DNA of 64,000 nucleotides, taken from positions 1,894,828-1,958,827 of the forward strand of contig NZ_CP011941.1 in NCBI RefSeq assembly GCF_001040845.1, read 5' to 3'. The notes under the pieces were generated by a model. It was not told the origin of the DNA, searched no databases, and worked only from the letters and a program-made list of their open reading frames with translations. This stretch comes from Synechococcus sp. WH 8020. GTDB lineage: Bacteria > Cyanobacteriota > Cyanobacteriia > PCC-6307 > Cyanobiaceae. Shown here piece by piece: positions 1-64,000 of the stretch (position 1 is the first letter of the stretch; the number at the start of each line of letters is the position of its first letter). Position numbers and translations under genes: made by a program.

Positions 1-1136
1 TGAAAGAGATGTGAGAACCAAACAAAATTGAAATCGATCTCGGCTGCTCCTTCGGCATTCACAGCCTGCATCGGAAGACGAACGCCGAAATATTTTTCAA
101 TAAATGATTGAATAACAGGCAGAACAAGATCTTTTGGCAAGCTCAAAACCTTCGAGCCATCGAGATCACGGAGCACATCTGTTCGCGATTCAAATGCAAG
201 AAAGCTATCGACAGATGCATCGGCAGCAATCCGGTGACATCGATGCACATCATCCCGGCGAAAAACTAATCTCATATTGGAAATATCGCGGGTGTACGTT
301 GGCGATGTGGATTGCATGCCAAGAAGAAAGTTGCCAGAAGAGCGGCCATTTTTCGTGACATCACACATTCTCGGTCCATAGACAACACAAAAATCCTCGG
401 AGCGCTCCAACACCTCTTCTACATCCTGTCGCCTCAAGAGATGAAGTTGTCGCATCACAGGAAACTCATCACCATGACTGTATTCCTTGATGTTGACGCC
501 AGGTAACCACGCAGGAAGAGTAAAGCGATTAACAAACAGACGCATCAGCGACAAGACAAAGTAAATGGTGATGTGCTTATTTTTTACGACCAACAATCGT
601 TGCAGCAGAGAAGGATAGAATGCTCTTTTTCTGTAGTGTTTGCTTTCAGTAAGTGGATCCGGTCCAAAAACACCGTTAACGCCTAGTGAGCGAATCCAAT
701 CAATAGGGAGCAACAAAACTTCCCTAACAAAACTTGTAAAAATAGAAACCAGAGAAAAGCCTGTTTGGGAGCGATGGCGGAATTCACGATGGATGCGATA
801 ACGAGGATTAACCCAAAACAACTCCGTTAGCAAATCGCCTGCAAAACGTAGAAAGCGAACAATAAATTCAATCAACTGCAGACTATATAAAAACAGCATT
901 CGCGACGAACGCATCAAGGAATAGAGAAGTAGCGCTGCAAGCAAAAGCAACTCATAATGCGACAGCAATGCATCAACAAAAGGTTCGATTCGTTGACAAG
1001 ATGACTCAATCCATGCGCCAACACTTCCCAAAGCGACATCGACAAGTGAAGACAGATCCTCTGAAATGCTGAGGACAGGAGTGATGGTGGATGGCACCGA
1101 CATGAAAGCAAGAGAGTGAATCAGATGACTAGCCAT
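1..1136 (-). CDS. Membrane-anchored P450-like oxygenase (LDS-type), partial
   Basis: An uninterrupted minus-strand reading frame runs from an ATG at 1136 to the window edge (about 378 codons); it has no stop in the window, so the C-terminus, including any haem-binding cysteine, is not visible. Residues about 60-75 form a hydrophobic segment (YELLLLAALLLYSLM) followed by more hydrophobic helices, suggesting membrane attachment. From about residue 225 the sequence resembles the cytochrome P450 domain found in linoleate-diol-synthase-like proteins: DFCVVYGPRM, FLLGMQ, YTRDISNMRL, FRRDDV and then LPVIQSFIEKYFGV. The gene starts 5 bases after the Dyp peroxidase stop, so the two are probably co-transcribed. 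Substrate unknown; a lipid or fatty acid is a guess from the family. Identification is from motif memory only. Confidence 0.7.
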   Translation of the reverse strand, partial: MASHLIHSLAFMSVPSTITPVLSISEDLSSLVDVALGSVGAWIESSCQRIEPFVDALLSHYELLLLAALLLYSLMRSSRMLFLYSLQLIEFIVRFLRFAGDLLTELFWVNPRYRIHREFRHRSQTGFSLVSIFTSFVREVLLLPIDWIRSLGVNGVFGPDPLTESKHYRKRAFYPSLLQRLLVVKNKHITIYFVLSLMRLFVNRFTLPAWLPGVNIKEYSHGDEFPVMRQLHLLRRQDVEEVLERSEDFCVVYGPRMCDVTKNGRSSGNFLLGMQSTSPTYTRDISNMRLVFRRDDVHRCHRIAADASVDSFLAFESRTDVLRDLDGSKVLSLPKDLVLPVIQSFIEKYFGVRLPMQAVNAEGAAEIDFNFVWFSHLF

Positions 1137-1141
1137 AAGGA

Positions 1142-3052
1142 TCAAAAACGGTTCTCAGCTAACAAGCGGATCGCTGAAAGGCTGGGTACAAAGAAATAAG
1201 CACCACCTCGACACACCACTGGCTGTGGGGTGGGCTTGGCTACAAAAGGAAGCGTGCATGAACCATCTGGCCCTTCAGATGAGATCATCACTTTTGTACT
1301 CTTCCTATCACTCGCCACAGAAGGATGGAGTGCACCAGCGATAGGACAGATGTCATTCCCTAAATTGAAATCGGATCCATAGTTCAACCACTGCTGCTGC
1401 ATAAACTCAAACTGCCTTGCAAGATCTGCACAAATAGCGACAAAAAAAGTTCCTCGTTCTGAATCAGCTGAGATGGATGAATCATGATCAATGGGATTCT
1501 CGTTCATCAGCTCCGAAGGTGAGCCATAGGTCATGCCACGCCTTAAAATTCGACGACGGTTCACAAGCAGAGAGCTTGCTTGAGATGTTTCTGACGGATC
1601 GGAATCATTGCGCACTGAAGGATCACCACTATCTCGGGGATTACTACGACGAATATGTGCGGCAAATGGGCACCTTCTGCCTTTTGTATCATCAGACTCA
1701 AAGGTAAAGCGTGTAAATTTAGTTTTAAATTGTTTCCAAGCTTCTTTTGCACTAGGCCCACCCTTTTGAGCCTCGCCTGCCAATGTCAGGAGACGTACTC
1801 GAAAGCTCAGCCATGATTCATACGTCGGAGCATGCACCAATGGCGTGCCATCATCCCAACGTCCAACAAGTTTCGCACGAAGAACTTTTAACGCTTTGGT
1901 GAATTGAGAAGCAGCGGAAGGTTGCTCAGAAGATGATGAGCATTCAACCTGATCAAGCCAATGCTCCATCAATGGAGTCTGATTCACCAAGGCATTATGA
2001 AAGGCGGTGACATTCTGCTCTAGTTTACGAACAGCCATGAATGTTCCATTTTTGCTGAAGGTATAGGGCATTGGATGGCACGTTGTTTCCTGAGCTTCAT
2101 TGGGATAACCCAAGAGGAATTCTCCTGGGGCGATCGGTCTCCACTGACCACAAGAGAGATGACCTTGCCCTTGTGCCATCTCAGCTTGAAAAGCAGCTGG
2201 ATATTGACCATCAAAAACAGGATCTCCGATTCCATCGAAGAATCCAAAGTGTTCATATTCGCTATATCGCAAATCTGTAAGTTCTGCCGATGAAGCAACA
2301 TACCGGCTCTTTTTTTGGTTATCTAAGTCTGCTAAATACTGATCATCACTAATACCAGAAATTGCAAGATCCTGGAGTCGCGAACGGAACAATGATTCAC
2401 ACTCAAGCCATTTCGATTCAGGATCAGCACTGGAGTGTCCCGTCAGAGCAACCAAACGATGCAGTTCAGCCTGATCAAGTAAGCGCCTGGACTCTTGATC
2501 CAGATTTTCAATCATCATGGATCGGGCTAACTTAAAAGTCTCTTGACAATGATAATCAGACTTTGAAAAGGATTCACCTCTACGCAGACAAACCTTTTTC
2601 AAACAAGAATTAAATGCAACACGCAAGCTGATCATCAAATGCGTAGTTTGTTCGTGTTGATCATCCTTCCAGGCATTATTCCAATCAAGTCGATTATCAT
2701 TCAACATTTCAGCTCTATCCCACATTCCATCTAAGAAAGCATCTGGAAATTGACGAAGAACTGAATTGGGAACGCCTAAAGCCTTAAGACCTGATGCTGT
2801 AAAAGCAATATTGAGCAGAGCATCTGGAGTATCCTTTCTCAGCTGATCCGCAGGAATCTGCATTTGATCGGACCGCTTTGACGGGAAAAACTGAGCTGTC
2901 GTGATTTGAGGCTGAATCCAGCTCAGAAATTTCTGAGCTTCCTCTTGGTCACGAACATGAAAAATGAAGTGACGTGCAAGAGGGTAAGAAGATCGACCAT
3001 AGGGGAGCAAGATGTTTCCCTGGATATCAAGGCGGTCCAAAATTGTTGTCAT
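1142..3052 (-). CDS. Dyp-type haem peroxidase
   Basis: A 636-residue protein of the dye-decolourising peroxidase family, long form. The family hallmark GXXDG is present as GFFDG near residues 270-274, with the catalytic Asp at about 273. The proximal haem histidine lies in CPFAAHIRRSNPRD (His about 466), and the C-terminal FFVAICADLARQFEFMQQ and GNDICPIAG segments are also typical. These enzymes oxidise organic substrates with hydrogen peroxide. I chose the ATG at 3052 because the family N-terminus (DIQGNIL) begins just after it and it lies 4 bases past the upstream stop; an ATG at 3124 would overlap the upstream gene by 68 bases. No signal peptide is visible. It sits between a two-gene set of related unknown proteins and a P450-like gene, suggesting a multi-step oxidation. 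Confidence 0.9.
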   Translation of the reverse strand: MTTILDRLDIQGNILLPYGRSSYPLARHFIFHVRDQEEAQKFLSWIQPQITTAQFFPSKRSDQMQIPADQLRKDTPDALLNIAFTASGLKALGVPNSVLRQFPDAFLDGMWDRAEMLNDNRLDWNNAWKDDQHEQTTHLMISLRVAFNSCLKKVCLRRGESFSKSDYHCQETFKLARSMMIENLDQESRRLLDQAELHRLVALTGHSSADPESKWLECESLFRSRLQDLAISGISDDQYLADLDNQKKSRYVASSAELTDLRYSEYEHFGFFDGIGDPVFDGQYPAAFQAEMAQGQGHLSCGQWRPIAPGEFLLGYPNEAQETTCHPMPYTFSKNGTFMAVRKLEQNVTAFHNALVNQTPLMEHWLDQVECSSSSEQPSAASQFTKALKVLRAKLVGRWDDGTPLVHAPTYESWLSFRVRLLTLAGEAQKGGPSAKEAWKQFKTKFTRFTFESDDTKGRRCPFAAHIRRSNPRDSGDPSVRNDSDPSETSQASSLLVNRRRILRRGMTYGSPSELMNENPIDHDSSISADSERGTFFVAICADLARQFEFMQQQWLNYGSDFNLGNDICPIAGALHPSVASDRKSTKVMISSEGPDGSCTLPFVAKPTPQPVVCRGGAYFFVPSLSAIRLLAENRF

Positions 3053-3056
3053 GGCA

Positions 3057-4232
3057 TTAACGAACAGAAAAGTATTTGCCAGGTTGCAAGGAAGGGGAGT
3101 GACTATCGGAAGGCTTGTGGTCATCTAAAAAACTCGCAAAGCGCTGGCGAATTCTGCCCTTATTAAACCGATCGCTTTCCTGCCAATCGCCATACATCTC
3201 TAGAAACTTTTCTTGAAGATACAATGACTTTGCAATTGACTTTAAATCAACACCATCAATTTGAGACAGCGGCATATTTGCGCTATTGATGAAATAACGC
3301 CATGCAAACATAAATAAAACCACGGAGGCCATAGCCAGCCCACCAAAGCCTATGAGCCCCAATGGATTCAATGCTTGGTAAACATCACTCAAATTCACTT
3401 GCGACAATGCTGTGTCATATAAAAGATTGAAAATCAAACTTACGAAACAAATAGCCAGCACGAGAAGTGCCATAACAACTAAAATGAAGGGCAAAATTCC
3501 TACAATGATCAGACCCCATCGATTTTTAAATTCAGAGGGCGACAGTTGATCTGTTGATGGGTCCCAACGTTGCACTTTGTCGGCAACCCAAAAGTAAGCA
3601 GAGAATGGATATGTTGTCTCAACTTCATGAGACAGGAGCAATCGCTCTACTGAGTGATAAACATGCCAATACTGTGTATGTGCCTCCAAAGTCCTTTGGT
3701 CCTGAGGAGGCGGTGGAAGAGAAAATCCCTCACAATGATGAAAAATTTTAGTCAATTCCTCGCTGGCATAAGGCCATAACTCAGACAAATAGTCTTGAAC
3801 GCAAGACGTTGAGCTGGGATGACAATCAAAATCAATAGCGATTAGGAGATAGGGTGACTCAAGTGCGTCGATTCTGTCTTTTTCCGAGAGAAGATCCTTA
3901 CCAGCAAATAACGTCCTTAGAAAATCTATTAGAGAATCATTCCGGCGGCGGCCATTATAAAAGAGCTGGTCAACAACAACAAATCTGGCAAAATGTGTAC
4001 AGCGTGTATGATCAAATAAGTGCAAGTTATCTAATTCTGACACCGGAGAATCAATATTTTTCAGGAACGAATCAGATAGTTGATTCAAATAGTCTTTGAG
4101 GTGATGAGCATACGATTGAGTAGCATCACAAGGGTCAGAAACATTCTCTTGACACGCCAAATTAGTATATAGTCCGGTCTTGATCGGCAACAATGCCGTC
4201 AACTGATAAAACCCTGCCTCATGGCTCGGCAT
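3057..4232 (-). CDS. Membrane protein with domain shared with the next upstream gene
   Basis: A 391-residue protein I do not recognise as a named family. The N-terminal half is soluble-looking and contains HFARFVVVDQLFYNG followed by YLLIAIDFDCH and a YLSELWPYA segment. Around residues 240-310 there are two strongly hydrophobic stretches (LIIVGILPFILVVMALLVLAICF and GLIGFGGLAMASVVLFMFAW, each read as one membrane pass), and the C-terminus is charged. The N-terminal half matches the pattern of the protein encoded at 4274-4906 (HFARWVILP, then YLLFVSNFNG, then YLDEFSDV), so the two are probably paralogues, one membrane-bound and one not. It precedes the Dyp peroxidase by 4 bases and is likely part of that operon. 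A role in holding or delivering a substrate to the peroxidase/P450 pair is possible but unproven. Confidence 0.75.
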   Translation of the reverse strand: MPSHEAGFYQLTALLPIKTGLYTNLACQENVSDPCDATQSYAHHLKDYLNQLSDSFLKNIDSPVSELDNLHLFDHTRCTHFARFVVVDQLFYNGRRRNDSLIDFLRTLFAGKDLLSEKDRIDALESPYLLIAIDFDCHPSSTSCVQDYLSELWPYASEELTKIFHHCEGFSLPPPPQDQRTLEAHTQYWHVYHSVERLLLSHEVETTYPFSAYFWVADKVQRWDPSTDQLSPSEFKNRWGLIIVGILPFILVVMALLVLAICFVSLIFNLLYDTALSQVNLSDVYQALNPLGLIGFGGLAMASVVLFMFAWRYFINSANMPLSQIDGVDLKSIAKSLYLQEKFLEMYGDWQESDRFNKGRIRQRFASFLDDHKPSDSHSPSLQPGKYFSVR

Positions 4233-4273
4233 TTCAAAGAGTCTCCTTGGAAAATTGAATTAAGTAAGAAGCA

Positions 4274-4906
4274 TTACTGAAAGTTTTCAGGCGAGTGTGG
4301 AGGTGGCTTACCGGTGGAAGGAAAATGATTCGCCAAATTCGCCATGACAGACTGAAAGTTTTGAAAAAACAAATCATCCTTAGTTGCATCATTCTTATCT
4401 GGGTCTTGATTAATCTCAGACAACTGCTCTTCTAAATAATTAATTGCCTTACGAACTTTCAAGGCGCTGGAAACATCTCGCAGCGAAAATCCCGGAAGGG
4501 CGTTGTAATAGTAAGAACACTCTATTGAATTGTCGTCGATATAAGATTTGAATGGGCTGCTTGGGATCGACTTTGGATAGCCAATACTGCGATACCACAT
4601 GGTATCCATCCCCAATGAAATCACATCCGAAAACTCATCCAAATAGACATCCCAAGTCCCATTGAAATTTGAGACAAACAAAAGGTACGAGTAACGCGTT
4701 TTAAACTTTTCAGAGCGCCCGGGCCATCGATCCTTAGGCAAAATCACCCATCTTGCGAAATGGATCATTTGAAGATTCACCAACGGGAAAACCTGTGCTG
4801 GAAGGGAACGATATAAAGCAAACAAAAAACGGTTAATCCAAGAGCACCACAGAGGAGTAACGACCGTCAGGGCAGAAGATTTACCAACAATGTCGCCTAA
4901 TGGCAT
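4274..4906 (-). CDS. Conserved protein of unknown function, paralogue of the neighbouring membrane protein
   Basis: A 210-residue protein, first gene of the probable four-gene cassette reading toward base 1. Its core (LTVVTPL near residue 13, IHFARWVILP near 48, YLLFVSNFNGTWDVYLDEF near 72) aligns in order with LTALLPI, HFARFVVVD and YLLIAIDFD of the protein at 3057-4232. It lacks the long membrane segments of that protein; the C-terminus is polar and ends in a proline-rich tail. The ATG at 4906 is the first in frame that keeps the shared N-terminus. The gap to the next gene is 41 bases. Function unknown. Confidence 0.7.
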   Translation of the reverse strand: MPLGDIVGKSSALTVVTPLWCSWINRFLFALYRSLPAQVFPLVNLQMIHFARWVILPKDRWPGRSEKFKTRYSYLLFVSNFNGTWDVYLDEFSDVISLGMDTMWYRSIGYPKSIPSSPFKSYIDDNSIECSYYYNALPGFSLRDVSSALKVRKAINYLEEQLSEINQDPDKNDATKDDLFFQNFQSVMANLANHFPSTGKPPPHSPENFQ

Positions 4907-5665
4907 GCCAAAAAGGAGGGGTCCTTGAAAGGAATTTTAGAAACACCAAGAAAATCACAACATTGGCTCATCAAAAGTATAAGATTAATACTTGATGAGA
5001 ATACAATTAAAGCCTGGTGAAATGAAGATGAAAAATCAGTCGACGTAGAGTTAAGACGTCCTTTGATCAACATTGCAGAGGATCTCTCTTGAATCGACAA
5101 ACAAATTTTTGAATGCTTTGACAGCACTCAATTGTCTAACGATTAAGGTCATGCGATCTCTGTGCGTGGTCTGCGGGTGCAGCTTTTGCTCCTCACCTCT
5201 TCAATAGCATTTCTTTCAGATGATCTAACCAGCTTGAGGATGATCGAGTTCAAGCAATTCATAGGAGATGAATATGTCTCATCCAAGTGTTTACCTCGCA
5301 CATCTTTGGGGGCAGAATGGACGAAAGTTATCCAGCAGATGCTCCGCCATCCCTTCCTGCACAGCATCCTGAGTCAGAAGACGGGAAAAGAGGCTGGATG
5401 CTGTGCAGGAAGCGCTACCCGCTTCTGATCTGGAACGTAAGGCATAGGCTTATAGGGCAATTTCCGTTCCAAGTAACGACTAGGTGCCATAGAGCACGCG
5501 TTACATCTTTGTGGTCTTATTGATTTCTGGTTATCTGACCCATGAACCATGGCTAAGGTTTGGAAGTCCAAGCCTACTTAGGCTGCACCACAAAAAATCT
5601 GAGTCTGCTCGGAGGTCATTATCGGAACCCTCCAATCAATAATTCAAGTTTTTAAAAAGGATCCA
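4907..5665. other. Gene-poor region
   Basis: No convincing gene is visible in these roughly 760 bases. Several short frames exist on both strands but none resembles a family or has a good ribosome-binding site. The most notable content is a perfect 17-bp inverted repeat (5353-5412). The region may carry decayed sequence or untranslated RNA. Confidence 0.5.
5353..5412. repeat. Perfect 17-bp inverted repeat
   Basis: CTTCCTGCACAGCATCC at 5353-5369 is exactly complementary to the sequence at 5396-5412, separated by 26 bases. It would form a strong hairpin on either strand. No T-run follows on either side, so it is not a classic terminator. Confidence 0.8.
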
Positions 5666-5998
5666 ATGAAAGTTATTCACCTGGCAATCGCCACTAACGA
5701 AATAGACAAAAGTGTAAAAGATTACACAGAGAGATTGGGGAAAGAGCCAAGCATTGTTGTTCCAGATGAATATGCATTATGGAGAACAGAACAAATTAAT
5801 TTATCAATAAGACAAGATGCTAGCTGCAATCCAGGCGAGCTAAGGCATCTCGGCTTTGAAGATTCAAATGCAAAAGAGTTCACCGCGTCAAAGGATGTTA
5901 ACGGGATTCTTTGGGAGTCATTCAGCGCAGAGCAACAAGCAGAAGAAATCAATAAATTCTGGCCAAATGCACACTATCAGCCCAACGAAGCTGGTTGA
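5666..5998 (+). CDS. Small VOC/glyoxalase-superfamily protein
   Basis: A 110-residue protein. The opening (MKVIHLAIATNEIDKSVKDY followed by TERLGKEPSIV) has the beta-alpha pattern of the vicinal-oxygen-chelate fold, where an initial strand ending in H-L-A-I is followed by a helix with D-K-S-V-x-x-Y. A second strand set (ALWRTEQINLSIRQD and GELRHLGFED) follows. Metal ligands are not obvious beyond His5 and the His of LRHLGFED, so catalytic activity is uncertain. The ATG at 5666 is preceded by AAAGGATCCA, a usable ribosome-binding site. It stands alone between unrelated genes and is AT-richer than the core genes nearby. Confidence 0.65.
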   Translation: MKVIHLAIATNEIDKSVKDYTERLGKEPSIVVPDEYALWRTEQINLSIRQDASCNPGELRHLGFEDSNAKEFTASKDVNGILWESFSAEQQAEEINKFWPNAHYQPNEAG

Positions 5999-6197
5999 AT
6001 ATTATTGCTTATTTGCACGACCAGCAAGCAGGTTACAAGTTACCAAGCCCTTCAAATTGAAGCAGCACATGCACAGGAACTCATGTCTGAAAGATAAAAA
6101 CAAATACCTCATGGACGTCAACGGAGGTGACGTTGATCGAAGACCAGTGCAACGCTGGAATCATCAACGGCCTAGAGAATTCGATCAGTGAGCCCCC

Positions 6198-7814
6198 TTA
6201 ATCGAATCCAGGCTGATGGCTTGGAATCGCGATCCAGCTGATCTGATGTTGACGCAGCTTGTCGTCTGTACCGACGAGTGGCTGTTCTGAATGGCCATCT
6301 CCATAAAGAGCCAGCTCGTAGAGGAGATTCATGCAGAACTTGCCCTGAAAATAACCACCATGGCCATCGATCGTGCTGAGTTTCAACGACCCAGCAAGCA
6401 TCGCCATGAGCGTGGCGGCGTAGTTGAAAAACCTCTGCACGGCATTGCGAGCCGTGAACGCACTGAGATAACGCCCGCCATCGTCGTAGTCGGTGCAGTC
6501 GATCACATTGAGCGGGTAGCCGATCCAGCGTTGACAACGGAATGTTCTTTTATCACAGAGGCTTTGCGTCCCCAATGCGCCATGGAGTTCAAGGTCACTC
6601 AGCTCGCCGACACGCTTGCCGTAACCCTGACGTCGCGTGCGCCCTTTGATGCTCAGATTGCCGAGCCGATAACCACCAATGCGCGTACCCGAGGGAAACA
6701 CGAAGTAATTGGCCAGGGTTGAGGCGAGCCGCAACACCATATCGGCATCATTGACAAACAAAAATGTCTGGCGAAAACGGCGCAGGCAACTGGCCAGGTA
6801 ATTGGACCGTCCTGTGGTGATGGTCCAGACAGGAATGTCGGCAGCAACGAGGATCAAACGATCAAGGCTAAAAAGATCGCCAATCTGCGCGAGCTGTTCT
6901 CGCTGTCGTTCGTTCGCTTGCTCCTCGAAGGACGGCGGGCAGCTTGGACCACCAAAGGGACCCGACTGGGCATTGGCCGACCAGAGGTGAGAATCCGCTT
7001 CGGGATCGAAGACATTGGTGAGAACACGGATGAGCATGGTGGTCAGGAACGTACCCATGCTGTGACCCAGGAAACTGAGGCTAATCCGCGGCTCCTTACC
7101 GCTCTGAAGATCAGACAGATAGCTGCGATCGGGGATGATCTCCTTGACCAGGTGGTGGAGAGCTCTAACCATCTCAACGGCATCGAACACACCAAACGTG
7201 CTGGCGCGTTCACGGTCGCGAAAGTACGTGACCATACGCAGCAGCATCAGTGTGATTCCGATCCCCAGACACAATTGACCGATGGCAGCGAGCCAACCGG
7301 CAGCCAAGAACGCGAGCAGGCTGCCGAGAGCGAACAGCAACCACAGGCCCATCGGCATGGCACGGATCCAGCACAAAGGTCCTCCTGCACCAATCCGCTC
7401 GGACGGCCAGGCGTAGTGCAAAAACAACACATAATCATCAGGGGGTGATTCCGTGAGCCGACAGGCGTCGTCTCTGAACTTGCGTTCCGCCTGCTTGTAT
7501 TCCTCCCTCACACTCTTCAAGGGAACGTTGTAGCCGTGGATGCGAACCACCACCCGCACACGCTGGGACTTGCCGTTGCTCTGCTGCCGTTGGAAGTACT
7601 CGGACAGATGGGTGCGCAGCTGCGCGAAGTTCTGGGCGTTGTTGTCAAAATCCGCTCGAAAATCGGGTTGTGTCAGAGCCAAGCGAAAGGGCCTCTCGGC
7701 CTCCAGGGGTGCGGTACTGCAAACCAGCATGTGGCTGAAGCAGGGGGGCTGCTCTGAAGGGAAGGGCTGGTATTTGAGAAGAGCGAGTTCAGGTTGCCGC
7801 GTGGTGATTGTCAT
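6198..7814 (-). CDS. Membrane alpha/beta hydrolase (DUF900-like esterase/lipase)
   Basis: A 538-residue protein with an alpha/beta hydrolase core. RVRVVVRIHGYNVPLKSVREEY near residue 85 looks like the oxyanion region, and the nucleophile elbow is GHSMG at about residues 250-254 (Ser about 252). Between them, around residues 153-195, two hydrophobic stretches (MGLWLLFALGSLLAFLAAGW and IGQLCLGIGITLMLL) suggest a membrane hairpin, so the enzyme is probably inserted in a membrane. Substrate unknown. The frame opens at a TTG at 7865, but the first ATG at 7814 is preferred; neither has a strong ribosome-binding site. It is divergent from the gene beginning at 7995. Confidence 0.75.
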   Translation of the reverse strand: MTITTRQPELALLKYQPFPSEQPPCFSHMLVCSTAPLEAERPFRLALTQPDFRADFDNNAQNFAQLRTHLSEYFQRQQSNGKSQRVRVVVRIHGYNVPLKSVREEYKQAERKFRDDACRLTESPPDDYVLFLHYAWPSERIGAGGPLCWIRAMPMGLWLLFALGSLLAFLAAGWLAAIGQLCLGIGITLMLLRMVTYFRDRERASTFGVFDAVEMVRALHHLVKEIIPDRSYLSDLQSGKEPRISLSFLGHSMGTFLTTMLIRVLTNVFDPEADSHLWSANAQSGPFGGPSCPPSFEEQANERQREQLAQIGDLFSLDRLILVAADIPVWTITTGRSNYLASCLRRFRQTFLFVNDADMVLRLASTLANYFVFPSGTRIGGYRLGNLSIKGRTRRQGYGKRVGELSDLELHGALGTQSLCDKRTFRCQRWIGYPLNVIDCTDYDDGGRYLSAFTARNAVQRFFNYAATLMAMLAGSLKLSTIDGHGGYFQGKFCMNLLYELALYGDGHSEQPLVGTDDKLRQHQISWIAIPSHQPGFD

Positions 7815-7994
7815 GGTGAATGGCTCTGCACGCTGGTCTGCCCTGGGGTAGCCATCTCCGATCAATCAGCGCCCGAATCGAACCGCTTCCTTCCAATTCA
7901 TTAGCAGTGTTGCTGACCGGAACGATCGTTCAAACGATTGCTCAGGCACTGATCGTTGAAGATGATGAACCAGGACCACGATTGATCGCACACC

Positions 7995-8879
7995 GTGCCC
8001 CAAAGCGCAGAACCAGCAAAGCAATTACGCACCTTGCTGGAGCGGGACACCTGCCATCTGATGCCCTGCTGTTTTGATGCCTTATCAGCACGGCTGGTGG
8101 AGCAGGCCGGTTGTGCACTCACTTTCATGAGTGGGTTCTCCGTGGCGGCAGCCCGAGCCGGACTGCCGGACACGGGCCTGCTCACGGTGACGGAAATGGT
8201 CGATCAGGGCCGCTCGATCTGCGATGCCGTGTCGATCCCGGTGATCGGTGATGGCGACACCGGCCACGGCAATGCCGCCAATGTGCAGCGCACGATGCAC
8301 CAATTCGCCAAGGCAGGCTTTGCCGGAATCATGCTGGAGGATCAGGTGGCTCCCAAACGCTGCGGCCACACCGGCGTGAAAGCTGTCGTCGATCGCGATG
8401 CGGCGATCGCCAGGATTCAGGCAGCCGTTGATGCCCGCAACCAGGGCGCCGATCTGGTGATCGTGGCGCGCACCGATGCACGATCGGCGCTGGCAACAAG
8501 CCAGGGTGATGAAGCCGCCCTGGAAGAAGCGATCTGGCGTTTGAAGGCCTTTGCTGAGCTTGGCGCTGATGTGCTGTTTTTGGAGGCACCCCGCAGCGAG
8601 CAGGAAATGCTGAGGTTCTGCGAGGAGGTGCCGGGCAAGCGCATGGCGAACATGCTGGAAGGAGGCATCACACCGTTGTTGTCGACCGAGCGTTTGGGTT
8701 CGATGGGCTTTGCGCTGGCGGCCTACCCGCTCACCCTGCTCTCAACGGCCGCCTTCGCGATGCGACAAGCTCTGGTGGACCTCCAAGCAGGCAATACTCC
8801 TGAGCAGATGCTCAGTTTCAAGGAGCTAAAAACACTGGTGAGGTTTGACAACTACCTCGAGGGAGCTGATCCAGCCTGA
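7995..8879 (+). CDS. Isocitrate lyase/PEP mutase family enzyme
   Basis: A 294-residue TIM-barrel enzyme of the ICL/PEPM superfamily. Characteristic segments are the substrate loop FMSGFSVAAARAGLPDTG, the metal/substrate site GDGDTGHGN near residue 88, LEDQVAPKRCGH near 115 (the KRCGH motif with the active-site cysteine seen in lyases of the family), IVARTDARS near 155 and LEAPRS near 195. The cysteine argues for C-C lyase activity of the methylisocitrate-lyase, dimethylmalate-lyase or oxaloacetate-hydrolase kind rather than phosphonate mutase. The exact substrate cannot be told. A GTG at 7995 is the only reasonable start. No operon partner; the gene upstream is divergent. Confidence 0.88.
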   Translation: MPQSAEPAKQLRTLLERDTCHLMPCCFDALSARLVEQAGCALTFMSGFSVAAARAGLPDTGLLTVTEMVDQGRSICDAVSIPVIGDGDTGHGNAANVQRTMHQFAKAGFAGIMLEDQVAPKRCGHTGVKAVVDRDAAIARIQAAVDARNQGADLVIVARTDARSALATSQGDEAALEEAIWRLKAFAELGADVLFLEAPRSEQEMLRFCEEVPGKRMANMLEGGITPLLSTERLGSMGFALAAYPLTLLSTAAFAMRQALVDLQAGNTPEQMLSFKELKTLVRFDNYLEGADPA

Positions 8880-9082
8880 AGCGTCTCCCATAGGGGTGGC
8901 GCATATAACTACTAAATGGAGAGTCGATGGAAGTATTTTGGCTACAACATAACGGATGAGTTTTTCAAAAGAAATGGCTCCTACGTCCACATCACTTGAC
9001 CACCCAGAAAACCTTGAACAAGAACTAATACAGATTCGTCACTGATTAGATGTTGACCGTTGCCTCTGGCTCGTAGCAATGT

Positions 9083-9802
9083 TTAGGCCCCTCCACACGA
9101 GTGCTGGGTTGCTGGCATGATCCATGATCTTTGATTTCGGAGATTCGTTGCTGAGTAGATCTTGCCGCGATCATCACCAGGCGGGCAATTTTGTGGAATA
9201 GATACCAGGCAGAAAACAACTTGATCGCCAATTTTTGATGTCGCCACATCGGGATTAAATTCATATGAAACTTGGAAGCCTCCATTGTCATATTGAATGG
9301 TTGTTCCTTCGTCTTGCGTGTAATCCTTAGGCGGGATGACCATCTGTCGGTCATGAAACCGTGTACCGATAGCTTTGATCCTCGTTCGAGAGCACGTCCC
9401 GGCTCTCTCAGGTACGCCACTCACCATGGGTGTCTTACCGTTTTCGATAAGAGAAAGCCTGAACGCACCAATCCATGGCGGATTAGAAACGTGTGCTCCA
9501 AACTCGCTAAGTCCGTCAATAACCTGAGCCTGAGTGTCAAGAATGCAGAGCTTATTATTCCCGCATGCATGGCGAGCATGCAAAGACGATAAAAGAAAAT
9601 CTTGCGTGATGGATCGGCTTTCTCCCTTGACTTGGCTATAACCACGCGAGACTATTTGATCAAGCTCGGATAGCTTGTGGTCACTGCAAATTGTGATTTC
9701 ATCTTGATATTGCGCATGATTACAATCAAAGCTTGGCCGAAAGCTCTTAGCGCTAGCCTCCGATGCACTAAAAAGTGCAAATAGGCCCATCAAGACATTC
9801 AT
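9083..9802 (-). CDS. Secreted LprI-like (DUF1311-type) protein
   Basis: A 239-residue protein with a short signal peptide (MGLFALFSASEASA, cleavage probably before KS). The segment FDCNHAQYQDEITICSDHKL with two cysteines, followed by SELDQIVSRGYSQV and later HACGNNKLCILDTQAQ, matches the LprI/DUF1311 N-terminal domain found in lysozyme-inhibitor-like lipoproteins. The C-terminal part (from about residue 100) is not recognised. It probably acts in the periplasm. The ATG at 9802 directly precedes the signal peptide. No operon partners are visible. Confidence 0.7.
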   Translation of the reverse strand: MNVLMGLFALFSASEASAKSFRPSFDCNHAQYQDEITICSDHKLSELDQIVSRGYSQVKGESRSITQDFLLSSLHARHACGNNKLCILDTQAQVIDGLSEFGAHVSNPPWIGAFRLSLIENGKTPMVSGVPERAGTCSRTRIKAIGTRFHDRQMVIPPKDYTQDEGTTIQYDNGGFQVSYEFNPDVATSKIGDQVVFCLVSIPQNCPPGDDRGKIYSATNLRNQRSWIMPATQHSCGGA

Positions 9803-10071
9803 CTAAAGAGCGATTTGAATCATGGAATTTCAGACGAATTGATTATCTTTATTTATTAATAAGGCTACATGGCGCTTGTCAAGTAACGATTGATCTCAGG
9901 CTTCTGGCCTTAGCACCGTTGGCTTTCAAGCTGAGCTCTGGGAGCGATCTGCTCTGTGAGCAAGATCACAATCTCCGCTGATTCAGATCATCGAGTGATC
10001 CGTTGAATCCAGCAATGGTGAATGAATCGGAGCATGAACTCCGCTGAATTCAACCATTTGTATTTTTGAAA

Positions 10072-11940
10072 ATGACAGAGCAACGCAAACTCACGGCTCA
10101 ACGAGTCCGCGAAGACGCAAATGCTTTAGCTGCCGGGCGCGTCCAGCCGCAACATCAAGCCAACGGCGACGAACAGCGCTACGAATCCGCGAGCTACCCG
10201 ATGAGCTTCACCAAGGGGCTTGATCACAACACAACCACTGGCTTGGTTGAGCAATCAGGAGACTTCGAGGCGTTCCGTTCCGCCATTGACAATGGCTTTG
10301 CCGAGGACTTCACCCGGCAAGTACCGGTACCGCACGCTGAGCCGCGTCGTAAGTGGGAGGCCCCGACTGCTGGCACGGTCTACGAACTGCAGGGACCTGA
10401 CCCTCAGGCCGTCACCATTCCGCCTGCTCCGGCGCTGTGCAGCGATGAGCTGACCTTTGAAATAGCGGAGGTTTACGAACTAGCGCTATTACGTGACCTG
10501 CCCTTCAACGCCTTCGTTGCGGGCGGTGGCTCAGCGGCATTAGCTGATTCGACCGCTCGCCTCAACAACCTTGCCTATGCCCAGGACGGGTTCAACAGCC
10601 GGCCGCGCAAGACCAACAGCAGCAAGCAACTCGACGCGCAAACGGTCTTTCGTGGATCCAGTCCGGGCGTTGAGCGAGGTCCCTACCTCTCGCAATTCAT
10701 GCTCATCGGCAATGCCAGTCCGAGTGAGGGCATCACGCCAGATCAAGGTTTCATCAACTTCGGTGCCCAGAGGATCGACCAGCGCGTGCTGGAGGCGAGG
10801 CAGCAAGACGACTACATGATGAAGTGGGATGACTGGCACCGGGTTGAGCAGGGCTATGAAGTAAGAGGGGATCGTTTCGATCCCTGCAAGTCCTCGGGAC
10901 CGGGGCAGGCCTTCACCGGCCAGCGGCGATTTATCCATACACCCCGTGATCTAGCGACGTACGTCCATGTGGATGCGCTGTATCAGGCCTATCTCAATGC
11001 CTGCCTGCTGTTGCTTGGCAACGGCACCCCGTTTGATCCTGGGTTCGATCTTCTTTCAGGAGGAGGCGAAGGCCTACTCCATGACCCTGCCAGTGGCCAG
11101 AAAGTGCCCTTGAACGCTGGTGGCTTTGCCCTCTGGGGCGGCCCCCATGTGCTCAGCCTGGTGACGGAGGTGGCAACGCGTGGGCTCAAGGCCGTGCGCT
11201 ATCAAAAGTTCAACAACCATCTACGCCTTCGCCCTGAGGCCCTGGCAGCGCGGATTGAAAAGGCTCAGGAGATCGAATCCCGCTTCCCCGAGATCTGCGG
11301 TTGCTTCAGCGAGATGGCCAGCGACCTCCAACAAACAGTGGATTTAATTCGCAATCACAACCAGTCTCTCGCTGGGGACGCCACGGCTCTGCTGCCGATG
11401 GCTTTCGCAGAAGGTTCGCCGATGCACCCTGCCTATGGCGCCGGACACGCCACCGTTGCAGGTGCGTGTGTGACCATTCTCAAAGCCTTTTTCAACACCT
11501 CCGCACTCTTCGTCAAGATCAACGATTTAGCTGGTTTCTATAGCAAGCAACACATCTTGGATCGCCTCAAGTGTGGTGATTCTGTTGAAGCCGGGGCCTA
11601 CCAGGTGACCGACTGCGGCAAGAGGCTGGAGTTCGAACGATGCGGTTCCTTCCACTTAATCGAGGGGAAGGACGCCACATTCAAGCCAGATGGGACAACA
11701 AACAAATCTTGTTGCCCTCTAACGCTGGAAGGAGAGCTCAACAAGCTGGCTGCGAACATCTCGATTGGTCGCAATATGGCGGGCGTGCATTATTTCTCTG
11801 ACTACTACGACAGCCTTCGTATGGGCGAGGAAATAGCGATCGGCATCCTCGAAGAGCAGGCCCTCTGCTACAAAACGGATCCCTTCGTACTCAGCGTGCC
11901 CACATTCGATGGTGATGTGCGTCGCATCGGTCAGCGATAA
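10072..11940 (+). CDS. Vanadium-dependent haloperoxidase (bromoperoxidase type)
   Basis: A 622-residue vanadium haloperoxidase, which uses hydrogen peroxide to oxidise bromide (or iodide) to a halogenating species. All vanadate-binding and catalytic positions can be placed in the spacing of the red-algal bromoperoxidases: K379 with R387 in KFNNHLRLRP, G458-H459 in HPAYGAGHAT, and R567 with H573 in RNMAGVHYFSDYYDS. The position that is serine in the algal PSGH motif is alanine here (A457). No signal peptide is visible at the N-terminus, although the first 60 residues are polar and variable. The frame begins with TTG at 10066; the ATG at 10072 is preferred. Marine Synechococcus strain CC9311 is known to carry such an enzyme. 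A possible stem-loop follows the stop. Confidence 0.95.
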   Translation: MTEQRKLTAQRVREDANALAAGRVQPQHQANGDEQRYESASYPMSFTKGLDHNTTTGLVEQSGDFEAFRSAIDNGFAEDFTRQVPVPHAEPRRKWEAPTAGTVYELQGPDPQAVTIPPAPALCSDELTFEIAEVYELALLRDLPFNAFVAGGGSAALADSTARLNNLAYAQDGFNSRPRKTNSSKQLDAQTVFRGSSPGVERGPYLSQFMLIGNASPSEGITPDQGFINFGAQRIDQRVLEARQQDDYMMKWDDWHRVEQGYEVRGDRFDPCKSSGPGQAFTGQRRFIHTPRDLATYVHVDALYQAYLNACLLLLGNGTPFDPGFDLLSGGGEGLLHDPASGQKVPLNAGGFALWGGPHVLSLVTEVATRGLKAVRYQKFNNHLRLRPEALAARIEKAQEIESRFPEICGCFSEMASDLQQTVDLIRNHNQSLAGDATALLPMAFAEGSPMHPAYGAGHATVAGACVTILKAFFNTSALFVKINDLAGFYSKQHILDRLKCGDSVEAGAYQVTDCGKRLEFERCGSFHLIEGKDATFKPDGTTNKSCCPLTLEGELNKLAANISIGRNMAGVHYFSDYYDSLRMGEEIAIGILEEQALCYKTDPFVLSVPTFDGDVRRIGQR

Positions 11941-11984
11941 TTCTTGCGCTATGAGAATCGCGAAGGATTCCAACTAACAGAACC

Positions 11985-12020
11985 AATCAGCGGCGCGCAC
12001 TTCTGACGCGTCCGCTGATT
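11985..12020 (+). terminator. Possible stem-loop terminator after the haloperoxidase gene
   Basis: AATCAGCGG (11985-11993) pairs exactly with CCGCTGATT (12012-12020) around an 18-base loop, 45 bases after the haloperoxidase stop. No clear T-run follows, so termination is uncertain. Confidence 0.4.
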
Positions 12021-12065
12021 ATTTGCGTTAGCCGCCCCCCTTACAAAAACTGAAGTCGGATTGCA

Positions 12066-12623
12066 ATGAACGTACGCGAAAGATTGAAGGCAGGCCGTGC
12101 CACAACGAAAGATGCTTTGGAGTTGTTCGATGTACTTAAGCCCGTGGATGTTGACTTCATGCTTGGCAATTGGAAGGGCGAAGGCTTTCATACCAACCAC
12201 CCAATGGATGGACTTCTCGAGACCTATCACTGGCATGGGAAACGCTTTGAAAGTCTCGAAGATGTTCATCCCTTGGTGTTTTCAACACGTCGCGGAGGCG
12301 TTGCCAACGTCAACCCCGGCTTGATGGGGTCGGCGTTGAATCTGCCCATGCCAAAGTCAGCGATCGTGGGTCGCATCTTCCAAGCACTTCTACCTTTTCT
12401 TACAACATCCCAGTCCAGGGCTCGGTTGCGCATGACAGCCTATCGGGGAAAGTCGAGCGCAACCATGATTTACGACCAGCTGCCGATTAACGACGTGTTT
12501 CGCAAAATTGATCGGAATACCGTATTCGGCGTTATGGATTTGAAAGGAATGAAGTTGCCGTTCTTCTTCATCCTTCAGCGTGAGCAGGGGAGCGAACATT
12601 TTCTTAGAAGCGAGCGGCCTTAA
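12066..12623 (+). CDS. GXWXG/DUF4334 domain protein
   Basis: A 185-residue protein. Residues 30-50 (DFMLGNWKGEGFHTNHPMDG) contain the GXWXG motif that names the N-terminal domain of this family, and the C-terminal half (ARLRMTAYRGKSSATMIYDQ, then DLKGMKLPFFFILQRE) fits the companion DUF4334 domain. The biochemical role of the family is not established; a small lipocalin-like binding barrel is plausible. No signal peptide. The ATG at 12066 follows a weak CGGA ribosome site. It lies 125 bases after the haloperoxidase in the same direction, with an inverted repeat between them, so co-transcription is uncertain. Confidence 0.8.
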   Translation: MNVRERLKAGRATTKDALELFDVLKPVDVDFMLGNWKGEGFHTNHPMDGLLETYHWHGKRFESLEDVHPLVFSTRRGGVANVNPGLMGSALNLPMPKSAIVGRIFQALLPFLTTSQSRARLRMTAYRGKSSATMIYDQLPINDVFRKIDRNTVFGVMDLKGMKLPFFFILQREQGSEHFLRSERP

Positions 12624-12806
12624 TGGGCCACTATTTAAATCAAGAGCGAGACAAAAACTCTTATTATCGCCGCAGAACTGGTGCAGATTGACGCTCCATC
12701 ACACTTACAACGACTGAACAACACCCAAAATCGTACTGACTGATAGCGGCTGCTCTGCTGAGCTCATACAGCCCATACACATGCCCTGAGAACATCATCT
12801 GATGAA

Positions 12807-12827
12807 GAAACCATCGGAAATGGTTTC
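12807..12827. repeat. 8-bp stem-loop
   Basis: GAAACCAT and ATGGTTTC pair around a 5-base loop (CGGAA). It lies 12 bases before a stronger hairpin. Confidence 0.6.
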
Positions 12828-12839
12828 ATCCATTTGCAG

Positions 12840-12872
12840 TCAATTCTGCGGGCTGGAAGCCCGCAGAATTGA
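12840..12872. terminator. 15-bp perfect hairpin, probable bidirectional terminator
   Basis: A 15-bp perfect stem (TCAATTCTGCGGGCT and its complement) closes a 3-base loop. It sits between the convergent GXWXG and mscS genes. No T-run of note follows on either strand, so its role as a terminator is inferred from position and strength. Confidence 0.5.
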
Positions 12873-12956
12873 ACTTGGCATGGGTGAAGCCGACTACTCC
12901 ATGGGTGCTAAACACCTAGCCCCTTTCCCAAGGGTCATAAATAAGTGCAAAGAAGA

Positions 12957-13790
12957 TCAGTTCAAAGAGGTTTTTTGCATCGCCACAGGGATGCGAGGCA
13001 CGGGGAAGCCTGCCTGACCTAGCACTTCAACAATCATGCGATTCGCATCAAAATAGACTTGCCAGTAGTGACTGATGTGTGCGTAAGGACGGACAGCTAA
13101 ACGTGGCCCCCTCTCACTGAATTCAAGAACCTCAACTTCGGCCTCAATTTCACTCGCTTGATTAGGAACTTTCTGAATCCCTTCCTTCAGCAAAGTGATC
13201 GCCCTAGCAACATCAGCGCTGTTATCGAGTTGAGCAACAAGATCAACACGGCGATAAGGCGTTGCCGAGTAATTCTTGATTGTGTCACCAAAAAGCTTGG
13301 CGTTGCCCACAATATTCACAACATTGTCGATAGAGGTAATCGAGGTGACGAACATACCCACCTCATTCACAGTGCCTTCAACACCACCTCCATCGATATA
13401 GTCACCTACCGAGATCGGCCTAAAAAGCTGCAGGAATACACCAGCAGCGAAGTTGCCCAGCATGCCACTCCAAGCTGCGCCGATCGCAATACCAGCACCA
13501 GCGAGCAGGGCAGCGAAACTAGTGGTTTCGACGCCAAAGAAGCCAAGAATGGCAACAATAAGAACAACCCGAAGCACCACTCCAATGATGCTTAAAAGGT
13601 AATTAACTAGTGTTGAATCAAGAGTGCCCTGCCTAAAGAACCGTCTTAAAAGTCGGAGAGCCAAACCAATCAGCCAGCCACCAACGACCCATAGAGCAGC
13701 CGCACCAACAAGCTTAAAAAGAAAAGGAACAATCAACGCCGAGACGGCATCAAAGCTAAAAACCAAGAAAACTGAAGGGAACACCCCCAT
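12957..13790 (-). CDS. mscS: MscS-family mechanosensitive channel
   Basis: A 277-residue small-conductance mechanosensitive channel protein. Three hydrophobic segments precede the pore-lining helix, which shows the family's alanine/glycine packing pattern (ALLAGAGIAIGAAWSGMLGNFAAGVFL, positions about 95-120). The soluble part begins with FRPISVGDYIDGGGVEGTV and DNVVNIVGNAKLFGDTIKNYS, typical of the MscS beta domain and vestibule. It relieves turgor at hypo-osmotic shock in the inner membrane. The frame opens at a TTG (13832), but the ATG at 13790 with AAAGG about 12 bases upstream is preferred. Its 3' end faces the GXWXG gene. Confidence 0.92.
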   Translation of the reverse strand: MGVFPSVFLVFSFDAVSALIVPFLFKLVGAAALWVVGGWLIGLALRLLRRFFRQGTLDSTLVNYLLSIIGVVLRVVLIVAILGFFGVETTSFAALLAGAGIAIGAAWSGMLGNFAAGVFLQLFRPISVGDYIDGGGVEGTVNEVGMFVTSITSIDNVVNIVGNAKLFGDTIKNYSATPYRRVDLVAQLDNSADVARAITLLKEGIQKVPNQASEIEAEVEVLEFSERGPRLAVRPYAHISHYWQVYFDANRMIVEVLGQAGFPVPRIPVAMQKTSLN

Positions 13791-14367
13791 GAGATTCAGA
13801 ACCTTTGAATCACTGCAGTACAAGAATGACAAGTCGATACATTGATGTCAGCCAATTAGCAGCAAATTCACAAAATCTCGGCATTCACAATCGACAGTCC
13901 ACTGCAACAGAAACTCGCCACAATAAACGGCACAAAAAGAAACCAAGGGAACACCTACAAAAGAGCAACAAACAGCTTCTGGCAACGCTAAATGGTTATC
14001 AATATCATGGATGCCACGGTTAGATACTAATCCTAACGCCTACATCCCAAGCAAAACTTAGCGCCTACAGATCGATTCGAGCATCGCATAAAGCAAACTA
14101 TAAGTGGTTTTTAAGGAAATTCTCATCAACGCAAATTGCCCGATCAGCAATTAACCAGGATCCTAATAACCAACAAAAACAGTTAAATGCACTAAAGTCG
14201 CAGAATTAATCCATAGCGATTCGTCCTGACACATAAATCGACAGCAACCAGCTGACACCAGCAAACACCAACCACTTAAAGATTGATAAGTTTTCAACAT
14301 TCACAGAGCTGCCACTGATGCATGAACCGTATTAGTGAATCAAAATGCAATCAGATAGCTGAAAGTG
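13791..14367. other. AT-rich intergenic region between divergent genes
   Basis: About 580 bases, clearly AT-richer than the flanking core sequence, between the divergent mscS and lipoprotein genes. It must hold both promoters, but I could not identify specific boxes. No open frame looks like a gene. Confidence 0.5.
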
Positions 14368-15324
14368 ATGCGCAGCCTAACCATGATCGTTGCAGGGGTG
14401 CTCGTGAGCGCTTGTAGCCAATATCAAAGTCTTCCCACACCTCAAAAAAATATCAGCACCCTTCAATGTGGAGAGATTGGAACGGTGCAATACAGCTCTT
14501 GGACCCAGGGAGACGCAATGAAGACATCGATCACCATCGGATCCAAAACCTGGAATGGAACAGAAGAGGGAGGGAGTATGCGTTTCTTCACTCCCGACCA
14601 ACCATCAGAAAACAGCCCGTGGATGAACTTCTACCAGGACAAAGCCTGGCTTTATCTGAACTACAAAGGTGATGAAGGCTGGAGGGATCTGAATGGAGAG
14701 CAATCCTCTCAATACCGAAGCACCCATCCTGAGTTGAAAACGATTGAATGCACACCAGTCAATCGTGATGACAGCATCGTGGGCTATTGGCAAAGCAACG
14801 ACACTTCCAGACCCTGGATCAGCATTTCCTATACAGGAAATAACAACAATACCTTCAATATCGAAGCATGCCCTAACCCACAAGATGCAAAAGGCCAGGC
14901 AAGCTGCCTCAGCCAAACAGGGACATGGAACAATGACACAACCTTTCAATATGAATCAAGTAATTCACAAGAGATCGTTGGACGAGTGAATCTAATAGAT
15001 GACGAAATCACACTGTTATCTGATAATCAAAAGGTTGACACCTGGGTTCGCAAAGCACAATCCATGCTCTGCAGCTTCAATGGTGAAGCACTCAAGCAGG
15101 CTACGATTCGCGACGGCACGCTGATCAAGATCAAGTGGTCCGACGGTCCCAAAATGACCTACAGACCCATAGCCCCCGCACAAAATCAAATCTATCAAGA
15201 TACACTCGGTGGACGTTGGAAGGTGATAAATCGTCTTCAAGGGATCGATGGCACACTAAAACTGGTCAATGTCGGCAACCAAAACACAATTGCTTGCCAA
15301 CCAAAGCCTGAGAACAATGAATGA
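14368..15324 (+). CDS. Predicted lipoprotein of unknown function
   Basis: A 318-residue protein. The N-terminus (MRSLTMIVAGVLVSACSQ) is a lipoprotein signal peptide with the lipobox LVSAC, so the mature protein would begin at the lipidated cysteine. The rest is polar, rich in W, N and T, with two similar-looking segments built around a tryptophan (WMNFYQDKAWLYLNYKGD and VGYWQSNDTSRPWISISYTG), suggesting beta structure. I do not recognise the family. A GTG at 14365 immediately precedes the ATG at 14368; the ATG is preferred. AT-rich and without operon partners. Confidence 0.75.
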   Translation: MRSLTMIVAGVLVSACSQYQSLPTPQKNISTLQCGEIGTVQYSSWTQGDAMKTSITIGSKTWNGTEEGGSMRFFTPDQPSENSPWMNFYQDKAWLYLNYKGDEGWRDLNGEQSSQYRSTHPELKTIECTPVNRDDSIVGYWQSNDTSRPWISISYTGNNNNTFNIEACPNPQDAKGQASCLSQTGTWNNDTTFQYESSNSQEIVGRVNLIDDEITLLSDNQKVDTWVRKAQSMLCSFNGEALKQATIRDGTLIKIKWSDGPKMTYRPIAPAQNQIYQDTLGGRWKVINRLQGIDGTLKLVNVGNQNTIACQPKPENNE

Positions 15325-15516
15325 AGATGTGCATGACGAGCAAATGAAAAACGACGACGGTTGTGATGTTGCAATTAGAGATTGCAACACTGAATAAGTG
15401 CACGAAGGGCCGACAAGCTCCTGATCAACCCAGTCGTTAACTTGATTGCTCTTTTCGTGCTTCTTGGTGATCCCCTTTCCATAAATGAATGCCTCATATC
15501 CTGGCAGCGCTTGCAC
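15256..15516 (-). CDS. Possible small hypothetical protein
   Basis: A low-confidence 86-codon frame starting with GTG. Residues 2-50 look protein-like, for example ALPGYEAFIYGKGITKKHEK and NDWVDQELVGPSCTYSVLQ, with balanced charge and hydrophobicity. The last 22 or so codons run antisense into the end of the lipoprotein gene and look less natural. The open frame continues upstream of the GTG without an ATG. It could be a small real gene with a decayed or extended end. Confidence 0.35.
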   Translation of the reverse strand: MQALPGYEAFIYGKGITKKHEKSNQVNDWVDQELVGPSCTYSVLQSLIATSQPSSFFICSSCTSSFIVLRLWLASNCVLVADIDQF

Positions 15517-15842
15517 CTCTGCTGCCCTTGTCAGGAGGCATGATTGAAGGAGTGATCGCTGAATAGAGCCTCAATCAATGGTGGAACTTCAACACAGTTG
15601 TGGTACACAACCTCGCGATGAACGTTCAAATTGTTTTCTTTGCTTTGTTGTCATGAAAGAGGTCAGTCATGTTGAGACAACAGATTGCTTGAGAAAAAAC
15701 TCCATGGATTCAAAAGCGCGCGTCAGGCCAAGAGCGATCGGCCAAAAACGGTGGTTGCATAACCTTGAGACACAGCTGATCTCCATGCGTCATAGATTCA
15801 TCAACACTAAACTCAATGGGGTTAATCAATAGGACAGATACG
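15325..15842. other. Region with no secure gene
   Basis: Apart from the doubtful minus-strand frame ending at 15256, nothing convincing is seen. A plus-strand frame at 15578-15832 has cysteine-rich, unnatural composition and no family likeness. Confidence 0.45.
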
Positions 15843-16613
15843 ATGAACTTCCCTTACAACTTAAACAATCCAGCAAAAAGCTATTCATTGCCAAATCAGT
15901 ACAAAGAGATTTCTGGCTTATCACCTCTAGAGAGCAACAACTCCCTGGCTTTTGTACAAGATGAGGCCGTGCAGATTCACATCTTCGATTTAATTTCTGG
16001 AACGGTTACAGAGCACATCAAGCATGATAATGGCGATTCAGAAGACATTGTTATTGCAGGGAATACGGCCTATTTACTAAAAGCCGGAAAGCACCCTGCA
16101 ATCTACAAAGTTACTGACTTTACCTGCAACAATGCTCATTACGAACATTACCGTCTGGATCTAGACAAGGATCAAGACCCGGAAGGTTTATGCCATGACG
16201 TCGAAAGAAATCGCCTGTTAATTGCTTGCAAAGGCTCGCCAAAGAAAAATGATCGAACGCGAAGCGTTTATGCCTTTGACCTCCAATCAATGCAGATGGA
16301 TCATTCACCTGTGTTCGCAATCAATAGTCAGGATTTCCTAAATGACTCAGAAGACACGTTCAACCCTTCCGGCATCGCAATTCACCCTCAATCTAATGAT
16401 CTCTACATCATTGGCTCCAAAGGGGAAAAATTGATCGTTTGCTATACCTTAAAGGGACATTTCAAAGGGGCCTGGAGATTGGACAAGAGTCAGATCATTC
16501 AGCCCGAAGGAATTGCATTGATGCAATCTGGAGAGCTAGTGATTTCAAGTGAAGGGAAAAAGGGCAAGAAGGCCAAGATATTGATCTTTTCCAATCACAA
16601 TAATCTCGAATGA
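15843..16613 (+). CDS. SdiA-regulated-type beta-propeller protein
   Basis: A 256-residue protein resembling the SdiA-regulated (YjiK-like) family. Repeated blade-like motifs are seen: YKEISGLSPLESNNSLAFVQ, GDSEDIVIAGNTAYLLKAG, DPEGLCHDVERNRLLIACKG, NPSGIAIHPQSNDLYIIGSK and QPEGIALMQSGELVISSEG. The recurring P-E/S-G-I/L-A/C pattern followed by a hydrophobic strand is typical of the family. Function is unknown. No signal peptide is visible, unlike many homologues. The ATG at 15843 has AGGA eight bases upstream and is preferred over an ATG at 15816. Confidence 0.8.
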   Translation: MNFPYNLNNPAKSYSLPNQYKEISGLSPLESNNSLAFVQDEAVQIHIFDLISGTVTEHIKHDNGDSEDIVIAGNTAYLLKAGKHPAIYKVTDFTCNNAHYEHYRLDLDKDQDPEGLCHDVERNRLLIACKGSPKKNDRTRSVYAFDLQSMQMDHSPVFAINSQDFLNDSEDTFNPSGIAIHPQSNDLYIIGSKGEKLIVCYTLKGHFKGAWRLDKSQIIQPEGIALMQSGELVISSEGKKGKKAKILIFSNHNNLE

Positions 16614-16714
16614 CCATCATCAGCTCCCTTCACCCCTGCATGATCAATGACTTCCAGAGCATCTAAGACAGTCTCCACGCCAGGCCATCAAAAAACAAAA
16701 GCAATAGGCAGAAA

Positions 16715-17074
16715 GTGACAATCTTCATTCGAAATCAATGGTTCAATTTAAGCGCATTGCTCCTTCTTTTGATCACAGCTCTCTCGTTATATCCCCTTGA
16801 CCATCTGCCCGAAGCTCCTGGATCAGATAAAACGCACCATTTCATTGCCTACGCAGCTCTTGGCTTTCCAACCGCACTGAGAAAACCCAAGCGATGGCGA
16901 ACCATAATCCTCTGTTTTGCACTTTATAGTGGCCTCATCGAACTCATCCAACCCCAAGCTAATCGCCATGGGGAATGGATCGATTTCCTAGCAAATGGTT
17001 GCGGACTTTTGATTGGCGTTGCGTTGGCATATGCAACCAATCAACTTGAAAAACACAAAACAGGCAAGTACTAA
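16715..17074 (+). CDS. VanZ-like small membrane protein
   Basis: A 119-residue protein with three hydrophobic segments (LSALLLLLITALSLYPL, IILCFALYSGLIELIQ and FLANGCGLLIGVALAYA). The motifs DKTHHFIAYAALG and SGLIELIQPQANRHGEWIDFLANGCG are characteristic of the VanZ-like family (K-x-x-H-x-x-x-Y, then E-x-x-Q and D-x-x-A-N). The biochemical role of these proteins is not established. It starts with GTG at 16715 with AGGCAG just upstream. It lies 101 bases after the propeller gene on the same strand and might share its transcript. Confidence 0.85.
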   Translation: MTIFIRNQWFNLSALLLLLITALSLYPLDHLPEAPGSDKTHHFIAYAALGFPTALRKPKRWRTIILCFALYSGLIELIQPQANRHGEWIDFLANGCGLLIGVALAYATNQLEKHKTGKY

Positions 17075-17226
17075 CTTGCTGCCACAACTTGCGAAAGAAT
17101 AGCTTTACTTTCATCAACCATCTTTCAAGCCAATCAAACGCTCTGCAGCATCACATCAAAGGAGGTCAAGACAACCCATAACAGAAGACTTCGTTCCATC
17201 GCCGCAACAAGTGCGGCCCATACTCA

Positions 17227-18141
17227 TCACCCGGGGGGCGAGAAGCGCATGCTCAGATCCAACCAGGAGCTCCGCGTCATCGGCGCACTGGTGGAAATCA
17301 AATCCACCCCCGTTGTGGCGTAGAGCTTCAAGTGGGCAGGGTTGACCCCAGACGCTTCCAGCACAATGGATGCCCGAGCAGGGCGCGCTTCTGCCTGGGC
17401 CCGCAACAGGGGAACCAACGTGGTCAAAGCCTCCGGGCTGAACTCATCGAGCAGCAGGGCATCCGCACCTGCTGCCACCGCAGCCTGGGCTTCGTCTGAC
17501 GTTTCCGCCTCCACAATCACCCTGGCGGGCCAGGGTGCATTGGCTCGCACCGTTGCAATCGCGGCTGTTACTCCACCCGCCCAAGCCAGGTGGTTTTCCT
17601 TGAGCATGGCTGCGTCATCCAACCCCATGCGGTGATTGATCCCCCCACCACAGCGCACGGCATATTTCTCCAGCTCCCGCAAACCTGGAGTGGTCTTACG
17701 CGTGTCGGCTAAGGCCACACCAGTGCCTTCCAACTGGGCCACAAGAGCGGCCGTTGCCGTGGCAATACCAGACAGACGCATCGCCAAATTCAGGGCCGTG
17801 CGTTCCATCGCCACCAATTGTTCCGCCGGCCCCCTGAGCTCCAACAGTCGCTGCCCGGCCTCGATTGGGGTGCCATCCCGCACGAGCAGGCGCAATTCGA
17901 ACCCCGATGCTGATGACCCCACCAACTCCCTGAACAAGGGCTCCAACAACACGCCGCCACAGAACACCCCATCTGCTTTGGCCCGCCAATGGGCTTCACC
18001 CTCTCGCCCCCGCAGGGCGGGAGTGGTGAGATCGCCGCGGCCGAGATCCTCCTGAAGCCACTCCGCCAGCTGTTGGCGCAGTCGTGGAGTGATCGAGAGG
18101 TCCGCTCGTGCCAAGGCTTGTAAAGAATGGATTGCTCCCAT
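17227..18141 (-). CDS. nadC: Nicotinate-nucleotide diphosphorylase (carboxylating)
   Basis: A 304-residue quinolinate phosphoribosyltransferase, which converts quinolinate and PRPP to nicotinate mononucleotide, carbon dioxide and pyrophosphate in NAD synthesis. Typical motifs: EDLGRGDLTTPAL near residue 30, ERTALNLAMRLSGIAT near 112, ADTRKTTPGLRELEKYA near 143, GGGINHRMGLDDAAMLKENH near 165, and the C-terminal barrel segments VEAETSDEAQAA and LLDEFSP. Length fits the family. The ATG at 18141 is preferred; the frame extends upstream to 18222 with unrelated sequence. GC-rich, in contrast to the adjacent divergent gene. Confidence 0.96.
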   Translation of the reverse strand: MGAIHSLQALARADLSITPRLRQQLAEWLQEDLGRGDLTTPALRGREGEAHWRAKADGVFCGGVLLEPLFRELVGSSASGFELRLLVRDGTPIEAGQRLLELRGPAEQLVAMERTALNLAMRLSGIATATAALVAQLEGTGVALADTRKTTPGLRELEKYAVRCGGGINHRMGLDDAAMLKENHLAWAGGVTAAIATVRANAPWPARVIVEAETSDEAQAAVAAGADALLLDEFSPEALTTLVPLLRAQAEARPARASIVLEASGVNPAHLKLYATTGVDLISTSAPMTRSSWLDLSMRFSPPG

Positions 18142-18202
18142 GATGAACTTCGGCTCCCTCCCCCAACCGCACACCGTGCCCCCGAAGCGCATCTGACTGG
18201 CT

Positions 18203-19102
18203 GTGATCAACTGCCTTCGCAATGCAACAGGCCACGAAGACGTCTTGGTTCATCGACGCAGCGATACTGGCCGTGTGGTCATCGAACCGTCCAATCCATT
18301 GCTTGCTGACCGAGACCCTGCATGGAACGTCGTTTTGCCTCAAAAAATTGAATTATTCGATAGCCATTTTCATATCATCGATACTCGCTATCCATTGATA
18401 CGCAACAATGGTTATTTGCCCGAAGAATTTACCCATCAAGACTACAGAAAAAGGCTATCAACATTTGATCTTGCAGGCGGGGCTATCATTTCTGGCTCAT
18501 TTCACGGCTTTGATCAAAGCCATCTTTTAGCCGCTTTAAAATCACTTGGCCCCAAGTATGTTGGAGTCACTCAACTGCCAAACAACATATCGGATGACAA
18601 AATCATTGAGCTCAACTCGGCTGGGGTACGAGCCTTAAGATTCAACCTATACCGTGGAGGGCCCAAAAGAATTACTCATATAGTCTCAATGGCAAAAAGA
18701 GTTCATGAACTTGCAAACTGGCATGTCGAATTGTATTTAGACTCCGCACATCTTGAGGAGCTATCCAGTGCATTACTGCCATTACCTGCTGTCTGCATCG
18801 ACCACCTAGGGATGAAAAAAGAAGGTTTTCACCACCTTCTTAAACTTGTAGAACGAGGCCACAAGGTGAAAGCCACTGGCTTTGGTCGAATAGACTTCGA
18901 TCCGTCCGAAGCAATCAAGTTACTCCATCAAACCAATCCAGATTCACTACTATTTGGCACTGACTTACCATCAACAAGAGCGTCGATACCCTTTCAGCTC
19001 AGCGATATCCACATCATTCTTGAGTCTCTTGGCGGTGAAGCTGCAAAAAAAGTTTTAAAAGAGAATGCAATTGAGTTTTACAAAATAAAATCTAGCTTCT
19101 AA
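18203..19102 (+). CDS. Amidohydrolase-2 family metal-dependent hydrolase
   Basis: A protein of up to 299 residues. The core begins at about residue 50 with FDSHFHIIDTRYPL, carrying the H-x-H metal motif, and continues with LAGGAIISGSFHGFD, VGVTQLPN, GVRALRFNLYRGG, HVELYLD, CIDHLGM and FGTDLPSTRA, the last holding the conserved metal/catalytic Asp. This order fits the amidohydrolase-2 (PF04909) TIM barrel used by lactonases and decarboxylases; the substrate is unknown. The frame opens at a GTG (18203), but the first 40 or so residues look unlike the family, so the true start may be near 18275-18340. The gene is much AT-richer than nadC beside it and seems to have been inserted into an alpha/beta hydrolase gene. 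Confidence 0.8.
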   Translation: MINCLRNATGHEDVLVHRRSDTGRVVIEPSNPLLADRDPAWNVVLPQKIELFDSHFHIIDTRYPLIRNNGYLPEEFTHQDYRKRLSTFDLAGGAIISGSFHGFDQSHLLAALKSLGPKYVGVTQLPNNISDDKIIELNSAGVRALRFNLYRGGPKRITHIVSMAKRVHELANWHVELYLDSAHLEELSSALLPLPAVCIDHLGMKKEGFHHLLKLVERGHKVKATGFGRIDFDPSEAIKLLHQTNPDSLLFGTDLPSTRASIPFQLSDIHIILESLGGEAAKKVLKENAIEFYKIKSSF

Positions 19103-19295
19103 GCCAAGAATACAAATCGCGGATGGCTTCGGCGTAAGCCTTCAATGTCACTCGATCTCGAGGCGTCCGATCCTGCCCATGTCCAGGCAGATCAAAACTC
19201 ACCGTCTGGTGACCTTCACTCTGAAGCTCCTTGGCACAAGCGTACCAGCACCAACTTCCGTGAGATCCACCATGCACCAGAACAAAGACAGCCAT
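19092..19295 (-). pseudogene. Truncated alpha/beta hydrolase
   Basis: A 67-codon frame starting MAVFVLVHGGSHGSWCWYAC and reading through EGHQTVSFDLPGHGQDRTP and YAEAIRDLYSWLRS to a stop. This is a clear N-terminal part of an esterase-type alpha/beta hydrolase: strand, HGG oxyanion loop, WCW and the DLPGHG strand. It ends before the GxSxG nucleophile elbow, so about two thirds of the protein and the whole catalytic triad are missing. The last codons overlap the 3' end of the AT-rich amidohydrolase gene, placing the break near 19103-19110. Confidence 0.8.
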
Positions 19296-19465
19296 CACAT
19301 CCAAGTCTTTTTCAAAAGTCTGATGGGATTTGATTGGAGGAGATTGGGCAGGATGTCTGCAAATTCGATTGATCCTCAGGGTCACCGATCTCAGGCGATC
19401 ACCACCTCGGCTAAGCCTTTCAGATCGAATTTTTCCCTGGCATGGCTCTCTGATGCGGCACAGCT

Positions 19466-19900
19466 TCAGGCCGAAAGCCACTGCAGCGACACCCTGCGCT
19501 GACGTGGACCGTCGAGCTCAACAAGCATCACCTCTTGGTACTGCCCCAATTGCACCTCCCCGTTGCTGACATTCACGGTGACCTCATTGCCGAGCATCAG
19601 AGCCTGCAGATGAGCATGGGCATTGCGCGGCTCATCATCCGGAATGCCACGGCGCAGTTCCAGGTCGTCATGCTTCCAGCCAGCGCCTGGGGGTGCCTGC
19701 AGGCTCAACCACCGCTTCAGATCCATGAGCAGCCGTTCCTCCATTTCATTGATGATCACAGCAGTGGTGGTGTGCTGGCCTGACACGACCACGGCACCAT
19801 CCCGTTCACCAATGGAGTGAACAAAGCGACGTAGCTCTGCGGTGAGGGGCAAGCATTGAAAGGATGCCTCGGTGCGGAGGCTCAGGAGCTGAGAGGTCAT
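19466..19900 (-). CDS. YjbQ family protein (UPF0047)
   Basis: A 144-residue protein of the YjbQ/UPF0047 family. Hallmarks are VVSGQHTTTAVIINEMEERL near residue 38, where the conserved histidine and T-A precede I-N-E, and RNAHAHLQALMLGNEVTVNV followed by NGEVQLGQYQEVMLVELDGP, the conserved H-x-H and L-G-x-x-Q elements. Some members have weak thiamine-phosphate synthase activity, but the physiological role is uncertain. Full length; ATG at 19900. Faces away from the 58-residue membrane protein at 19949. Confidence 0.92.
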   Translation of the reverse strand: MTSQLLSLRTEASFQCLPLTAELRRFVHSIGERDGAVVVSGQHTTTAVIINEMEERLLMDLKRWLSLQAPPGAGWKHDDLELRRGIPDDEPRNAHAHLQALMLGNEVTVNVSNGEVQLGQYQEVMLVELDGPRQRRVSLQWLSA

Positions 19901-19948
19901 GTCGTCATGCTGGCGTCTAAAACGGCTAATTGATCAAGGAGACGTTGT

Positions 19949-20125
19949 ATGGCCCTGATTCCCCGCTGGCAGTACATGACCCCAGAGAGCAAGGCGTTGG
20001 TTAAGCGTGGCGGCGTCAGCGTGCTGGTGCTGCTTGTGGCAAGCGTGGTTCTAAGGGCACTGTTGCCTTGGGTGCTGCTCGCAGTGGTCGCCTGGTTTGT
20101 TTGGACCTGGACTCAACGGCGCTGA
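19949..20125 (+). CDS. 58-residue single-pass membrane protein
   Basis: A small frame starting at ATG 19949 with AAGGAG about 7 bases upstream and ending in TGA at 20125. The protein begins MALIPRWQYMTPESKALVKR and then has a long hydrophobic region (VLVLLVASVVLRALLPWVLL and AVVAWFVWTW) ending in QRR. One long or two short membrane passes are likely. The strong ribosome-binding site and clean composition support a real gene. Function unknown; it lies 82 bases before the NCS2 permease gene and may be co-transcribed with it. Confidence 0.75.
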   Translation: MALIPRWQYMTPESKALVKRGGVSVLVLLVASVVLRALLPWVLLAVVAWFVWTWTQRR

Positions 20126-20207
20126 CATCCCGCAGCAGGAGCACAATGATCACCTTGTCGGAGAGCCTCCAGAAGGCATCTGATGATGAAGCCAGTCTCA
20201 GCCAACC

Positions 20208-21800
20208 ATGCAGCTCCAGGTAAAGCGCCTCATCGGGCCATGGCAGCCAGGAGACCTTGATGGGTTTCTGGCCCTGGGGCTCAACAACCTGATCCAGATC
20301 CTGCTGATCATCAGCCTCTGCCGAGGTGTTCTTGGCTACCCGGATGCCCTGCTGTTCGGACAGATCTTGCCTGCCGCCGGAGTGAGTCTTCTCGTTGGGA
20401 ATGTGGCGTACACCCGACTGGCCAGGCAACTCGCAGCCAGCCAGTGCCGTGAGGACTGCACCGCCATGCCCTATGGCATCAATACGGTCAGCTTGTTTGC
20501 CTACATCTTTCTCGTCATGCTTCCGGTCAAGCTGGCGGCCCTCAATGGCGGAATGACAGAGGTTGAGGCCATCAGCCGCTCCTGGCATGCGGGGATGGTG
20601 GCCTGCATGGGATCGGGTTTGATCGAAATCGTGGGAGCCTTCAGTGCCGACCGCTTAAGACGCTGGCTCCCACGAGCCGCCCTGCTCTCCACCCTTGCCG
20701 GGATTGCCCTCGGCTACATCGCCCTGGGATTCCTGCTGCGCACCTATGCCCATCCTCTGGTGGGACTCGCGAGCTTGGCCGTCATCGTTCTCGGCTATTA
20801 CGCCAAGGTGCGATGGCCCTTACCCACAGGCCTGATGGCCGTTCTTCTGGGCATGGTTCTCGCCTGGAGTAGCGGCTTGCTCGCTCCCAGTCCAGACGCC
20901 TGGCAAGACAGCATCCGCACCATCAGCTGGCATCCACCGACGCTGCAGCTACAGATCCTTTGGGAGAACCGAACCGACCTCTTCCCATGGCTCGGGGTGA
21001 TCGTGCCGATGGGGCTTTTCAATGTGATCGGATCTCTCCAAAACCTCGAAAGCGCAGAAGCGGCTGGTGATCACTACGCCACCCGCACCTGCCTGCTGAT
21101 CGACGGTGTTGGGACACTCGCCGCTGCAGCACTCGGTTCCTGTTTCCCCACCACGATTTACATCGGCCATTCAGGCTTCAAAGACATGGGGGCGCGCTCT
21201 GGCTACTCCTGGCTGAACGGTGTCGTCATGTCGGCAGCTTGCTTCTTTGGCTTGTTCGGCTTGCTGGCACTCTTGATCCCCATCGATGCCGGCATGGCGA
21301 TCGTGCTGTACATCGGTATTGCGATGACAGCCCAGGCGTTTCAGGCCACGCCCTCACGCCACGCCCCCGCAGTCGTGCTCGGACTGCTTCCTGGCCTGGC
21401 TGGATGGGGCGCCCAATTGCTGAAAGCCGGATTGCGCGCCGGTGGACTGGGCACGCCAAAGCAACCCTTTAACCAGCAAATGATCGACCAGCTCGCCCAG
21501 GGTGATGTCTGGGCAGCGGGTGCCTTTGCCTTGGAGCAGGGGCAGATCATCACAGCGATGCTGTTGGCAGCTTTGCTCGTATTTGCCATTGAAGGCCGCT
21601 TCCTCGCCGCCGCAACCTGCAGTGGGATTGCAGCCGTGCTCGCCTGGTTTGGCGTGATTCATGCCTGGCAATTTTCCACCGGTGACACCGTTGTGAATCT
21701 GGGCTGGGGAACCGGTCAGCCCTGGGCTATCGCCTATGCGCTGATCACCGTATTGATTTTGATCGCCCGACGCTTACCCCAACAACCGGAGGGGAAGTAA
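20208..21800 (+). CDS. NCS2-type nucleobase/xanthine-uracil permease-like protein
   Basis: A 530-residue polytopic membrane protein with about 12-14 hydrophobic segments. Features fitting the NCS2 (nucleobase-cation symporter 2) family include the N-terminal GLNNLIQILLIISLCRG, AMPYGINTVSLFAYIFLVML, the conserved segment near residue 272 (MGLFNVIGSLQNLESAEAAG) and CFPTTIYIGHSGFKDMGARS near 310. Members import purines or pyrimidines across the inner membrane; the substrate cannot be fixed from sequence and this variant is divergent. The ATG at 20208 is used. The stop abuts the stop of convergent mnmE with no intervening base. Confidence 0.85.
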   Translation: MQLQVKRLIGPWQPGDLDGFLALGLNNLIQILLIISLCRGVLGYPDALLFGQILPAAGVSLLVGNVAYTRLARQLAASQCREDCTAMPYGINTVSLFAYIFLVMLPVKLAALNGGMTEVEAISRSWHAGMVACMGSGLIEIVGAFSADRLRRWLPRAALLSTLAGIALGYIALGFLLRTYAHPLVGLASLAVIVLGYYAKVRWPLPTGLMAVLLGMVLAWSSGLLAPSPDAWQDSIRTISWHPPTLQLQILWENRTDLFPWLGVIVPMGLFNVIGSLQNLESAEAAGDHYATRTCLLIDGVGTLAAAALGSCFPTTIYIGHSGFKDMGARSGYSWLNGVVMSAACFFGLFGLLALLIPIDAGMAIVLYIGIAMTAQAFQATPSRHAPAVVLGLLPGLAGWGAQLLKAGLRAGGLGTPKQPFNQQMIDQLAQGDVWAAGAFALEQGQIITAMLLAALLVFAIEGRFLAAATCSGIAAVLAWFGVIHAWQFSTGDTVVNLGWGTGQPWAIAYALITVLILIARRLPQQPEGK

Positions 21801-23192
21801 TCACTTACCGATACAGAAGCGAGAGAAAATCCGGTCCAACACCGACTCCGTGAGCTGCTCACCGGTGATCTCACCCAGGCTGCAAATCGCCTGACGCAAA
21901 TCAATCGTCCAAAAATCCCAGGGGAGACCATCGGCCGCCACCTGCTCACTACGGGCCAGGGCCTCAGCCGCAGTGACCGCCAGATCAGACTGACGCTGAT
22001 TCAAAGCCAGAAGCAAGGGCTGTTCGCCTAAGGCGCCACAACGCTCCAAGACTGCACGCACGAGAGCCTGTTCCCCGTCTCCCGTGACCGCGCTGAGGCG
22101 CACATCCGCAACCGATGCCGCAACCGACGCATCAACGGGCTCAGCCTTCAGAGGAAGGTCTGCTTTGTTGCCGACCCTCAGGCAGGGAACCCCTTCAGGG
22201 ATCAGGGCAAACAAAGCCTGATCGTCATCCAACCAGCCCTGGGCGAGATCAAATAACAGCAGGACCAGATCGGCACTCGCCAGGGCGTCGCGGCTTCGAG
22301 CAATCCCCAACTTCTCCACGGCATCACTGGTGGCCCTGATGCCTGCGGTGTCCAGCAGGGTGATTGGGACCCCATCGAGCACGATCTCACTTTCCAGCAA
22401 ATCCCGCGTGGTCCCTGGCAAGTCGGTCACGATCGCCCGCTCCCGGCGACTCAAGAGGTTGAGCAAGGAGCTTTTTCCCACGTTTGGCCGGCCCACCAGC
22501 GCGACCCTCAATCCGTGGCGCACAACTGATCCCCGCTCGCCATCGGCCACGAGGTTGAGCAACTCCAGGCGAACAGCTTGCAGCTCCTGCAAGAGCGCCT
22601 CACCATTCAAAGGAGGAAGATCCTCTTCAAAGTCCACGCGGGCCTCCAACTCACTGAGCTGATCGAGCAATCGCTCCCGCAAGACCACCATTGTTTTCTG
22701 GATCCCGCCATCGAGACCCGCCATCGCCAATTGCGCTGCCCGCTGGCTGCGCGCTCCCACCAAATCACCAATTGCTTCCGCCCGGGTGAGGTCAAGACGG
22801 CCATTCAGGACAGCGCGTTGGCTGAATTCACCGGGCAGGGCCCGTCGCACTCCTGGCTGCTCCAAGACACGTGCCAAGACCTGCTGTACGGCGATCACCC
22901 CGCCATGACAATGAATCTCGACAACGTCTTCACCGGTAAAACTGCGCGGCGCCAACATCACCAACACCAACACCTCATCGAGCCGTTCCACACCGCCGGC
23001 AGCCACAACATGTCCATACAGCACCCGGTGGCTCTCCCACACCTGTTGACCAGGAATCACCGTGATCGCAGCAACAGCACCTACAGCACTGGGACCCGAC
23101 ACCCGAATCACGGCGATGCCACCCTGCCCCGGTGCCACTGCGGTAGCGATCGCAGCGATCGAAAACGCCTGATCTGGACCAATCCCAGACAT
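21801..23192 (-). CDS. mnmE: tRNA modification GTPase MnmE
   Basis: A 463-residue protein that, with MnmG, adds the carboxymethylaminomethyl group to uridine-34 of certain tRNAs. The N-terminal folate-binding domain contains AAIATAVAPGQGGIAVIRVSG and FTGEDVVEIHCHGG; the helical domain follows; the G domain has GRPNVGKSSLLN (P-loop, about residue 220), DLPGTTRD, DTAGIR and NKADL; the protein ends with the diagnostic CIGK. The ATG at 23192 matches the family N-terminus; a GTG at 23219 lies upstream. The gene is divergent from the DUF2062 gene. Confidence 0.97.
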   Translation of the reverse strand: MSGIGPDQAFSIAAIATAVAPGQGGIAVIRVSGPSAVGAVAAITVIPGQQVWESHRVLYGHVVAAGGVERLDEVLVLVMLAPRSFTGEDVVEIHCHGGVIAVQQVLARVLEQPGVRRALPGEFSQRAVLNGRLDLTRAEAIGDLVGARSQRAAQLAMAGLDGGIQKTMVVLRERLLDQLSELEARVDFEEDLPPLNGEALLQELQAVRLELLNLVADGERGSVVRHGLRVALVGRPNVGKSSLLNLLSRRERAIVTDLPGTTRDLLESEIVLDGVPITLLDTAGIRATSDAVEKLGIARSRDALASADLVLLLFDLAQGWLDDDQALFALIPEGVPCLRVGNKADLPLKAEPVDASVAASVADVRLSAVTGDGEQALVRAVLERCGALGEQPLLLALNQRQSDLAVTAAEALARSEQVAADGLPWDFWTIDLRQAICSLGEITGEQLTESVLDRIFSRFCIGK

Positions 23193-23269
23193 ACCCAGAT
23201 CCCTGCCGCCATCACGCACTCCTTCCTACGATCCCGAAGCTTCCTCAGCCGCACTGGCGGCAAGCAGTT

Positions 23270-23761
23270 TTGATCAAGCGGTTGCAGAACAAATGTCAGC
23301 GACGCTTGAACCGATGGCTGCAGTGGATCTGGCAGCAGGAGGGAACCCCTGGACAACGCGCGCGCGGGCTGGCCGCAGGCGTGTTTTGCGGCTGCTTCCC
23401 CTTCTTTGGCTTTCAAACCCTGCTGGGAATTGGCTTGGCCAGCATTGTGCGTGGCAACCATTTGCTGGCCGCCGCAGGCACCTGGATCAGCAACCCATTC
23501 ACCTACGTACCGCTGTTTTGGTTCAACTACCGGTTAGGGACACTGGTCCTCGGTGAAGGCGCTGGCTGGCCAGGGCTCAACAATCTCAATCAAGAACTGC
23601 TTGCCACGGCAGGATGGGATGTGATGAGCCGTCTCTTGCTTGGCTCCACCCTGACCGGAACAGTGTTTGGGGGACTGAGCTGGTGGTTCACCCTTAACTG
23701 GCTGCAACCCCAAAGAGCCAGGACCACAGCCCCTCGACGTCGAGAGCGTGGACGAAAGTAA
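23270..23761 (+). CDS. DUF2062 domain membrane protein
   Basis: A 163-residue protein with the DUF2062 signature: GTPGQRARGLAAGVFCGCFPFFGFQTLLGIGLA near residue 25-57, then NHLLAAAGTWISNPFTYVPLFWFNYRLG near 62-90. Hydrophobic segments indicate an inner-membrane protein. Family function is not defined, though some members are fused to glycosyltransferases. The only in-frame start is TTG at 23270; upstream codons are open but give no better start. The C-terminus is strongly basic (RRRERGRK). Confidence 0.85.
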   Translation: MIKRLQNKCQRRLNRWLQWIWQQEGTPGQRARGLAAGVFCGCFPFFGFQTLLGIGLASIVRGNHLLAAAGTWISNPFTYVPLFWFNYRLGTLVLGEGAGWPGLNNLNQELLATAGWDVMSRLLLGSTLTGTVFGGLSWWFTLNWLQPQRARTTAPRRRERGRK

Positions 23762-23778
23762 CCCCGTTCAGCGCATTC

Positions 23779-25248
23779 TCAGGCCGTCATGACTGATGAA
23801 AGCCATTCCTTAAGCGGCCGCCAATCGTCCCCTTGATCGATGCTCTCCCAAAGCGATTCAATCAAGGGGCGTGTGGGTGTTTGGCTCAAATTCCAACGCC
23901 TCAAGCCCTCAGAAACTGAAGCCTCCAGCTCAGATGCTTCAGAGGGCTCGATGGCCTGGATTTGCCACCACCAGGCATCACGCCAGTTTTGCCACACCGC
24001 CCTGGGAGGATCTGGAAGATTGTTCAACACCACAGGCAAGCCCTCAGGCTCCTGGGGCAAACCAGAGGATTGAACCACCGAAGCGAGACCAGCAAAAAAG
24101 TCTCCATAACCAACGGGCCAGCTCGCGATTAATTCCAGGGTTGCGCTCACCAAGCGATCATCACTCTCCGCATCAGGATTGGGCGTCAACCCCATCCGCC
24201 TCAACAAGCACAAGCGATAGTAATTTTGATAACTGCTTGCATACCGCTCAAGCAATTGTTCCATCGGCGGCCGAGGCAGCAACATCGCCAAAGGGTTTTG
24301 AAGAAGCTGCAAATTCTTTCGGCAAATAGCTGGCTGACGCCCATAGGAATACAGCCCGGTCTGATCGAAATAAGCCGCCGTAAAACTTGGATCCCAGCGA
24401 TCTAAAAAGGCAAACGGTCCGTAGTCAAAGCTTTCACCAGCCAGCGACATGTTGTCGGTGTTGAGCACGCCATGAACAAAGCCTGCTGCCATCCACTCAG
24501 CTGCCAAACGAGCCACCCGCTCCACCAGCTCGCCATAGAAGGCGAGAAGCTGATGCTCCAAGGCCAGGCGATCTCCATCAGGAGCAGGATGGGCCGCTGC
24601 AACATCGGGGTAGTAGACAGCTACCACATGGCGCAGTAAGCGCTCCAAACCTTGGGGGTCCCGCAAATACAGCAGCCGTTCACAGCTACCGAAACGCAGA
24701 TGAGTGCGTGCCATCCGAACCATCACCGCACTTCGCGTCGGCGAGGGTTCATCCCCACGCCACAGGTCCTCACCCGTCTCGATCAACGACAACGTGCGGC
24801 TCGTGGTCACACCAAGACGATGCAACGCCTCGGAGGCGATCACTTCGCGCACCCCTCCTTTCAAGGTGAGGCGTCCATCCCCACCACGACTCCAGGGGGT
24901 GGTGCCACTCCCTTTGCTGCCAAGGTCTTGAAGCTGGCCGGTTCGATCGCGCAGTTGGCCATAGAGAAAGCCGCGGCCATCTCCAAGCTGGGGGTTGTAG
25001 GTGCCGAACTGGTAGCCGTGATAACGAAGAGCGAGCAAGGGAACGCGCTCTTCAAAACGGCCATAGGCCTTCTCGAAATCTTGATCCGACACACTGTCCG
25101 GCTCCACCCCCAGCTTGCGCAACAGTGCGTCGTTGCGAAAACGCAACTGCGTTCGCGGGAAAACCGCCGCCTCCACCACATCCCAATACGACCCACCCAA
25201 ACCCTCGATTGAGGGTTCGAACGGCAAGGCCAACAGCGGGTTACTCAA
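23779..25248 (-). CDS. selO: SelO family protein adenylyltransferase (YdiU)
   Basis: A 489-residue pseudokinase-fold protein. SelO transfers AMP from ATP to proteins, including redox proteins, in characterised bacterial and mitochondrial members. Family segments: LALRYHGYQFGTYNPQLGDG near residue 72, LGSKGSGTTPWSRGGDGRLT near 108, LKGGVREVIASEALHRLGV near 128, GFVHGVLNTDNMSLAGESFD near 255 and YGPFAFLD. Start is TTG at 25248, overlapping the TGA of the upstream (p)ppGpp enzyme as TTGA, so translation is probably coupled. The C-terminus has no selenocysteine codon, as in other bacterial members. Confidence 0.93.
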   Translation of the reverse strand: MSNPLLALPFEPSIEGLGGSYWDVVEAAVFPRTQLRFRNDALLRKLGVEPDSVSDQDFEKAYGRFEERVPLLALRYHGYQFGTYNPQLGDGRGFLYGQLRDRTGQLQDLGSKGSGTTPWSRGGDGRLTLKGGVREVIASEALHRLGVTTSRTLSLIETGEDLWRGDEPSPTRSAVMVRMARTHLRFGSCERLLYLRDPQGLERLLRHVVAVYYPDVAAAHPAPDGDRLALEHQLLAFYGELVERVARLAAEWMAAGFVHGVLNTDNMSLAGESFDYGPFAFLDRWDPSFTAAYFDQTGLYSYGRQPAICRKNLQLLQNPLAMLLPRPPMEQLLERYASSYQNYYRLCLLRRMGLTPNPDAESDDRLVSATLELIASWPVGYGDFFAGLASVVQSSGLPQEPEGLPVVLNNLPDPPRAVWQNWRDAWWWQIQAIEPSEASELEASVSEGLRRWNLSQTPTRPLIESLWESIDQGDDWRPLKEWLSSVMTA

Positions 25249-27581
25249 CTCTGACCAGTACGCGCGATGTCGATCACATCTGCCATCGAGCGGATCTGGT
25301 CCATGGTGCGCTGCAACTGCGCGGCGCTTCCCAGTTCCACCATCAAATCGATCCGTGCCGGCTTGCCATAGGCCGTTCTCACCTGAGCATCACTGACATT
25401 GATCGAACCATCAGACAAACGCATCAGAATGTCCTTCAAAATCCCAACCCGATCAATCACCTCAATGCGCAAGTGAGCAGGGAAGCGAGAACCTGCCTCT
25501 TGCAGCGATGGGTTCCAACGCACAGGCAAACGACGTTCCGTCGGGATCGCCTCCAGATTGGCGCAGTCTTGACGATGGATGGTGATGCCGTGATTACCAA
25601 GGGCCACAGCACCCAAGATCGGTTCTCCTGGCAGCGGACTACAACATCCACCAAGGCGATGATCTAAGCCTTCAACACCAAGGATCGGTGCCGCTCCTGC
25701 GGATGGAACGTCCCGAGGGGATGGCTGCTCGGACTGCTTGACCAGTTGCTTGGCGACATCCTCGTTACTCAGAGGTGCCTCCACCTCAGCCGTTTGCAGA
25801 CGAATTTCTTCGCGCAAACGATTGAGCACCTGATGCAGCGTTAAAGCACCAAACCCAAGACCAGCAAGCAAGTCTTCCGTGGTTTGCAAGTTGCAGCGCT
25901 CAGCCACCCTGAGCATCGCTTCACTGCCAAGCAGAGCATCAAAACCACTGCGTCCCAGCTCACGTTCAAGCAGCTCTTTGCCGCGATCAATCGTCTCGTC
26001 ACGATGACTGCGTTTGTACCACTGACGAATGCGATTTCGCGCCGTTGGAGTCGCTACAAAATTGAGCCAATCCAAACTTGGATGGGCATTTTTTGAGGTG
26101 AGAATATCAATGAAGTCACCATTTTGAAGCGGGGTCGAAAGGGGCAAGAGCCGATCGTTAATTCTTACTCCATGACAATGATTTCCCACCTCAGAGTGAA
26201 TACGAAAAGCAAAATCAACCGCAGTTGACCCCTTACGAAGCCCCAGAACATCGCCCTTAGGAGTGAACACAAACACCTCCTCGTCAAAAAGATCTTCCTT
26301 GATCGAAGCCAGGTAGTCGTTGTGATCATCCGCGCCCCCTTCCTGCTGCCAATCCACGAGCTGACGCAACCAGTTAAAACGCTCCGTATCTCCACCAGTA
26401 GCGGGGGATCCACCCTCCTTGTACTTCCAGTGGGCAGCAATGCCGAACTCCGACACCTGATGCATGTCCCAGGTACGAATCTGCACCTCGATCGGACGAT
26501 GGCGTCCGATTACTGCGGTGTGAAGTGATTGATAACCATTGGGTTTAGGCAAGCCGATGTAGTCCTTGAACCGGCCTGGGATGGGCCTGAACGTGTCGTG
26601 AACCACAGCAAGGGCGCGATAACAGGTCTCAACATTCGGCGTCAGGATCCGTAACGCAGCCACGTCGTAGATCTCGTGGAACTCCTTCTGCTGGCGTTGC
26701 ATCTTGGTCCAGATGCCATAGAGATGTTTCGGGCGACCACTCACCTCACAGCTGTCGAGGCCCACGGCAGCCAAGCGATCACAGAGCAACTGCACCGTGA
26801 CGGAGAGGCGATCCTCCCGCTCACTGCGCTTGGTTGAAACCTCCTGCTGCATTTCGCGGAAGGCCTCAGGCTCCAGCAACTTGAAAGAGAGATCTTCGAG
26901 TTCCCATTTGAAGCGACCAATCCCCAGGCGATTGGCAAGGGGTGCGTAAATCTCTCGCGTTTCCCTGGCGATGCGCTGCCGTTTCTCCTCCTTGAGCGCA
27001 CCGATCGTGCGCATGTTGTGCAAACGATCGGCCAGCTTCACCAACACCACACGAATATCACTGGCCATCGCCAGAAACATCTTGCGCAGATTCTCAGCTT
27101 GAGCCTCCGTCCGATTGGTGAAATGAAGGCCTCCCAGCTTGGTGACGCCTTCCACCAACTCACGAACCTCTGGGCCGAAATGGCTTTGGAGCTGATCTGG
27201 TGTCACATCCGTGTCTTCCACCACATCGTGGAGGAAACCCGCTGCAATCACGCTGGCACTCGCACCAATGTCCCGCAGCAAATCTGCAACGGCCACCGGA
27301 TGCACGATGTAGGGATCACCGCTGGCGCGGAACTGCCCCTCATGCAGCTGAAACGCAAAATCAAAAGCAGCCGCTAGCAGGGCCTCTGGATCGGTCGGAC
27401 AACTGTGTCCGATGCCGGGAGGAACGTGAATCAGGCACTGCTTCAACCAGTCAGGAAGCTCGATGCCATAGTCATCGGGCAAGCGGAGCGGACGTTCGCG
27501 CAACGCCGTTAAACCGCAGGCCGCAGGAGTCGATCCAGACTGAGTCTGGGAGGGATCGGGTGCAGAGGTTGCGTTGAGCAT
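25245..27581 (-). CDS. spoT: Bifunctional (p)ppGpp synthetase/hydrolase (RelA/SpoT homologue)
   Basis: A 778-residue long-form RSH enzyme that makes and degrades the stringent-response alarmone. Domains in order: HD hydrolase with YIVHPVAVADLL, GFLHDVVEDTDV and RLHNMRTIGAL (about residues 85-190, intact HD residues); synthetase with GRPKHLYGIWTKM, YDVAALRI and LPKPNGYQSLHTAV (about 260-370); TGS with VFVFTPKGDVLGLRKGSTAV (about 430-490); and a C-terminal ACT domain (IEVIDRVGILKDILMRLSD). The ATG at 27581 is chosen; earlier in-frame ATGs reach 27638. It is divergent from the ABC gene and translationally coupled to selO. Confidence 0.95.
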   Translation of the reverse strand: MLNATSAPDPSQTQSGSTPAACGLTALRERPLRLPDDYGIELPDWLKQCLIHVPPGIGHSCPTDPEALLAAAFDFAFQLHEGQFRASGDPYIVHPVAVADLLRDIGASASVIAAGFLHDVVEDTDVTPDQLQSHFGPEVRELVEGVTKLGGLHFTNRTEAQAENLRKMFLAMASDIRVVLVKLADRLHNMRTIGALKEEKRQRIARETREIYAPLANRLGIGRFKWELEDLSFKLLEPEAFREMQQEVSTKRSEREDRLSVTVQLLCDRLAAVGLDSCEVSGRPKHLYGIWTKMQRQQKEFHEIYDVAALRILTPNVETCYRALAVVHDTFRPIPGRFKDYIGLPKPNGYQSLHTAVIGRHRPIEVQIRTWDMHQVSEFGIAAHWKYKEGGSPATGGDTERFNWLRQLVDWQQEGGADDHNDYLASIKEDLFDEEVFVFTPKGDVLGLRKGSTAVDFAFRIHSEVGNHCHGVRINDRLLPLSTPLQNGDFIDILTSKNAHPSLDWLNFVATPTARNRIRQWYKRSHRDETIDRGKELLERELGRSGFDALLGSEAMLRVAERCNLQTTEDLLAGLGFGALTLHQVLNRLREEIRLQTAEVEAPLSNEDVAKQLVKQSEQPSPRDVPSAGAAPILGVEGLDHRLGGCCSPLPGEPILGAVALGNHGITIHRQDCANLEAIPTERRLPVRWNPSLQEAGSRFPAHLRIEVIDRVGILKDILMRLSDGSINVSDAQVRTAYGKPARIDLMVELGSAAQLQRTMDQIRSMADVIDIARTGQS

Positions 27582-27636
27582 CCAACCCGGCGGGTGCATC
27601 CATGGTATGTAGGCATGAGGCACCGTGCTTTGTTTC

Positions 27637-29250
27637 ATGCCCAACGCGCCAGAAACGGTTCTGACGCTGAATCAGTTGCGTCTGCGCTACCCAGGAAGTG
27701 AGTCCTGGACGCTGGATGGATTGGATCTCAGCCTGAAATCGGGAGATCGCTTGGCACTTGTTGGGCCGTCTGGATGCGGGAAGAGCACAGTGGCGCGAGC
27801 TGCATTGCAGCTCTTACCTCCAGGGAGCTGCTGCGAAGGAGATTTACGTCTCAATGGTCAAGATCCACGCCAACTCAGTCGGCCTGCCTTGCGCGCCCTG
27901 CGCGGAGAGGCGGTCGGCCTGGTGTTTCAGGACCCGATGACGCGCCTGAATCCACTGATGACCGTGGGTGGGCACCTCCTCGACACCTTCGCTGCGCACC
28001 GGCCGACGATGGGGCATCAAGAGCGGAAAGACCGCGCTGAAAGCCTGCTGGAACAGGTGGGTATCGGGGCCGAGCGTTTTCGGGCCTATCCCCACGAATT
28101 CAGTGGTGGCATGCGTCAGCGCTTAGCCATCGCACTGGCCATTGCACTCGCACCCCCCCTTGTCATCGCCGACGAACCAACCACCAGCCTGGATGTTGCG
28201 GTTGCGGGGCAGGTGATGGCGGTGCTGCGAACTCTTTGCGAAGAGCTGGGAAGCGCCCTCCTGCTCATCACCCATGACTTGGCTATGGCCAACCGCTGGT
28301 GTGAAGACATGGCGGTCTTGGACGGGGGCCGTCTTGTGGAACAAAACAGCAGCGTTCAAGTGCTGACCCACCCCCAATCTGAGATCGGCAAGCGGCTCGT
28401 CACAGCCGCCAGGGCCAGGGAAGGAGGCAATACGCCGGGCAAACCTGACGGCACAGCAGTGCTGCAGGTGGAAGGATTGCGCTGTTGGCACAACCTCGGA
28501 GGTCCGCCCTGGTCTCCCAACTGGCTGAAAGCGGTGGATGGCGTGAGCTTCACCTTGCAATCCGGTGAATCGTTGGGCGTGGTGGGTGGTTCTGGCTGCG
28601 GGAAAAGCACCCTTTGCAGGGCCTTGATGGGCCTTACCCCAATTCGCGGAGGCGAGGTTTGGCTCCAAACCCAAAACCTGCTCCAACTGCGTGGCAGCGC
28701 TGAACGACAAGCAAGACGCACCATTCAGATGGTGTTTCAAGACCCGCTGGCCTGCCTGAATCCAGCCCTCAGCGTGGCCGACGCCATCGCAGATCCCCTG
28801 CTGATCCATGGCCTCGCCTCGCGGGCAGCCGCTCGAGAACGGGCAAGGGAGCTTCTGGAGCTTGTGGGCCTTTCACCAGCAGATCATTTTCAAAATCGAC
28901 TGCCCAAGCAACTGTCTGGTGGCCAGCAGCAACGCGTCGCCATTGCTCGCGCTTTGGCTCTAGGCCCGCAGGTGCTGATCTGCGATGAGAGCGTGAGCAT
29001 GCTCGATGCGGAGATCCAAGCTGAAGTCCTGGCCCTGCTGAGACGTCTGCAGCAAGACTTAGGCCTGGCGATGATTTTCGTGACCCATGACCTCTCGGTA
29101 GCGAGTGGCTTCTGCCATCGCGTGATCGTGCTGGATCGAGGCAAGGTTGTGGAAGAAGGTCCTGGCGATCAGTTGCTACGCCACCCAGAGGCTGCGATTA
29201 CCCGCACCTTGGTCGAAGCCTGTCCGCTGCTGCCAACCAGAAACCGATAA
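27637..29250 (+). CDS. Double-ATPase ABC transporter protein, peptide/nickel (DppD-DppF) type
   Basis: A 537-residue protein with two fused ABC ATPase domains. First domain: Walker A GPSGCGKST (about residue 45), Q-loop VFQDPMTRLNP, signature FSGGMRQR, Walker B VIADEPTTSLD. Second domain: GGSGCGKST (about 325), MVFQDPLACLNP, LSGGQQQR, VLICDESVSMLDA. The VFQDP-x-x-x-LNP sequence marks the oligopeptide/nickel importer class. Both sites look intact, except that the second Walker B has ES instead of EP after the glutamate. Permease and binding-protein genes are not adjacent. The ATG at 27637 is preferred over an upstream alternative start at 27625. Confidence 0.93.
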   Translation: MPNAPETVLTLNQLRLRYPGSESWTLDGLDLSLKSGDRLALVGPSGCGKSTVARAALQLLPPGSCCEGDLRLNGQDPRQLSRPALRALRGEAVGLVFQDPMTRLNPLMTVGGHLLDTFAAHRPTMGHQERKDRAESLLEQVGIGAERFRAYPHEFSGGMRQRLAIALAIALAPPLVIADEPTTSLDVAVAGQVMAVLRTLCEELGSALLLITHDLAMANRWCEDMAVLDGGRLVEQNSSVQVLTHPQSEIGKRLVTAARAREGGNTPGKPDGTAVLQVEGLRCWHNLGGPPWSPNWLKAVDGVSFTLQSGESLGVVGGSGCGKSTLCRALMGLTPIRGGEVWLQTQNLLQLRGSAERQARRTIQMVFQDPLACLNPALSVADAIADPLLIHGLASRAAARERARELLELVGLSPADHFQNRLPKQLSGGQQQRVAIARALALGPQVLICDESVSMLDAEIQAEVLALLRRLQQDLGLAMIFVTHDLSVASGFCHRVIVLDRGKVVEEGPGDQLLRHPEAAITRTLVEACPLLPTRNR

Positions 29251-29623
29251 CACCAGCGGGCATTCATCCATGACTCGATGTTGTGGTGTTGATGCACCCC
29301 TTCGCCTTCGTTTTCGTTTTCCAGCAACTGGATTCGTTCTTCAAACGGCTGAATCCTCTCCATCGTGAGATGAGGCGCCCAACCAAAACAACTTGAGCGC
29401 ATAACGATTGGCAAAATCTTATCGGCAAGATATTGGCAATGTTCGATCTTGTTTCACAGCCTTAGCCGATTAATCACTGCACAAAAACCATCCCGCAAAC
29501 GAACAGTTTTCTGACGCAAATTGGACAAGGGCAGGGAAAGATAAGCCGCTATTTCCACCATGAATACATTCAGACACAGGTTCCGCCCTGGGAGTCAGAA
29601 CTTGGTTGGACTTCAGAGCTGAG
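29251..29623. other. Intergenic region without recognised features
   Basis: About 370 bases between two genes on the same strand. No gene, strong hairpin or known regulatory site was seen; it presumably holds the promoter of the CBM2 protein gene. Confidence 0.5.
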
Positions 29624-31324
29624 ATGAGATTGTCCCCCATACCAAGGGCCATGGAATCCACGAATGTCTTGCAAACCTCCATCACCGGTGATCGCTGGTG
29701 GAGGGGGTTCACGGCAGCAATAACCCTCACCAACACATCCACACAAGATCTCGAAAACTGGAGCTATAGCTTCGATAGCCCTCACCTCATCAACACGGCT
29801 CCTTGGGGAGCCGAGATCAGTGCGGTTCGTCTCGACAACGGCCTAACGCGCTACACCCTGACCGGTAAAGACTGGGGAGCACGGATCCCAGCAGGAGAGT
29901 CGGTCAGCATTGGATTCAATGGCACCCAAGGCACTGAGATAGGAAACGAAGGGGAGCTTTCTGCTGCATTGCTCTTCGGCACAGACAACGCGATATCGCC
30001 GATCTCACCATCAAACGAAGAAAGCGCTGGGATTTCTGACGCCCCTTCAGAGCCGGTGCTGGAACCAATCATTGAGACACCTCCGATGACGTCACCGATG
30101 GAGCCGGCAATGACGTCAGCAATGGCAGAACACGGCTTGGGGGATCACGGGATGAACCATGACCACTCCATGCAGCAATCGTCCGAAAGTGGGTTCACAG
30201 ACATCAACGTCTGGGGCTCTTTTCATGACTCCAATCACAACTCAGAGCACAACGAACTTGTCGGTGGACGAACCGCGATTACAACGGAAGCGTTATTGGC
30301 TTACAACGGCTTAAGGGACTTTGCAGGATTAGCCCCAGTTGACATCGAGGCTATCGGCGCATGGGCTTTTGAAAATGAGCTCACCAATAACAGCCAGGCC
30401 TGGGGGAACGATCTTCAAGGCGTTGGGCTTTGGTTTGCCATGCAGGGAGCCAAGGTGGGTTGGATCGCCGATGCGTCCTACGACCCACAAATCCTGGCCG
30501 ACATTCAACGCACGGCCCGCCTAGGCAGCAGTGGCGACGTCATGCAGATGGTTGAACAGTTTGGCCATGAAGGATTTGCCAATTATCTAACAACCAATCA
30601 ACTCGAAGAACATTTCATCAATACCCTCAAGATGGAGCCGCATTATGGCGGCTGGATGCATGCCAGAACCCATGGCTTTCTTAGCATCGAAGGGGTGGCT
30701 ATTGCCCACGATATTCATCATTTAACAGTTTTGGGATGGGATCAAAACGAACCCTTTATGAATGACACCTTTGACTGGCCTCAGTGGCCGGCCCTCGATG
30801 TCAGCGACAACACTGTGATCAACTATTACCAAGGCATTGTTGAGCTGGGAGATCCACTCTCAGAGAACCTAAACAATCTTTCTGGAACCACACCACTGAT
30901 TGGCTCAACCGATTCAAATTCTTCCCTTAACCCCTCACCCTCTGATCCCGGAACTGTGCAACCGGATCCTCTCACTGGCTCTCCCCTGGAGATTCAGGTG
31001 AGTGGTGATCTTTGGGACGGTGGCTTCACCGTCTCGATGAACGTGACCAATCAAAGCAATCAATCATTGGACGATTGGGGGGTGAGTTTCATCAGTGCTC
31101 ATCAGTTTTACGGAGAATCCTGGGGGGTTGATGTCTCCACGCAAGAGCTTGGAGACGGCCTTTACCGCTACGAGCTCAAAGGTGCTGACTGGGCACAATC
31201 GCTTGCTGCTGGTCAAGCCATGACGGTGGGGTTCAATGCATTGAGTGGAGAGGAACTCAACGGGGATGGATCTCTTACATCCGAACTGCTGATGGCCTCA
31301 GGAACAGAGCTCACGCTCCTCTAA
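29624..31324 (+). CDS. Protein with two CBM2-like carbohydrate-binding domains around an unknown core
   Basis: A 566-residue protein. The N-terminal about 110 residues (TGDRWWRGFTAAITLTNTS, LENWSYSFDSPHLI, WGAEISAV, RYTLTGKDW, PAGESVSIGFNG) and the C-terminal about 105 (SGDLWDGGFTVSMNVTNQS, LDDWGVSFISAHQFY, WGVDVSTQ, RYELKGADW, AAGQAMTVGFNA) are two copies of a CBM2-type (cellulose/chitin-binding) beta-sandwich. Between them is an acidic, proline-rich linker, a His/Met cluster (HGLGDHGMNHDHSM) and a 220-residue domain with many conserved-looking His residues (GHEGFANYL, HYGGWMHARTHGF, AHDIHHLTV) that I do not recognise. No classical signal peptide. Starts possible at TTG 29606, ATG 29624 or ATG 29651. 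Its stop overlaps that of convergent rluD by 4 bases. Confidence 0.85.
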   Translation: MRLSPIPRAMESTNVLQTSITGDRWWRGFTAAITLTNTSTQDLENWSYSFDSPHLINTAPWGAEISAVRLDNGLTRYTLTGKDWGARIPAGESVSIGFNGTQGTEIGNEGELSAALLFGTDNAISPISPSNEESAGISDAPSEPVLEPIIETPPMTSPMEPAMTSAMAEHGLGDHGMNHDHSMQQSSESGFTDINVWGSFHDSNHNSEHNELVGGRTAITTEALLAYNGLRDFAGLAPVDIEAIGAWAFENELTNNSQAWGNDLQGVGLWFAMQGAKVGWIADASYDPQILADIQRTARLGSSGDVMQMVEQFGHEGFANYLTTNQLEEHFINTLKMEPHYGGWMHARTHGFLSIEGVAIAHDIHHLTVLGWDQNEPFMNDTFDWPQWPALDVSDNTVINYYQGIVELGDPLSENLNNLSGTTPLIGSTDSNSSLNPSPSDPGTVQPDPLTGSPLEIQVSGDLWDGGFTVSMNVTNQSNQSLDDWGVSFISAHQFYGESWGVDVSTQELGDGLYRYELKGADWAQSLAAGQAMTVGFNALSGEELNGDGSLTSELLMASGTELTLL

Positions 31325-32325
31325 GTACACCGTTTCCGCAACACGATCAGCAGTTTCTCCATCACCGATGGGACTGGGGCCTCAAACAACATCCGCTCTT
31401 TTGTGATCGGATGATCGAGGCCCAACTGAAAGGCATGCAGAGCTTGCCCAGGAAGCTCCACCGGCAGTTTCCTGCAGCGGCTGTAAGTGATGTCCCCCAC
31501 CACGGCGTGATTGATATGGGCGCAATGCACGCGGATCTGGTGTGTTCGCCCCGTATCGAGCTTGAAGCGCAAGAGGGAATAATCGCCAAGTCGCTCCTGG
31601 AGAGTCCAATGCGTGCGCGCATAGCGACCGCTGTCATCACTCACCACTGCATATTTTTTGCGATCCACAGGATGACGACCGATCGCGCCAATGATCGTTC
31701 CCGACTCTCCTTGCGGCACCCCGTGCACCACAGCCAGATACTCACGTGAAGCAATCCTCTGTTGGATCTGGGCCTGGAGACGAACCAACGCCTCCTGAGA
31801 TTTCGCCACCACGATGCAGCCGGTCGTGTCTTTATCGAGACGATGGACCACGCCCGGCCGTAATTTGCCGCTGATCCCTGGCAAATCCTGGCAATGATGC
31901 AGCAACCCATTCACCAGGGTTCCGTCCTTATTCCCAGGAGCAGGATGCACGGTCAGTCCGGCTGGCTTATTGATCACGATCAAGTGCTCGTCTTCAAACA
32001 GCACATCCAGCTCCATCGGTTCTGGCTTGAGGTAGGGAAGCGGCTCTGGCGGTGGCATCCAGAGCTGCACCTGGTCTCCGTTGCGCAAGGGGGTTTTGGC
32101 CTTCCCCGTCTTGCCATTCACCCGCACGTATCCGGCATCAATGAACTTTTGGATCCGAGACCGACTTTGCTCAGACCGCTGACTCACCAACCAGCGATCC
32201 AAACGCATCGGAAGTGGCTTGGGATACGTGAGAGTGACGAGTTCGCCTTCCCCCTCTCCGAACCCAGCCATAAACACTTCCTCAGGCAAAGGGGGGCGCA
32301 CAAACCCTTGCCCTTGAACGCTCAA
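31321..32325 (-). CDS. rluD: RluD-family 23S rRNA pseudouridine synthase
   Basis: A 334-residue pseudouridine synthase. An S4 RNA-binding domain (MRLDRWLVSQRSEQSRSRIQ and GYVRVNGK) is followed by the catalytic domain with VINKPAGLTVHPAPGN, the active-site motif GVVHRLDKDTTG carrying the catalytic Asp, REYLAVVHG and LDTGRTHQIRVH. It isomerises uridines in large-subunit rRNA. The TTG at 32325 overlaps the TGA of rbgA as TTGA, matching the GTGA overlap one gene earlier, so I use it; an ATG at 32271 is the alternative. Third gene of usp-rbgA-rluD. Confidence 0.93.
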   Translation of the reverse strand: MSVQGQGFVRPPLPEEVFMAGFGEGEGELVTLTYPKPLPMRLDRWLVSQRSEQSRSRIQKFIDAGYVRVNGKTGKAKTPLRNGDQVQLWMPPPEPLPYLKPEPMELDVLFEDEHLIVINKPAGLTVHPAPGNKDGTLVNGLLHHCQDLPGISGKLRPGVVHRLDKDTTGCIVVAKSQEALVRLQAQIQQRIASREYLAVVHGVPQGESGTIIGAIGRHPVDRKKYAVVSDDSGRYARTHWTLQERLGDYSLLRFKLDTGRTHQIRVHCAHINHAVVGDITYSRCRKLPVELPGQALHAFQLGLDHPITKERMLFEAPVPSVMEKLLIVLRKRCT

Positions 32326-33200
32326 AACTCCCCCTGTTCCGGCAATTCCAAAGCAATCGAACCCAACAGCGAACGTCGGAAATCATCCAGCAACCGCTGT
32401 GCCATCCGTGCCGTGTCCCCGGAGGTATGACGTTCGGCCGTGGCCTCAAGCCAGAACGCAGGGTCAGCGGTAGTTCCAGCCACTGGCGTTCCATAACGCT
32501 GCTCAAGGATCGACAGCACAACCCCGGAGGCCTCGCGGCCCTGGGCATCGATCAACAATCTCAAGAACGCCTGAGCTACGAGCTCGCCGTCGTAGGCCGC
32601 CTGGCCAATGTCATCGCATAGGGCGAGATGCAGCGCCGCCCGTTGATCATCCAAGCGAGGTGGCAACACGCCGGGGGCATCGAGCAAGTCCAAGTCTTGG
32701 CCAACCCGCACCCAACGCAAGGTGCGGGTGACCCCAGCCCGACGGGCACTCGCCACCACCTTTTTCTTGACCAAGCGATTGATTAAGGCCGACTTCCCCA
32801 CATTGGGAAAGCCGAGGGTGAGGGCACGCACCGCCCGCGGGCGCATCCCCCGATTCTTTCTCCTCTCGTTGAGTTGATTGCCAGCCCGAATCGCCGCCTG
32901 CTGCACCTGCTTCACCCCGGTGCCTGCTTTGGCATCACACCAAACCGTGCGCTGCCCCTGCTCCTTAAACCACTGGTCCCAGGCCTCCCATGCCGCAGAC
33001 GTGACCATGTCGCGTCGATTGATCACGAGCAAATGCTGCTTCCCTTTCAACCAGCGGTTGAGATGGGGGTGTCCAGTCGCCAAGGGAATGCGTGCGTCAC
33101 GCACCTCAATCACCAAATCAACCTTGTCGAGGTTGCGCTTGAGCTGCTGTTCCGCCTTGGCAATGTGCCCTGGATACCACTGAATCGGAGGTGTGCTCAC
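32322..33200 (-). CDS. rbgA: Ribosome biogenesis GTPase YlqF/RbgA
   Basis: A 292-residue circularly permuted GTPase. It begins STPPIQWYPGHIAKAEQQL after the start codon, the family N-terminus, with G motifs in permuted order: INRRDM (G4), then LGFPNVGKSALINRL (G1, about residue 128), GVTRTLRWVRVG and DAPGVLPPRLDD (G3). RbgA helps late assembly of the 50S subunit. Start is GTG at 33200, overlapping the usp TGA as GTGA; the open frame continues upstream to 33332 but that part is antisense-like noise over usp. Coupled to rluD downstream. Confidence 0.94.
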   Translation of the reverse strand: MSTPPIQWYPGHIAKAEQQLKRNLDKVDLVIEVRDARIPLATGHPHLNRWLKGKQHLLVINRRDMVTSAAWEAWDQWFKEQGQRTVWCDAKAGTGVKQVQQAAIRAGNQLNERRKNRGMRPRAVRALTLGFPNVGKSALINRLVKKKVVASARRAGVTRTLRWVRVGQDLDLLDAPGVLPPRLDDQRAALHLALCDDIGQAAYDGELVAQAFLRLLIDAQGREASGVVLSILEQRYGTPVAGTTADPAFWLEATAERHTSGDTARMAQRLLDDFRRSLLGSIALELPEQGEF

Positions 33201-33580
33201 GGCACCACCAAAACCGGACAAGGCGCGAGCTGAATCACCCGCGTTGCCGTGCTGCCGCTTTCGGCTTCGAGATTCACGCCGCGGGTGCCCATCACAATCA
33301 CGTCCACATTCAACTCGTCTGCCACATCGCAAATCACAAACGCTGGCATCCCCTCACGCTCCACCACGTCACAGGACACCCCGACCTGCTCAAAACGGGC
33401 TTTGGTTTCGGCCAATAACGTTGCCACCACCGCATGGTCATGCATCTCAGGTCGCTCGGACTGAACGACAGACAACAGAATCAATTTGCTGTTGTGACTG
33501 CGAGCCAAGTCCAGGGCTTTGGTCGCCGCTTCAACAGCTTCTCGACTCTGATCAAGCGGAAACAAGACGGTTTCAAACAT
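33197..33580 (-). CDS. Universal stress protein (UspA family)
   Basis: A 127-residue single-domain UspA protein. It opens with ETVLFPLDQSREAVEAATKA and ends with IVMGTRGVNLEAESGSTATR and APCPVLVVP; the G-x-x-G near residue 97 and the later G-S match the ATP-binding loop of nucleotide-binding Usp proteins, although the spacing is that of a shortened loop. First gene of a tightly overlapping trio with rbgA and rluD and divergent from pgk with 92 bases between the starts. Role inferred only from the family. Confidence 0.92.
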   Translation of the reverse strand: MFETVLFPLDQSREAVEAATKALDLARSHNSKLILLSVVQSERPEMHDHAVVATLLAETKARFEQVGVSCDVVEREGMPAFVICDVADELNVDVIVMGTRGVNLEAESGSTATRVIQLAPCPVLVVP

Positions 33581-33672
33581 TGGGCCACCTCCGGTAGTAC
33601 CCCTCTCGTTCCAGTGCTAGCGCGTAATCGGGTTAACCTCGCCCCGATTTCACACCTCACGACATAAACCAC

Positions 33673-34881
33673 ATGGCGAAGCGTTCCCTGGCCAAACTGA
33701 ATACCGGCGACTTGAGCGGGAAACGCGTTCTTGTGCGGGTTGATTTCAACGTGCCTCTGAACGACGCCGGTGCGATCACCGACGACACCCGCATCCGTGC
33801 AGCACTGCCAACCATCAATGACCTGATTGGCAAAGGCGCCAAAGTGATCTTGGCCGCTCACTTCGGTCGTCCCAAGGGTCAGGTCAACGACAAGATGCGC
33901 CTTACCCCCGTTGCAGCACGCCTCAGCGAGCTGCTTGGCAAACCCGTAACCAAAACCGACAGCTGCATCGGAGCTGATGCGGAAGCCAAGGTGGGCGCAA
34001 TGGGCAACGGCGACGTCGTTCTGCTCGAGAACGTGCGCTTCTTCGCGGAAGAAGAAAAGAACGATCCCGCCTTCGCCGAGAAGCTCGCTGGTCTCGCCGA
34101 CGTTTATGTGAACGACGCCTTTGGCGCTGCTCACCGGGCCCACGCCTCCACCGAAGGCGTGACCAAATTCCTCAAGCCATCCGTGGCTGGCTTCTTGATG
34201 GAGAAGGAACTTCAGTACCTCCAGGGTGCCGTGGATGAGCCCAAGCGTCCTTTGGCCGCCATCGTTGGTGGTTCCAAGGTGAGCAGCAAGATCGGCGTCC
34301 TTGAAGCCTTGATCGACAAGTGCGACAAGGTGCTGATCGGCGGCGGCATGATTTTCACCTTCTACAAAGCACGCGGTCTGGCTGTCGGCAAGAGCCTCGT
34401 TGAAGACGACAAGCTGGAATTGGCCAAGGAATTGGAAGCCAAAGCCAAGGCCAAAGGCGTTGAGCTGCTGCTCCCCACCGATGTCTTGCTTGCCGACAAC
34501 TTCGCTCCTGATGCCAACAGCCAAGTCGCAGACATCACAGCGATTCCCGACGGCTGGATGGGCCTCGACATCGGCCCTGATGCCATCAAGGTGTTCCAAG
34601 CTGCCCTGGCTGATTGCAAAACCGTGATCTGGAATGGCCCGATGGGCGTCTTCGAGTTCGACAAGTTCGCGGCTGGAACGAATGCCATTGCCACAACCCT
34701 GGCTGAACTCAGCGGAAAAGGCTGCTGCACGATCATTGGCGGTGGCGATTCCGTTGCTGCTGTTGAGAAAGCAGGCCTGGCCGAGAAGATGTCTCACATC
34801 TCCACCGGTGGTGGCGCCAGCCTCGAGCTGCTGGAAGGCAAGGTGCTTCCAGGCGTCGCCGCACTGGACGACGCCGCTTGA
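33673..34881 (+). CDS. pgk: Phosphoglycerate kinase
   Basis: A 402-residue enzyme interconverting 1,3-bisphosphoglycerate and 3-phosphoglycerate with ADP/ATP in the Calvin cycle and glycolysis. Signature [17 protein letters not shown] near residue 17, substrate loops AAHFGRPKG and [13 protein letters not shown], the nucleotide-side [16 protein letters not shown] near 198, NGPMGVFE near 318 and [14 protein letters not shown] near 355. Full length, ATG 33673. A strong rho-independent terminator follows at 34926-34955. Confidence 0.98.
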
Positions 34882-34899
34882 TTCAAACCACTCCACCAA

Positions 34900-34919
34900 T
34901 CAGCTGATCGATCAGCTGA
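34900..34919. repeat. 20-bp perfect palindrome after pgk
   Basis: TCAGCTGATCGATCAGCTGA is self-complementary over its whole length. It lies 19 bases after the pgk stop and just before the pgk terminator, and spans the stop codon of the convergent gene at 34912. Confidence 0.75.
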
Positions 34920-35343
34920 ATTCAGGGCCGTTCCAATTGGAGCGGCCTTTTTTTTGCAATCTTCGCCGCTCTGGCCTAGGAGGAAGTCCCAGTCGCTGCC
35001 GTTCAGCCGTCATGGCAGCACGTGCCTCCTTAAATAATTCACGCCGGCCTTGGCGTTGCTCCTGCTTACACACCCGAAAGGCATCGATGGTGTTGGCCGA
35101 TTGAATACATCGTTGCTTGGCTGCCAACAAAGCCTTTTGCTGGTCAAAACTGCTCAACTCCCAGCGGCGCCTTGCCTCAAAAAGCTGCTGCTTTTGCGCA
35201 TCCGTAAGTGTTAATCGAGCCGCGCGCGACTTCATTGGAGACTCAGCCCATCCCGTAGCGGGGTGGAGAGCGGCGGCGGCAAACGCGGCACAAGGGATGA
35301 CCAGATACCGCTTCCAATGCTTAGGCGTAACCATGCGAATCAT
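34912..35343 (-). CDS. Secreted hypothetical protein, Spy/LTXXQ-like
   Basis: A 143-residue protein with a signal peptide (RYLVIPCAAFAAAALHPATGWA). The mature part is helical and basic: LTLTDAQKQQLFEARRRWEL, then a segment with two cysteines (QRCIQSA and RVCKQEQ) and a C-terminal KEARAAMTAERQRLGLPPRP. The L-T-x-x-Q-like start and helix-rich character recall periplasmic Spy/CpxP-type proteins, but similarity is weak. The last 15 or so codons read through the complement of the pgk terminator. ATG at 35343, with another at 35334. Confidence 0.7.
   Translation of the reverse strand: MIRMVTPKHWKRYLVIPCAAFAAAALHPATGWAESPMKSRAARLTLTDAQKQQLFEARRRWELSSFDQQKALLAAKQRCIQSANTIDAFRVCKQEQRQGRRELFKEARAAMTAERQRLGLPPRPERRRLQKKGRSNWNGPEFS
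34926..34955 (+). terminator. pgk: Rho-independent terminator of pgk
   Basis: GGCCGTTCC and GGAGCGGCC form a 9-bp stem (one G-T pair) with loop AATT, followed immediately by eight T residues. It lies inside the 3' coding end of the convergent gene ending at 34912. Confidence 0.92.
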
Positions 35344-35573
35344 TCACACAACGCATTCATCCTGAAAGCAAGATTCCGTCAAAGTCTGACCAAAATGGGC
35401 CTCAAGCATGACCGGATCTAACCAGGACGCTTGAGCATGCCGCTCCACTGCGATGCGCGGATGCGATCTATGGATGCGATGCCTGGAAAAATGAATCAGC
35501 CCTTGATCCCAGGAGCACACCAACTCTGAAACTCGCCAATGATCAACGTCCACCCCTGAATCCGCCTACAGCA

Positions 35574-36452
35574 GTGGCCATGGTGGGACTTGGCGCCCTG
35601 GGATTCCCCATCGCCGTCAATTTGCGACGCGCCGGCTACTCGCTCAACGTGCACACCCGCAGCCGCTCAGCGGAATCGGCGGCAGAACTTCTGGACGATC
35701 AAGGGCCCACAGTGACCTCCAGCAGCTCTCCTAATGAAGCCGTGAAAGGCTGTGCAGTCCTGCTGATTTGCGTCAGCGATGACACCGCAGTGCAAAACGT
35801 TCTCTGGGGAAACAGAGGAGCTGGCTATGCACTCACACCAGGAAGCTTGGTCATCGATTGCTCCACGATCGCCCCCGCCACAGCGACAGCGATGGCCAAG
35901 CGGCTATCGGAACGCAACGTGCACTACATCGATGCTCCTGTGACAGGCGGCACAGAGGGCGCCAAGGCCGGCACACTCACCGTGCTCTGTGGTGGCGACA
36001 CCATGGCATTAGAGCAGGCTCGTCCTCTATTGGAGGTGATCGGTAGCTCGATCCATCACTTCGGGCCCGTTGGCAGCGGCCAACAGGTGAAAGCGGTGAA
36101 CCAGGTCCTGGTGGCGGGAAGCTATGCCGCTGTTGCAGAAGCCATCGCTCTAGGGCAACATCTTCAGCTCCCCATGGAGCAAGTTGTGGCGGCACTACTT
36201 GGAGGAGCTGCAGGATCTTGGGCCCTGCAACACCGTTCAGCCGCCATGCTTTCCGATCAATACCCGCTCGGGTTCAAGCTCGCACTCCATCACAAAGACC
36301 TAACAATCGCGCTGGATGCCGCTGAGGAACAGCAGTTGGAGCTCCCGATCACCCAACTCGTGCTCGAGCAAGAGTCTGCACTGATGCAACAGGGACTGGG
36401 GAACGCCGATGTGTCGGCCCTAAGACGCTGCTACCCAGCTCACCACGGTTAA
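35574..36452 (+). CDS. 3-hydroxyisobutyrate dehydrogenase-like NAD(P)-dependent oxidoreductase
   Basis: A 292-residue beta-hydroxyacid dehydrogenase family member. The N-terminal Rossmann motif is MVGLGALGFPIAVNLRRAGY (GxGxxG), followed by DCSTIAPATA, the substrate motif DAPVTGGTEGAKAGTLTVLCG near residue 122 and GPVGSGQQVKAVNQVLVAGS near 165 with the catalytic lysine in V-K-x-x-N. Substrate is unclear: tartronate semialdehyde, hydroxyisobutyrate or succinic semialdehyde are possible. Start is a GTG at 35574 with no good ribosome site; the frame is open upstream but has no ATG. Convergent with the gene ending at 36449 (4-base overlap). Confidence 0.9.
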   Translation: MAMVGLGALGFPIAVNLRRAGYSLNVHTRSRSAESAAELLDDQGPTVTSSSSPNEAVKGCAVLLICVSDDTAVQNVLWGNRGAGYALTPGSLVIDCSTIAPATATAMAKRLSERNVHYIDAPVTGGTEGAKAGTLTVLCGGDTMALEQARPLLEVIGSSIHHFGPVGSGQQVKAVNQVLVAGSYAAVAEAIALGQHLQLPMEQVVAALLGGAAGSWALQHRSAAMLSDQYPLGFKLALHHKDLTIALDAAEEQQLELPITQLVLEQESALMQQGLGNADVSALRRCYPAHHG

Positions 36453-37201
36453 GGCTGGAGCTTACTTTTGTCATCCACAACTCGCACCTGCTTGCTCACA
36501 CTCACCACACCTTCGGGATGCACTAACAAGGCAGCCCAGTTTTGGATGCCCGGCTTAAGCGGTGCTTGAACAGACTTAAACAGGCCGCCCCCGCCGAGGG
36601 GCTTGAGCTGGATATCTGGACTCTCTTGCCCCAATACCTGCGCAGGGGTAAGCGCAATCAAACCACCCGCCATCAGAGCATCACCCAAGGGCTTGTCGAC
36701 CACCACATCGACGTCGTACCGAGTCCCAGTGAGCACGCTGTCTGGGATGAGCAAACTAATCGGTAGTGGCTCCTTGGCACTGGTCATGACCGATTGATCA
36801 CTAAGAACTTCCTGGCTGGTAATCAAGCCGCTCTCGGTGGTCACCGCGAGCCGCTGATTCGCATAGAAGGAATAACTCAAGCCGTCTTGCTGGCGTCTCC
36901 CACTTACAGCAATCTGCATGGTCGAGCGACCATCTGATGTGGGAGTTCCTGGCCGCACCGACCAGTTCAGCTGAGGGAAACGGCGACTAAACACGCCGTA
37001 ACGCTCCTCCAGAACAGCAAATTGCTCAGGCGTAAACAGAGCCTTCAACGCTGCAACATTGCCTTCCGACTGATTGAGGGCGGATTCCAAGCGCTCACTC
37101 AACTCAAACGGAGCCTGGGTCAAAGCCCGACTGGACATCGGGAGTGCCAGGGCGGAGCCAAGCAGCAATGACACCAACGAGACACGGAGAGCCCGAGACA
37201 T
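36449..37201 (-). CDS. Secreted hypothetical protein
   Basis: A 250-residue protein with a signal peptide (SRALRVSLVSLLLGSALALP). The mature part has an N-terminal helical segment (FELSERLESALNQSEGNVAA and LFTPEQFAVLEERYG) and a beta-rich C-terminal half (DGRSTMQIAVSGRRQ, then SLLIPDSVLTGTRYDVDVVV and NWAALLVHPEGVVSVSKQVR). I do not recognise the family. The ATG at 37201 has GGAG eight bases upstream and is preferred to the ATG at 37222. Divergent from murG. Confidence 0.75.
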   Translation of the reverse strand: MSRALRVSLVSLLLGSALALPMSSRALTQAPFELSERLESALNQSEGNVAALKALFTPEQFAVLEERYGVFSRRFPQLNWSVRPGTPTSDGRSTMQIAVSGRRQQDGLSYSFYANQRLAVTTESGLITSQEVLSDQSVMTSAKEPLPISLLIPDSVLTGTRYDVDVVVDKPLGDALMAGGLIALTPAQVLGQESPDIQLKPLGGGGLFKSVQAPLKPGIQNWAALLVHPEGVVSVSKQVRVVDDKSKLQP

Positions 37202-37259
37202 ATAGACATCTCCAGAATCCATCTAAGTTAGGTCGCTCCTTCTCATCCCGCTCGACCTC

Positions 37260-38336
37260 ATGCCTCGGCTTCTTGTTGCTGCCAGCGGCACAGGTGGGCA
37301 CTTATTTCCAGCCCTCTCCGTTGCTGATGCCCTGCCGGAGCCATGGAGCGTGCGCTGGGTGGGCGTTCCCGACCGTCTAGAAACAAGCCTGGTTCCAGGC
37401 CGTTATCCCCTCACCACGGTCAAGGCTGGTGGATTGCAAGGGCGAGGACTGCGCAAACTCATCCAACTGATCCAATTGCTGGCCGCCAGCGGCGGCATCC
37501 GCCGCCTGATCCAGCGGGAACGCATCGATGCTGTCTTCACGACAGGTGGGTACATCGCTGCACCAGCAATCCTGGCGGCACGGTGGTGTGGCATCCCCGT
37601 AGTCCTTCACGAATCCAATGCCATTCCAGGCCGGGTGACGCGCTTGCTTGGCCGCTTTTGCACCCGTGTTGCCGTGGGACTTGAGGCAGCCGCACCACGC
37701 ATCCCGGGCTGCCGAGCGGTGGTGACCGGAACCCCGGTAAGGGCTGCTTTTCTCCAGCAACAGCCACGACCGGAGTGGGTTCCTCAAGGCAATGGACCCC
37801 TGCTTGTGGTGATCGGCGGAAGCCAGGGAGCTCTAGGGCTGAATCGAATGACGCGAGTGATCTTTCCTTCCCTGCTCAACAGCGGCTGCCGCATCGTGCA
37901 TCTCACGGGCAGCAATGATCCCGATGTGGGTTGCATCGAACACGCCTTGCTGGTGGAACGTTCTTTCAGCGATGAGATTCCGGCCTTGCTGCAACACGCA
38001 GACCTCGCCATCAGCAGAGCCGGTGCCGGCAGCCTGAGTGAACTAGCCGTGAGCGGAACACCCACCGTGCTGGTGCCCTTCCCCCAAGCGGCCGATCGCC
38101 ATCAAGATGCCAATGCCGTCTGTGCTGCAGCGGTTGCCGCGGCCGTGATCGTGCATCAACACGACCCCAGCGAGACGACTCTTCGCGACACGGTCTGGCG
38201 CCTGCTTGGATCCAGACTTCAAGGAGAAGATAAAAGCGCTGACCCACTGCCGGAGATGGGACAAGCCATGCGGGAGCTTGGCGTGGAGGATGCGGATCAG
38301 AAACTGGTGACCCTGCTCGAAGGACTATTGAGCTGA
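37260..38336 (+). CDS. murG: UDP-N-acetylglucosamine transferase MurG
   Basis: A 358-residue GT-B glycosyltransferase that adds GlcNAc to lipid I to form lipid II at the inner face of the cytoplasmic membrane. Motifs: [18 protein letters not shown] near residue 8 (glycine-rich loop), [14 protein letters not shown] and [17 protein letters not shown] near 95-130, [12 protein letters not shown] near 183, and the UDP-GlcNAc-binding [20 protein letters not shown] near 253 with [17 protein letters not shown] 37260. Its 3' end overlaps the convergent aminotransferase gene by 40 bases. Confidence 0.97.
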
Positions 38337-39418
38337 ATACGCCGGAGAGCACGAAGGATGCGTTGATTCCCCCGCCGATCTTGCAGACCAATGCGCAGCC
38401 AACGCTCTCCCAACCCTGCGAAAGAACGGCAATCCCGAAGCAAAACGCCATCGAGAGCGAGACGCTCGCGCAGCTCCAGCAAGGACGGCTCGCCTTGGAT
38501 CAGCAAATAATTGGCAGCTGAGGGGTAGGCCTTCAATCCAGGGATGGCCTCAAGTTGAGCCCGAAACCAGGTGCCTTCTTTTTCCACCCACTGCTGAACG
38601 CGCTGTTGCCAACGCTGCAAGCCAACCGGGTCGTTCATCACAGCCACTCCAGCTGCAATCGCCAAACCGTTCACAGGCCAGGGATCTCTCCATCCATGCC
38701 ATCGGTGCAAACGATCGGGTGCCGCAACGGCATAGCCCAGACGCAAACCCGCAATTGCAAACAATTTCGTGAGACTGCGAATCACCACGAGATTGGGATG
38801 GTCTGACACCAACGGCAGTAACGACTGATCTTCACCCCCTGGCACCAGAGGAAGAAAGGCCTCATCACAAATCACCAGGGAGTATCGAGCCAACAAGGGT
38901 TCCAACGAACAACGGCTCCAAAGCTGACCGGTGGGATTGTGGGGATTGGTGATCCACACCACATCGGTCGTCTGCTTCAAGGCGCTCAACGGAAAGGGTT
39001 GCGGCCAGCAGTTGCCCCACTCCAAGGGCAAAGGCAGCTTCTCAATCGCGCCACCCCAACAAGCCAAAGCTCGGGAATAATCGGCAAATCCAGGCTGAGG
39101 CAAAGCATTGAGACCAGCGGCGGTTGCATCGCGAGCCGCCCATGTGAATAACTCCGCGGCCCCATTCCCTCCAAGCACCTGATCAGGATCCAGCCCATGC
39201 CATGACGCGATCGCAAAGCGCAAATCAGCCTGAGCGCGGTCGGGGTAATCACGCAGAGCCTGGCCCTGAATGGCAGCAGCGAGCGCTCTACGCAAAGCGC
39301 GAGGAGGACGGAATGGCACCAACGAAGCGCTGGCATCCAGCAACTGGGAGGGTTGCATCCCCAGCCGCCGGGCTTCCTGGCTGAGGTTGCCTCCATGGGG
39401 AGGAAGGCCGTTGCTCAC
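38297..39418 (-). CDS. CobC/CobD-like PLP aminotransferase (threonine-phosphate decarboxylase type)
   Basis: A 373-residue fold-type-I PLP enzyme of the histidinol-phosphate aminotransferase/CobC group. Features: [14 protein letters not shown] at the N-terminus as in cobalamin-pathway members, [25 protein letters not shown] near residue 83, [10 protein letters not shown] near 158, CDEAF near 185 and the PLP lysine in [15 protein letters not shown] near 218. This suggests threonine-phosphate decarboxylation for the cobalamin side chain, though histidinol-phosphate transamination cannot be excluded. The GTG at 39418 matches the family start; the frame runs upstream to 39550. Confidence 0.85.
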
Positions 39419-39522
39419 GCCGACTGGTGCTGGATGTACCCATCCTGCCCAGCCATCCTTCGAGCCATGGTCGACGAAGACCAAGAAGCCCGATACAACG
39501 CAGTACAACCAAGCAAGCCCAC

Positions 39523-40332
39523 GTGTTGAACCCGTCCCGCTTGATGCCATTGCTTGGCTTATGGCTGATCGCCAGCCCGATGCAAGCCGAGAGGATGGAT
39601 GACCTCATCCAAGTGCTCCAGGACGGTGATTGCCGCAACTGCCGCCTGGCCGATGCCGACCTTGTGCATGCCGATTTGCGCGATGCCGACTTACGCGACG
39701 CTCGATTGCAGAGAGCCAATCTTGGAGAAGCTCAATTGGATGGGGCTGACTTACGCGGGGCCAATCTCAGTTTCACCAGCTTGCGCGGGGCTTCCCTCCG
39801 TGGCGCCAATCTCGAAGGCAGCATCCTGCATGGCACCGATCTGCGATGGGCCGATCTCAGTGGCGCTCGCCTGAGCCCCAACGCTTTAGAAGAAGCGCAT
39901 TGGCAAGGTGCCACGGGAATCAGCCGCGACATACGAAGCCATGCTGCTCTGCACAATGCCGGCGTCGAAGCCACACAGGCCGGTCGGTGGCCTGAAGCCG
40001 AAAGACTCTTTGGCGCCGCAATCCTCAGCTCCCCTCAAGAGCCCTTGAGCTGGGTCGCGAGAGGCATCAGTCGTAGCGAATTAGCCAAGGACGATCTGGC
40101 CGCACAAGATTTCCGATATGCAAGCGCACTATTTAAAAAGGGAGGGAATCAAAAAGTTGCCAACCAACTTCAAACAGCGGCTGAAATGGTTCAAACGCGT
40201 CGGACGAAAACTCACTCAAAATCTGAAGGAAAAGGCTGGGGCGGTCAATTACTAGGCGGCTTTACTGCAACTGCTCAAGCCTTAGCCCCACTTGCGATGA
40301 AAGCACTAATCCCTCTCGGCCTTGGCTTTTGA
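39523..40332 (+). CDS. Secreted pentapeptide-repeat protein
   Basis: A 269-residue protein with a signal peptide (RLMPLLGLWLIASPMQA) followed by about a dozen A(D/N)LxX pentapeptide repeats between residues 25 and 120 (for example NCRLADADLVHADLRDADL and GADLRGANLSFTSLRGASL), which should form a right-handed beta-helix. The C-terminal half contains a TPR-like helical stretch (GVEATQAGRWPEAERLFGAA) and ends with a hydrophobic tail (GGFTATAQALAPLAMKALI). Function unknown. Start is uncertain: GTG 39523 and TTG 39526 keep a basic residue before the hydrophobic core, ATG 39544 does not. Confidence 0.85.
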   Translation: MLNPSRLMPLLGLWLIASPMQAERMDDLIQVLQDGDCRNCRLADADLVHADLRDADLRDARLQRANLGEAQLDGADLRGANLSFTSLRGASLRGANLEGSILHGTDLRWADLSGARLSPNALEEAHWQGATGISRDIRSHAALHNAGVEATQAGRWPEAERLFGAAILSSPQEPLSWVARGISRSELAKDDLAAQDFRYASALFKKGGNQKVANQLQTAAEMVQTRRTKTHSKSEGKGWGGQLLGGFTATAQALAPLAMKALIPLGLGF

Positions 40333-40352
40333 AAAGAGTTTGCTTTAAATAA

Positions 40353-42551
40353 TCAAAAAGAATCGCTTGACATCAGCTGACGAGCAGCCGGAAGAGACGG
40401 CTGATATCCATAGCCATAACTGCCGCCTTGCTCATCACTAATGATCTTAGGAGTCACGAGAACAACCAGCTCTCTCTTAGCCCGATCTCCAGCCGATTCA
40501 CGAAAAAATTGACCGATCAAAGGAAGATCTCCTAAAATTGGCCATTTTCTAACTTGTTGAGCATCACGATCTGAAATAACTCCCGTCAAAACAAGTGTTT
40601 GACCATCACGAACCCTGAGAGATCCAGTATCAAGCCTACGCAAACTTAAGATACTTCTAGGACCACAACCCTCAACATTTTGGGTTCCAGTAACAGCAGC
40701 AATTGTAGGAGAGAGACTGAAACTAACAAATCCATTATCATCAATTTTAGATACACGCGCGCCAAAAGTTAGGCCAGCGGTTCCAAGGACAGGCTGGCAA
40801 GAATTAGGTGCGCCATTCTGCCCAGCGCTCACGATATAATTAACTGTTTCCTGGGTACCAACAGTCACGAAAGACTCATTCGCCTTGGAGCGACCTATTG
40901 TTGCGGTCTGCAATGCGGAATCAACACCACTAGAAGCCACATCGGCGCCACCAGAAATTTCAACAGGGTTTTCACTTAAAATCAGAGTAGGAGATGCCAA
41001 AGTCTTCGTACTGCTGGATACGATGATAGACCGAATTAAATCAAACAAATTATCTTTCGGGAATACATTCCCAGGGTTAATACGGCTCGGAGTTGGACTG
41101 GGTGGAATCAAGCGATCGGCAATTTGTGCATCCCGCCCAGACACAATTTCTCTCTGAAACTTGCCACTTTCAGCCCCTCCGGCGATCGCATCAAAATTAG
41201 AATTATTAGGAGGCAGCAAATTACCAAAAGCCCCAACAAGTTCACCTCTGTCACTTAGAATAAAATTATTGCCGTAGCGAAAGGCAAAACTATTTGAGAT
41301 CGTGGAGTCATTATCCAAGGAAACATCCAAAATTCGCACCGACAAAGCAACCTGCCTTTGACGCAAATCAATTTGCCTCAAATACCCCTCAGCAAGTTTC
41401 ACCAAGAGAGAGTCTCCGATCAAGGTAATTGTTTGAAGCCTTGAATCAGTGGTACCAATCAAACCGACCAAAGGGCCTTGACCTGAAGAATAAGAACGTA
41501 TCTCAATCTGTTCCGAAGTATTAGAACTGCTATTACTCGCGTCGCCAGACGCCTCTTCAAGAATAGATGTGGTTTTCAAAGGGACGGGCTCTTGAATACT
41601 TGCACCCAAGCTCCCCAAATATTTTGCCGCCGAGACTGCCGAAGATTGATTGAGTCGATACACCTTCGACATCTGAGGGCCAAATGTATTAGCAGAAACT
41701 TTTGATCCCACCATGAGAGTGCGACCATCTAATTTTCCCTGCAGCCCAGAGGCAAGCAGAACTCCATTGAGAGCCCTCGCATAGGACTCGTTCTGAAAAG
41801 CAATCGAAACAGGTCGGATAGGTAGAGCAGCATCCTGACTGCCTCCACCCTGTTCACCAACAAACACGAAGCCATAGCCCCCTAAACGAGCCAAGGCCAT
41901 CAACGCATCCTTGGCAGGCGCATTGTTCAGAGTGAGGGTGACCGGCGGCCCGCTCACATTCACATAACTGCGGTTCTGCATCACCATCGTCCCCACCGCC
42001 ATATCACCGAGTGGCGGCGCAACGGCGCGCGGGCGTAATGGAGGGGCGTACTGCGTTTGAGGGACACGCCCCGGTGTGTTGAGATTGAGGCGTCCCGTTT
42101 GGAGTGTGGGAGCAACCACCAAACCTGAAAACTTGAGAATCAGATCACGACCATCGGCACTCACCACAGGATCTTTCAAAGGACGACCTGGACTTGGCGT
42201 GACCTTCAAGGCATAGGAGCTGCCGCTACCAACCAACGTGGCGGACTGAATTCCAATCACAGGATCCGACAGCCGCACCTGACCATTGCGGACTCCCGGC
42301 GCCCCCTGGGTCTGCAAACGTCCCTCCCAAACCTGGCCGTTCAGGCGCTGCTGCAGAAGTGGCTGATCGCCAACTCCTTCGATGACAAGTTCCACGCCGT
42401 CATTGCCACGGCGTAAACGCAAGTTCATGGAGCCTTGGCTCTGCGCTCTAATCGCCCCAGAACCTCCAAGGCCAAACACCACATCACACTCAGCGAGTGC
42501 AAGGCTGCCAATCAACGCCAATGGAATCAGTCGGGAGGGTCTCGAGGGCAT
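40353..42551 (-). CDS. pilQ: Type IV pilus secretin PilQ
   Basis: A 732-residue outer-membrane secretin. A signal peptide (RLIPLALIGSLALA) is followed by a beta-rich AMIN-like region (about residues 40-160), STN/secretin-N repeats (LTLNNAPAKDALMALARLGG near 200; VYRLNQSSAVSAAKYLG near 295), and the C-terminal secretin domain with LASPTLILSENPVEISGGAD, FVTVGTQETVNY, TFGARVSKIDDNGFVSFSLS and VRDGQTLVLTGVISD with LPLIGQFF. It forms the pore for pilus passage, here possibly used for DNA uptake or motility. Last gene of the pilM-N-O-Q set, 87 bases after pilO. ATG at 42551. Confidence 0.95.
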   Translation of the reverse strand: MPSRPSRLIPLALIGSLALAECDVVFGLGGSGAIRAQSQGSMNLRLRRGNDGVELVIEGVGDQPLLQQRLNGQVWEGRLQTQGAPGVRNGQVRLSDPVIGIQSATLVGSGSSYALKVTPSPGRPLKDPVVSADGRDLILKFSGLVVAPTLQTGRLNLNTPGRVPQTQYAPPLRPRAVAPPLGDMAVGTMVMQNRSYVNVSGPPVTLTLNNAPAKDALMALARLGGYGFVFVGEQGGGSQDAALPIRPVSIAFQNESYARALNGVLLASGLQGKLDGRTLMVGSKVSANTFGPQMSKVYRLNQSSAVSAAKYLGSLGASIQEPVPLKTTSILEEASGDASNSSSNTSEQIEIRSYSSGQGPLVGLIGTTDSRLQTITLIGDSLLVKLAEGYLRQIDLRQRQVALSVRILDVSLDNDSTISNSFAFRYGNNFILSDRGELVGAFGNLLPPNNSNFDAIAGGAESGKFQREIVSGRDAQIADRLIPPSPTPSRINPGNVFPKDNLFDLIRSIIVSSSTKTLASPTLILSENPVEISGGADVASSGVDSALQTATIGRSKANESFVTVGTQETVNYIVSAGQNGAPNSCQPVLGTAGLTFGARVSKIDDNGFVSFSLSPTIAAVTGTQNVEGCGPRSILSLRRLDTGSLRVRDGQTLVLTGVISDRDAQQVRKWPILGDLPLIGQFFRESAGDRAKRELVVLVTPKIISDEQGGSYGYGYQPSLPAARQLMSSDSF

Positions 42552-42638
42552 TCCCACGCCTGATTCACAAACACTATGGGCGGATGGTATCGAGCGAAAC
42601 CCTTAGGAGCCAGCCCTAGAACACAGCATTGAATTGAT

Positions 42639-43379
42639 TCAGGATGGCGCCCTGACCTTGGACTGAGGCGCGGATTCCGTGGGTTCTTTCACGTCCTGAT
42701 CCCCATCCGTTGTCTTGTCAAAAAAGCTCAGCTTGAGCTTGAGCTCGGTCAACGCTGGGCCCTCAGGGGCCCCGTCAGCATTGGTCTCTAGCGGAACTGC
42801 CTTGAGCTCAAGATCACTGGGCTGAACCAGGAGTTCCAGTGCCTCCATGGCACGCAAGAACTGCAGCACCCCTACGTAGGGTCCACGCACCTGCAGCAGC
42901 ACCGCAGTTTTCTCGTACCCCTGCAAATCAGAAGGAGCCCCATCCTCAGTTCCAGCGTCCCCTTTTTTGTTGTCTTGTCGGGAAGAATCAGGGACCAGAG
43001 GCGCATCTGGGACGGGTTCATAGCGTTCAATCAACACACCGCTCTCAGCCGCGGTACGACTCAGCTGCGTGAGGAAGGTCTCAATCTCTCCACGCCCCGC
43101 CACCAAGTTCACCACCAGATCTTGCTGTTGTTGCGCCAATACAAGCTTTTGTTGCTCTTGCTTGACCCGATCGGTAATCAAGGAAAGTGACTTCTGCTGA
43201 CCTTTGAGCTCAGAGATCCGACGCGTCCGTTCTGCTGATGCCAACCAATGGGGGAGTCCAAACGTTGCAAACAGCCCGGCACCGATTAAGACACCCATCA
43301 GCAATGGGGCACCAACCAACACCCGTTGACGCGTTCCATCCTTTTGCCATGGACTCTCACTACCACTCAGGTTCGTCAC
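42639..43379 (-). CDS. pilO: Type IV pilus inner-membrane protein PilO
   Basis: A 246-residue protein with one N-terminal membrane segment (VLVGAPLLMGVLIGAGLFATF), then a coiled coil (ERTRRISELKGQQKSLSLIT and VKQEQQKLVLAQQQQ) and an alpha/beta domain (IETFLTQLSRTAAESGVLIE, GPYVGVLQFLRAMEALELLV), the order seen in PilO. It joins PilM, PilN and PilQ in the pilus alignment complex. The acidic, charged C-terminus is variable. Start is GTG at 43379, overlapping the pilN TGA as GTGA. Name rests on domain order and synteny. Confidence 0.85.
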   Translation of the reverse strand: MTNLSGSESPWQKDGTRQRVLVGAPLLMGVLIGAGLFATFGLPHWLASAERTRRISELKGQQKSLSLITDRVKQEQQKLVLAQQQQDLVVNLVAGRGEIETFLTQLSRTAAESGVLIERYEPVPDAPLVPDSSRQDNKKGDAGTEDGAPSDLQGYEKTAVLLQVRGPYVGVLQFLRAMEALELLVQPSDLELKAVPLETNADGAPEGPALTELKLKLSFFDKTTDGDQDVKEPTESAPQSKVRAPS

Positions 43380-44068
43380 AATCTGACCCCACGTTCCTCA
43401 AGGAGTTGATATCGATACGCCAAGCCGCCGGCCCCCAAGTCCTGAAGTTGAATCAGAGATAGGCGAGTGTTTGGATTCAGAGCCCACTCCACGCTGAACG
43501 TCACAACAGGGGCATCCCCGTCCTCTCTCGTGATCTTCATCACCTTGACCCCTTGTTGCCGAGTGATGGGCAGTTGAGACAGGGAGAGCACAAGCGCATT
43601 AATGCGTTCTAGAGGCCCTGGAGTATTTCCAATCTGTACCAGGCCTAGCAATTTAATTTGCGCTTCACCAACCAACAGCTCCTGCAATTGAATGCCATCT
43701 GGCGTGATGCGTCTGAGCTGCTCCAACAGAGGAGATCCACCGCGGAAAGCCACCAGCTGTTGCGCGAAAACATCGGTTTTCTGATTCACCGAGGCGGTTT
43801 TAGCCCTCAGCCGCCGCAACTGTGCTTCAGCAGCAGTGACGCGTTGTGCGACCGGCTCAAGTAACTCCAACTGCCGCTGTTGCTGCTGCCCCCTCCAGCT
43901 CAAACCAGCGGTAATCGCGACAGTAAGCAGAAGAACAGCTCCACCCAGCAACGCACCTCGCCGCAGCAGAACTTGGGCAGGCACAAACGGGACCGGCTGA
44001 GCCGGCAACCCCAACTCGATGCGCCGCTCCCGGAGGAGATCCACTGGGGCTCCTGACCGTCCCCTCAT
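43376..44068 (-). CDS. pilN: Type IV pilus assembly protein PilN
   Basis: A 230-residue protein. DLLRERRIELGLP near the N-terminus is the PilN cytoplasmic tail (normally with an I-N-L-L-P-like motif that binds PilM; here the sequence is divergent), followed by a membrane segment (GALLGGAVLLLTVAITAGLSW), a coiled coil (QRQLELLEPVAQRVTAAEAQ) and a C-terminal domain with FRGGSPLLEQLRRITPDGIQ. ATG at 44068 overlaps pilM's stop as ATGA, and its own stop overlaps pilO's start as GTGA. Confidence 0.85.
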   Translation of the reverse strand: MRGRSGAPVDLLRERRIELGLPAQPVPFVPAQVLLRRGALLGGAVLLLTVAITAGLSWRGQQQQRQLELLEPVAQRVTAAEAQLRRLRAKTASVNQKTDVFAQQLVAFRGGSPLLEQLRRITPDGIQLQELLVGEAQIKLLGLVQIGNTPGPLERINALVLSLSQLPITRQQGVKVMKITREDGDAPVVTFSVEWALNPNTRLSLIQLQDLGAGGLAYRYQLLEERGVRL

Positions 44069-44964
44069 GGTCTGCTCTCCAGAGGAGGAGCCTTCAAGGC
44101 CAACTGAAGCAGTGACATCTCACCATCTGAAACAAGCGGGCCATGGAGATCTGCACCATGACCGTCCTTCCAACGCCCCTTCCAGCTTGGCCCAGCTGTA
44201 ATCCACCAGCTGCGCATTGCATCGACCTGCCTTTGTTTTTGATCCCATGCATCGAGAAGGAACAGCACCTCATCTCTGACGGACGGGAGCTGCGTGGCTT
44301 GCAACACAACATCCAATTCAGGCAGGCCATCGCACAACAACACAAAACGCCAGATCCCTTCGGACTCAATCAACCAAGCCCACTCTCCCTCCAGTGGTTC
44401 ATTGAGAGTCTGCAGTGCTCGCCATGCAGCAACCAAGAGCCACTCCGCTTGGCAGAGATTGAGATCTGCTGACGCCACCGTGTCGATCCAGGCCTGCAGG
44501 ATCAACCGATCAGCGCCCACCACCATCGCCATGTCCCTGTCTTGCAACGAAGTCCAAGCGACATAGGACTCCTGCCATTGCAACGGCCAGGTCATCTCGG
44601 GTGCAAGCGCTCGCAAGGAGGTGGCATCACCCAGACCAGCGGCACCCTCCAGCAGTCGCCAATGACAAGTCGGCAAAGGCAGCAACAGTTCCAACTCCAC
44701 ACTCACAGAGGCAATGCCCTGTTCGATCAGCAGATCCGCAACCATCTCAGCCAGCACCTGCCTCTGGACTGGCACCCCGCCCTGACAAAGGCCCGGAGGA
44801 AGCTCGGTCTTGATGATGGACTGCTGCCCCTGATCCCACCACGCCAAACTCAGGACACGATCAGAAGCAGCCAGAACCACGCGCCGCCGAGTGAGCAAGC
44901 CGGTGATCTGACCCAGCAAGCCATCCAGGGCCGGGAAGCGATCGCGCAGATCAACCAGCTCCAA
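44065..44964 (-). CDS. pilM: Divergent PilM-like protein
   Basis: A 299-residue protein at the pilM position of a pilM-N-O-Q set. RRRVVLAASDRVLSLAWWDQ resembles an actin-like first strand and VVGADRLILQAWIDTVASAD with LNLCQAEWLLVAAWRAL resembles the segment in PilM where the second actin-like domain recognises the first, but the usual ATP-binding motifs of PilM are not clearly conserved. The assignment therefore leans on synteny. A TTG at 44964, with GAGGA seven bases upstream and an in-frame TAG just before it, is the start. Overlaps pilN as ATGA. Confidence 0.7.
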   Translation of the reverse strand: MELVDLRDRFPALDGLLGQITGLLTRRRVVLAASDRVLSLAWWDQGQQSIIKTELPPGLCQGGVPVQRQVLAEMVADLLIEQGIASVSVELELLLPLPTCHWRLLEGAAGLGDATSLRALAPEMTWPLQWQESYVAWTSLQDRDMAMVVGADRLILQAWIDTVASADLNLCQAEWLLVAAWRALQTLNEPLEGEWAWLIESEGIWRFVLLCDGLPELDVVLQATQLPSVRDEVLFLLDAWDQKQRQVDAMRSWWITAGPSWKGRWKDGHGADLHGPLVSDGEMSLLQLALKAPPLESRP

Positions 44965-45011
44965 GTTCTATTCCTCGATGCGTCATGAAGGATGTGCAGA
45001 AAGCGTATCGA

Positions 45012-46190
45012 CTACGTCCAGGGCGCGCCGCTTCCGATCGCCTCACTGAGATGGCGAAAGCCATGGAGATCGAGCTGGCTGATCAAACCCTCAAGGATGC
45101 GTGGAACCAAATCAGGGCCTTCATAAATCCAACCGGTGTAGAGCTGCACGAGGGAGGCGCCAGCAGCCAGGCGTTCCCAGGCCGCCTCAGCTGATGAGAT
45201 TCCCCCAACTCCGATCAACGGCAACGCCGGCCCAGCGCTGGCTCGCAGTCGTCGAATCACCTCCACAGCGCGGTAGCGCAAGGGATCACCGCTCAGCCCA
45301 CCTGCCTCTTCCGCAAGGCTTCGACCGGTCTGCGCGATCAGCCGCTGTCCCAAACCCAGTCGATCAAGACTGGTATTGACAGCGATGACACCAGCCAAAC
45401 CTTCCTCGTAAGCCAATCGAGCGATGCCATCAATCGCATCGTCCTCAAGATCAGGTGCGATCTTCACCAAAAGTGGTGGGCATGCTGGCAACCGGCGCAA
45501 GCGCTCGACCAACCGCCGCAATTGAGTTGAATCCTGCAGATCTCGCAAGCCTGGAGTGTTGGGAGAGCTCACATTGATCACGGCGTAGTCCGCCAAAGGA
45601 GCAAGACATTCCAAGGAAGCGGCGTAGTCATCAGGGGCCTGCTCCAACGGAGTGATCTTCGACTTTCCGAAATTGATGCCAAGCACAGCCCGACGATGAC
45701 CTGGCGCTGGCAATGCTTGCCGCTCCAGAGTTCGTTGCATCGCCTCAGCACCGTTGTTGTTGAAACCCATACGGTTGAGGGCTGCCCGTTCAGCAGCAAG
45801 CCGAAACAGGCGGGGCCTTGGGTTACCGGGTTGACCATGCCAAGTGACGGTGCCCACTTCAGCAAATCCGAACCCAAAGCAATCCCACACCCCAGCCGCA
45901 ACACCGTTTTTATCGAACCCCGCAGCCAAACCCACGGGATTGCTGAAACGACAACCAAACAGAACTTGCTCCAGCCGCAGATCCTGACGCTGAAGCTCCG
46001 TAGCAACGCCCTCCAATACGGATGAGATCCCAGGCCAACGGCGGCGCAGGCTGACCTGAGCGAGGGCCTGCAAAGCCGTCTGACTGAGCTGTTCGGCATC
46101 CACCCCATCATCCCGGGACAGTTGCGGGCCCAACCATCGCCGATAAAAGCCGGCGGTGGATAACACCTTGAGGGATGACGGATCTGCCAT
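45012..46190 (-). CDS. pyrD: Dihydroorotate dehydrogenase (quinone), class 2
   Basis: A 392-residue membrane-associated flavoenzyme oxidising dihydroorotate to orotate in pyrimidine synthesis with quinone as acceptor. An N-terminal extension ([20 protein letters not shown]) typical of class 2 precedes [47 protein letters not shown], the catalytic-serine loop [24 protein letters not shown] and [14 protein letters not shown] at 46190 lies 8 bases after the rnhA stop, so the two probably form an operon. Confidence 0.97.
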
Positions 46191-46198
46191 CTGGGCTC

Positions 46199-46939
46199 CT
46201 AGGTCTGTTTCGATCCTGGCGGATCGCGTCGCAACCGCCAGCGATCATTCTCCACAGGCTCCACCATCCACTCACGCCAACGCCATGAACCTTGTCGTTC
46301 TGACAAACGATTGAGGGGCTGCTCCACCAACTGAGCCAACTCCACTGCTGTTAACGCATACCCCCCGGAGGCCAAGCGATCCGCCAGTTCCATCCGTGTG
46401 AGGAGCTTCTGCAACCCCACGGGGGCCGAGTCCAACACGGCCTGACTTGGAGCGGTTGAAGAGGAAAGAGCTTGCTGCCGTCCTTTCGAATAAGCCACGG
46501 CAATTTGATCCACCCTGTCGTTGTCAGGATCTCCGCTATGACCTTTGACATAGCGGAGGGGCACGTCAGCAAGACGAGCCTGATCGAGCGCTTGCCAGAG
46601 ATCCTGATTGAGCACTGGCTTGCCTGCTGCAGTGCGCCAGCCCTTTCGCTTCCAGCCTGCCATCCAACTGCTGAGTCCGTCGATCAGGTATTTGCTGTCG
46701 GTGCGCAGGGTGAGATCAGGATGAAGTGGCAATTCAGCCAAGCGCTGCAAGGTGGCAAGCGCTGCCTGTAACTCCATCCGGTTATTGGTTGTAGCCGGAT
46801 CAGCACCGCCAAATTCCTCCACGCTGCCGTCTTCGAAACGAATCAACGCACCCCAGCCGCCTGGCCCTGGATTGCCACTGCAGGCCCCATCGGTCGCTGC
46901 TGCCACGACGCGACCACGTCCATCATGTTCCTCAGCCAT
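46199..46939 (-). CDS. rnhA: Ribonuclease HI with C-terminal extension
   Basis: A 246-residue protein. Residues 10-150 are RNase HI, which degrades RNA in RNA-DNA hybrids: [19 protein letters not shown] (first Asp), [13 protein letters not shown] (Glu), [20 protein letters not shown] (second Asp) and [18 protein letters not shown] (last Asp) give the complete DEDD set. About 90 further residues ([60 protein letters not shown]) form an extension, possibly a small nucleic-acid-binding helix domain. ATG at 46939; the frame extends upstream to 46996 antisense to the next gene's leader. Confidence 0.95.
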
Positions 46940-47001
46940 TGATTCCACCACCGGATATTCGGTACAACAGGTCGTTGTTCTCCAATTTGGAGCCACCGTT
47001 T

Positions 47002-47700
47002 ATGCGGCGAACCTACCTCCGGCGGCTCCTTCTGATTGGAACAGCACTGATGGTGGGGGGTAGTTCCTCTGCGCTGCCGGGGTGGACCCGTTCGTTGTTT
47101 GACAGCAAACCACTCAAGCAAGAGCAGTTTGCGATCCTGGCCCGCGCCGTTGGGCGTGACGGCTGGAAACTGTTGGTCCTTGAGCAAATCAAAGCCCGTC
47201 CTCTTTGTTGGAAAGATCAAGCTGATGGACTGGTTGAGCCCTCGCTAAACGGGTTTGATTTCACGGGGATTTGCAGCCGATATCTCGACAGCAATGGGTA
47301 TTCACTGCGTACGGCCGGAGAAGACACCCAAAAATCCGTTCGCTTACGCCTTCGGCAAGGGCGCAACGGGCTTGAGCTTCAAGCACTGGACCCAAACCGC
47401 AGTACTGCAGTCGTGGTGGCCAAGGCGAGACAAGCCAGGCGAAACAAAGATGCTTTTGTCAAGCTCAAACTGGAACCTGGCTGGCAACTGGAGCGTCGGG
47501 CCTATCAAGGGCGAACCCTGAGCCACGTGTATTTCGCCAACAATGAATCGTTGAATCAATTGAGAGCGAAGGCTTCAAAACGTCCAAGCCGTTCGGTTTG
47601 GACGACGACAATGGCCCGAGCACCAAGGGCACCCAGGTCCCCATCCAGTTATTCCGGCAAGGGGCCCATCCGCCTCGAAGTGATTCCATTCCGCCCATGA
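47002..47700 (+). CDS. DUF3747 family secreted protein
   Basis: A 232-residue protein with a signal peptide (RRTYLRRLLLIGTALMVGGSSSA). The mature N-terminal domain (KQEQFAILARAVGRDGWKLL, VLEQIKARPLCWKDQADGLV, LNGFDFTGICSRYLDSNGYS) is the cyanobacteria-specific DUF3747 fold with two conserved cysteines; function is not known. The C-terminus is basic and serine/proline-rich. ATG 47002 is chosen because it begins the signal peptide; the frame opens earlier at 46939. Divergent from rnhA. A terminator-like stem-loop lies 146 bases after the stop. Confidence 0.88.
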   Translation: MRRTYLRRLLLIGTALMVGGSSSALPGWTRSLFDSKPLKQEQFAILARAVGRDGWKLLVLEQIKARPLCWKDQADGLVEPSLNGFDFTGICSRYLDSNGYSLRTAGEDTQKSVRLRLRQGRNGLELQALDPNRSTAVVVAKARQARRNKDAFVKLKLEPGWQLERRAYQGRTLSHVYFANNESLNQLRAKASKRPSRSVWTTTMARAPRAPRSPSSYSGKGPIRLEVIPFRP

Positions 47701-47845
47701 ACAAAGCATCAAGGACAGTTGGATGAGCGACAACCGCTATCCCCTCAACCCAGCAATTCTGCTTAGGTTCGTATTGTGAGGAGTGCTTTACGCCTCTTCA
47801 GGGTCGAAACAAGGAAAGACTCCTGAATGCGTTGTTCTTAAAAGA

Positions 47846-47869
47846 CCTTGCCTTAGGCAGGGTTTTTTT
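47846..47869 (+). terminator. Rho-independent terminator
   Basis: CCTTGCC and GGCAGGG pair (one T-G) around a TTA loop and are followed by seven T residues. It ends plus-strand transcription, probably from the DUF3747 gene. Confidence 0.85.
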
Positions 47870-47895
47870 ATTGGCGGAGCCGTTTCCATGACGCC

Positions 47896-47922
47896 AAAAA
47901 AAAGCCGGTTCAGAGAACCGGC
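47896..47922 (-). terminator. Rho-independent terminator of the rplJ-rplL operon
   Basis: On the minus strand GCCGGTTC and GAACCGGC form an 8-bp perfect stem with loop TCT, followed by eight T residues. It lies 54 bases after the rplL stop. Confidence 0.94.
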
Positions 47923-47976
47923 AGACAGGATTGGATGGGAAGAGACCTGCTGTTTAGAAGCAGGGCCTCCAACAGA

Positions 47977-48363
47977 TCACTTGATTGTGACCTTGCCACC
48001 CACTTCTTCGATGGCCTTTTTCAAGGCTTCAGCGTCGTCCTTGGAGACGCCTTCCTTGATGGACTTAGGAGCAGCCTCGACCATGGCCTTGGCATCACCC
48101 AGGCCGAGACCTGTGGCTTCGCGAACAGCCTTGAGCACTTTGATCTTGGCGGCAGCATCAAAGCTTTCCAACACAACATCAAATTCGGTCTTCTCTTCAG
48201 CCGCTTCACCACCACCAGCAGCGCCAGGGGCAGCCATGACTACACCAGCAGATGCAGCAGCGGACACACCAAAAGCATCCTCAATTTGCTTGACAAGCTC
48301 GGAAGCCTCAAGCAGTGAGAGTTTTTTCAGTGATTCAAGAATTTCGTCGGTTTTTGCAGACAT
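47977..48363 (-). CDS. rplL: 50S ribosomal protein L7/L12
   Basis: A 128-residue stalk protein. N-terminal dimerisation domain ([20 protein letters not shown] and [13 protein letters not shown]), alanine/glycine-rich hinge ([17 protein letters not shown]), and C-terminal factor-binding domain ([40 protein letters not shown], ending GGKVTIK). It recruits translation GTPases. Last gene of the operon; starts 49 bases after rplJ and is followed by a strong terminator. Confidence 0.98.
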
Positions 48364-48412
48364 GATTGGGAATCAGCAACAGATCAGGGAAAAAAAGTGA
48401 GGTCGAAGACGT

Positions 48413-48940
48413 TCAGCTTTCGCCGCTATCGGCGTGCTGCTTGAGCGCTCTTGCAAGACCGGAGGGAACCTCGTTGACACCCACAGCAACCTTGGTGGTA
48501 ACTGCGTTGATGGCGCCGGCGATCTGGGCCATGAGCACTTCCTTGGAAGGAAGCTCCCCAATAGCTTTGATCTCGTCCTGAGACAGAAGCTTGCCTTCAA
48601 AAAGGCCGCCCTTGGTCTCAGATTTTTTGGTCTCTTTCTGAAAAGATTGAACAGCTTTAACAGCACCACCAACATCACCCTTAATCAGGACGAAAGCGTT
48701 GGTGCCATTCAGAAGAGAATCGAGGCTTGACCAGACACTGTCACCATCAATGGCACGACGCATCAAGGTGTTTTTTGTCACCTTGCAAACGCCGTTGCTG
48801 GCCTGCAGACGAGTCCGCAAATCAGACATTTCTTTGATGGAGAGGCCCTGATAGTCCAGGACCAGTGCCATTTCGGCCTCGCCAAGAAGCTTTTTAAGCT
48901 CCTCGACGATCTGTTGCTTGCTCTCCAGAGTGCGGCCCAT
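48413..48940 (-). CDS. rplJ: 50S ribosomal protein L10
   Basis: A 175-residue protein that anchors L7/L12 dimers to the ribosome. Typical segments: [77 protein letters not shown], and [23 protein letters not shown] 48940. Its 225-base upstream leader carries an L10-leader-like structure, which suggests autoregulation by the L10-L12 complex. Confidence 0.98.
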
Positions 48941-48966
48941 AGGGATTAGATCGGAGGAACAAGCTG

Positions 48967-49110
48967 GACACGCGGGCGTTTCGGGGCTCCCGAGGGAGAC
49001 GAGGCCGCGTGTCGATCCAAGCCAATGGGCAAAAATCGTCGCATTTTCCTCGGCAGGACTTATGAAACATGCTCAACGCCGTTGAGATGAAACAACCTGC
49101 TGTCTTAGGC
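48967..49110 (-). promoter_or_regulatory. Ribosomal protein L10 leader
   Basis: Between rplA and rplJ the minus-strand RNA contains GCCTAAGACAGCAGGT (from 49110) and, after a hairpin (TCAACGGCGTTGA), AAGTCCTGCCGAGGA (to about 49045), the conserved core of the L10 leader that binds the L10(L12) complex. Nearer rplJ, GACACGCGG (49005-49013 in plus coordinates) pairs with CCGCGTGTC (48967-48975), enclosing a smaller hairpin. Assigned from remembered consensus and position; not checked with a covariance model. Confidence 0.7.
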
Positions 49111-49123
49111 CGGGCGCGTGCCC

Positions 49124-49147
49124 GTGGACTGGCAATAGCCAGTCCAC
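49124..49147. repeat. 10-bp perfect hairpin downstream of rplA
   Basis: GTGGACTGGC (49124-49133) and GCCAGTCCAC (49138-49147) pair exactly around a 4-base loop, 18 bases after the rplA stop and just ahead of the L10 leader. No T-run follows on the minus strand, so it could be a processing or stabilising element rather than a terminator. Confidence 0.75.
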
Positions 49148-49165
49148 AAATTTACATCACTGTGT

Positions 49166-49891
49166 TCAACCTTCCTGCTCGATGTCCTGCAGCAAAGCGA
49201 TATCAACTTCGACAGAAGGTCCCATCGTGGATGTGACATACAGGCTTTTCCAGTAACGACCTTTAGCGCCACTGGGCTTGTTGCGATCGATGGTTTCCTG
49301 CAAGGTCTTGAGGTTTTCCAGCAAGGCCTCAGCAGTAAAGCTCGCTTTACCGAAGCGAACATGCACGATTCCGGTGCGGTCTGCACGAAATTCAAGCTTG
49401 CCTGCCTTGAATTCCTGAATCGCAGACGCCAGGTCGGTGGTAACCGTTCCCGCTTTTGGATTGGGCATCAAGCCACGGGGACCAAGAACCCGACCCAACT
49501 TGGCAACCTTCGGCATCATGTCTGGGGTCGCAATCAAAAGGTCGAAATTCATTTCGCCCTTGGAGATGGCCTCGACAAGGTCCTCATCACCCGAAAGTTC
49601 AGCGCCGGCGGCCTTGGCCTCGGCAACTTTTTCACCGCGGGTAATCACTGCGATACGAACGGTTTGCCCCGTTCCCTGAGGAAGAGCGACCGTTGTACGC
49701 AGCTGCTGGTCGGTGTATTTGGGATCGATACCAAGGCGCACATGCGCCTCCATGGTTTCGTCAAATTTGGCTGTAGCGTTCTCCTTCACCAACTGAATGG
49801 CTTCAAGAGGCTGATAGGCACGGTCCTCGATTTTGGTAACGAGGCTAGCCAGGCGTTTAGAAAGTTTTGGCATGTCAGGTGTGGGGTTCAA
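49166..49891 (-). CDS. rplA: 50S ribosomal protein L1
   Basis: A 241-residue protein of the L1 stalk. Characteristic segments: KEIDRAYQPL-like start seen here as [100 protein letters not shown] (the L1 signature), and [20 protein letters not shown]. Follows rplK by 58 bases; L1 probably autoregulates the rplK-rplA pair as in other bacteria. Confidence 0.98.
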
Positions 49892-49949
49892 GCGACGCTG
49901 AGGCCTCCCCCGAAATCAGTGAACGGAACAAACAACGAACGCAGGGCGT

Positions 49950-50381
49950 TCAGTCGCTAACGGCAACACCCATGTTGCGGGCAGTGCCTTCGATAATGCG
50001 CATCGCCGACTCAACACTGGTGCAGTTGAGGTCGGGAAGCTTGGTCTTGGCGATCTCCTCAAGCTGGGAGCGATTGATGGAGCCAACACTGCCCTTTGCG
50101 GACTCACCGGAACCCTTTTGAATTCCAGCGGCCTTGGTAATCAGAACCGAGGCAGGCGGGGTTTTCGTGATGAAGGTGAAACTACGGTCTTCGAAGACCG
50201 AAATTTCAACCGGAATCACATATCCGGCCTTGTCCTGAGTGCGAGCGTTGTACTCCTTGCAGAACGCCATGATGTTGACCCCGTGCTGACCGAGGGCAGG
50301 GCCCACCGGCGGTGCGGGGTTGGCTTTGCCGGCCTGAAGGGCCAGCTTGATCACAGCTACGACTTTCTTGGCCATCGGCAA
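49950..50381 (-). CDS. rplK: 50S ribosomal protein L11
   Basis: A 143-residue protein of the GTPase-associated centre. [40 protein letters not shown] and the C-terminal [20 protein letters not shown] and [16 protein letters not shown] are diagnostic. The initiating ATG at 50381 is followed by PMAKKVV; an ATG at 50375 (MAKKVVAV) is the more usual start and would shorten the protein by two residues. Preceded by a 102-base gap with a stem-loop after nusG. Confidence 0.98.
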
Positions 50382-50449
50382 GCGGAGTTGAACATCTGCG
50401 GATCACCGACCTCTAGGGGCGGTGCGGCGAAATGGCGAACCATCTCTAA

Positions 50450-50473
50450 GGCCGTCCTCCGCAGGAGACGGCC
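50450..50473. repeat. Stem-loop between nusG and rplK
   Basis: GGCCGTCCTCC (50450-50460) pairs with GGAGACGGCC (50464-50473) with one bulged C and a GCA loop. Located 11 bases after the nusG stop; no T-run, so perhaps an RNA processing or attenuation element. Confidence 0.6.
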
Positions 50474-50483
50474 GCCGTATGAA

Positions 50484-51152
50484 TCAGTTTTGCTTACTGA
50501 TCTGAGAGAACTCAAGCTCGACAGGGGTTTCTCGACCAAAGATTGATAACAACGCTTTGAGCTTGCTTCGTTCCCCAGACACCTCGATCACCTCGCCTTG
50601 GAAGTCTTTGAAAGGACCTGCGGTCACCAGGATTTGATCGCCCTCTGCGAGATCGACTTTGACGACGGTCTTCTTCTCGGCTGCGCGCTTGAAAATACGA
50701 TCCACCTCCTGACGACTCAGGGGACGGGGCTTGATATGGCCACGGGCCTTACCCGTGGCACGACGGTCTTCTGCACCAACAAAATTGATGACGTTTGGCG
50801 TGCTTCTCACCGCCATCATTGTGTCTTCATCCAGGACCATCCTGACCAGCACGTAACCCGGAAACACCTTCTCCTCAGTGGATTGACGACTGCCGTCTTT
50901 TTTGACTTTCACCGCCGGCGTCTCGGGAATTTCAATCTCAAGGATTCGGTTGCTGACCCCAAGCGTGACAGCGCGCTGCTCAAGGGTGGCCTTCACCTTT
51001 TTCTCACAGCTTGAGGCGACCTGCACCGCGTACCAACGCGCGACAGATGTGCGTGCAGGCATCGACTCAAGCGTGCCGTCCTCTCCCTCATTGGGTGCTG
51101 GCAGATCAAGCACCTCGGTGCTCTCCTGCTGGGTGGTATCGAGGTCAGACAC
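50484..51152 (-). CDS. nusG: Transcription termination/antitermination protein NusG
   Basis: A 222-residue protein. After an acidic N-terminal extension of about 35 residues comes the NGN domain (ARWYAVQVASSCEKKVKATL, EEKVFPGYVLVRMVLDEDTM, NVINFVGAEDRRA) and the C-terminal KOW domain (LAEGDQILVTAGPFKDFQGE, SGERSKLKALLSIFGRETPV, ELEFSQISK). It binds RNA polymerase and couples it to ribosomes or Rho-like functions. Lies 51 bases after secE and ahead of rplK in the conserved order. Confidence 0.97.
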   Translation of the reverse strand: MSDLDTTQQESTEVLDLPAPNEGEDGTLESMPARTSVARWYAVQVASSCEKKVKATLEQRAVTLGVSNRILEIEIPETPAVKVKKDGSRQSTEEKVFPGYVLVRMVLDEDTMMAVRSTPNVINFVGAEDRRATGKARGHIKPRPLSRQEVDRIFKRAAEKKTVVKVDLAEGDQILVTAGPFKDFQGEVIEVSGERSKLKALLSIFGRETPVELEFSQISKQN

Positions 51153-51203
51153 GGATGCGGACGAACAATTGGGACAAATGCGATCTGTTGTACGAGCAGC
51201 AGA

Positions 51204-51443
51204 TCAACGGAACACCTGAGAAGCGGCCCAACCGTAAAAACGGCTGAGGGCTGAAATGGCCGCGGCCGAGAGGCTCACCATCAAGATCACAGCCACTGAT
51301 TCACTGAACAGCTGCTGACGACTGGGCCAGACCACCAGCTTCAGCTCTTCGAAAGTGGCAGCTAAAAAACCACCCCTTCGGCCTGTTTCAGCCGGTGTTT
51401 GTGGGGAAGCGGTTTCGGTGTCCTCGGAAGTAGGGCTGGTCAC
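51204..51443 (-). CDS. secE: Preprotein translocase subunit SecE
   Basis: A 79-residue protein (from the GTG at 51443). The amphipathic helix FLAATFEELKLVVWPSRQQL and the single membrane helix SVAVILMVSLSAAAISALSR are the SecE signature (V-W-P-S/T-R). It is part of the SecYEG channel. The frame extends to 51494 but the extra residues do not resemble the family. First gene of secE-nusG-rplK-rplA-rplJ-rplL, lying downstream of clpB2 on the same strand. Confidence 0.93.
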   Translation of the reverse strand: MTSPTSEDTETASPQTPAETGRRGGFLAATFEELKLVVWPSRQQLFSESVAVILMVSLSAAAISALSRFYGWAASQVFR

Positions 51444-51525
51444 AAATCTTGCGATGCCGGAACTGACGCCGGTGCCTTGGGCACGTGACGGCAAACAAGC
51501 ATCCTACTGGACGCTTATCGACATC

Positions 51526-54324
51526 TCATTCTGCCTCGAATCGAAACGGTTCTGTCGATGTGTCTCCTGAATGCACCCGAACCGCCTGAGCCCCGTTAAA
51601 GCGCTCTTCAAGCAATTCGGTCGCCAGCGGATTTTCGACGCGACGGCGCAGGACTCGACGCAAAGGTCTAGCGCCATATTCGGGCTCATACCCCAAAGTC
51701 GCCAGATCATGCGCCACCGCATCATCCACACGCAATTCAAGTCCTTGCTCGGACAGCAAGTGGGCTAGATCGGCAAGCTGCAAACGCACAATCCTTTCCA
51801 GATCTTCCACACCAAGGGGACGGAAGCGAATCACTTCATCGATCCGATTCAAAAATTCTGGCCTGAAATGGTGGGCCAACGCCTCGTCCACGGCGGTATT
51901 GAGCGCCTGAGCGGCTCCGGCCTCATCACCCGATTGAGCTTGACGGGCAGAATCGAGAATGGCTCTACTGGCCAGATTGCTGGTCATCACCACCACGGTG
52001 TGGCGGAAGTCAACGGTCCTGCCCTGCGAGTCGGTGAGCCGTCCGTCGTCAAGAACTTGGAGCAGCACGTTGAACACATCCGGATGCGCTTTCTCCACCT
52101 CATCCAGCAGCAACAGCGCATAGGGGCGACGCCGAACAGCCTCGGTGAGTTGACCGCCCTCCTCGTAGCCCACATACCCCGGTGGCGCACCAAGCAAGCG
52201 CGCCACCGCATTGCGCTCCATGAATTCACTCATGTCGAGTCGAACGATGGCCTCTTCCTCGTCGAACAACAAAGCTCCAAGCGCTTTTGCCAGCTCGGTC
52301 TTACCCACGCCTGTCGGCCCTAAAAACAAAAATGAACCCACCGGACGGCGTGGATCTTTCATGCCAGCACGGGCACGACGAATGGCCGCTGCTACAGCCT
52401 GCACCGCCTCTGGCTGGCCAATCACCCGTTCGGCAAGACGCTGCTCAAGTTCCAACAGCTTTTGACGCTCACCAGCAAGAAGGCGCTGGATTGGAATCCC
52501 AGTCCAACGGGCCACCACATCCGCGATATCAGCCGCTTCCACCTGTTCTCGCAGCAGGGCAGACCCTTCCTCTTGGGCCTCATTCAGCGACTGTTCAAGA
52601 TCAGCGCGGCGCTGCTGAACGCGATGCAACTGGTCGTACTGAAGACGGGCGGCCTCTTCCAAATTTCCGTCCCGCTCTGCTTCGGCAATCGCATGGCGAA
52701 GGTCTTCATCTTCCTGAAGCAACTGACGCAACTCCTCCAGCTGCTCCCGTTCCGCCTGCCATCGCTCCCGGAGCTGACTCAGCCTGTCAGAGGCCTCAAG
52801 ACGATTGCGCTGGAGCTGAACCCGTTCCCCGTCCGGTGCCTGCTCCGCGGCGAGAACCGCCAACTCCACTCGGCGTAGATCAGCCTCTGCATCCTCCACC
52901 ACCTGAGGCTTGGACGTCACATCCATTTTCAACTGAGCAGCAGCTTCATCGATCAAGTCGATTGCCTTATCCGGCAAACACCGGTCACTGATGTAGCGAT
53001 CCGCCAACCGTGCTGCCGCCATGACCGCCTCATCGGTAATGGTGACCCCGTGATGCAACTCATATCGCTCCTTCAATCCACGAAGAATCTCCACACTGAG
53101 TTCAATCGAAGGCTCCTGAATCGGCACCTTCTGAAAGCGCCTGTTCAACGCTGGATCCTTCTCCACGGTGCGGCGATAGTCCTCTGGAGTCGTGGCGGCA
53201 ATACAACGCAACTCGCCGCGTGCCAGGGCTGGTTTGAGCAAACTGGCCGCATCAGCACTCGATCGCTCACTGTTCACCACGGTGTGAAGTTCATCAATGA
53301 ACAGCACAACGGCCGCTTCCGGATCGCTCACCTCATCGAGAACGGCACGAAGACGTTCCTCGAACTGACCGCGGAACTTGGCTCCAGCGATCAAGGCACC
53401 ACCATCGAGAGCAACAAGCCGCAAGCCCTGCAGAGATTCGGGCACCTCACCAGCAACGATCCGTTGCGCCAGGAGCTCTGCGACCGCGGTCTTACCCACG
53501 CCAGGCGCACCAATCAAAACAGGGTTGTTTTTGCCGCGTCGCGACAGCACCTTGATCAAGCTACGAATCTCGCCATCCCTGCCGATCACTGGATCAAGCA
53601 ATCCAGCGGCCGCAGCAGCCGTGAGGTCGCGGCCATAGCTCTCCAACGCAGTCGGCTCGCTGATCAGCTCAACAGAGCGGTCCATCTCATCGCCCTGAGG
53701 CTGAGGGGATGCAGCCGTTTGGCCTTGCTGAAGCTGAACTGAAGGCTGCTGCACTGGAGGCTTCTGCGCTGGAGGCATGGGAGCAGGAGCAGCAGAGGCT
53801 GAGGGCGCTCGAGGCCGTGGGGGAGGAGGCGCGACAACGCTCGAAGGTGAGCGATCGGGAGCACGGGTCAGTTCTGCTTCAAGCCGATCGGCGGGCAGTC
53901 CAAATTGCGCAAACAACTCTGCACCGACGCGAGGGTCGCGCCCCATCGCGATCAAGAGATGGGACACATCGATCAAGCGGGAGCCCCAAAGTGAGCGCAC
54001 CCGATCCGCCTCCTCCAATAAGGATTCGAGATCCTCTCCCACGAACAGATCCTCACCGCGAGCCATGGGCTGCTCAGCCAAAAAGCCCTCGAGTTGATCG
54101 AGCAGTCGGTCGATTGGCAGTGGCAAGGCCGCAGCAACACGCCGATAGCGCTCATCGCTAAAGAGCACCTGCAAAAGATGCTCAACATCGAGATCCTGAT
54201 GACGCCAACGACGGGCCACATCCTGCCCAGACAGCAACAGCTCCCAAGCGTCGTCACTGAAGCGATCAGGTTCTGACGTCAGGCTGCTCAAAGGCTCAAA
54301 GCTGGTGCGGGAGGTGGAAGTCAT
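51526..54324 (-). CDS. clpB2: ClpB2-type AAA+ disaggregase/chaperone
   Basis: A 932-residue Hsp100 protein. Domains: N domain (about residues 20-150), a proline/alanine/glutamine-rich linker (about 155-215), AAA1 with Walker A GAPGVGKT (272-279) and Walker [11 protein letters not shown], a coiled-coil M domain (about 435-560: [40 protein letters not shown]), AAA2 with [20 protein letters not shown] and [13 protein letters not shown]. The M domain marks it as ClpB rather than ClpC or ClpA. The long Pro-rich linker and position beside secE-nusG fit the cyanobacterial ClpB2 paralogue, whose role differs from heat-protective ClpB1. Confidence 0.93.
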
Positions 54325-54339
54325 TGGTGTGAAGCGTGA

Positions 54340-56133
<1,794 letters not shown>

Positions 56134-56516
56134 CGCAAACCACTCCCTTGTCCTGTCACGGGACACCAGCTGATCACTGGGTCACTGCTTACGCGGCTGG
56201 CCCTAGAGAGCTTTGTGCACCTCAACGGGGGGGGGCAGCGGACAAGGCAAAGATCAACTACTCAAGCAACACTTAGCGGCTCCAATTTGCAGCAGATAGA
56301 GGAGCCTTTGATCACATTAGGAATGGTGAACGAAGCAGCTATCTCTTCCTTGACTCAGCTGTCAAAGTGAAGAGAAATACAAGCAAGGGCTTAAATAAGA
56401 AAAGCAGGCTGGAGGAAGAATGGGATTGTATTGATGAAGACAACGTGTAATTAATGACCAGCAGAATTTCATTGGGCCAACTCAATTCATTCGCCCCTAA
56501 AAGAAATGAATGTCGT
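56134..56516. other. Intergenic region between convergent genes
   Basis: About 380 bases with no secure gene. It contains a short stem (TGTCC/GGACA, near 56151-56166) after eno, a run of nine G at 56227-56235, and an AT-rich second half. A 73-codon minus-strand frame in the second half looks like low-complexity noise. Confidence 0.5.
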
Positions 56517-58205
56517 TCAGGACGAACGATCAGTTCCTGACAAATTCTCAATCCGTCCATCCCGGCGAAGTTTCCCTTGCAACTTCAACCAGCCCATCCC
56601 AACCGGAAGAGCCGCACCGAGGGGAAGCAACGCCCAGAGGGGCCTAGTACTGGCACCCATTAAGGCCGCTGCCACGGCAAGGCCGCCAAGCAACACCGAC
56701 TGGCCGATCGAATGCTGCGCCGTCACCATCCTTCGGAACTGACGGTCTGATTCACCCATACGAATCTGAAGCTGCAGGTCTCCTTGCTCGAGGCGCTCCA
56801 GGCTTTCATCCAACCGACGAGGAAGACCAACAGCCCTTGAACCAAGAGCGCCGACCTGACGGCCAAATTCATTCAAAAGATCGTTGGAGCCAGATCCACT
56901 GGAAGTCATGAGCGGCAGCAGATAAGGCTTGGCAATCGCCACAAGGCTAAAGCCCGGATCAAGACTTTTGCCGACCCCTTCAAACGTAGAAAGGGCACGC
57001 ATCACAAAGATCAACTCCACGGGCAGCCGAAACGGCTGCCCGTACACCAGTTCGTACAGGTCTCCCGACAGTTTTTCAATCACGGAACTGCTGAACGGCG
57101 GCGTGAGGGCCTCCTTCAGCATCAGACGCACCAAGCGGCGAACAGGGCCCACATCAACACCAGTAGCGATCACTCCAGCCGCTTGCATCTCATCAACAAG
57201 AGACGCTGCATCCCTTGCAGCGGCAGCTCTCACCATCCCTCCCATCCGCCTGCGTAGGCGCTCGGAGAGTTGCCCCATCATCCCAAAGTCGTAGTAGATC
57301 AGCGCTCCATCGGCCGCAACCGCCAAATTCCCTGGATGGGGATCGGCATGGAAAAAGCCGTAGCGCACGAGCTGTTGCAAGTAGCTAGCCGAGCCGATCT
57401 CAGCCACCTTGGACGGATCAATCCCAGCGTCTTGAAGAGCCGCACGGTCATTAATTTTGATCCCAGGCAAGTAGTCGAGACAGAGAACGCGCCTAGTGCT
57501 GAGCTCCCAGACCACCCCAGGCACGCGGATGTTCGGATCATCCAGGAACTGCTGTCGAAACCGTGCAGCGTGCTGAGCTTCAAGACGGAAATCAAGCTCT
57601 CGGAGTAACACACGCCTGCACTCCTGGGCCATCGCCACCCAGTCGCGCCCTCGTCCCCATTTGGGATGACGCTGAAGCACAGCAGCCACCTGCTGCATCA
57701 CTTCTAAATCCAGCCGAAACACACGGTCCAATCCGGGGCGCTGAATCTTGAGCACCACCTGGCGACCACTACGAAGACTCGCCCGATGCACCTGGGCCAA
57801 GGAAGCCGCCGCGATGGGCTGCTCATCTAGATCAATAATTTCAGCGCAACGGGCGCCCAGCTCGTCCTCAAGAACAGACTGAGCACGGTCAAAGGAAAAA
57901 GAGGGAACCCGGTCCTGCAATGCCGCCAATTCAGAGACCCAGCCCGCTGGCAACACATCCGGCCGAGCCGACAACAACTGGCCGAGCTTGATAAAAGCCG
58001 ATCCAAGGTGAAGCAGCTCCTGCGTCAGCCAACGTGCACGCAATTGCTGGCGAGCTGCGCGACGCTCCGGAGTTGGACCGCCCGGATAGCTAAACGCTCT
58101 GGCATCCCACCACAGGAAGAACAGCAAGGTCAGAACAGCACGCCAAATACGGAGTCCCCGGAATGCTCTACGCAGCAGGGCCTTCAAGCGACTGAACAGG
58201 ATCAC
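56517..58205 (-). CDS. ABC1/UbiB-type atypical kinase (AarF family)
   Basis: A 562-residue membrane-associated atypical kinase. Family motifs: the KxGQ motif in FIKLGQLLSARPDVLPAGWV near residue 72, the alanine-rich nucleotide loop PIAAASLAQVHRASL, the invariant lysine in VVLKIQRPG, HADPHPGNLAV near 290 and IYYDFGMMG (DFG) near 308. Two hydrophobic segments are at the C-terminus (LLGGLAVAAALMGA, LWALLPLGAALPVGMGW). Homologues act in quinone/prenyl-lipid metabolism; here plastoquinone or tocopherol are the likely targets by analogy. GTG 58205 overlaps the preceding stop as GTGA. Confidence 0.94.
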   Translation of the reverse strand: MILFSRLKALLRRAFRGLRIWRAVLTLLFFLWWDARAFSYPGGPTPERRAARQQLRARWLTQELLHLGSAFIKLGQLLSARPDVLPAGWVSELAALQDRVPSFSFDRAQSVLEDELGARCAEIIDLDEQPIAAASLAQVHRASLRSGRQVVLKIQRPGLDRVFRLDLEVMQQVAAVLQRHPKWGRGRDWVAMAQECRRVLLRELDFRLEAQHAARFRQQFLDDPNIRVPGVVWELSTRRVLCLDYLPGIKINDRAALQDAGIDPSKVAEIGSASYLQQLVRYGFFHADPHPGNLAVAADGALIYYDFGMMGQLSERLRRRMGGMVRAAAARDAASLVDEMQAAGVIATGVDVGPVRRLVRLMLKEALTPPFSSSVIEKLSGDLYELVYGQPFRLPVELIFVMRALSTFEGVGKSLDPGFSLVAIAKPYLLPLMTSSGSGSNDLLNEFGRQVGALGSRAVGLPRRLDESLERLEQGDLQLQIRMGESDRQFRRMVTAQHSIGQSVLLGGLAVAAALMGASTRPLWALLPLGAALPVGMGWLKLQGKLRRDGRIENLSGTDRSS

Positions 58206-58519
58206 GACCGCTCCTCGATGCGAATGCCCAGTTCAGCGACCCGGGCTCGCAGCTGATCAATCTTGGTCTGCAAACTCTCCTCTTCAACCGATGAAGCAGG
58301 GGATGACTCCGCGTCCACGCTCCGTCCATCTCCTTCTCGCTCAAGCCTTTCTGCTTCCGCCTTCACCTCTTCCTGAAACAAATCCCATTCCTGGCGAACG
58401 CGATCGGGTGCGTCTTGCACCAACACAGCGAATCCAGCAGCAGCATCGGCCATGCCGTGACCCATCCGAGCGAGCACACGATGCATCGCCGCTCTGAGCA
58501 GAGCATCTCGGGAGGTCAT
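58202..58519 (-). CDS. Small coiled-coil protein upstream of the ABC1 kinase
   Basis: A 105-residue hypothetical protein. The N-terminus (TSRDALLRAAMHRVLARMGH and GMADAAAGFAVLVQDAPDRV) is helical and amphipathic; the rest is acidic with a predicted coiled coil at the end (SLQTKIDQLRARVAELGIRI). Its stop overlaps the kinase start by 4 bases (GTGA), so the two are probably made together and may interact. ATG 58519 with GAGGT-like sequence nearby is preferred to ATG 58525. Confidence 0.75.
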   Translation of the reverse strand: MTSRDALLRAAMHRVLARMGHGMADAAAGFAVLVQDAPDRVRQEWDLFQEEVKAEAERLEREGDGRSVDAESSPASSVEEESLQTKIDQLRARVAELGIRIEERS

Positions 58520-58578
58520 GGCCATTCGTCTCAACCCTCAAACTGTGGCAGATTCAACCTCCGATCAGCGACGTTCAC

Positions 58579-59250
58579 TCAAGGAGCGGGAGGCGCATCC
58601 ACCGGAGTGACGAAAAGTTCAGGCTCAAACAGTTCGGGCTCGACAACGACGGACTCCACCATGACGGGAGCTTCCATCTGCTCTGGAACGGGGGTCGGCT
58701 GGGCCAACTCGGGGACCTCAGTCGGCAACGCATTAGGCACATCCAAAGGCAGCTCTGAATCCAGCAACTCCGTGGAAGCTTCGGTCTCAAACGGAATCGT
58801 TTCGTTCAGCGTTGGCATGTCCTCAATCGGACGGGATGCATTCACCACGGCTTGCTGACTGCGATCACGCTCAATTGCTGCCGCAGTGATGCGCTCAGCT
58901 TCCTCTTTGGCTTTGCGCTGCTCCAATTCCTTAGCAAGCTTGGCCTGCTTCAGCTCGTTGGCTTGTTTGGACGCTTTCGCATCAATCAATTCTTTCGCCG
59001 CAACATCTGCCTTGAGAGTGGCGGGCCCGCCATAGCGAAGCCGAAGCGCCTCAAGGCTTTCTCCTGGGAATACCCGTGCTCTAAAAGACTGAGGCTCTGA
59101 TTGCTCCAAGCCAGATCGGATCAAAACAATGCGCTGTGTGATGCCGTAACCAAGCGCGAAGCAAGCCCCTGCAACCAGAGGGCCGACCCAGAAGCGCGGA
59201 CGTGTCTGACGCTTTGGTTGCGCCGTGGAGGCATTGGTCTCGGCGGGCAT
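58579..59250 (-). CDS. Membrane-anchored hypothetical protein with coiled coil
   Basis: A 223-residue protein. A single membrane segment (FWVGPLVAGACFALGYGITQ) is followed by an alanine/lysine/glutamate-rich coiled coil (about residues 90-145: ELIDAKASKQANELKQAKLA, KELEQRKAKEEAERITAAAI) and an acidic, proline-rich tail rich in PEL/VE repeats. The family is not recognised. ATG 59250 has AGGA nine bases upstream; the frame runs up to 59406 but that part looks non-coding. Lies 59 bases before the small coiled-coil protein gene on the same strand. Confidence 0.75.
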   Translation of the reverse strand: MPAETNASTAQPKRQTRPRFWVGPLVAGACFALGYGITQRIVLIRSGLEQSEPQSFRARVFPGESLEALRLRYGGPATLKADVAAKELIDAKASKQANELKQAKLAKELEQRKAKEEAERITAAAIERDRSQQAVVNASRPIEDMPTLNETIPFETEASTELLDSELPLDVPNALPTEVPELAQPTPVPEQMEAPVMVESVVVEPELFEPELFVTPVDAPPAP

Positions 59251-59484
59251 CTGTAGGTCCTCCTCAGCACAACCATCCTCGCAGCGATGTCTAGACCTCA
59301 GCTCAGGTGATCTGTGGTCGGAATCAGCGATTACGCCATTGACACAAGAGACCGTCTCAACGGAACAAATGCTAAGGCCGGCATATTGACGCCTAAACAC
59401 AAACACACTGTTTGCTTTTAACTGTGGATCAATGACTAAGAGGATGCTCCATAGAACACATTGAAGATAATTGAATATTTGTAA

Positions 59485-62031
59485 ATGTCTTTGCTGATAA
59501 ACTTTCTCGAAAATTCATTCGCCTATCACACCTCTCAAAGAAGATATCGACGCTCATCGAGATTAAGGGATCAAATCAATCTCAGGCCTGAACCAAACTC
59601 TCCAATCGCAGCCGAAACAGAAGCATCACCTCAAGAAGACACCAGCAGGCAAATAGCTGCAACATTTTTCAGAAGGACCCAACCCAATTCTCTTTTCAAC
59701 CCAAGAGAATCCAACGGAACTCCACTCTATCAACGATATTTAAACCAAGAGCCAACCTCCTCAGTTAATTTATTAAGGAACAGAATTCAAGAAACAGCAC
59801 AAGAAGCATCTGAATTTCTACGCACTGCTTCCGAGAACTTCGAGACATCCTTAAATTTATTTATTAACCCAAATCCAGGGCACAACAACAATGAAGAACG
59901 TGACATCATCACAACAGTCGAAGGTTTTCTTGATGCCTTAAAAAATGGTTTAGTCAAAGAAGTTGCTGACAATATCATCATTGAAAGCCCCTTCGATCTA
60001 AGTGTTTCTAAATTTGAAGAGGGATATCTATACAATTCTGAGCTACAAAATGCCTGGGCAGGAAATTCATTCAACGCATACTCGTTGCTGATCATGAATC
60101 AGCGATTTTACGACAAGTTCGTGACGGGTACTCCTATTGAAATATCAAACAAAAGGACTGATGTATTCGTTGACCCAAAGGTTATTGTTGCACTTCAAAG
60201 GGAGGTTGGTTTTCCTACGTTTGACGCGGGCGACATCAGTTCAGAAGGCAATTTTATTATTTTTGATCGCAACCAGCCGGGAGGAGTGAGTGATTCCTTT
60301 GGAAAAGACAACATCACAAGAATTAACAACGTAGCCATACCAACGCTGAACGCATTCAGAGATCAATTAAAACAAAATCTTTTTGAATACATAGGTGCAG
60401 ACAATATAAAGCCGAGCAAAGACAAGGCAGTTGCCACACTAGATGCTGTTTGGGAGTCTATTTTTAGCGATCCCTATTCAGAGTCTTACCTGAATACAAA
60501 CACGACCGCAATGTTTGCGGATTACCTAGGCCTTAAGGCTGAAGTTATATCATCACAAAATGCCGTAAACTATTTAGCAAATTGGGGCTTTATTCCTCAA
60601 AATACAACACCTGGTTCAGAGATTGAATATCAATACAGTCCTGAGCTGATGGAGCTAAACCTAGGCTCAGGAATTGGTGACGAGTCGATTTGGAAATCCA
60701 AAAGTCACGATGGAGTTGACGGAAAAGCGTTATACAGTAACTTTATACTTGGAGACCTTCAGACTTATATCGGCGACAACATACAAGGCTCTGGATCACC
60801 GGAAACACAAAGAAAACAGTTTCCAAAATTTTATAAAAAAGTTTTAAAGGGTCTTCTAAAAAAAGCCGACAAGGATGGGCTTCAATCTGACACGGGTCTT
60901 CCCGACGTCAGCATAGAGGAGCGCCTGCGTTCAACATTAAGGCTTTATTTTGTTCAGAGATATAACGCAAGTTCCTTACAAACCCAGAACGGAAAGGGGT
61001 TTGCAAATTTTGCCAATCCATTTGTTGATGCTACTTATGACCAACTGTTTGGATTTGATGGCGCTGAACCTCTTGGATATGGGAGTAAAACTGGCAATTC
61101 CTACAATTTCAACGAAGTTTATGGTGACACCCAGCTTCATACATTTATGGGTCAGGAGGTGTGGATTCCTAATGTTGCCATTGGAGACTTAGATAAAGTT
61201 ATAAATATACAGGGTACATTTAATGTCACCCCTCCTACTCCCGACAACCTATTCGGAGAGCTTCAAGAGCAGGGTTGGTTTGAAGGAGATCCACCACAAA
61301 TTAAAGACGGATCTGATTTCACAAAATTTCAGAATGGTGGCGATATCAATGAGCTAAGCAAGGTTTATGTGATGACAGACGAAAACAAACAGGCGCGTGC
61401 AATTCGTTTCACGCCTGGAGCAGCTACTGGGGCTAGCAGTGATACTTTATCTGCTTATAATTTAACCATTGACGAACCATACTTGACACGAAATACACTG
61501 GTAAACAATGGTGATCGACCCTGGCAAAGAATCCAAATTGGCCAACTTGATGGCATTGTTCACAGCGAGGGGGTGTTGCCAGATCAATTCAATACATACA
61601 TATCGCTAGCTGGCGGGCTTGATCGAATAACTGGCAGTCAATTTATTGATGTCATTATTGGCCCAGGGTTAGACGATGTTTCTGGTTCTCTAACAGTCGA
61701 TGCCGGAGCAAGTGATGACGTTGTTGCACCAGGCCGCAACGGTTCAACAGTCATTCTTGGAGAGGGTCGGGATAAGCTTGTAATAGACAATGGAGATTTG
61801 TTCGGACAAACAATCTTGTTCGATTTTAAATTTAGTGAAGACACTCTTATTCTTGGGAGTGGCATCAAAGCATCAGTCGACGAATCTCAACCTCAATTTC
61901 TGTACCTATATGAAGATGGAGGCGAACACATGAAAACCTTGGCACTTTCCCAAGACAGTGATCGAAATTGGAATGACTACAGCAAATACGACCCCTCTTT
62001 CACTCTCCACCCGCTGCCCGATTCATTTTAA
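59485..62031 (+). CDS. Large protein of unknown function with RTX-like C-terminal region
   Basis: An 848-residue acidic protein in a notably AT-rich gene. The first 130 residues are polar and low-complexity. The central 500 residues have no family I recognise; they contain many aromatic/Asn-rich segments (GNSFNAYSLLIMNQRFYDKF, EGNFIIFDRNQPGG, TQLHTFMGQEVWIPNVAIGD). Residues about 705-800 carry a degenerate repeat of the G-G-x-D-x-I-x-G type (AGGLDRITGSQFIDVIIGPG, LDDVSGSLTVDAGASDDVVA, ILGEGRDKLVIDNGD, FKFSEDTLILGSGI) resembling RTX/hemolysin-type calcium-binding repeats of type-I-secreted proteins. No signal peptide, as expected for that route. No secretion genes are adjacent. ATG 59485. Confidence 0.75.
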   Translation: MSLLINFLENSFAYHTSQRRYRRSSRLRDQINLRPEPNSPIAAETEASPQEDTSRQIAATFFRRTQPNSLFNPRESNGTPLYQRYLNQEPTSSVNLLRNRIQETAQEASEFLRTASENFETSLNLFINPNPGHNNNEERDIITTVEGFLDALKNGLVKEVADNIIIESPFDLSVSKFEEGYLYNSELQNAWAGNSFNAYSLLIMNQRFYDKFVTGTPIEISNKRTDVFVDPKVIVALQREVGFPTFDAGDISSEGNFIIFDRNQPGGVSDSFGKDNITRINNVAIPTLNAFRDQLKQNLFEYIGADNIKPSKDKAVATLDAVWESIFSDPYSESYLNTNTTAMFADYLGLKAEVISSQNAVNYLANWGFIPQNTTPGSEIEYQYSPELMELNLGSGIGDESIWKSKSHDGVDGKALYSNFILGDLQTYIGDNIQGSGSPETQRKQFPKFYKKVLKGLLKKADKDGLQSDTGLPDVSIEERLRSTLRLYFVQRYNASSLQTQNGKGFANFANPFVDATYDQLFGFDGAEPLGYGSKTGNSYNFNEVYGDTQLHTFMGQEVWIPNVAIGDLDKVINIQGTFNVTPPTPDNLFGELQEQGWFEGDPPQIKDGSDFTKFQNGGDINELSKVYVMTDENKQARAIRFTPGAATGASSDTLSAYNLTIDEPYLTRNTLVNNGDRPWQRIQIGQLDGIVHSEGVLPDQFNTYISLAGGLDRITGSQFIDVIIGPGLDDVSGSLTVDAGASDDVVAPGRNGSTVILGEGRDKLVIDNGDLFGQTILFDFKFSEDTLILGSGIKASVDESQPQFLYLYEDGGEHMKTLALSQDSDRNWNDYSKYDPSFTLHPLPDSF

Positions 62032-62171
62032 CGATAGACAATTGAGTATTTACTTTATCAAAGCCAATTACACAAAAAGGTCCGACCTGGTCATTTTGTT
62101 GGCAAAGCCAATGCCCTTGTGAAATAATCAAGGGGCGCAAAGATTATCAAACCGAACCAGAGCTGCAGGCC

Positions 62172-63407
62172 TTAAGTGGTGTAATCGGCGTTAATGCGCA
62201 CGTACTGATCGGAAAGATCGCATCCCCAGGCGATTCCCTCACCGGCACCATCACCAAGAGACAGGCGAATCTGAACCGTGTCATCCACGAGATAACCACC
62301 ACAAGCGCGTTCACTGAGATACGCCGAAGCTGCAGCCCGATCGAATGGCAACGGCTGTCCCTCTGACATCAGCTGATGGGGGCCAATCCAAAGAGCCAGC
62401 GCATCGGCAGAAAATGCCACACCGGCACGACCAGCGGCCGCCACGATGCGTCCCCAATTGGGATCCCTACCATGAACCGCCGTTTTAACCAACGACGACC
62501 CACAAATCGTGCGCGCGATTGTTCGAGCCTCAGCCTCTGAATCGGTGCCCCCCACCTGCACCTCCATCAGGCAGGTGGCCCCCTCACCATCCCGAGCAAT
62601 CGAACGAGCCAGATGCTGGGCGACCAACGTCACCCCCTCCTCCAACACTCCGAGCTGGTCCGTTGGCAGAGCATCTCCTGCCGCAAACGCCAAGAAGGTG
62701 TCATTGGTGCTGGTGTCGCCATCCACGGTGATGGAATTAAACGAACGATCCACGGCCCGGCGCACCATGGCTTGCCACAGGTCACAGGGCACAGCGACAT
62801 CACAGGTGAGATAGCCAAGCATCGTGGCCATGTTTGGGTGAATCATCCCGGACCCTTTCGCCATCCCTCCGATCCGCACCCTGTGCCCACCGAGCTCAGC
62901 CTCAAACGCAACCTGCTTCTCCACCAGATCCGTCGTCAGGATGGCCTGAGCAGCTGCCGCACCACCATCCGGGGATAAAGCGCTCACCAAAGGATCCACA
63001 GCGGCAAGAAGGGGATCCATCGCGATCGGTACACCGATCACCCCGGTGGAGCAAATCAAGACTTGGTCCTGGGAGCAGCCCAAACGATCAGCAACTGCTT
63101 GGGTGATACGGAGGCTGTCGACCAGACCCCGATCGCCCGTACAAGCGTTGGCCTGCCCGGAATTGGTCACCACAGCACGAACGCGACCAGAAGCCACCTG
63201 CAGACGATCCGCACAAAGATCCACGCAGGCAGCGCGGACCACAGATGTTGTGAAGGTGCCAGCACAGACCGCATCGTCTGATGCCAGTAACAGGGAGAGG
63301 TCTGCTTTTCTGGATGGCTTGAGACCCGCGCTTAAGCCCGCCGCCTTGAAGCCAGTGGGAGCAGTGATTCCTCCAGAAATTGGAGACCAGATCACAGATT
63401 GCGTCAT
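62172..63407 (-). CDS. argJ: Bifunctional ornithine acetyltransferase/N-acetylglutamate synthase ArgJ
   Basis: A 411-residue enzyme that recycles the acetyl group in arginine synthesis. It is made as a precursor that cuts itself before the nucleophilic threonine in [12 protein letters not shown] (Thr about 195), splitting into alpha and beta chains. Other family motifs: [64 protein letters not shown] and [15 protein letters not shown]. Ends in INADYTT as in other ArgJ. ATG 63407; divergent from coaE with 65 bases between starts. Confidence 0.97.
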
Positions 63408-63472
63408 TGATCAGGATGCAAGGCCAACCGTGCCGCTCGTTCTAGGCTTTTTACGACGGCACCGCCTATCCC

Positions 63473-64000
63473 TTGAGTGGAGACAACCGCTGGCAAGGAC
63501 GGCAACGGCGCATCGGCCTCACCGGTGGGATCGCTAGTGGCAAAAGCAGCGTCGGCCATTTTCTTATTCAGCAGGGCATCCAGGTTCTGGATGCGGATCT
63601 CTACGCCCGTGAAGCCTTGGCGCCAGGTAGTCCTACTTCCAGAGCAGTGCTGCAGCGCTACGGCGTAAAAGTACAGAGCGAGCTCGGCGAAGGCCTAGAC
63701 CGAGCGGCACTCGGATCCATCGTGTTCAGCGATCCCCAAGAACGGACCTGGCTAGAAAGTCAAGTGCACCCGTTCGTGCGACAACGTTTCGATCGGGAGC
63801 TTCAGAAGCAGGCTGAAGAGTCTCTGGTGGCTTTAATGATCCCGTTGCTATTTGAAGCCAAGCTAGAGAACCTTTGTTCAGAGATATGGGTGATGTACTG
63901 CACACCAATGCAGCAAAAACAACGACTAATGCTGCGTAATCAGCTCACTGTGGAGGAAGCAGAACAACGCATCAGAGCCCAATGGCCTATTGATCACAAA
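63473..64000 (+). CDS. coaE: Dephospho-CoA kinase, partial
   Basis: The frame runs to the window edge (176 codons seen), so the last part of this roughly 200-residue enzyme is missing. It phosphorylates dephospho-CoA in the last step of CoA synthesis. P-loop [15 protein letters not shown] near residue 13, then [45 protein letters not shown] and [20 protein letters not shown] are as in the family. The frame has no ATG: after an in-frame TAG at 63443 the first usable start is TTG at 63473, so the start is tentative. Confidence 0.92.

What the first reader, a model, noticed from the sequence alone, without database searches (positions are those of the whole stretch)
1..4906. Possible oxygenation cassette: P450-like (LDS-type) oxygenase, Dyp peroxidase and two related accessory proteins
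Four minus-strand genes with gaps of 5, 4 and 41 bases encode two paralogous unknown proteins, a long Dyp-type peroxidase and a membrane-anchored protein with a P450 domain like that of fungal linoleate diol synthases. A haem peroxidase with a P450-like partner recalls the two-domain diol synthases, but here the peroxidase is of a different family and on a separate chain. A split two-haem lipid-oxidising system with dedicated membrane accessory proteins would be new in picocyanobacteria. Gene order and motifs are seen; the pathway is inferred.
Basis: partly seen in the sequence, partly recalled or inferred. Interest (0 to 1): 0.65.

Follow-up and report, generated by a model that had tools for sequence, protein, structure and literature searches.

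The report
Two-haem oxidation cassette with membrane partners
A cyanobacterium carries a gene cassette in which two different iron-haem enzymes and two helper proteins appear to work as one membrane-held oxidation machine; the same set recurs in distant bacteria, sometimes fused into one giant protein, and its job (probably processing oxidised lipids or pigments) has not been tested.

Summary
Observation confirmed. The P450 gene runs past base 1 and has its haem cysteine; a fifth, overlapping gene (PAS-GGDEF-EAL) follows. acc2-acc1-DyP-P450 is a real unit. Of 33 loci counted (mainly Cyanobiaceae and proteobacteria), acc1 follows acc2 in 32 and DyP follows in 29; the four without DyP are cut off or rearranged. 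P450 follows DyP in 22 of the 28 with room. Plasmids of three alphaproteobacterial genera encode P450, an acc-type membrane region and DyP as one chain of 1423-1620 aa. acc1 and acc2 match no Pfam family above cut-off and look like split halves of a DyP-linked membrane protein. The helix-I acid used for O2 activation is absent in 24 of 24 aligned DyP-linked P450s; 12 of 12 control P450s keep it. The seven nearest cyanobacterial P450 relatives outside the family all lie near lipoxygenase, animal-type haem peroxidase or RoxA-like genes; 0 of 30 other P450 loci do. Best reading: a membrane-held two-haem module whose P450 uses (hydro)peroxides, probably on lipid or isoprenoid substrates. It is not a fungal diol synthase: the peroxidase belongs to another superfamily and the NQxQ motif is missing. 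Substrate, chemistry and c-di-GMP link are untested.

The parts
1..1145 (-). First 381 codons of the P450 gene (648 aa in all, the rest lies left of the window; ATG start 1136, TTG 1145). The N-terminal ~220 aa are an extension that the proteobacterial copies lack; haem Cys584 and ExxR (E509, R512) lie outside the window.
924..980 (-). predicted hydrophobic segment (residues 56-74) in the P450 N-terminal extension
   Evidence: Kyte-Doolittle scan; a second, weaker one at residues 130-148
1142..3052 (-). DyP-type haem peroxidase, 636 aa; nearest solved structures include C/D-type DyPs
   Evidence: Pfam DyP_N 6.9e-14 and Dyp_perox_C 2.5e-5; PDB hits 8re2, 7anv, 4g2c among others
2234..2236 (-). 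DyP distal Asp273 (GFFDG motif)
   Evidence: alignment A6, nearly invariant (one row has an assembly gap there); role recalled
2027..2029 (-). DyP distal Arg342
   Evidence: invariant in 18 sequences; role recalled
1655..1657 (-). DyP proximal haem ligand His466 (HIRRSNPR)
   Evidence: invariant in 18 sequences; role recalled
3057..4232 (-). acc1: 391 aa, N-terminal alpha+beta domain with HFARF motif plus two predicted membrane segments
   Evidence: no Pfam family, NCBIfam only a weak CTERM match under cut-off; model pLDDT 68.5; TM scan; orthologues follow acc2 in 32 of 33 loci
3456..3512 (-). acc1 predicted transmembrane segment 1 (residues 241-259)
3306..3362 (-). acc1 predicted transmembrane segment 2 (residues 291-309)
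4274..4906 (-). acc2: 210 aa, IHFARWVIL...LLFVSNFNGTWDVYLDEF domain, no predicted membrane segment; the marker gene of the cassette
   Evidence: alignment A7 of 20 sequences; no Pfam family above its cut-off; scan

Best explanation
The locus encodes one functional unit: a DyP-type haem peroxidase and a P450-type haem-thiolate enzyme held together at the membrane by a split accessory protein (acc1 with two predicted membrane helices, acc2 without). Shown by sequence: conserved order, single-chain proteins that join P450, acc-type region and DyP, intact haem ligands in both enzymes, and absence of the helix-I acid in every DyP-linked P450 aligned. Inferred: because that P450 lacks the acid of the acid-alcohol pair, and no further gene family recurs widely around the cassettes that could serve as its reductase (none was searched for specifically), it does not run the usual NADPH/O2 cycle but takes a hydroperoxide (or H2O2) at its haem and isomerises, cleaves or hydroxylates, while DyP makes or consumes the peroxide on the same substrate. 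The most likely substrates are membrane unsaturated fatty acids or isoprenoids such as carotenoids. In some picocyanobacteria a PAS-degenerate-GGDEF-EAL protein is co-encoded and would, if active, lower c-di-GMP in response to the pathway or its trigger. My estimates: functional unit 0.9; peroxide-driven P450 0.6; lipid or isoprenoid substrate 0.55; c-di-GMP coupling 0.35.
For: acc1 follows acc2 in 32 of 33 loci and DyP follows in 29 of 33 (L044, L049, L059 end within 260 bp; L089 is rearranged); P450 directly after DyP in 22 of the 28 loci with room. Single chains P450 - acc region with membrane segments - DyP in three genera; the acc2-like half is strong in all three (iE 1e-46 to 7e-57 with a profile of two-half relatives), the acc1-like half is clear in Pararhizobium (3e-7), weak in Novosphingobium (0.007) and Sulfitobacter (0.09). 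An acc protein stands beside another DyP in 12 of 13 distant loci of the family of Falsiroseomonas (the 13th ends at the contig edge), and DyP is adjacent or fused in 10 of 10 plasmid regions opened, of 44 hit ids listed. Helix-I acid absent in 24 of 24 DyP-linked P450s aligned (20 of the 22 cassette P450s, Skermanella and 3 fusions; L094 read separately also lacks it, L046 is cut before it), kept in 7 of 7 LOX/AnPerox/RoxA-linked and 12 of 12 control P450s. Those 7 relatives lie near lipid- or isoprenoid-oxidising enzymes (RoxA role recalled), against 0 of 30 control P450 loci. In 4 of the 10 plasmid regions the P450 place is taken by a catalase-family gene, and three of those four have fatty-acid genes nearby (no control made for how common that is). 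[quoted passage not shown] Some class V DyPs act on beta-carotene or alkenes (passages in PMC8197335).
Against: P450 is absent after DyP in 6 of 28 loci, so acc2-acc1-DyP can occur without it. No DyP is known to me as a fatty-acid dioxygenase. No substrate gene is shared across loci. The threonine of the pair is kept in 16 of 24 DyP-linked P450s, and loss of the acid alone does not prove a peroxide route. Ferredoxins encoded elsewhere could serve the P450. The window's own acc1 is not matched by the profile of two-half relatives; the link runs through Granulicella. The acc1 fold match is weak (Z about 6) and the acc2 model failed (pLDDT 50). GGDEF-EAL follows in only 6 of 33 loci, all picocyanobacterial.
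Confidence: 0.5

Rival explanations
1. Clean-up module: DyP reduces lipid or pigment hydroperoxides formed under light stress, the P450 uses leftover peroxide as a peroxygenase, and the membrane parts place both at the bilayer. The module protects rather than signals.
For: In the sample of 200 genomes of the family of Falsiroseomonas (Acetobacteraceae by my knowledge) 7 of 9 close acc2 carriers have photosynthetic reaction-centre genes against 60 of 191 others (Fisher p 0.007, not corrected for relatedness); 10 of 18 non-cyanobacterial carriers have them; cyanobacteria are phototrophs. DyP is a peroxidase by family.
Against: Eight of 18 carriers show no reaction-centre genes (some are drafts or MAGs; Burkholderia and Caballeronia among them). 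A detoxifying pair would not obviously need a fixed one-to-one ratio, as in the single chains.
Confidence: 0.27
2. Ordinary P450 monooxygenase fed by host ferredoxin, with DyP removing the H2O2 that leaks from its cycle.
For: The P450 is of a bacterial type and Thr of the acid-alcohol pair is kept in 16 of 24.
Against: Acid absent in 24 of 24 DyP-linked P450s while controls and sister P450s keep it. The acc-DyP unit also pairs with catalase-family genes or stands without a P450.
Confidence: 0.13
3. Tailoring enzymes of a specialised-metabolite pathway.
For: Patchy distribution, AT-rich block in three carriers; P450s are common tailoring enzymes (recalled).
Against: Around the 21 loci, with up to 10 kb flanks, no other gene family recurs in more than 6 loci; that one looks like a secreted TctC-type binding protein by eye. 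The parts also occur as one chain.
Confidence: 0.07
4. Chance neighbours without functional link.
For: None found beyond the generic possibility.
Against: Conserved order in cyanobacteria, proteobacteria and one Verrucomicrobia MAG contig (acc2-acc1 only there), overlapping starts in 7 of 8 junctions looked at, natural single chains.
Confidence: 0.02

Closest known systems
Fungal dioxygenase-P450 fusions (linoleate diol, epoxy alcohol and allene oxide synthases; DOX-CYP)
   Same: A haem peroxidase-fold enzyme with a haem-thiolate partner that (there) is self-sufficient; in three plasmid relatives here both lie on one chain as well.
   Different: Peroxidase is DyP, not animal-type (PF03098); P450 lacks the NQxQ SRS4 motif; extra acc membrane region; in the window four separate chains; order P450-acc-DyP in the single chains.
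Cyanobacterial 10S-dioxygenase with catalase-related hydroperoxide lyase (Nostoc punctiforme; passage in PMC13049297)
   Same: Two separately encoded proteins that act in sequence; catalase-family genes stand in the P450 place in some acc-DyP cassettes.
   Different: First enzyme there is a cyclooxygenase relative; no acc proteins are mentioned in the passage seen; the catalase-family link here is by gene order only.
Class V (C/D) DyP peroxidases
   Same: Catalytic Asp, Arg and His conserved; nearest structures include 7anv (ancestral D-type) and 4g2c (DyP2).
   Different: About 530-640 aa in the cassettes, tied to acc1/acc2 and often P450. The review PMC8197335 has no occurrence of cytochrome P450, fatty acid or fusion in its main text.
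EfeUOB, DtpA/GlxA and encapsulin DyP systems
   Same: DyP with dedicated partner genes.
   Different: Those partners (iron permease, copper oxidase, shell protein; recalled, partly seen passages) were not noticed here; I did not search for them specifically.

Membership tests
Fungal linoleate diol synthase (DOX-CYP) | animal-type haem peroxidase (DOX) domain | tested here: not met
   DyP_N and Dyp_perox_C match; no An_peroxidase match
Fungal linoleate diol synthase (DOX-CYP) | NQxQ in SRS4 (helix I) of the LDS/EAS P450 | tested here: not met
   helix I reads GAVLPLINTICQ here, mostly VPTLS elsewhere; motif from PMC13049297 Table 3
Fungal linoleate diol synthase (DOX-CYP) | P450 fused to the peroxidase | tested here: not met
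   separate chains in the window; on one chain only in relatives on plasmids
Fungal linoleate diol synthase (DOX-CYP) | dioxygenation of linoleate and isomerisation of its hydroperoxide | not testable with these tools
   needs enzyme assay
Cytochrome P450 | haem-thiolate Cys loop and ExxR | tested here: met
   C584, H582, G586, E509, R512 invariant in 14 of 14; PF00067 E 5.4e-10 over the cut-off
Cytochrome P450 monooxygenase of the O2/NAD(P)H type | acid-alcohol pair in helix I | tested here: not met
   acid absent in 24 of 24, Thr also absent in the window's own copy
DyP-type peroxidase | GxxDG Asp, distal Arg, proximal His | tested here: met
   D273, R342, H466; Pfam over cut-off, NCBIfam TIGR01413 under its cut-off
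DyP-type peroxidase | peroxidase activity | not testable with these tools
   needs assay
EAL c-di-GMP phosphodiesterase (fifth gene, outside the window) | EAL family match and catalytic motifs | tested here: met
   PF00563 E 1.5e-57; EALLRW, ITES, DDFGTG, LKLD, EGVE present, GGDEF degenerate to DSDEF (motif meaning recalled)
Dimeric alpha+beta barrel (ABM) fold for acc1 | ferredoxin-like fold of residues 6-212 | tested here: inconclusive
   3gz7 Z 6.0, rmsd 2.9 over 97 residues; 1tuw Z 5.9; pLDDT 68.5; Foldseek gave no match at E<=0.001

The most novel reading that the evidence does not exclude
A new class of bacterial two-haem oxygenase: DyP acts as a true dioxygenase on membrane lipids or carotenoids, an acid-less P450 isomerises the hydroperoxide in the same complex, the acc1/acc2 pair channels substrate out of the bilayer, and in picocyanobacteria the product is coupled to c-di-GMP through the co-encoded PAS-GGDEF-EAL protein. 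It would be an independent bacterial invention parallel to prostaglandin and fungal oxylipin synthesis.
Probability: 0.2. Interest if true: 0.87.

Novelty: new variant of a known kind. Interest (0 to 1): 0.68.

Why it matters
If right, bacteria evolved a second, DyP-based solution to coupled peroxidase-P450 oxygenation, with its own uncharacterised membrane partner family. It would give many DyPs of unknown physiological role a testable partner and substrate class, and picocyanobacteria a candidate oxylipin or apocarotenoid pathway. The single-chain proteins (about 1.4-1.6 thousand residues) are ready objects for biochemistry.

Tried and rejected
LDS membership: rejected on peroxidase family and SRS4 motif. 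Anti-phage defence: only a weak BovA match of acc2, E 0.00097, taken as chance. Phage carriage: 27 pattern matches in viral contigs, none a relative (the scan sees only loci with one of two peptide patterns). Alpha/beta hydrolase at 6198-7865 as a sixth member: rejected, no match in the 20-kb stretches around the G248 and G573 cassettes, GC 56.7%. Rfam was not searched. Solved structures for acc1 and acc2: no sequence match. acc2 fold: model failed, no fold search made. acc1 against PDB: Foldseek nothing at E<=0.001; VIA-align rows list long-helix proteins such as ribosome recycling factors at the same Z. Promoter scan: 10 sites against 12.6 +/- 3.8 in shuffles, no signal; terminator-like sites 16 against 8.9 +/- 3.0, not interpreted. 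tRNA in the 20-kb stretch: none. Literature: judged from titles and abstract starts of the listed papers, no paper on a DyP-P450 cassette or fusion was found in the open-access library (with 20 of 34 listed, 41, 64, 65 with 20 of 26 listed, 66, 71, 80, 81, 97); subscription papers are mostly not held. Papers: PMC13049297, PMC8197335, PMC11719350 (first 300,000 characters held) and PMC7014017 were seen as found passages; all others only as search listings; the Nostoc 10S-DOX paper only as a citation and one passage in PMC13049297.
Full report
What is there. The window starts inside an operon-like block on the minus strand. The genome is held as one contig of 2.66 Mb, so I read on: the P450 is 648 aa and carries the haem-cysteine loop FGHMSHVCAGK; a PAS-GGDEF-EAL gene of 603 aa overlaps its stop by 4 bases. 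The five genes are 42-46% GC while the window's 5-kb blocks have a median of 55.8%.

Is it a unit? Two relatives, one in the same genus (84-94% identical) and one in another genus of the family (about 30-52% identical), have all five genes in the same order. acc2 served as marker: 10 of 400 Cyanobiaceae genomes; 21 loci in a scan of one genome for each of 84,980 species, limited to stretches with one of two peptide patterns; 9 close and 13 distant matches in 200 genomes of the family of Falsiroseomonas. After removing duplicates I counted 33 loci with a close acc2. acc1 follows in 32 of 33; the exception, L089, is a 7-kb contig in which an acc2 fragment runs into a P450 end. DyP follows in 29 of 33; three of the other four loci end within 260 bases and the fourth is L089. 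P450 follows DyP in 22 of the 28 loci where more than 300 bases remain; it is missing in L043, L048, L050, L052, L086 and L090. The GGDEF-EAL gene follows in 6 of 33, all picocyanobacterial (L089 included). In 7 of 8 proteobacterial DyP-P450 junctions that I looked at, a possible P450 start overlaps the DyP stop by four bases. Around the 21 loci no other gene family recurs in more than 6. The carriers are cyanobacteria and proteobacteria, plus one Verrucomicrobia MAG contig that ends after acc1.

Single chains. A search of plasmid records with acc2 and with a two-half relative gave 14 and 46 records. I opened 10 regions. In three genera one protein holds, from the N-terminus, P450, an acc-type region with membrane segments, and DyP: Pararhizobium qamdonense 1423 aa, Sulfitobacter pontiacus 1620 aa, Novosphingobium aromaticivorans 1443 aa. 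Profiles built from the cassettes match the P450 part (E 1e-71 to 3e-39), the DyP part (6e-58 to 1e-42) and acc2 (1e-13 to 6e-9). By Pfam, P450 is over cut-off in two of three (Novosphingobium is under it) and Dyp_perox_C just over in all three. The acc1 profile does not reach E 0.01 in any of the three; a profile of two-half relatives finds the N-terminal, acc1-side half clearly in Pararhizobium (3e-7) and weakly in Novosphingobium (0.007) and Sulfitobacter (0.09), and the C-terminal half strongly in all three. Skermanella has a long acc protein, DyP and P450 as three consecutive genes. In Acinetobacter, Rhodococcus, Sphingomonas and Paracoccus an acc protein and DyP lie next to a catalase-family gene instead; in Granulicella acc2-acc1-DyP stands without either; a Rhizobium protein of 974 aa joins acc and DyP. 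DyP is adjacent or fused in 10 of 10 regions.

The accessory proteins. acc1 and acc2 match no family above threshold, nor do five of their distant relatives, and no solved structure by sequence. Of the 13 distant loci, 11 encode a long acc protein (about 430-620 aa or running off the locus) and 12 have a DyP beside it; the 13th, L074, ends at the contig edge. The C-terminal half matches acc2 strongly. The N-terminal half gives a second acc2-profile match in 7 of 13 loci, but only three of these are below 0.003 on their own (L064, L067, L069); acc1-profile matches there reach 2e-7 in L063 and 2e-5 to 4e-5 in L066 and L069. Granulicella acc1 matches the N-terminal half (2e-10) and acc2 the C-terminal half; the window's own acc1 is not matched by that profile. 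So 'split halves of a DyP-linked membrane protein' is my reading, supported through intermediates. acc1 has two predicted membrane helices; acc2 has none. The acc1 model (pLDDT 68.5) places residues 6-212 in a ferredoxin-like arrangement with weak similarity to ABM-type dimeric barrels (Z about 6, rmsd about 3 over 97 residues); matches at this level may mean no more than a common arrangement. The acc2 model failed.

The two haem enzymes. DyP: Asp273, Arg342 and His466 are conserved in the 18-sequence alignment (Arg and His invariant, Asp nearly; one row has an assembly gap there); among the nearest structures are C/D-type DyPs. P450: Cys584, His582, Gly586 and ExxR invariant in 14 of 14. In helix I, 24 of 24 aligned DyP-linked P450s lack the acidic residue (P in 18, L in 4, T and A in one each), and 8 of 24, including the window's, also lack the threonine. 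The 7 P450s near lipoxygenase, animal peroxidase or RoxA-like genes keep the acid (7 of 7; threonine 5 of 7), as do 12 of 12 control P450s (the 12 are a hand-picked part of 30 control loci; the 24 are 20 of the 22 cassette P450s plus Skermanella and the three single chains). L094, left out of the alignment, also lacks the acid; L046 is cut before it. In a FastTree of 43 sequences the DyP-linked and lipoxygenase-linked P450s part from the controls with support 1.000, and all DyP-linked P450s, single chains included, form one group with support 0.921 if the root lies among the controls; the lipoxygenase-linked group itself is weak (0.514). Picocyanobacterial copies G000, G248 and L032 carry an N-terminal extension of about 220 aa that the proteobacterial ones lack.

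What it may act on. A search of 388 cyanobacterial genomes with the P450 gave, besides the own genome and one of the family, seven hits at E<=1e-10. Within 1.5 kb of them lie lipoxygenase (4; in L021 one gene away), animal haem peroxidase (2) and a RoxA-like cytochrome (1): 7 of 7. Among 30 other cyanobacterial P450 loci none had such a neighbour, nor a catalase-family, DyP or acc gene (Fisher p 1e-7, loci not independent). Limits of this control: its flanks are about 1.5 kb or less, and the profiles were built from the same few neighbours, so a distant lipoxygenase could be missed. The catalase-family cassettes have fatty-acid genes nearby in three of four cases (against 59), without a control. 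A known cyanobacterial pair, 10S-DOX and a catalase-related lyase, handles linoleate (passage, PMC13049297). Some class V DyPs oxidise beta-carotene or cleave alkenes (passages, PMC8197335). Reaction-centre genes occur in 10 of 18 non-cyanobacterial carriers and, in the 200-genome family sample, in 7 of 9 carriers against 60 of 191 others; this is not corrected for relatedness and is only a lead towards photo-oxidised lipids or pigments.

Mechanism proposed. DyP forms or consumes a hydroperoxide on a membrane-derived substrate; the acid-less P450 takes the hydroperoxide without an electron chain and rearranges, cleaves or hydroxylates; acc1 and acc2 hold both enzymes at the bilayer and may pass the substrate. 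Shown: gene order, single chains, haem residues, absence of the acid. Inferred: peroxide use, direction of flow, substrate. The EAL domain has its catalytic motifs and the GGDEF is degenerate (DSDEF), so a c-di-GMP phosphodiesterase is likely (motif meaning recalled); it is one of four GGDEF-domain matches in this genome. Its link to the pathway is only by gene order.

Against my reading. P450 is absent in 6 of 28 loci. No DyP is known to me as a lipid dioxygenase. Threonine is kept in 16 of 24 P450s. No substrate gene is shared. I did not search for a reductase. The acc1/acc2 structural evidence is weak.

Family and novelty. It works like fungal DOX-CYP enzymes at the level of 'peroxidase plus hydroperoxide-type P450', but it is not a member: the peroxidase superfamily differs and the SRS4 motif is absent. 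In the open-access library searched I found no description of a DyP-P450 cassette or fusion (titles and abstract starts). I file it as a new variant of a known kind.

Genome context. In three one-contig carriers that I take to be marine (G000, G401, G573) the cassette lies within about 12 kb of argS, an iron-type alcohol dehydrogenase and an ABM gene (Pfam; tblastn). It is beyond argS on the GGDEF side in G000 and G401 and on the acc2 side in G573, so the spot is similar but not the same. The contig of L032 holds a piece of argS on the acc2 side. Cassette GC is 44-45% against 55-56% in the flanks in G401 and G573, but close to the flanks (68-69%) in the other genus (G248, G684). This fits spread by transfer, with the direction open.

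Noticed in passing
G000:C1:1892218-1894029 (L002:9391-11202, left of the window): PAS-GGDEF-EAL gene overlapping the P450 stop by 4 bases; degenerate GGDEF, EAL motifs present; found behind P450 in 6 of the 33 cassette loci, all picocyanobacterial.
   Followed up: partly
window 6198-7865: Alpha/beta-hydrolase-like gene with a DUF900 match under cut-off; in 4 of 31 genomes of the genus, in pieces with stops in G132 and with one TAA reported in G406.
   Followed up: partly
L015:2925-3064 and 11947-12086 (G401): A 140-bp direct repeat, 87% identical, covering part of an ABM gene, flanks the cassette region; only a 41-bp, 85% trace was found in the window genome.
   Followed up: partly
L079, L082, L083, L084 and L071: Cassettes with a catalase-family gene in place of P450 beside acc and DyP, on plasmids of Acinetobacter, Rhodococcus, Sphingomonas and Paracoccus (annotation) and in one genome of the Falsiroseomonas family (no Pfam match, but 74% identical to the Sphingomonas one).
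   Followed up: partly
L089:3595-4221 (G696): A 208-aa ORF that matches both the acc2 and the P450 profile: internal deletion or assembly error.
   Followed up: no
L046:13264-13992: Second partial DyP ORF directly after the first, in a contig with an N run inside the DyP gene.
   Followed up: no
G000:C1:1675054-1676310 and 903118-904233: Two further P450 genes in the window's genome.
   Followed up: no
L002:5494-6144: Protein with a chitinase class I (GH19) match under cut-off beside argS, conserved at 93-96% in G573 and G401.
   Followed up: no
L085:6783-8516 (G573): A second GGDEF-EAL-like gene between argS and acc2 in G573, besides the one behind P450.
   Followed up: no
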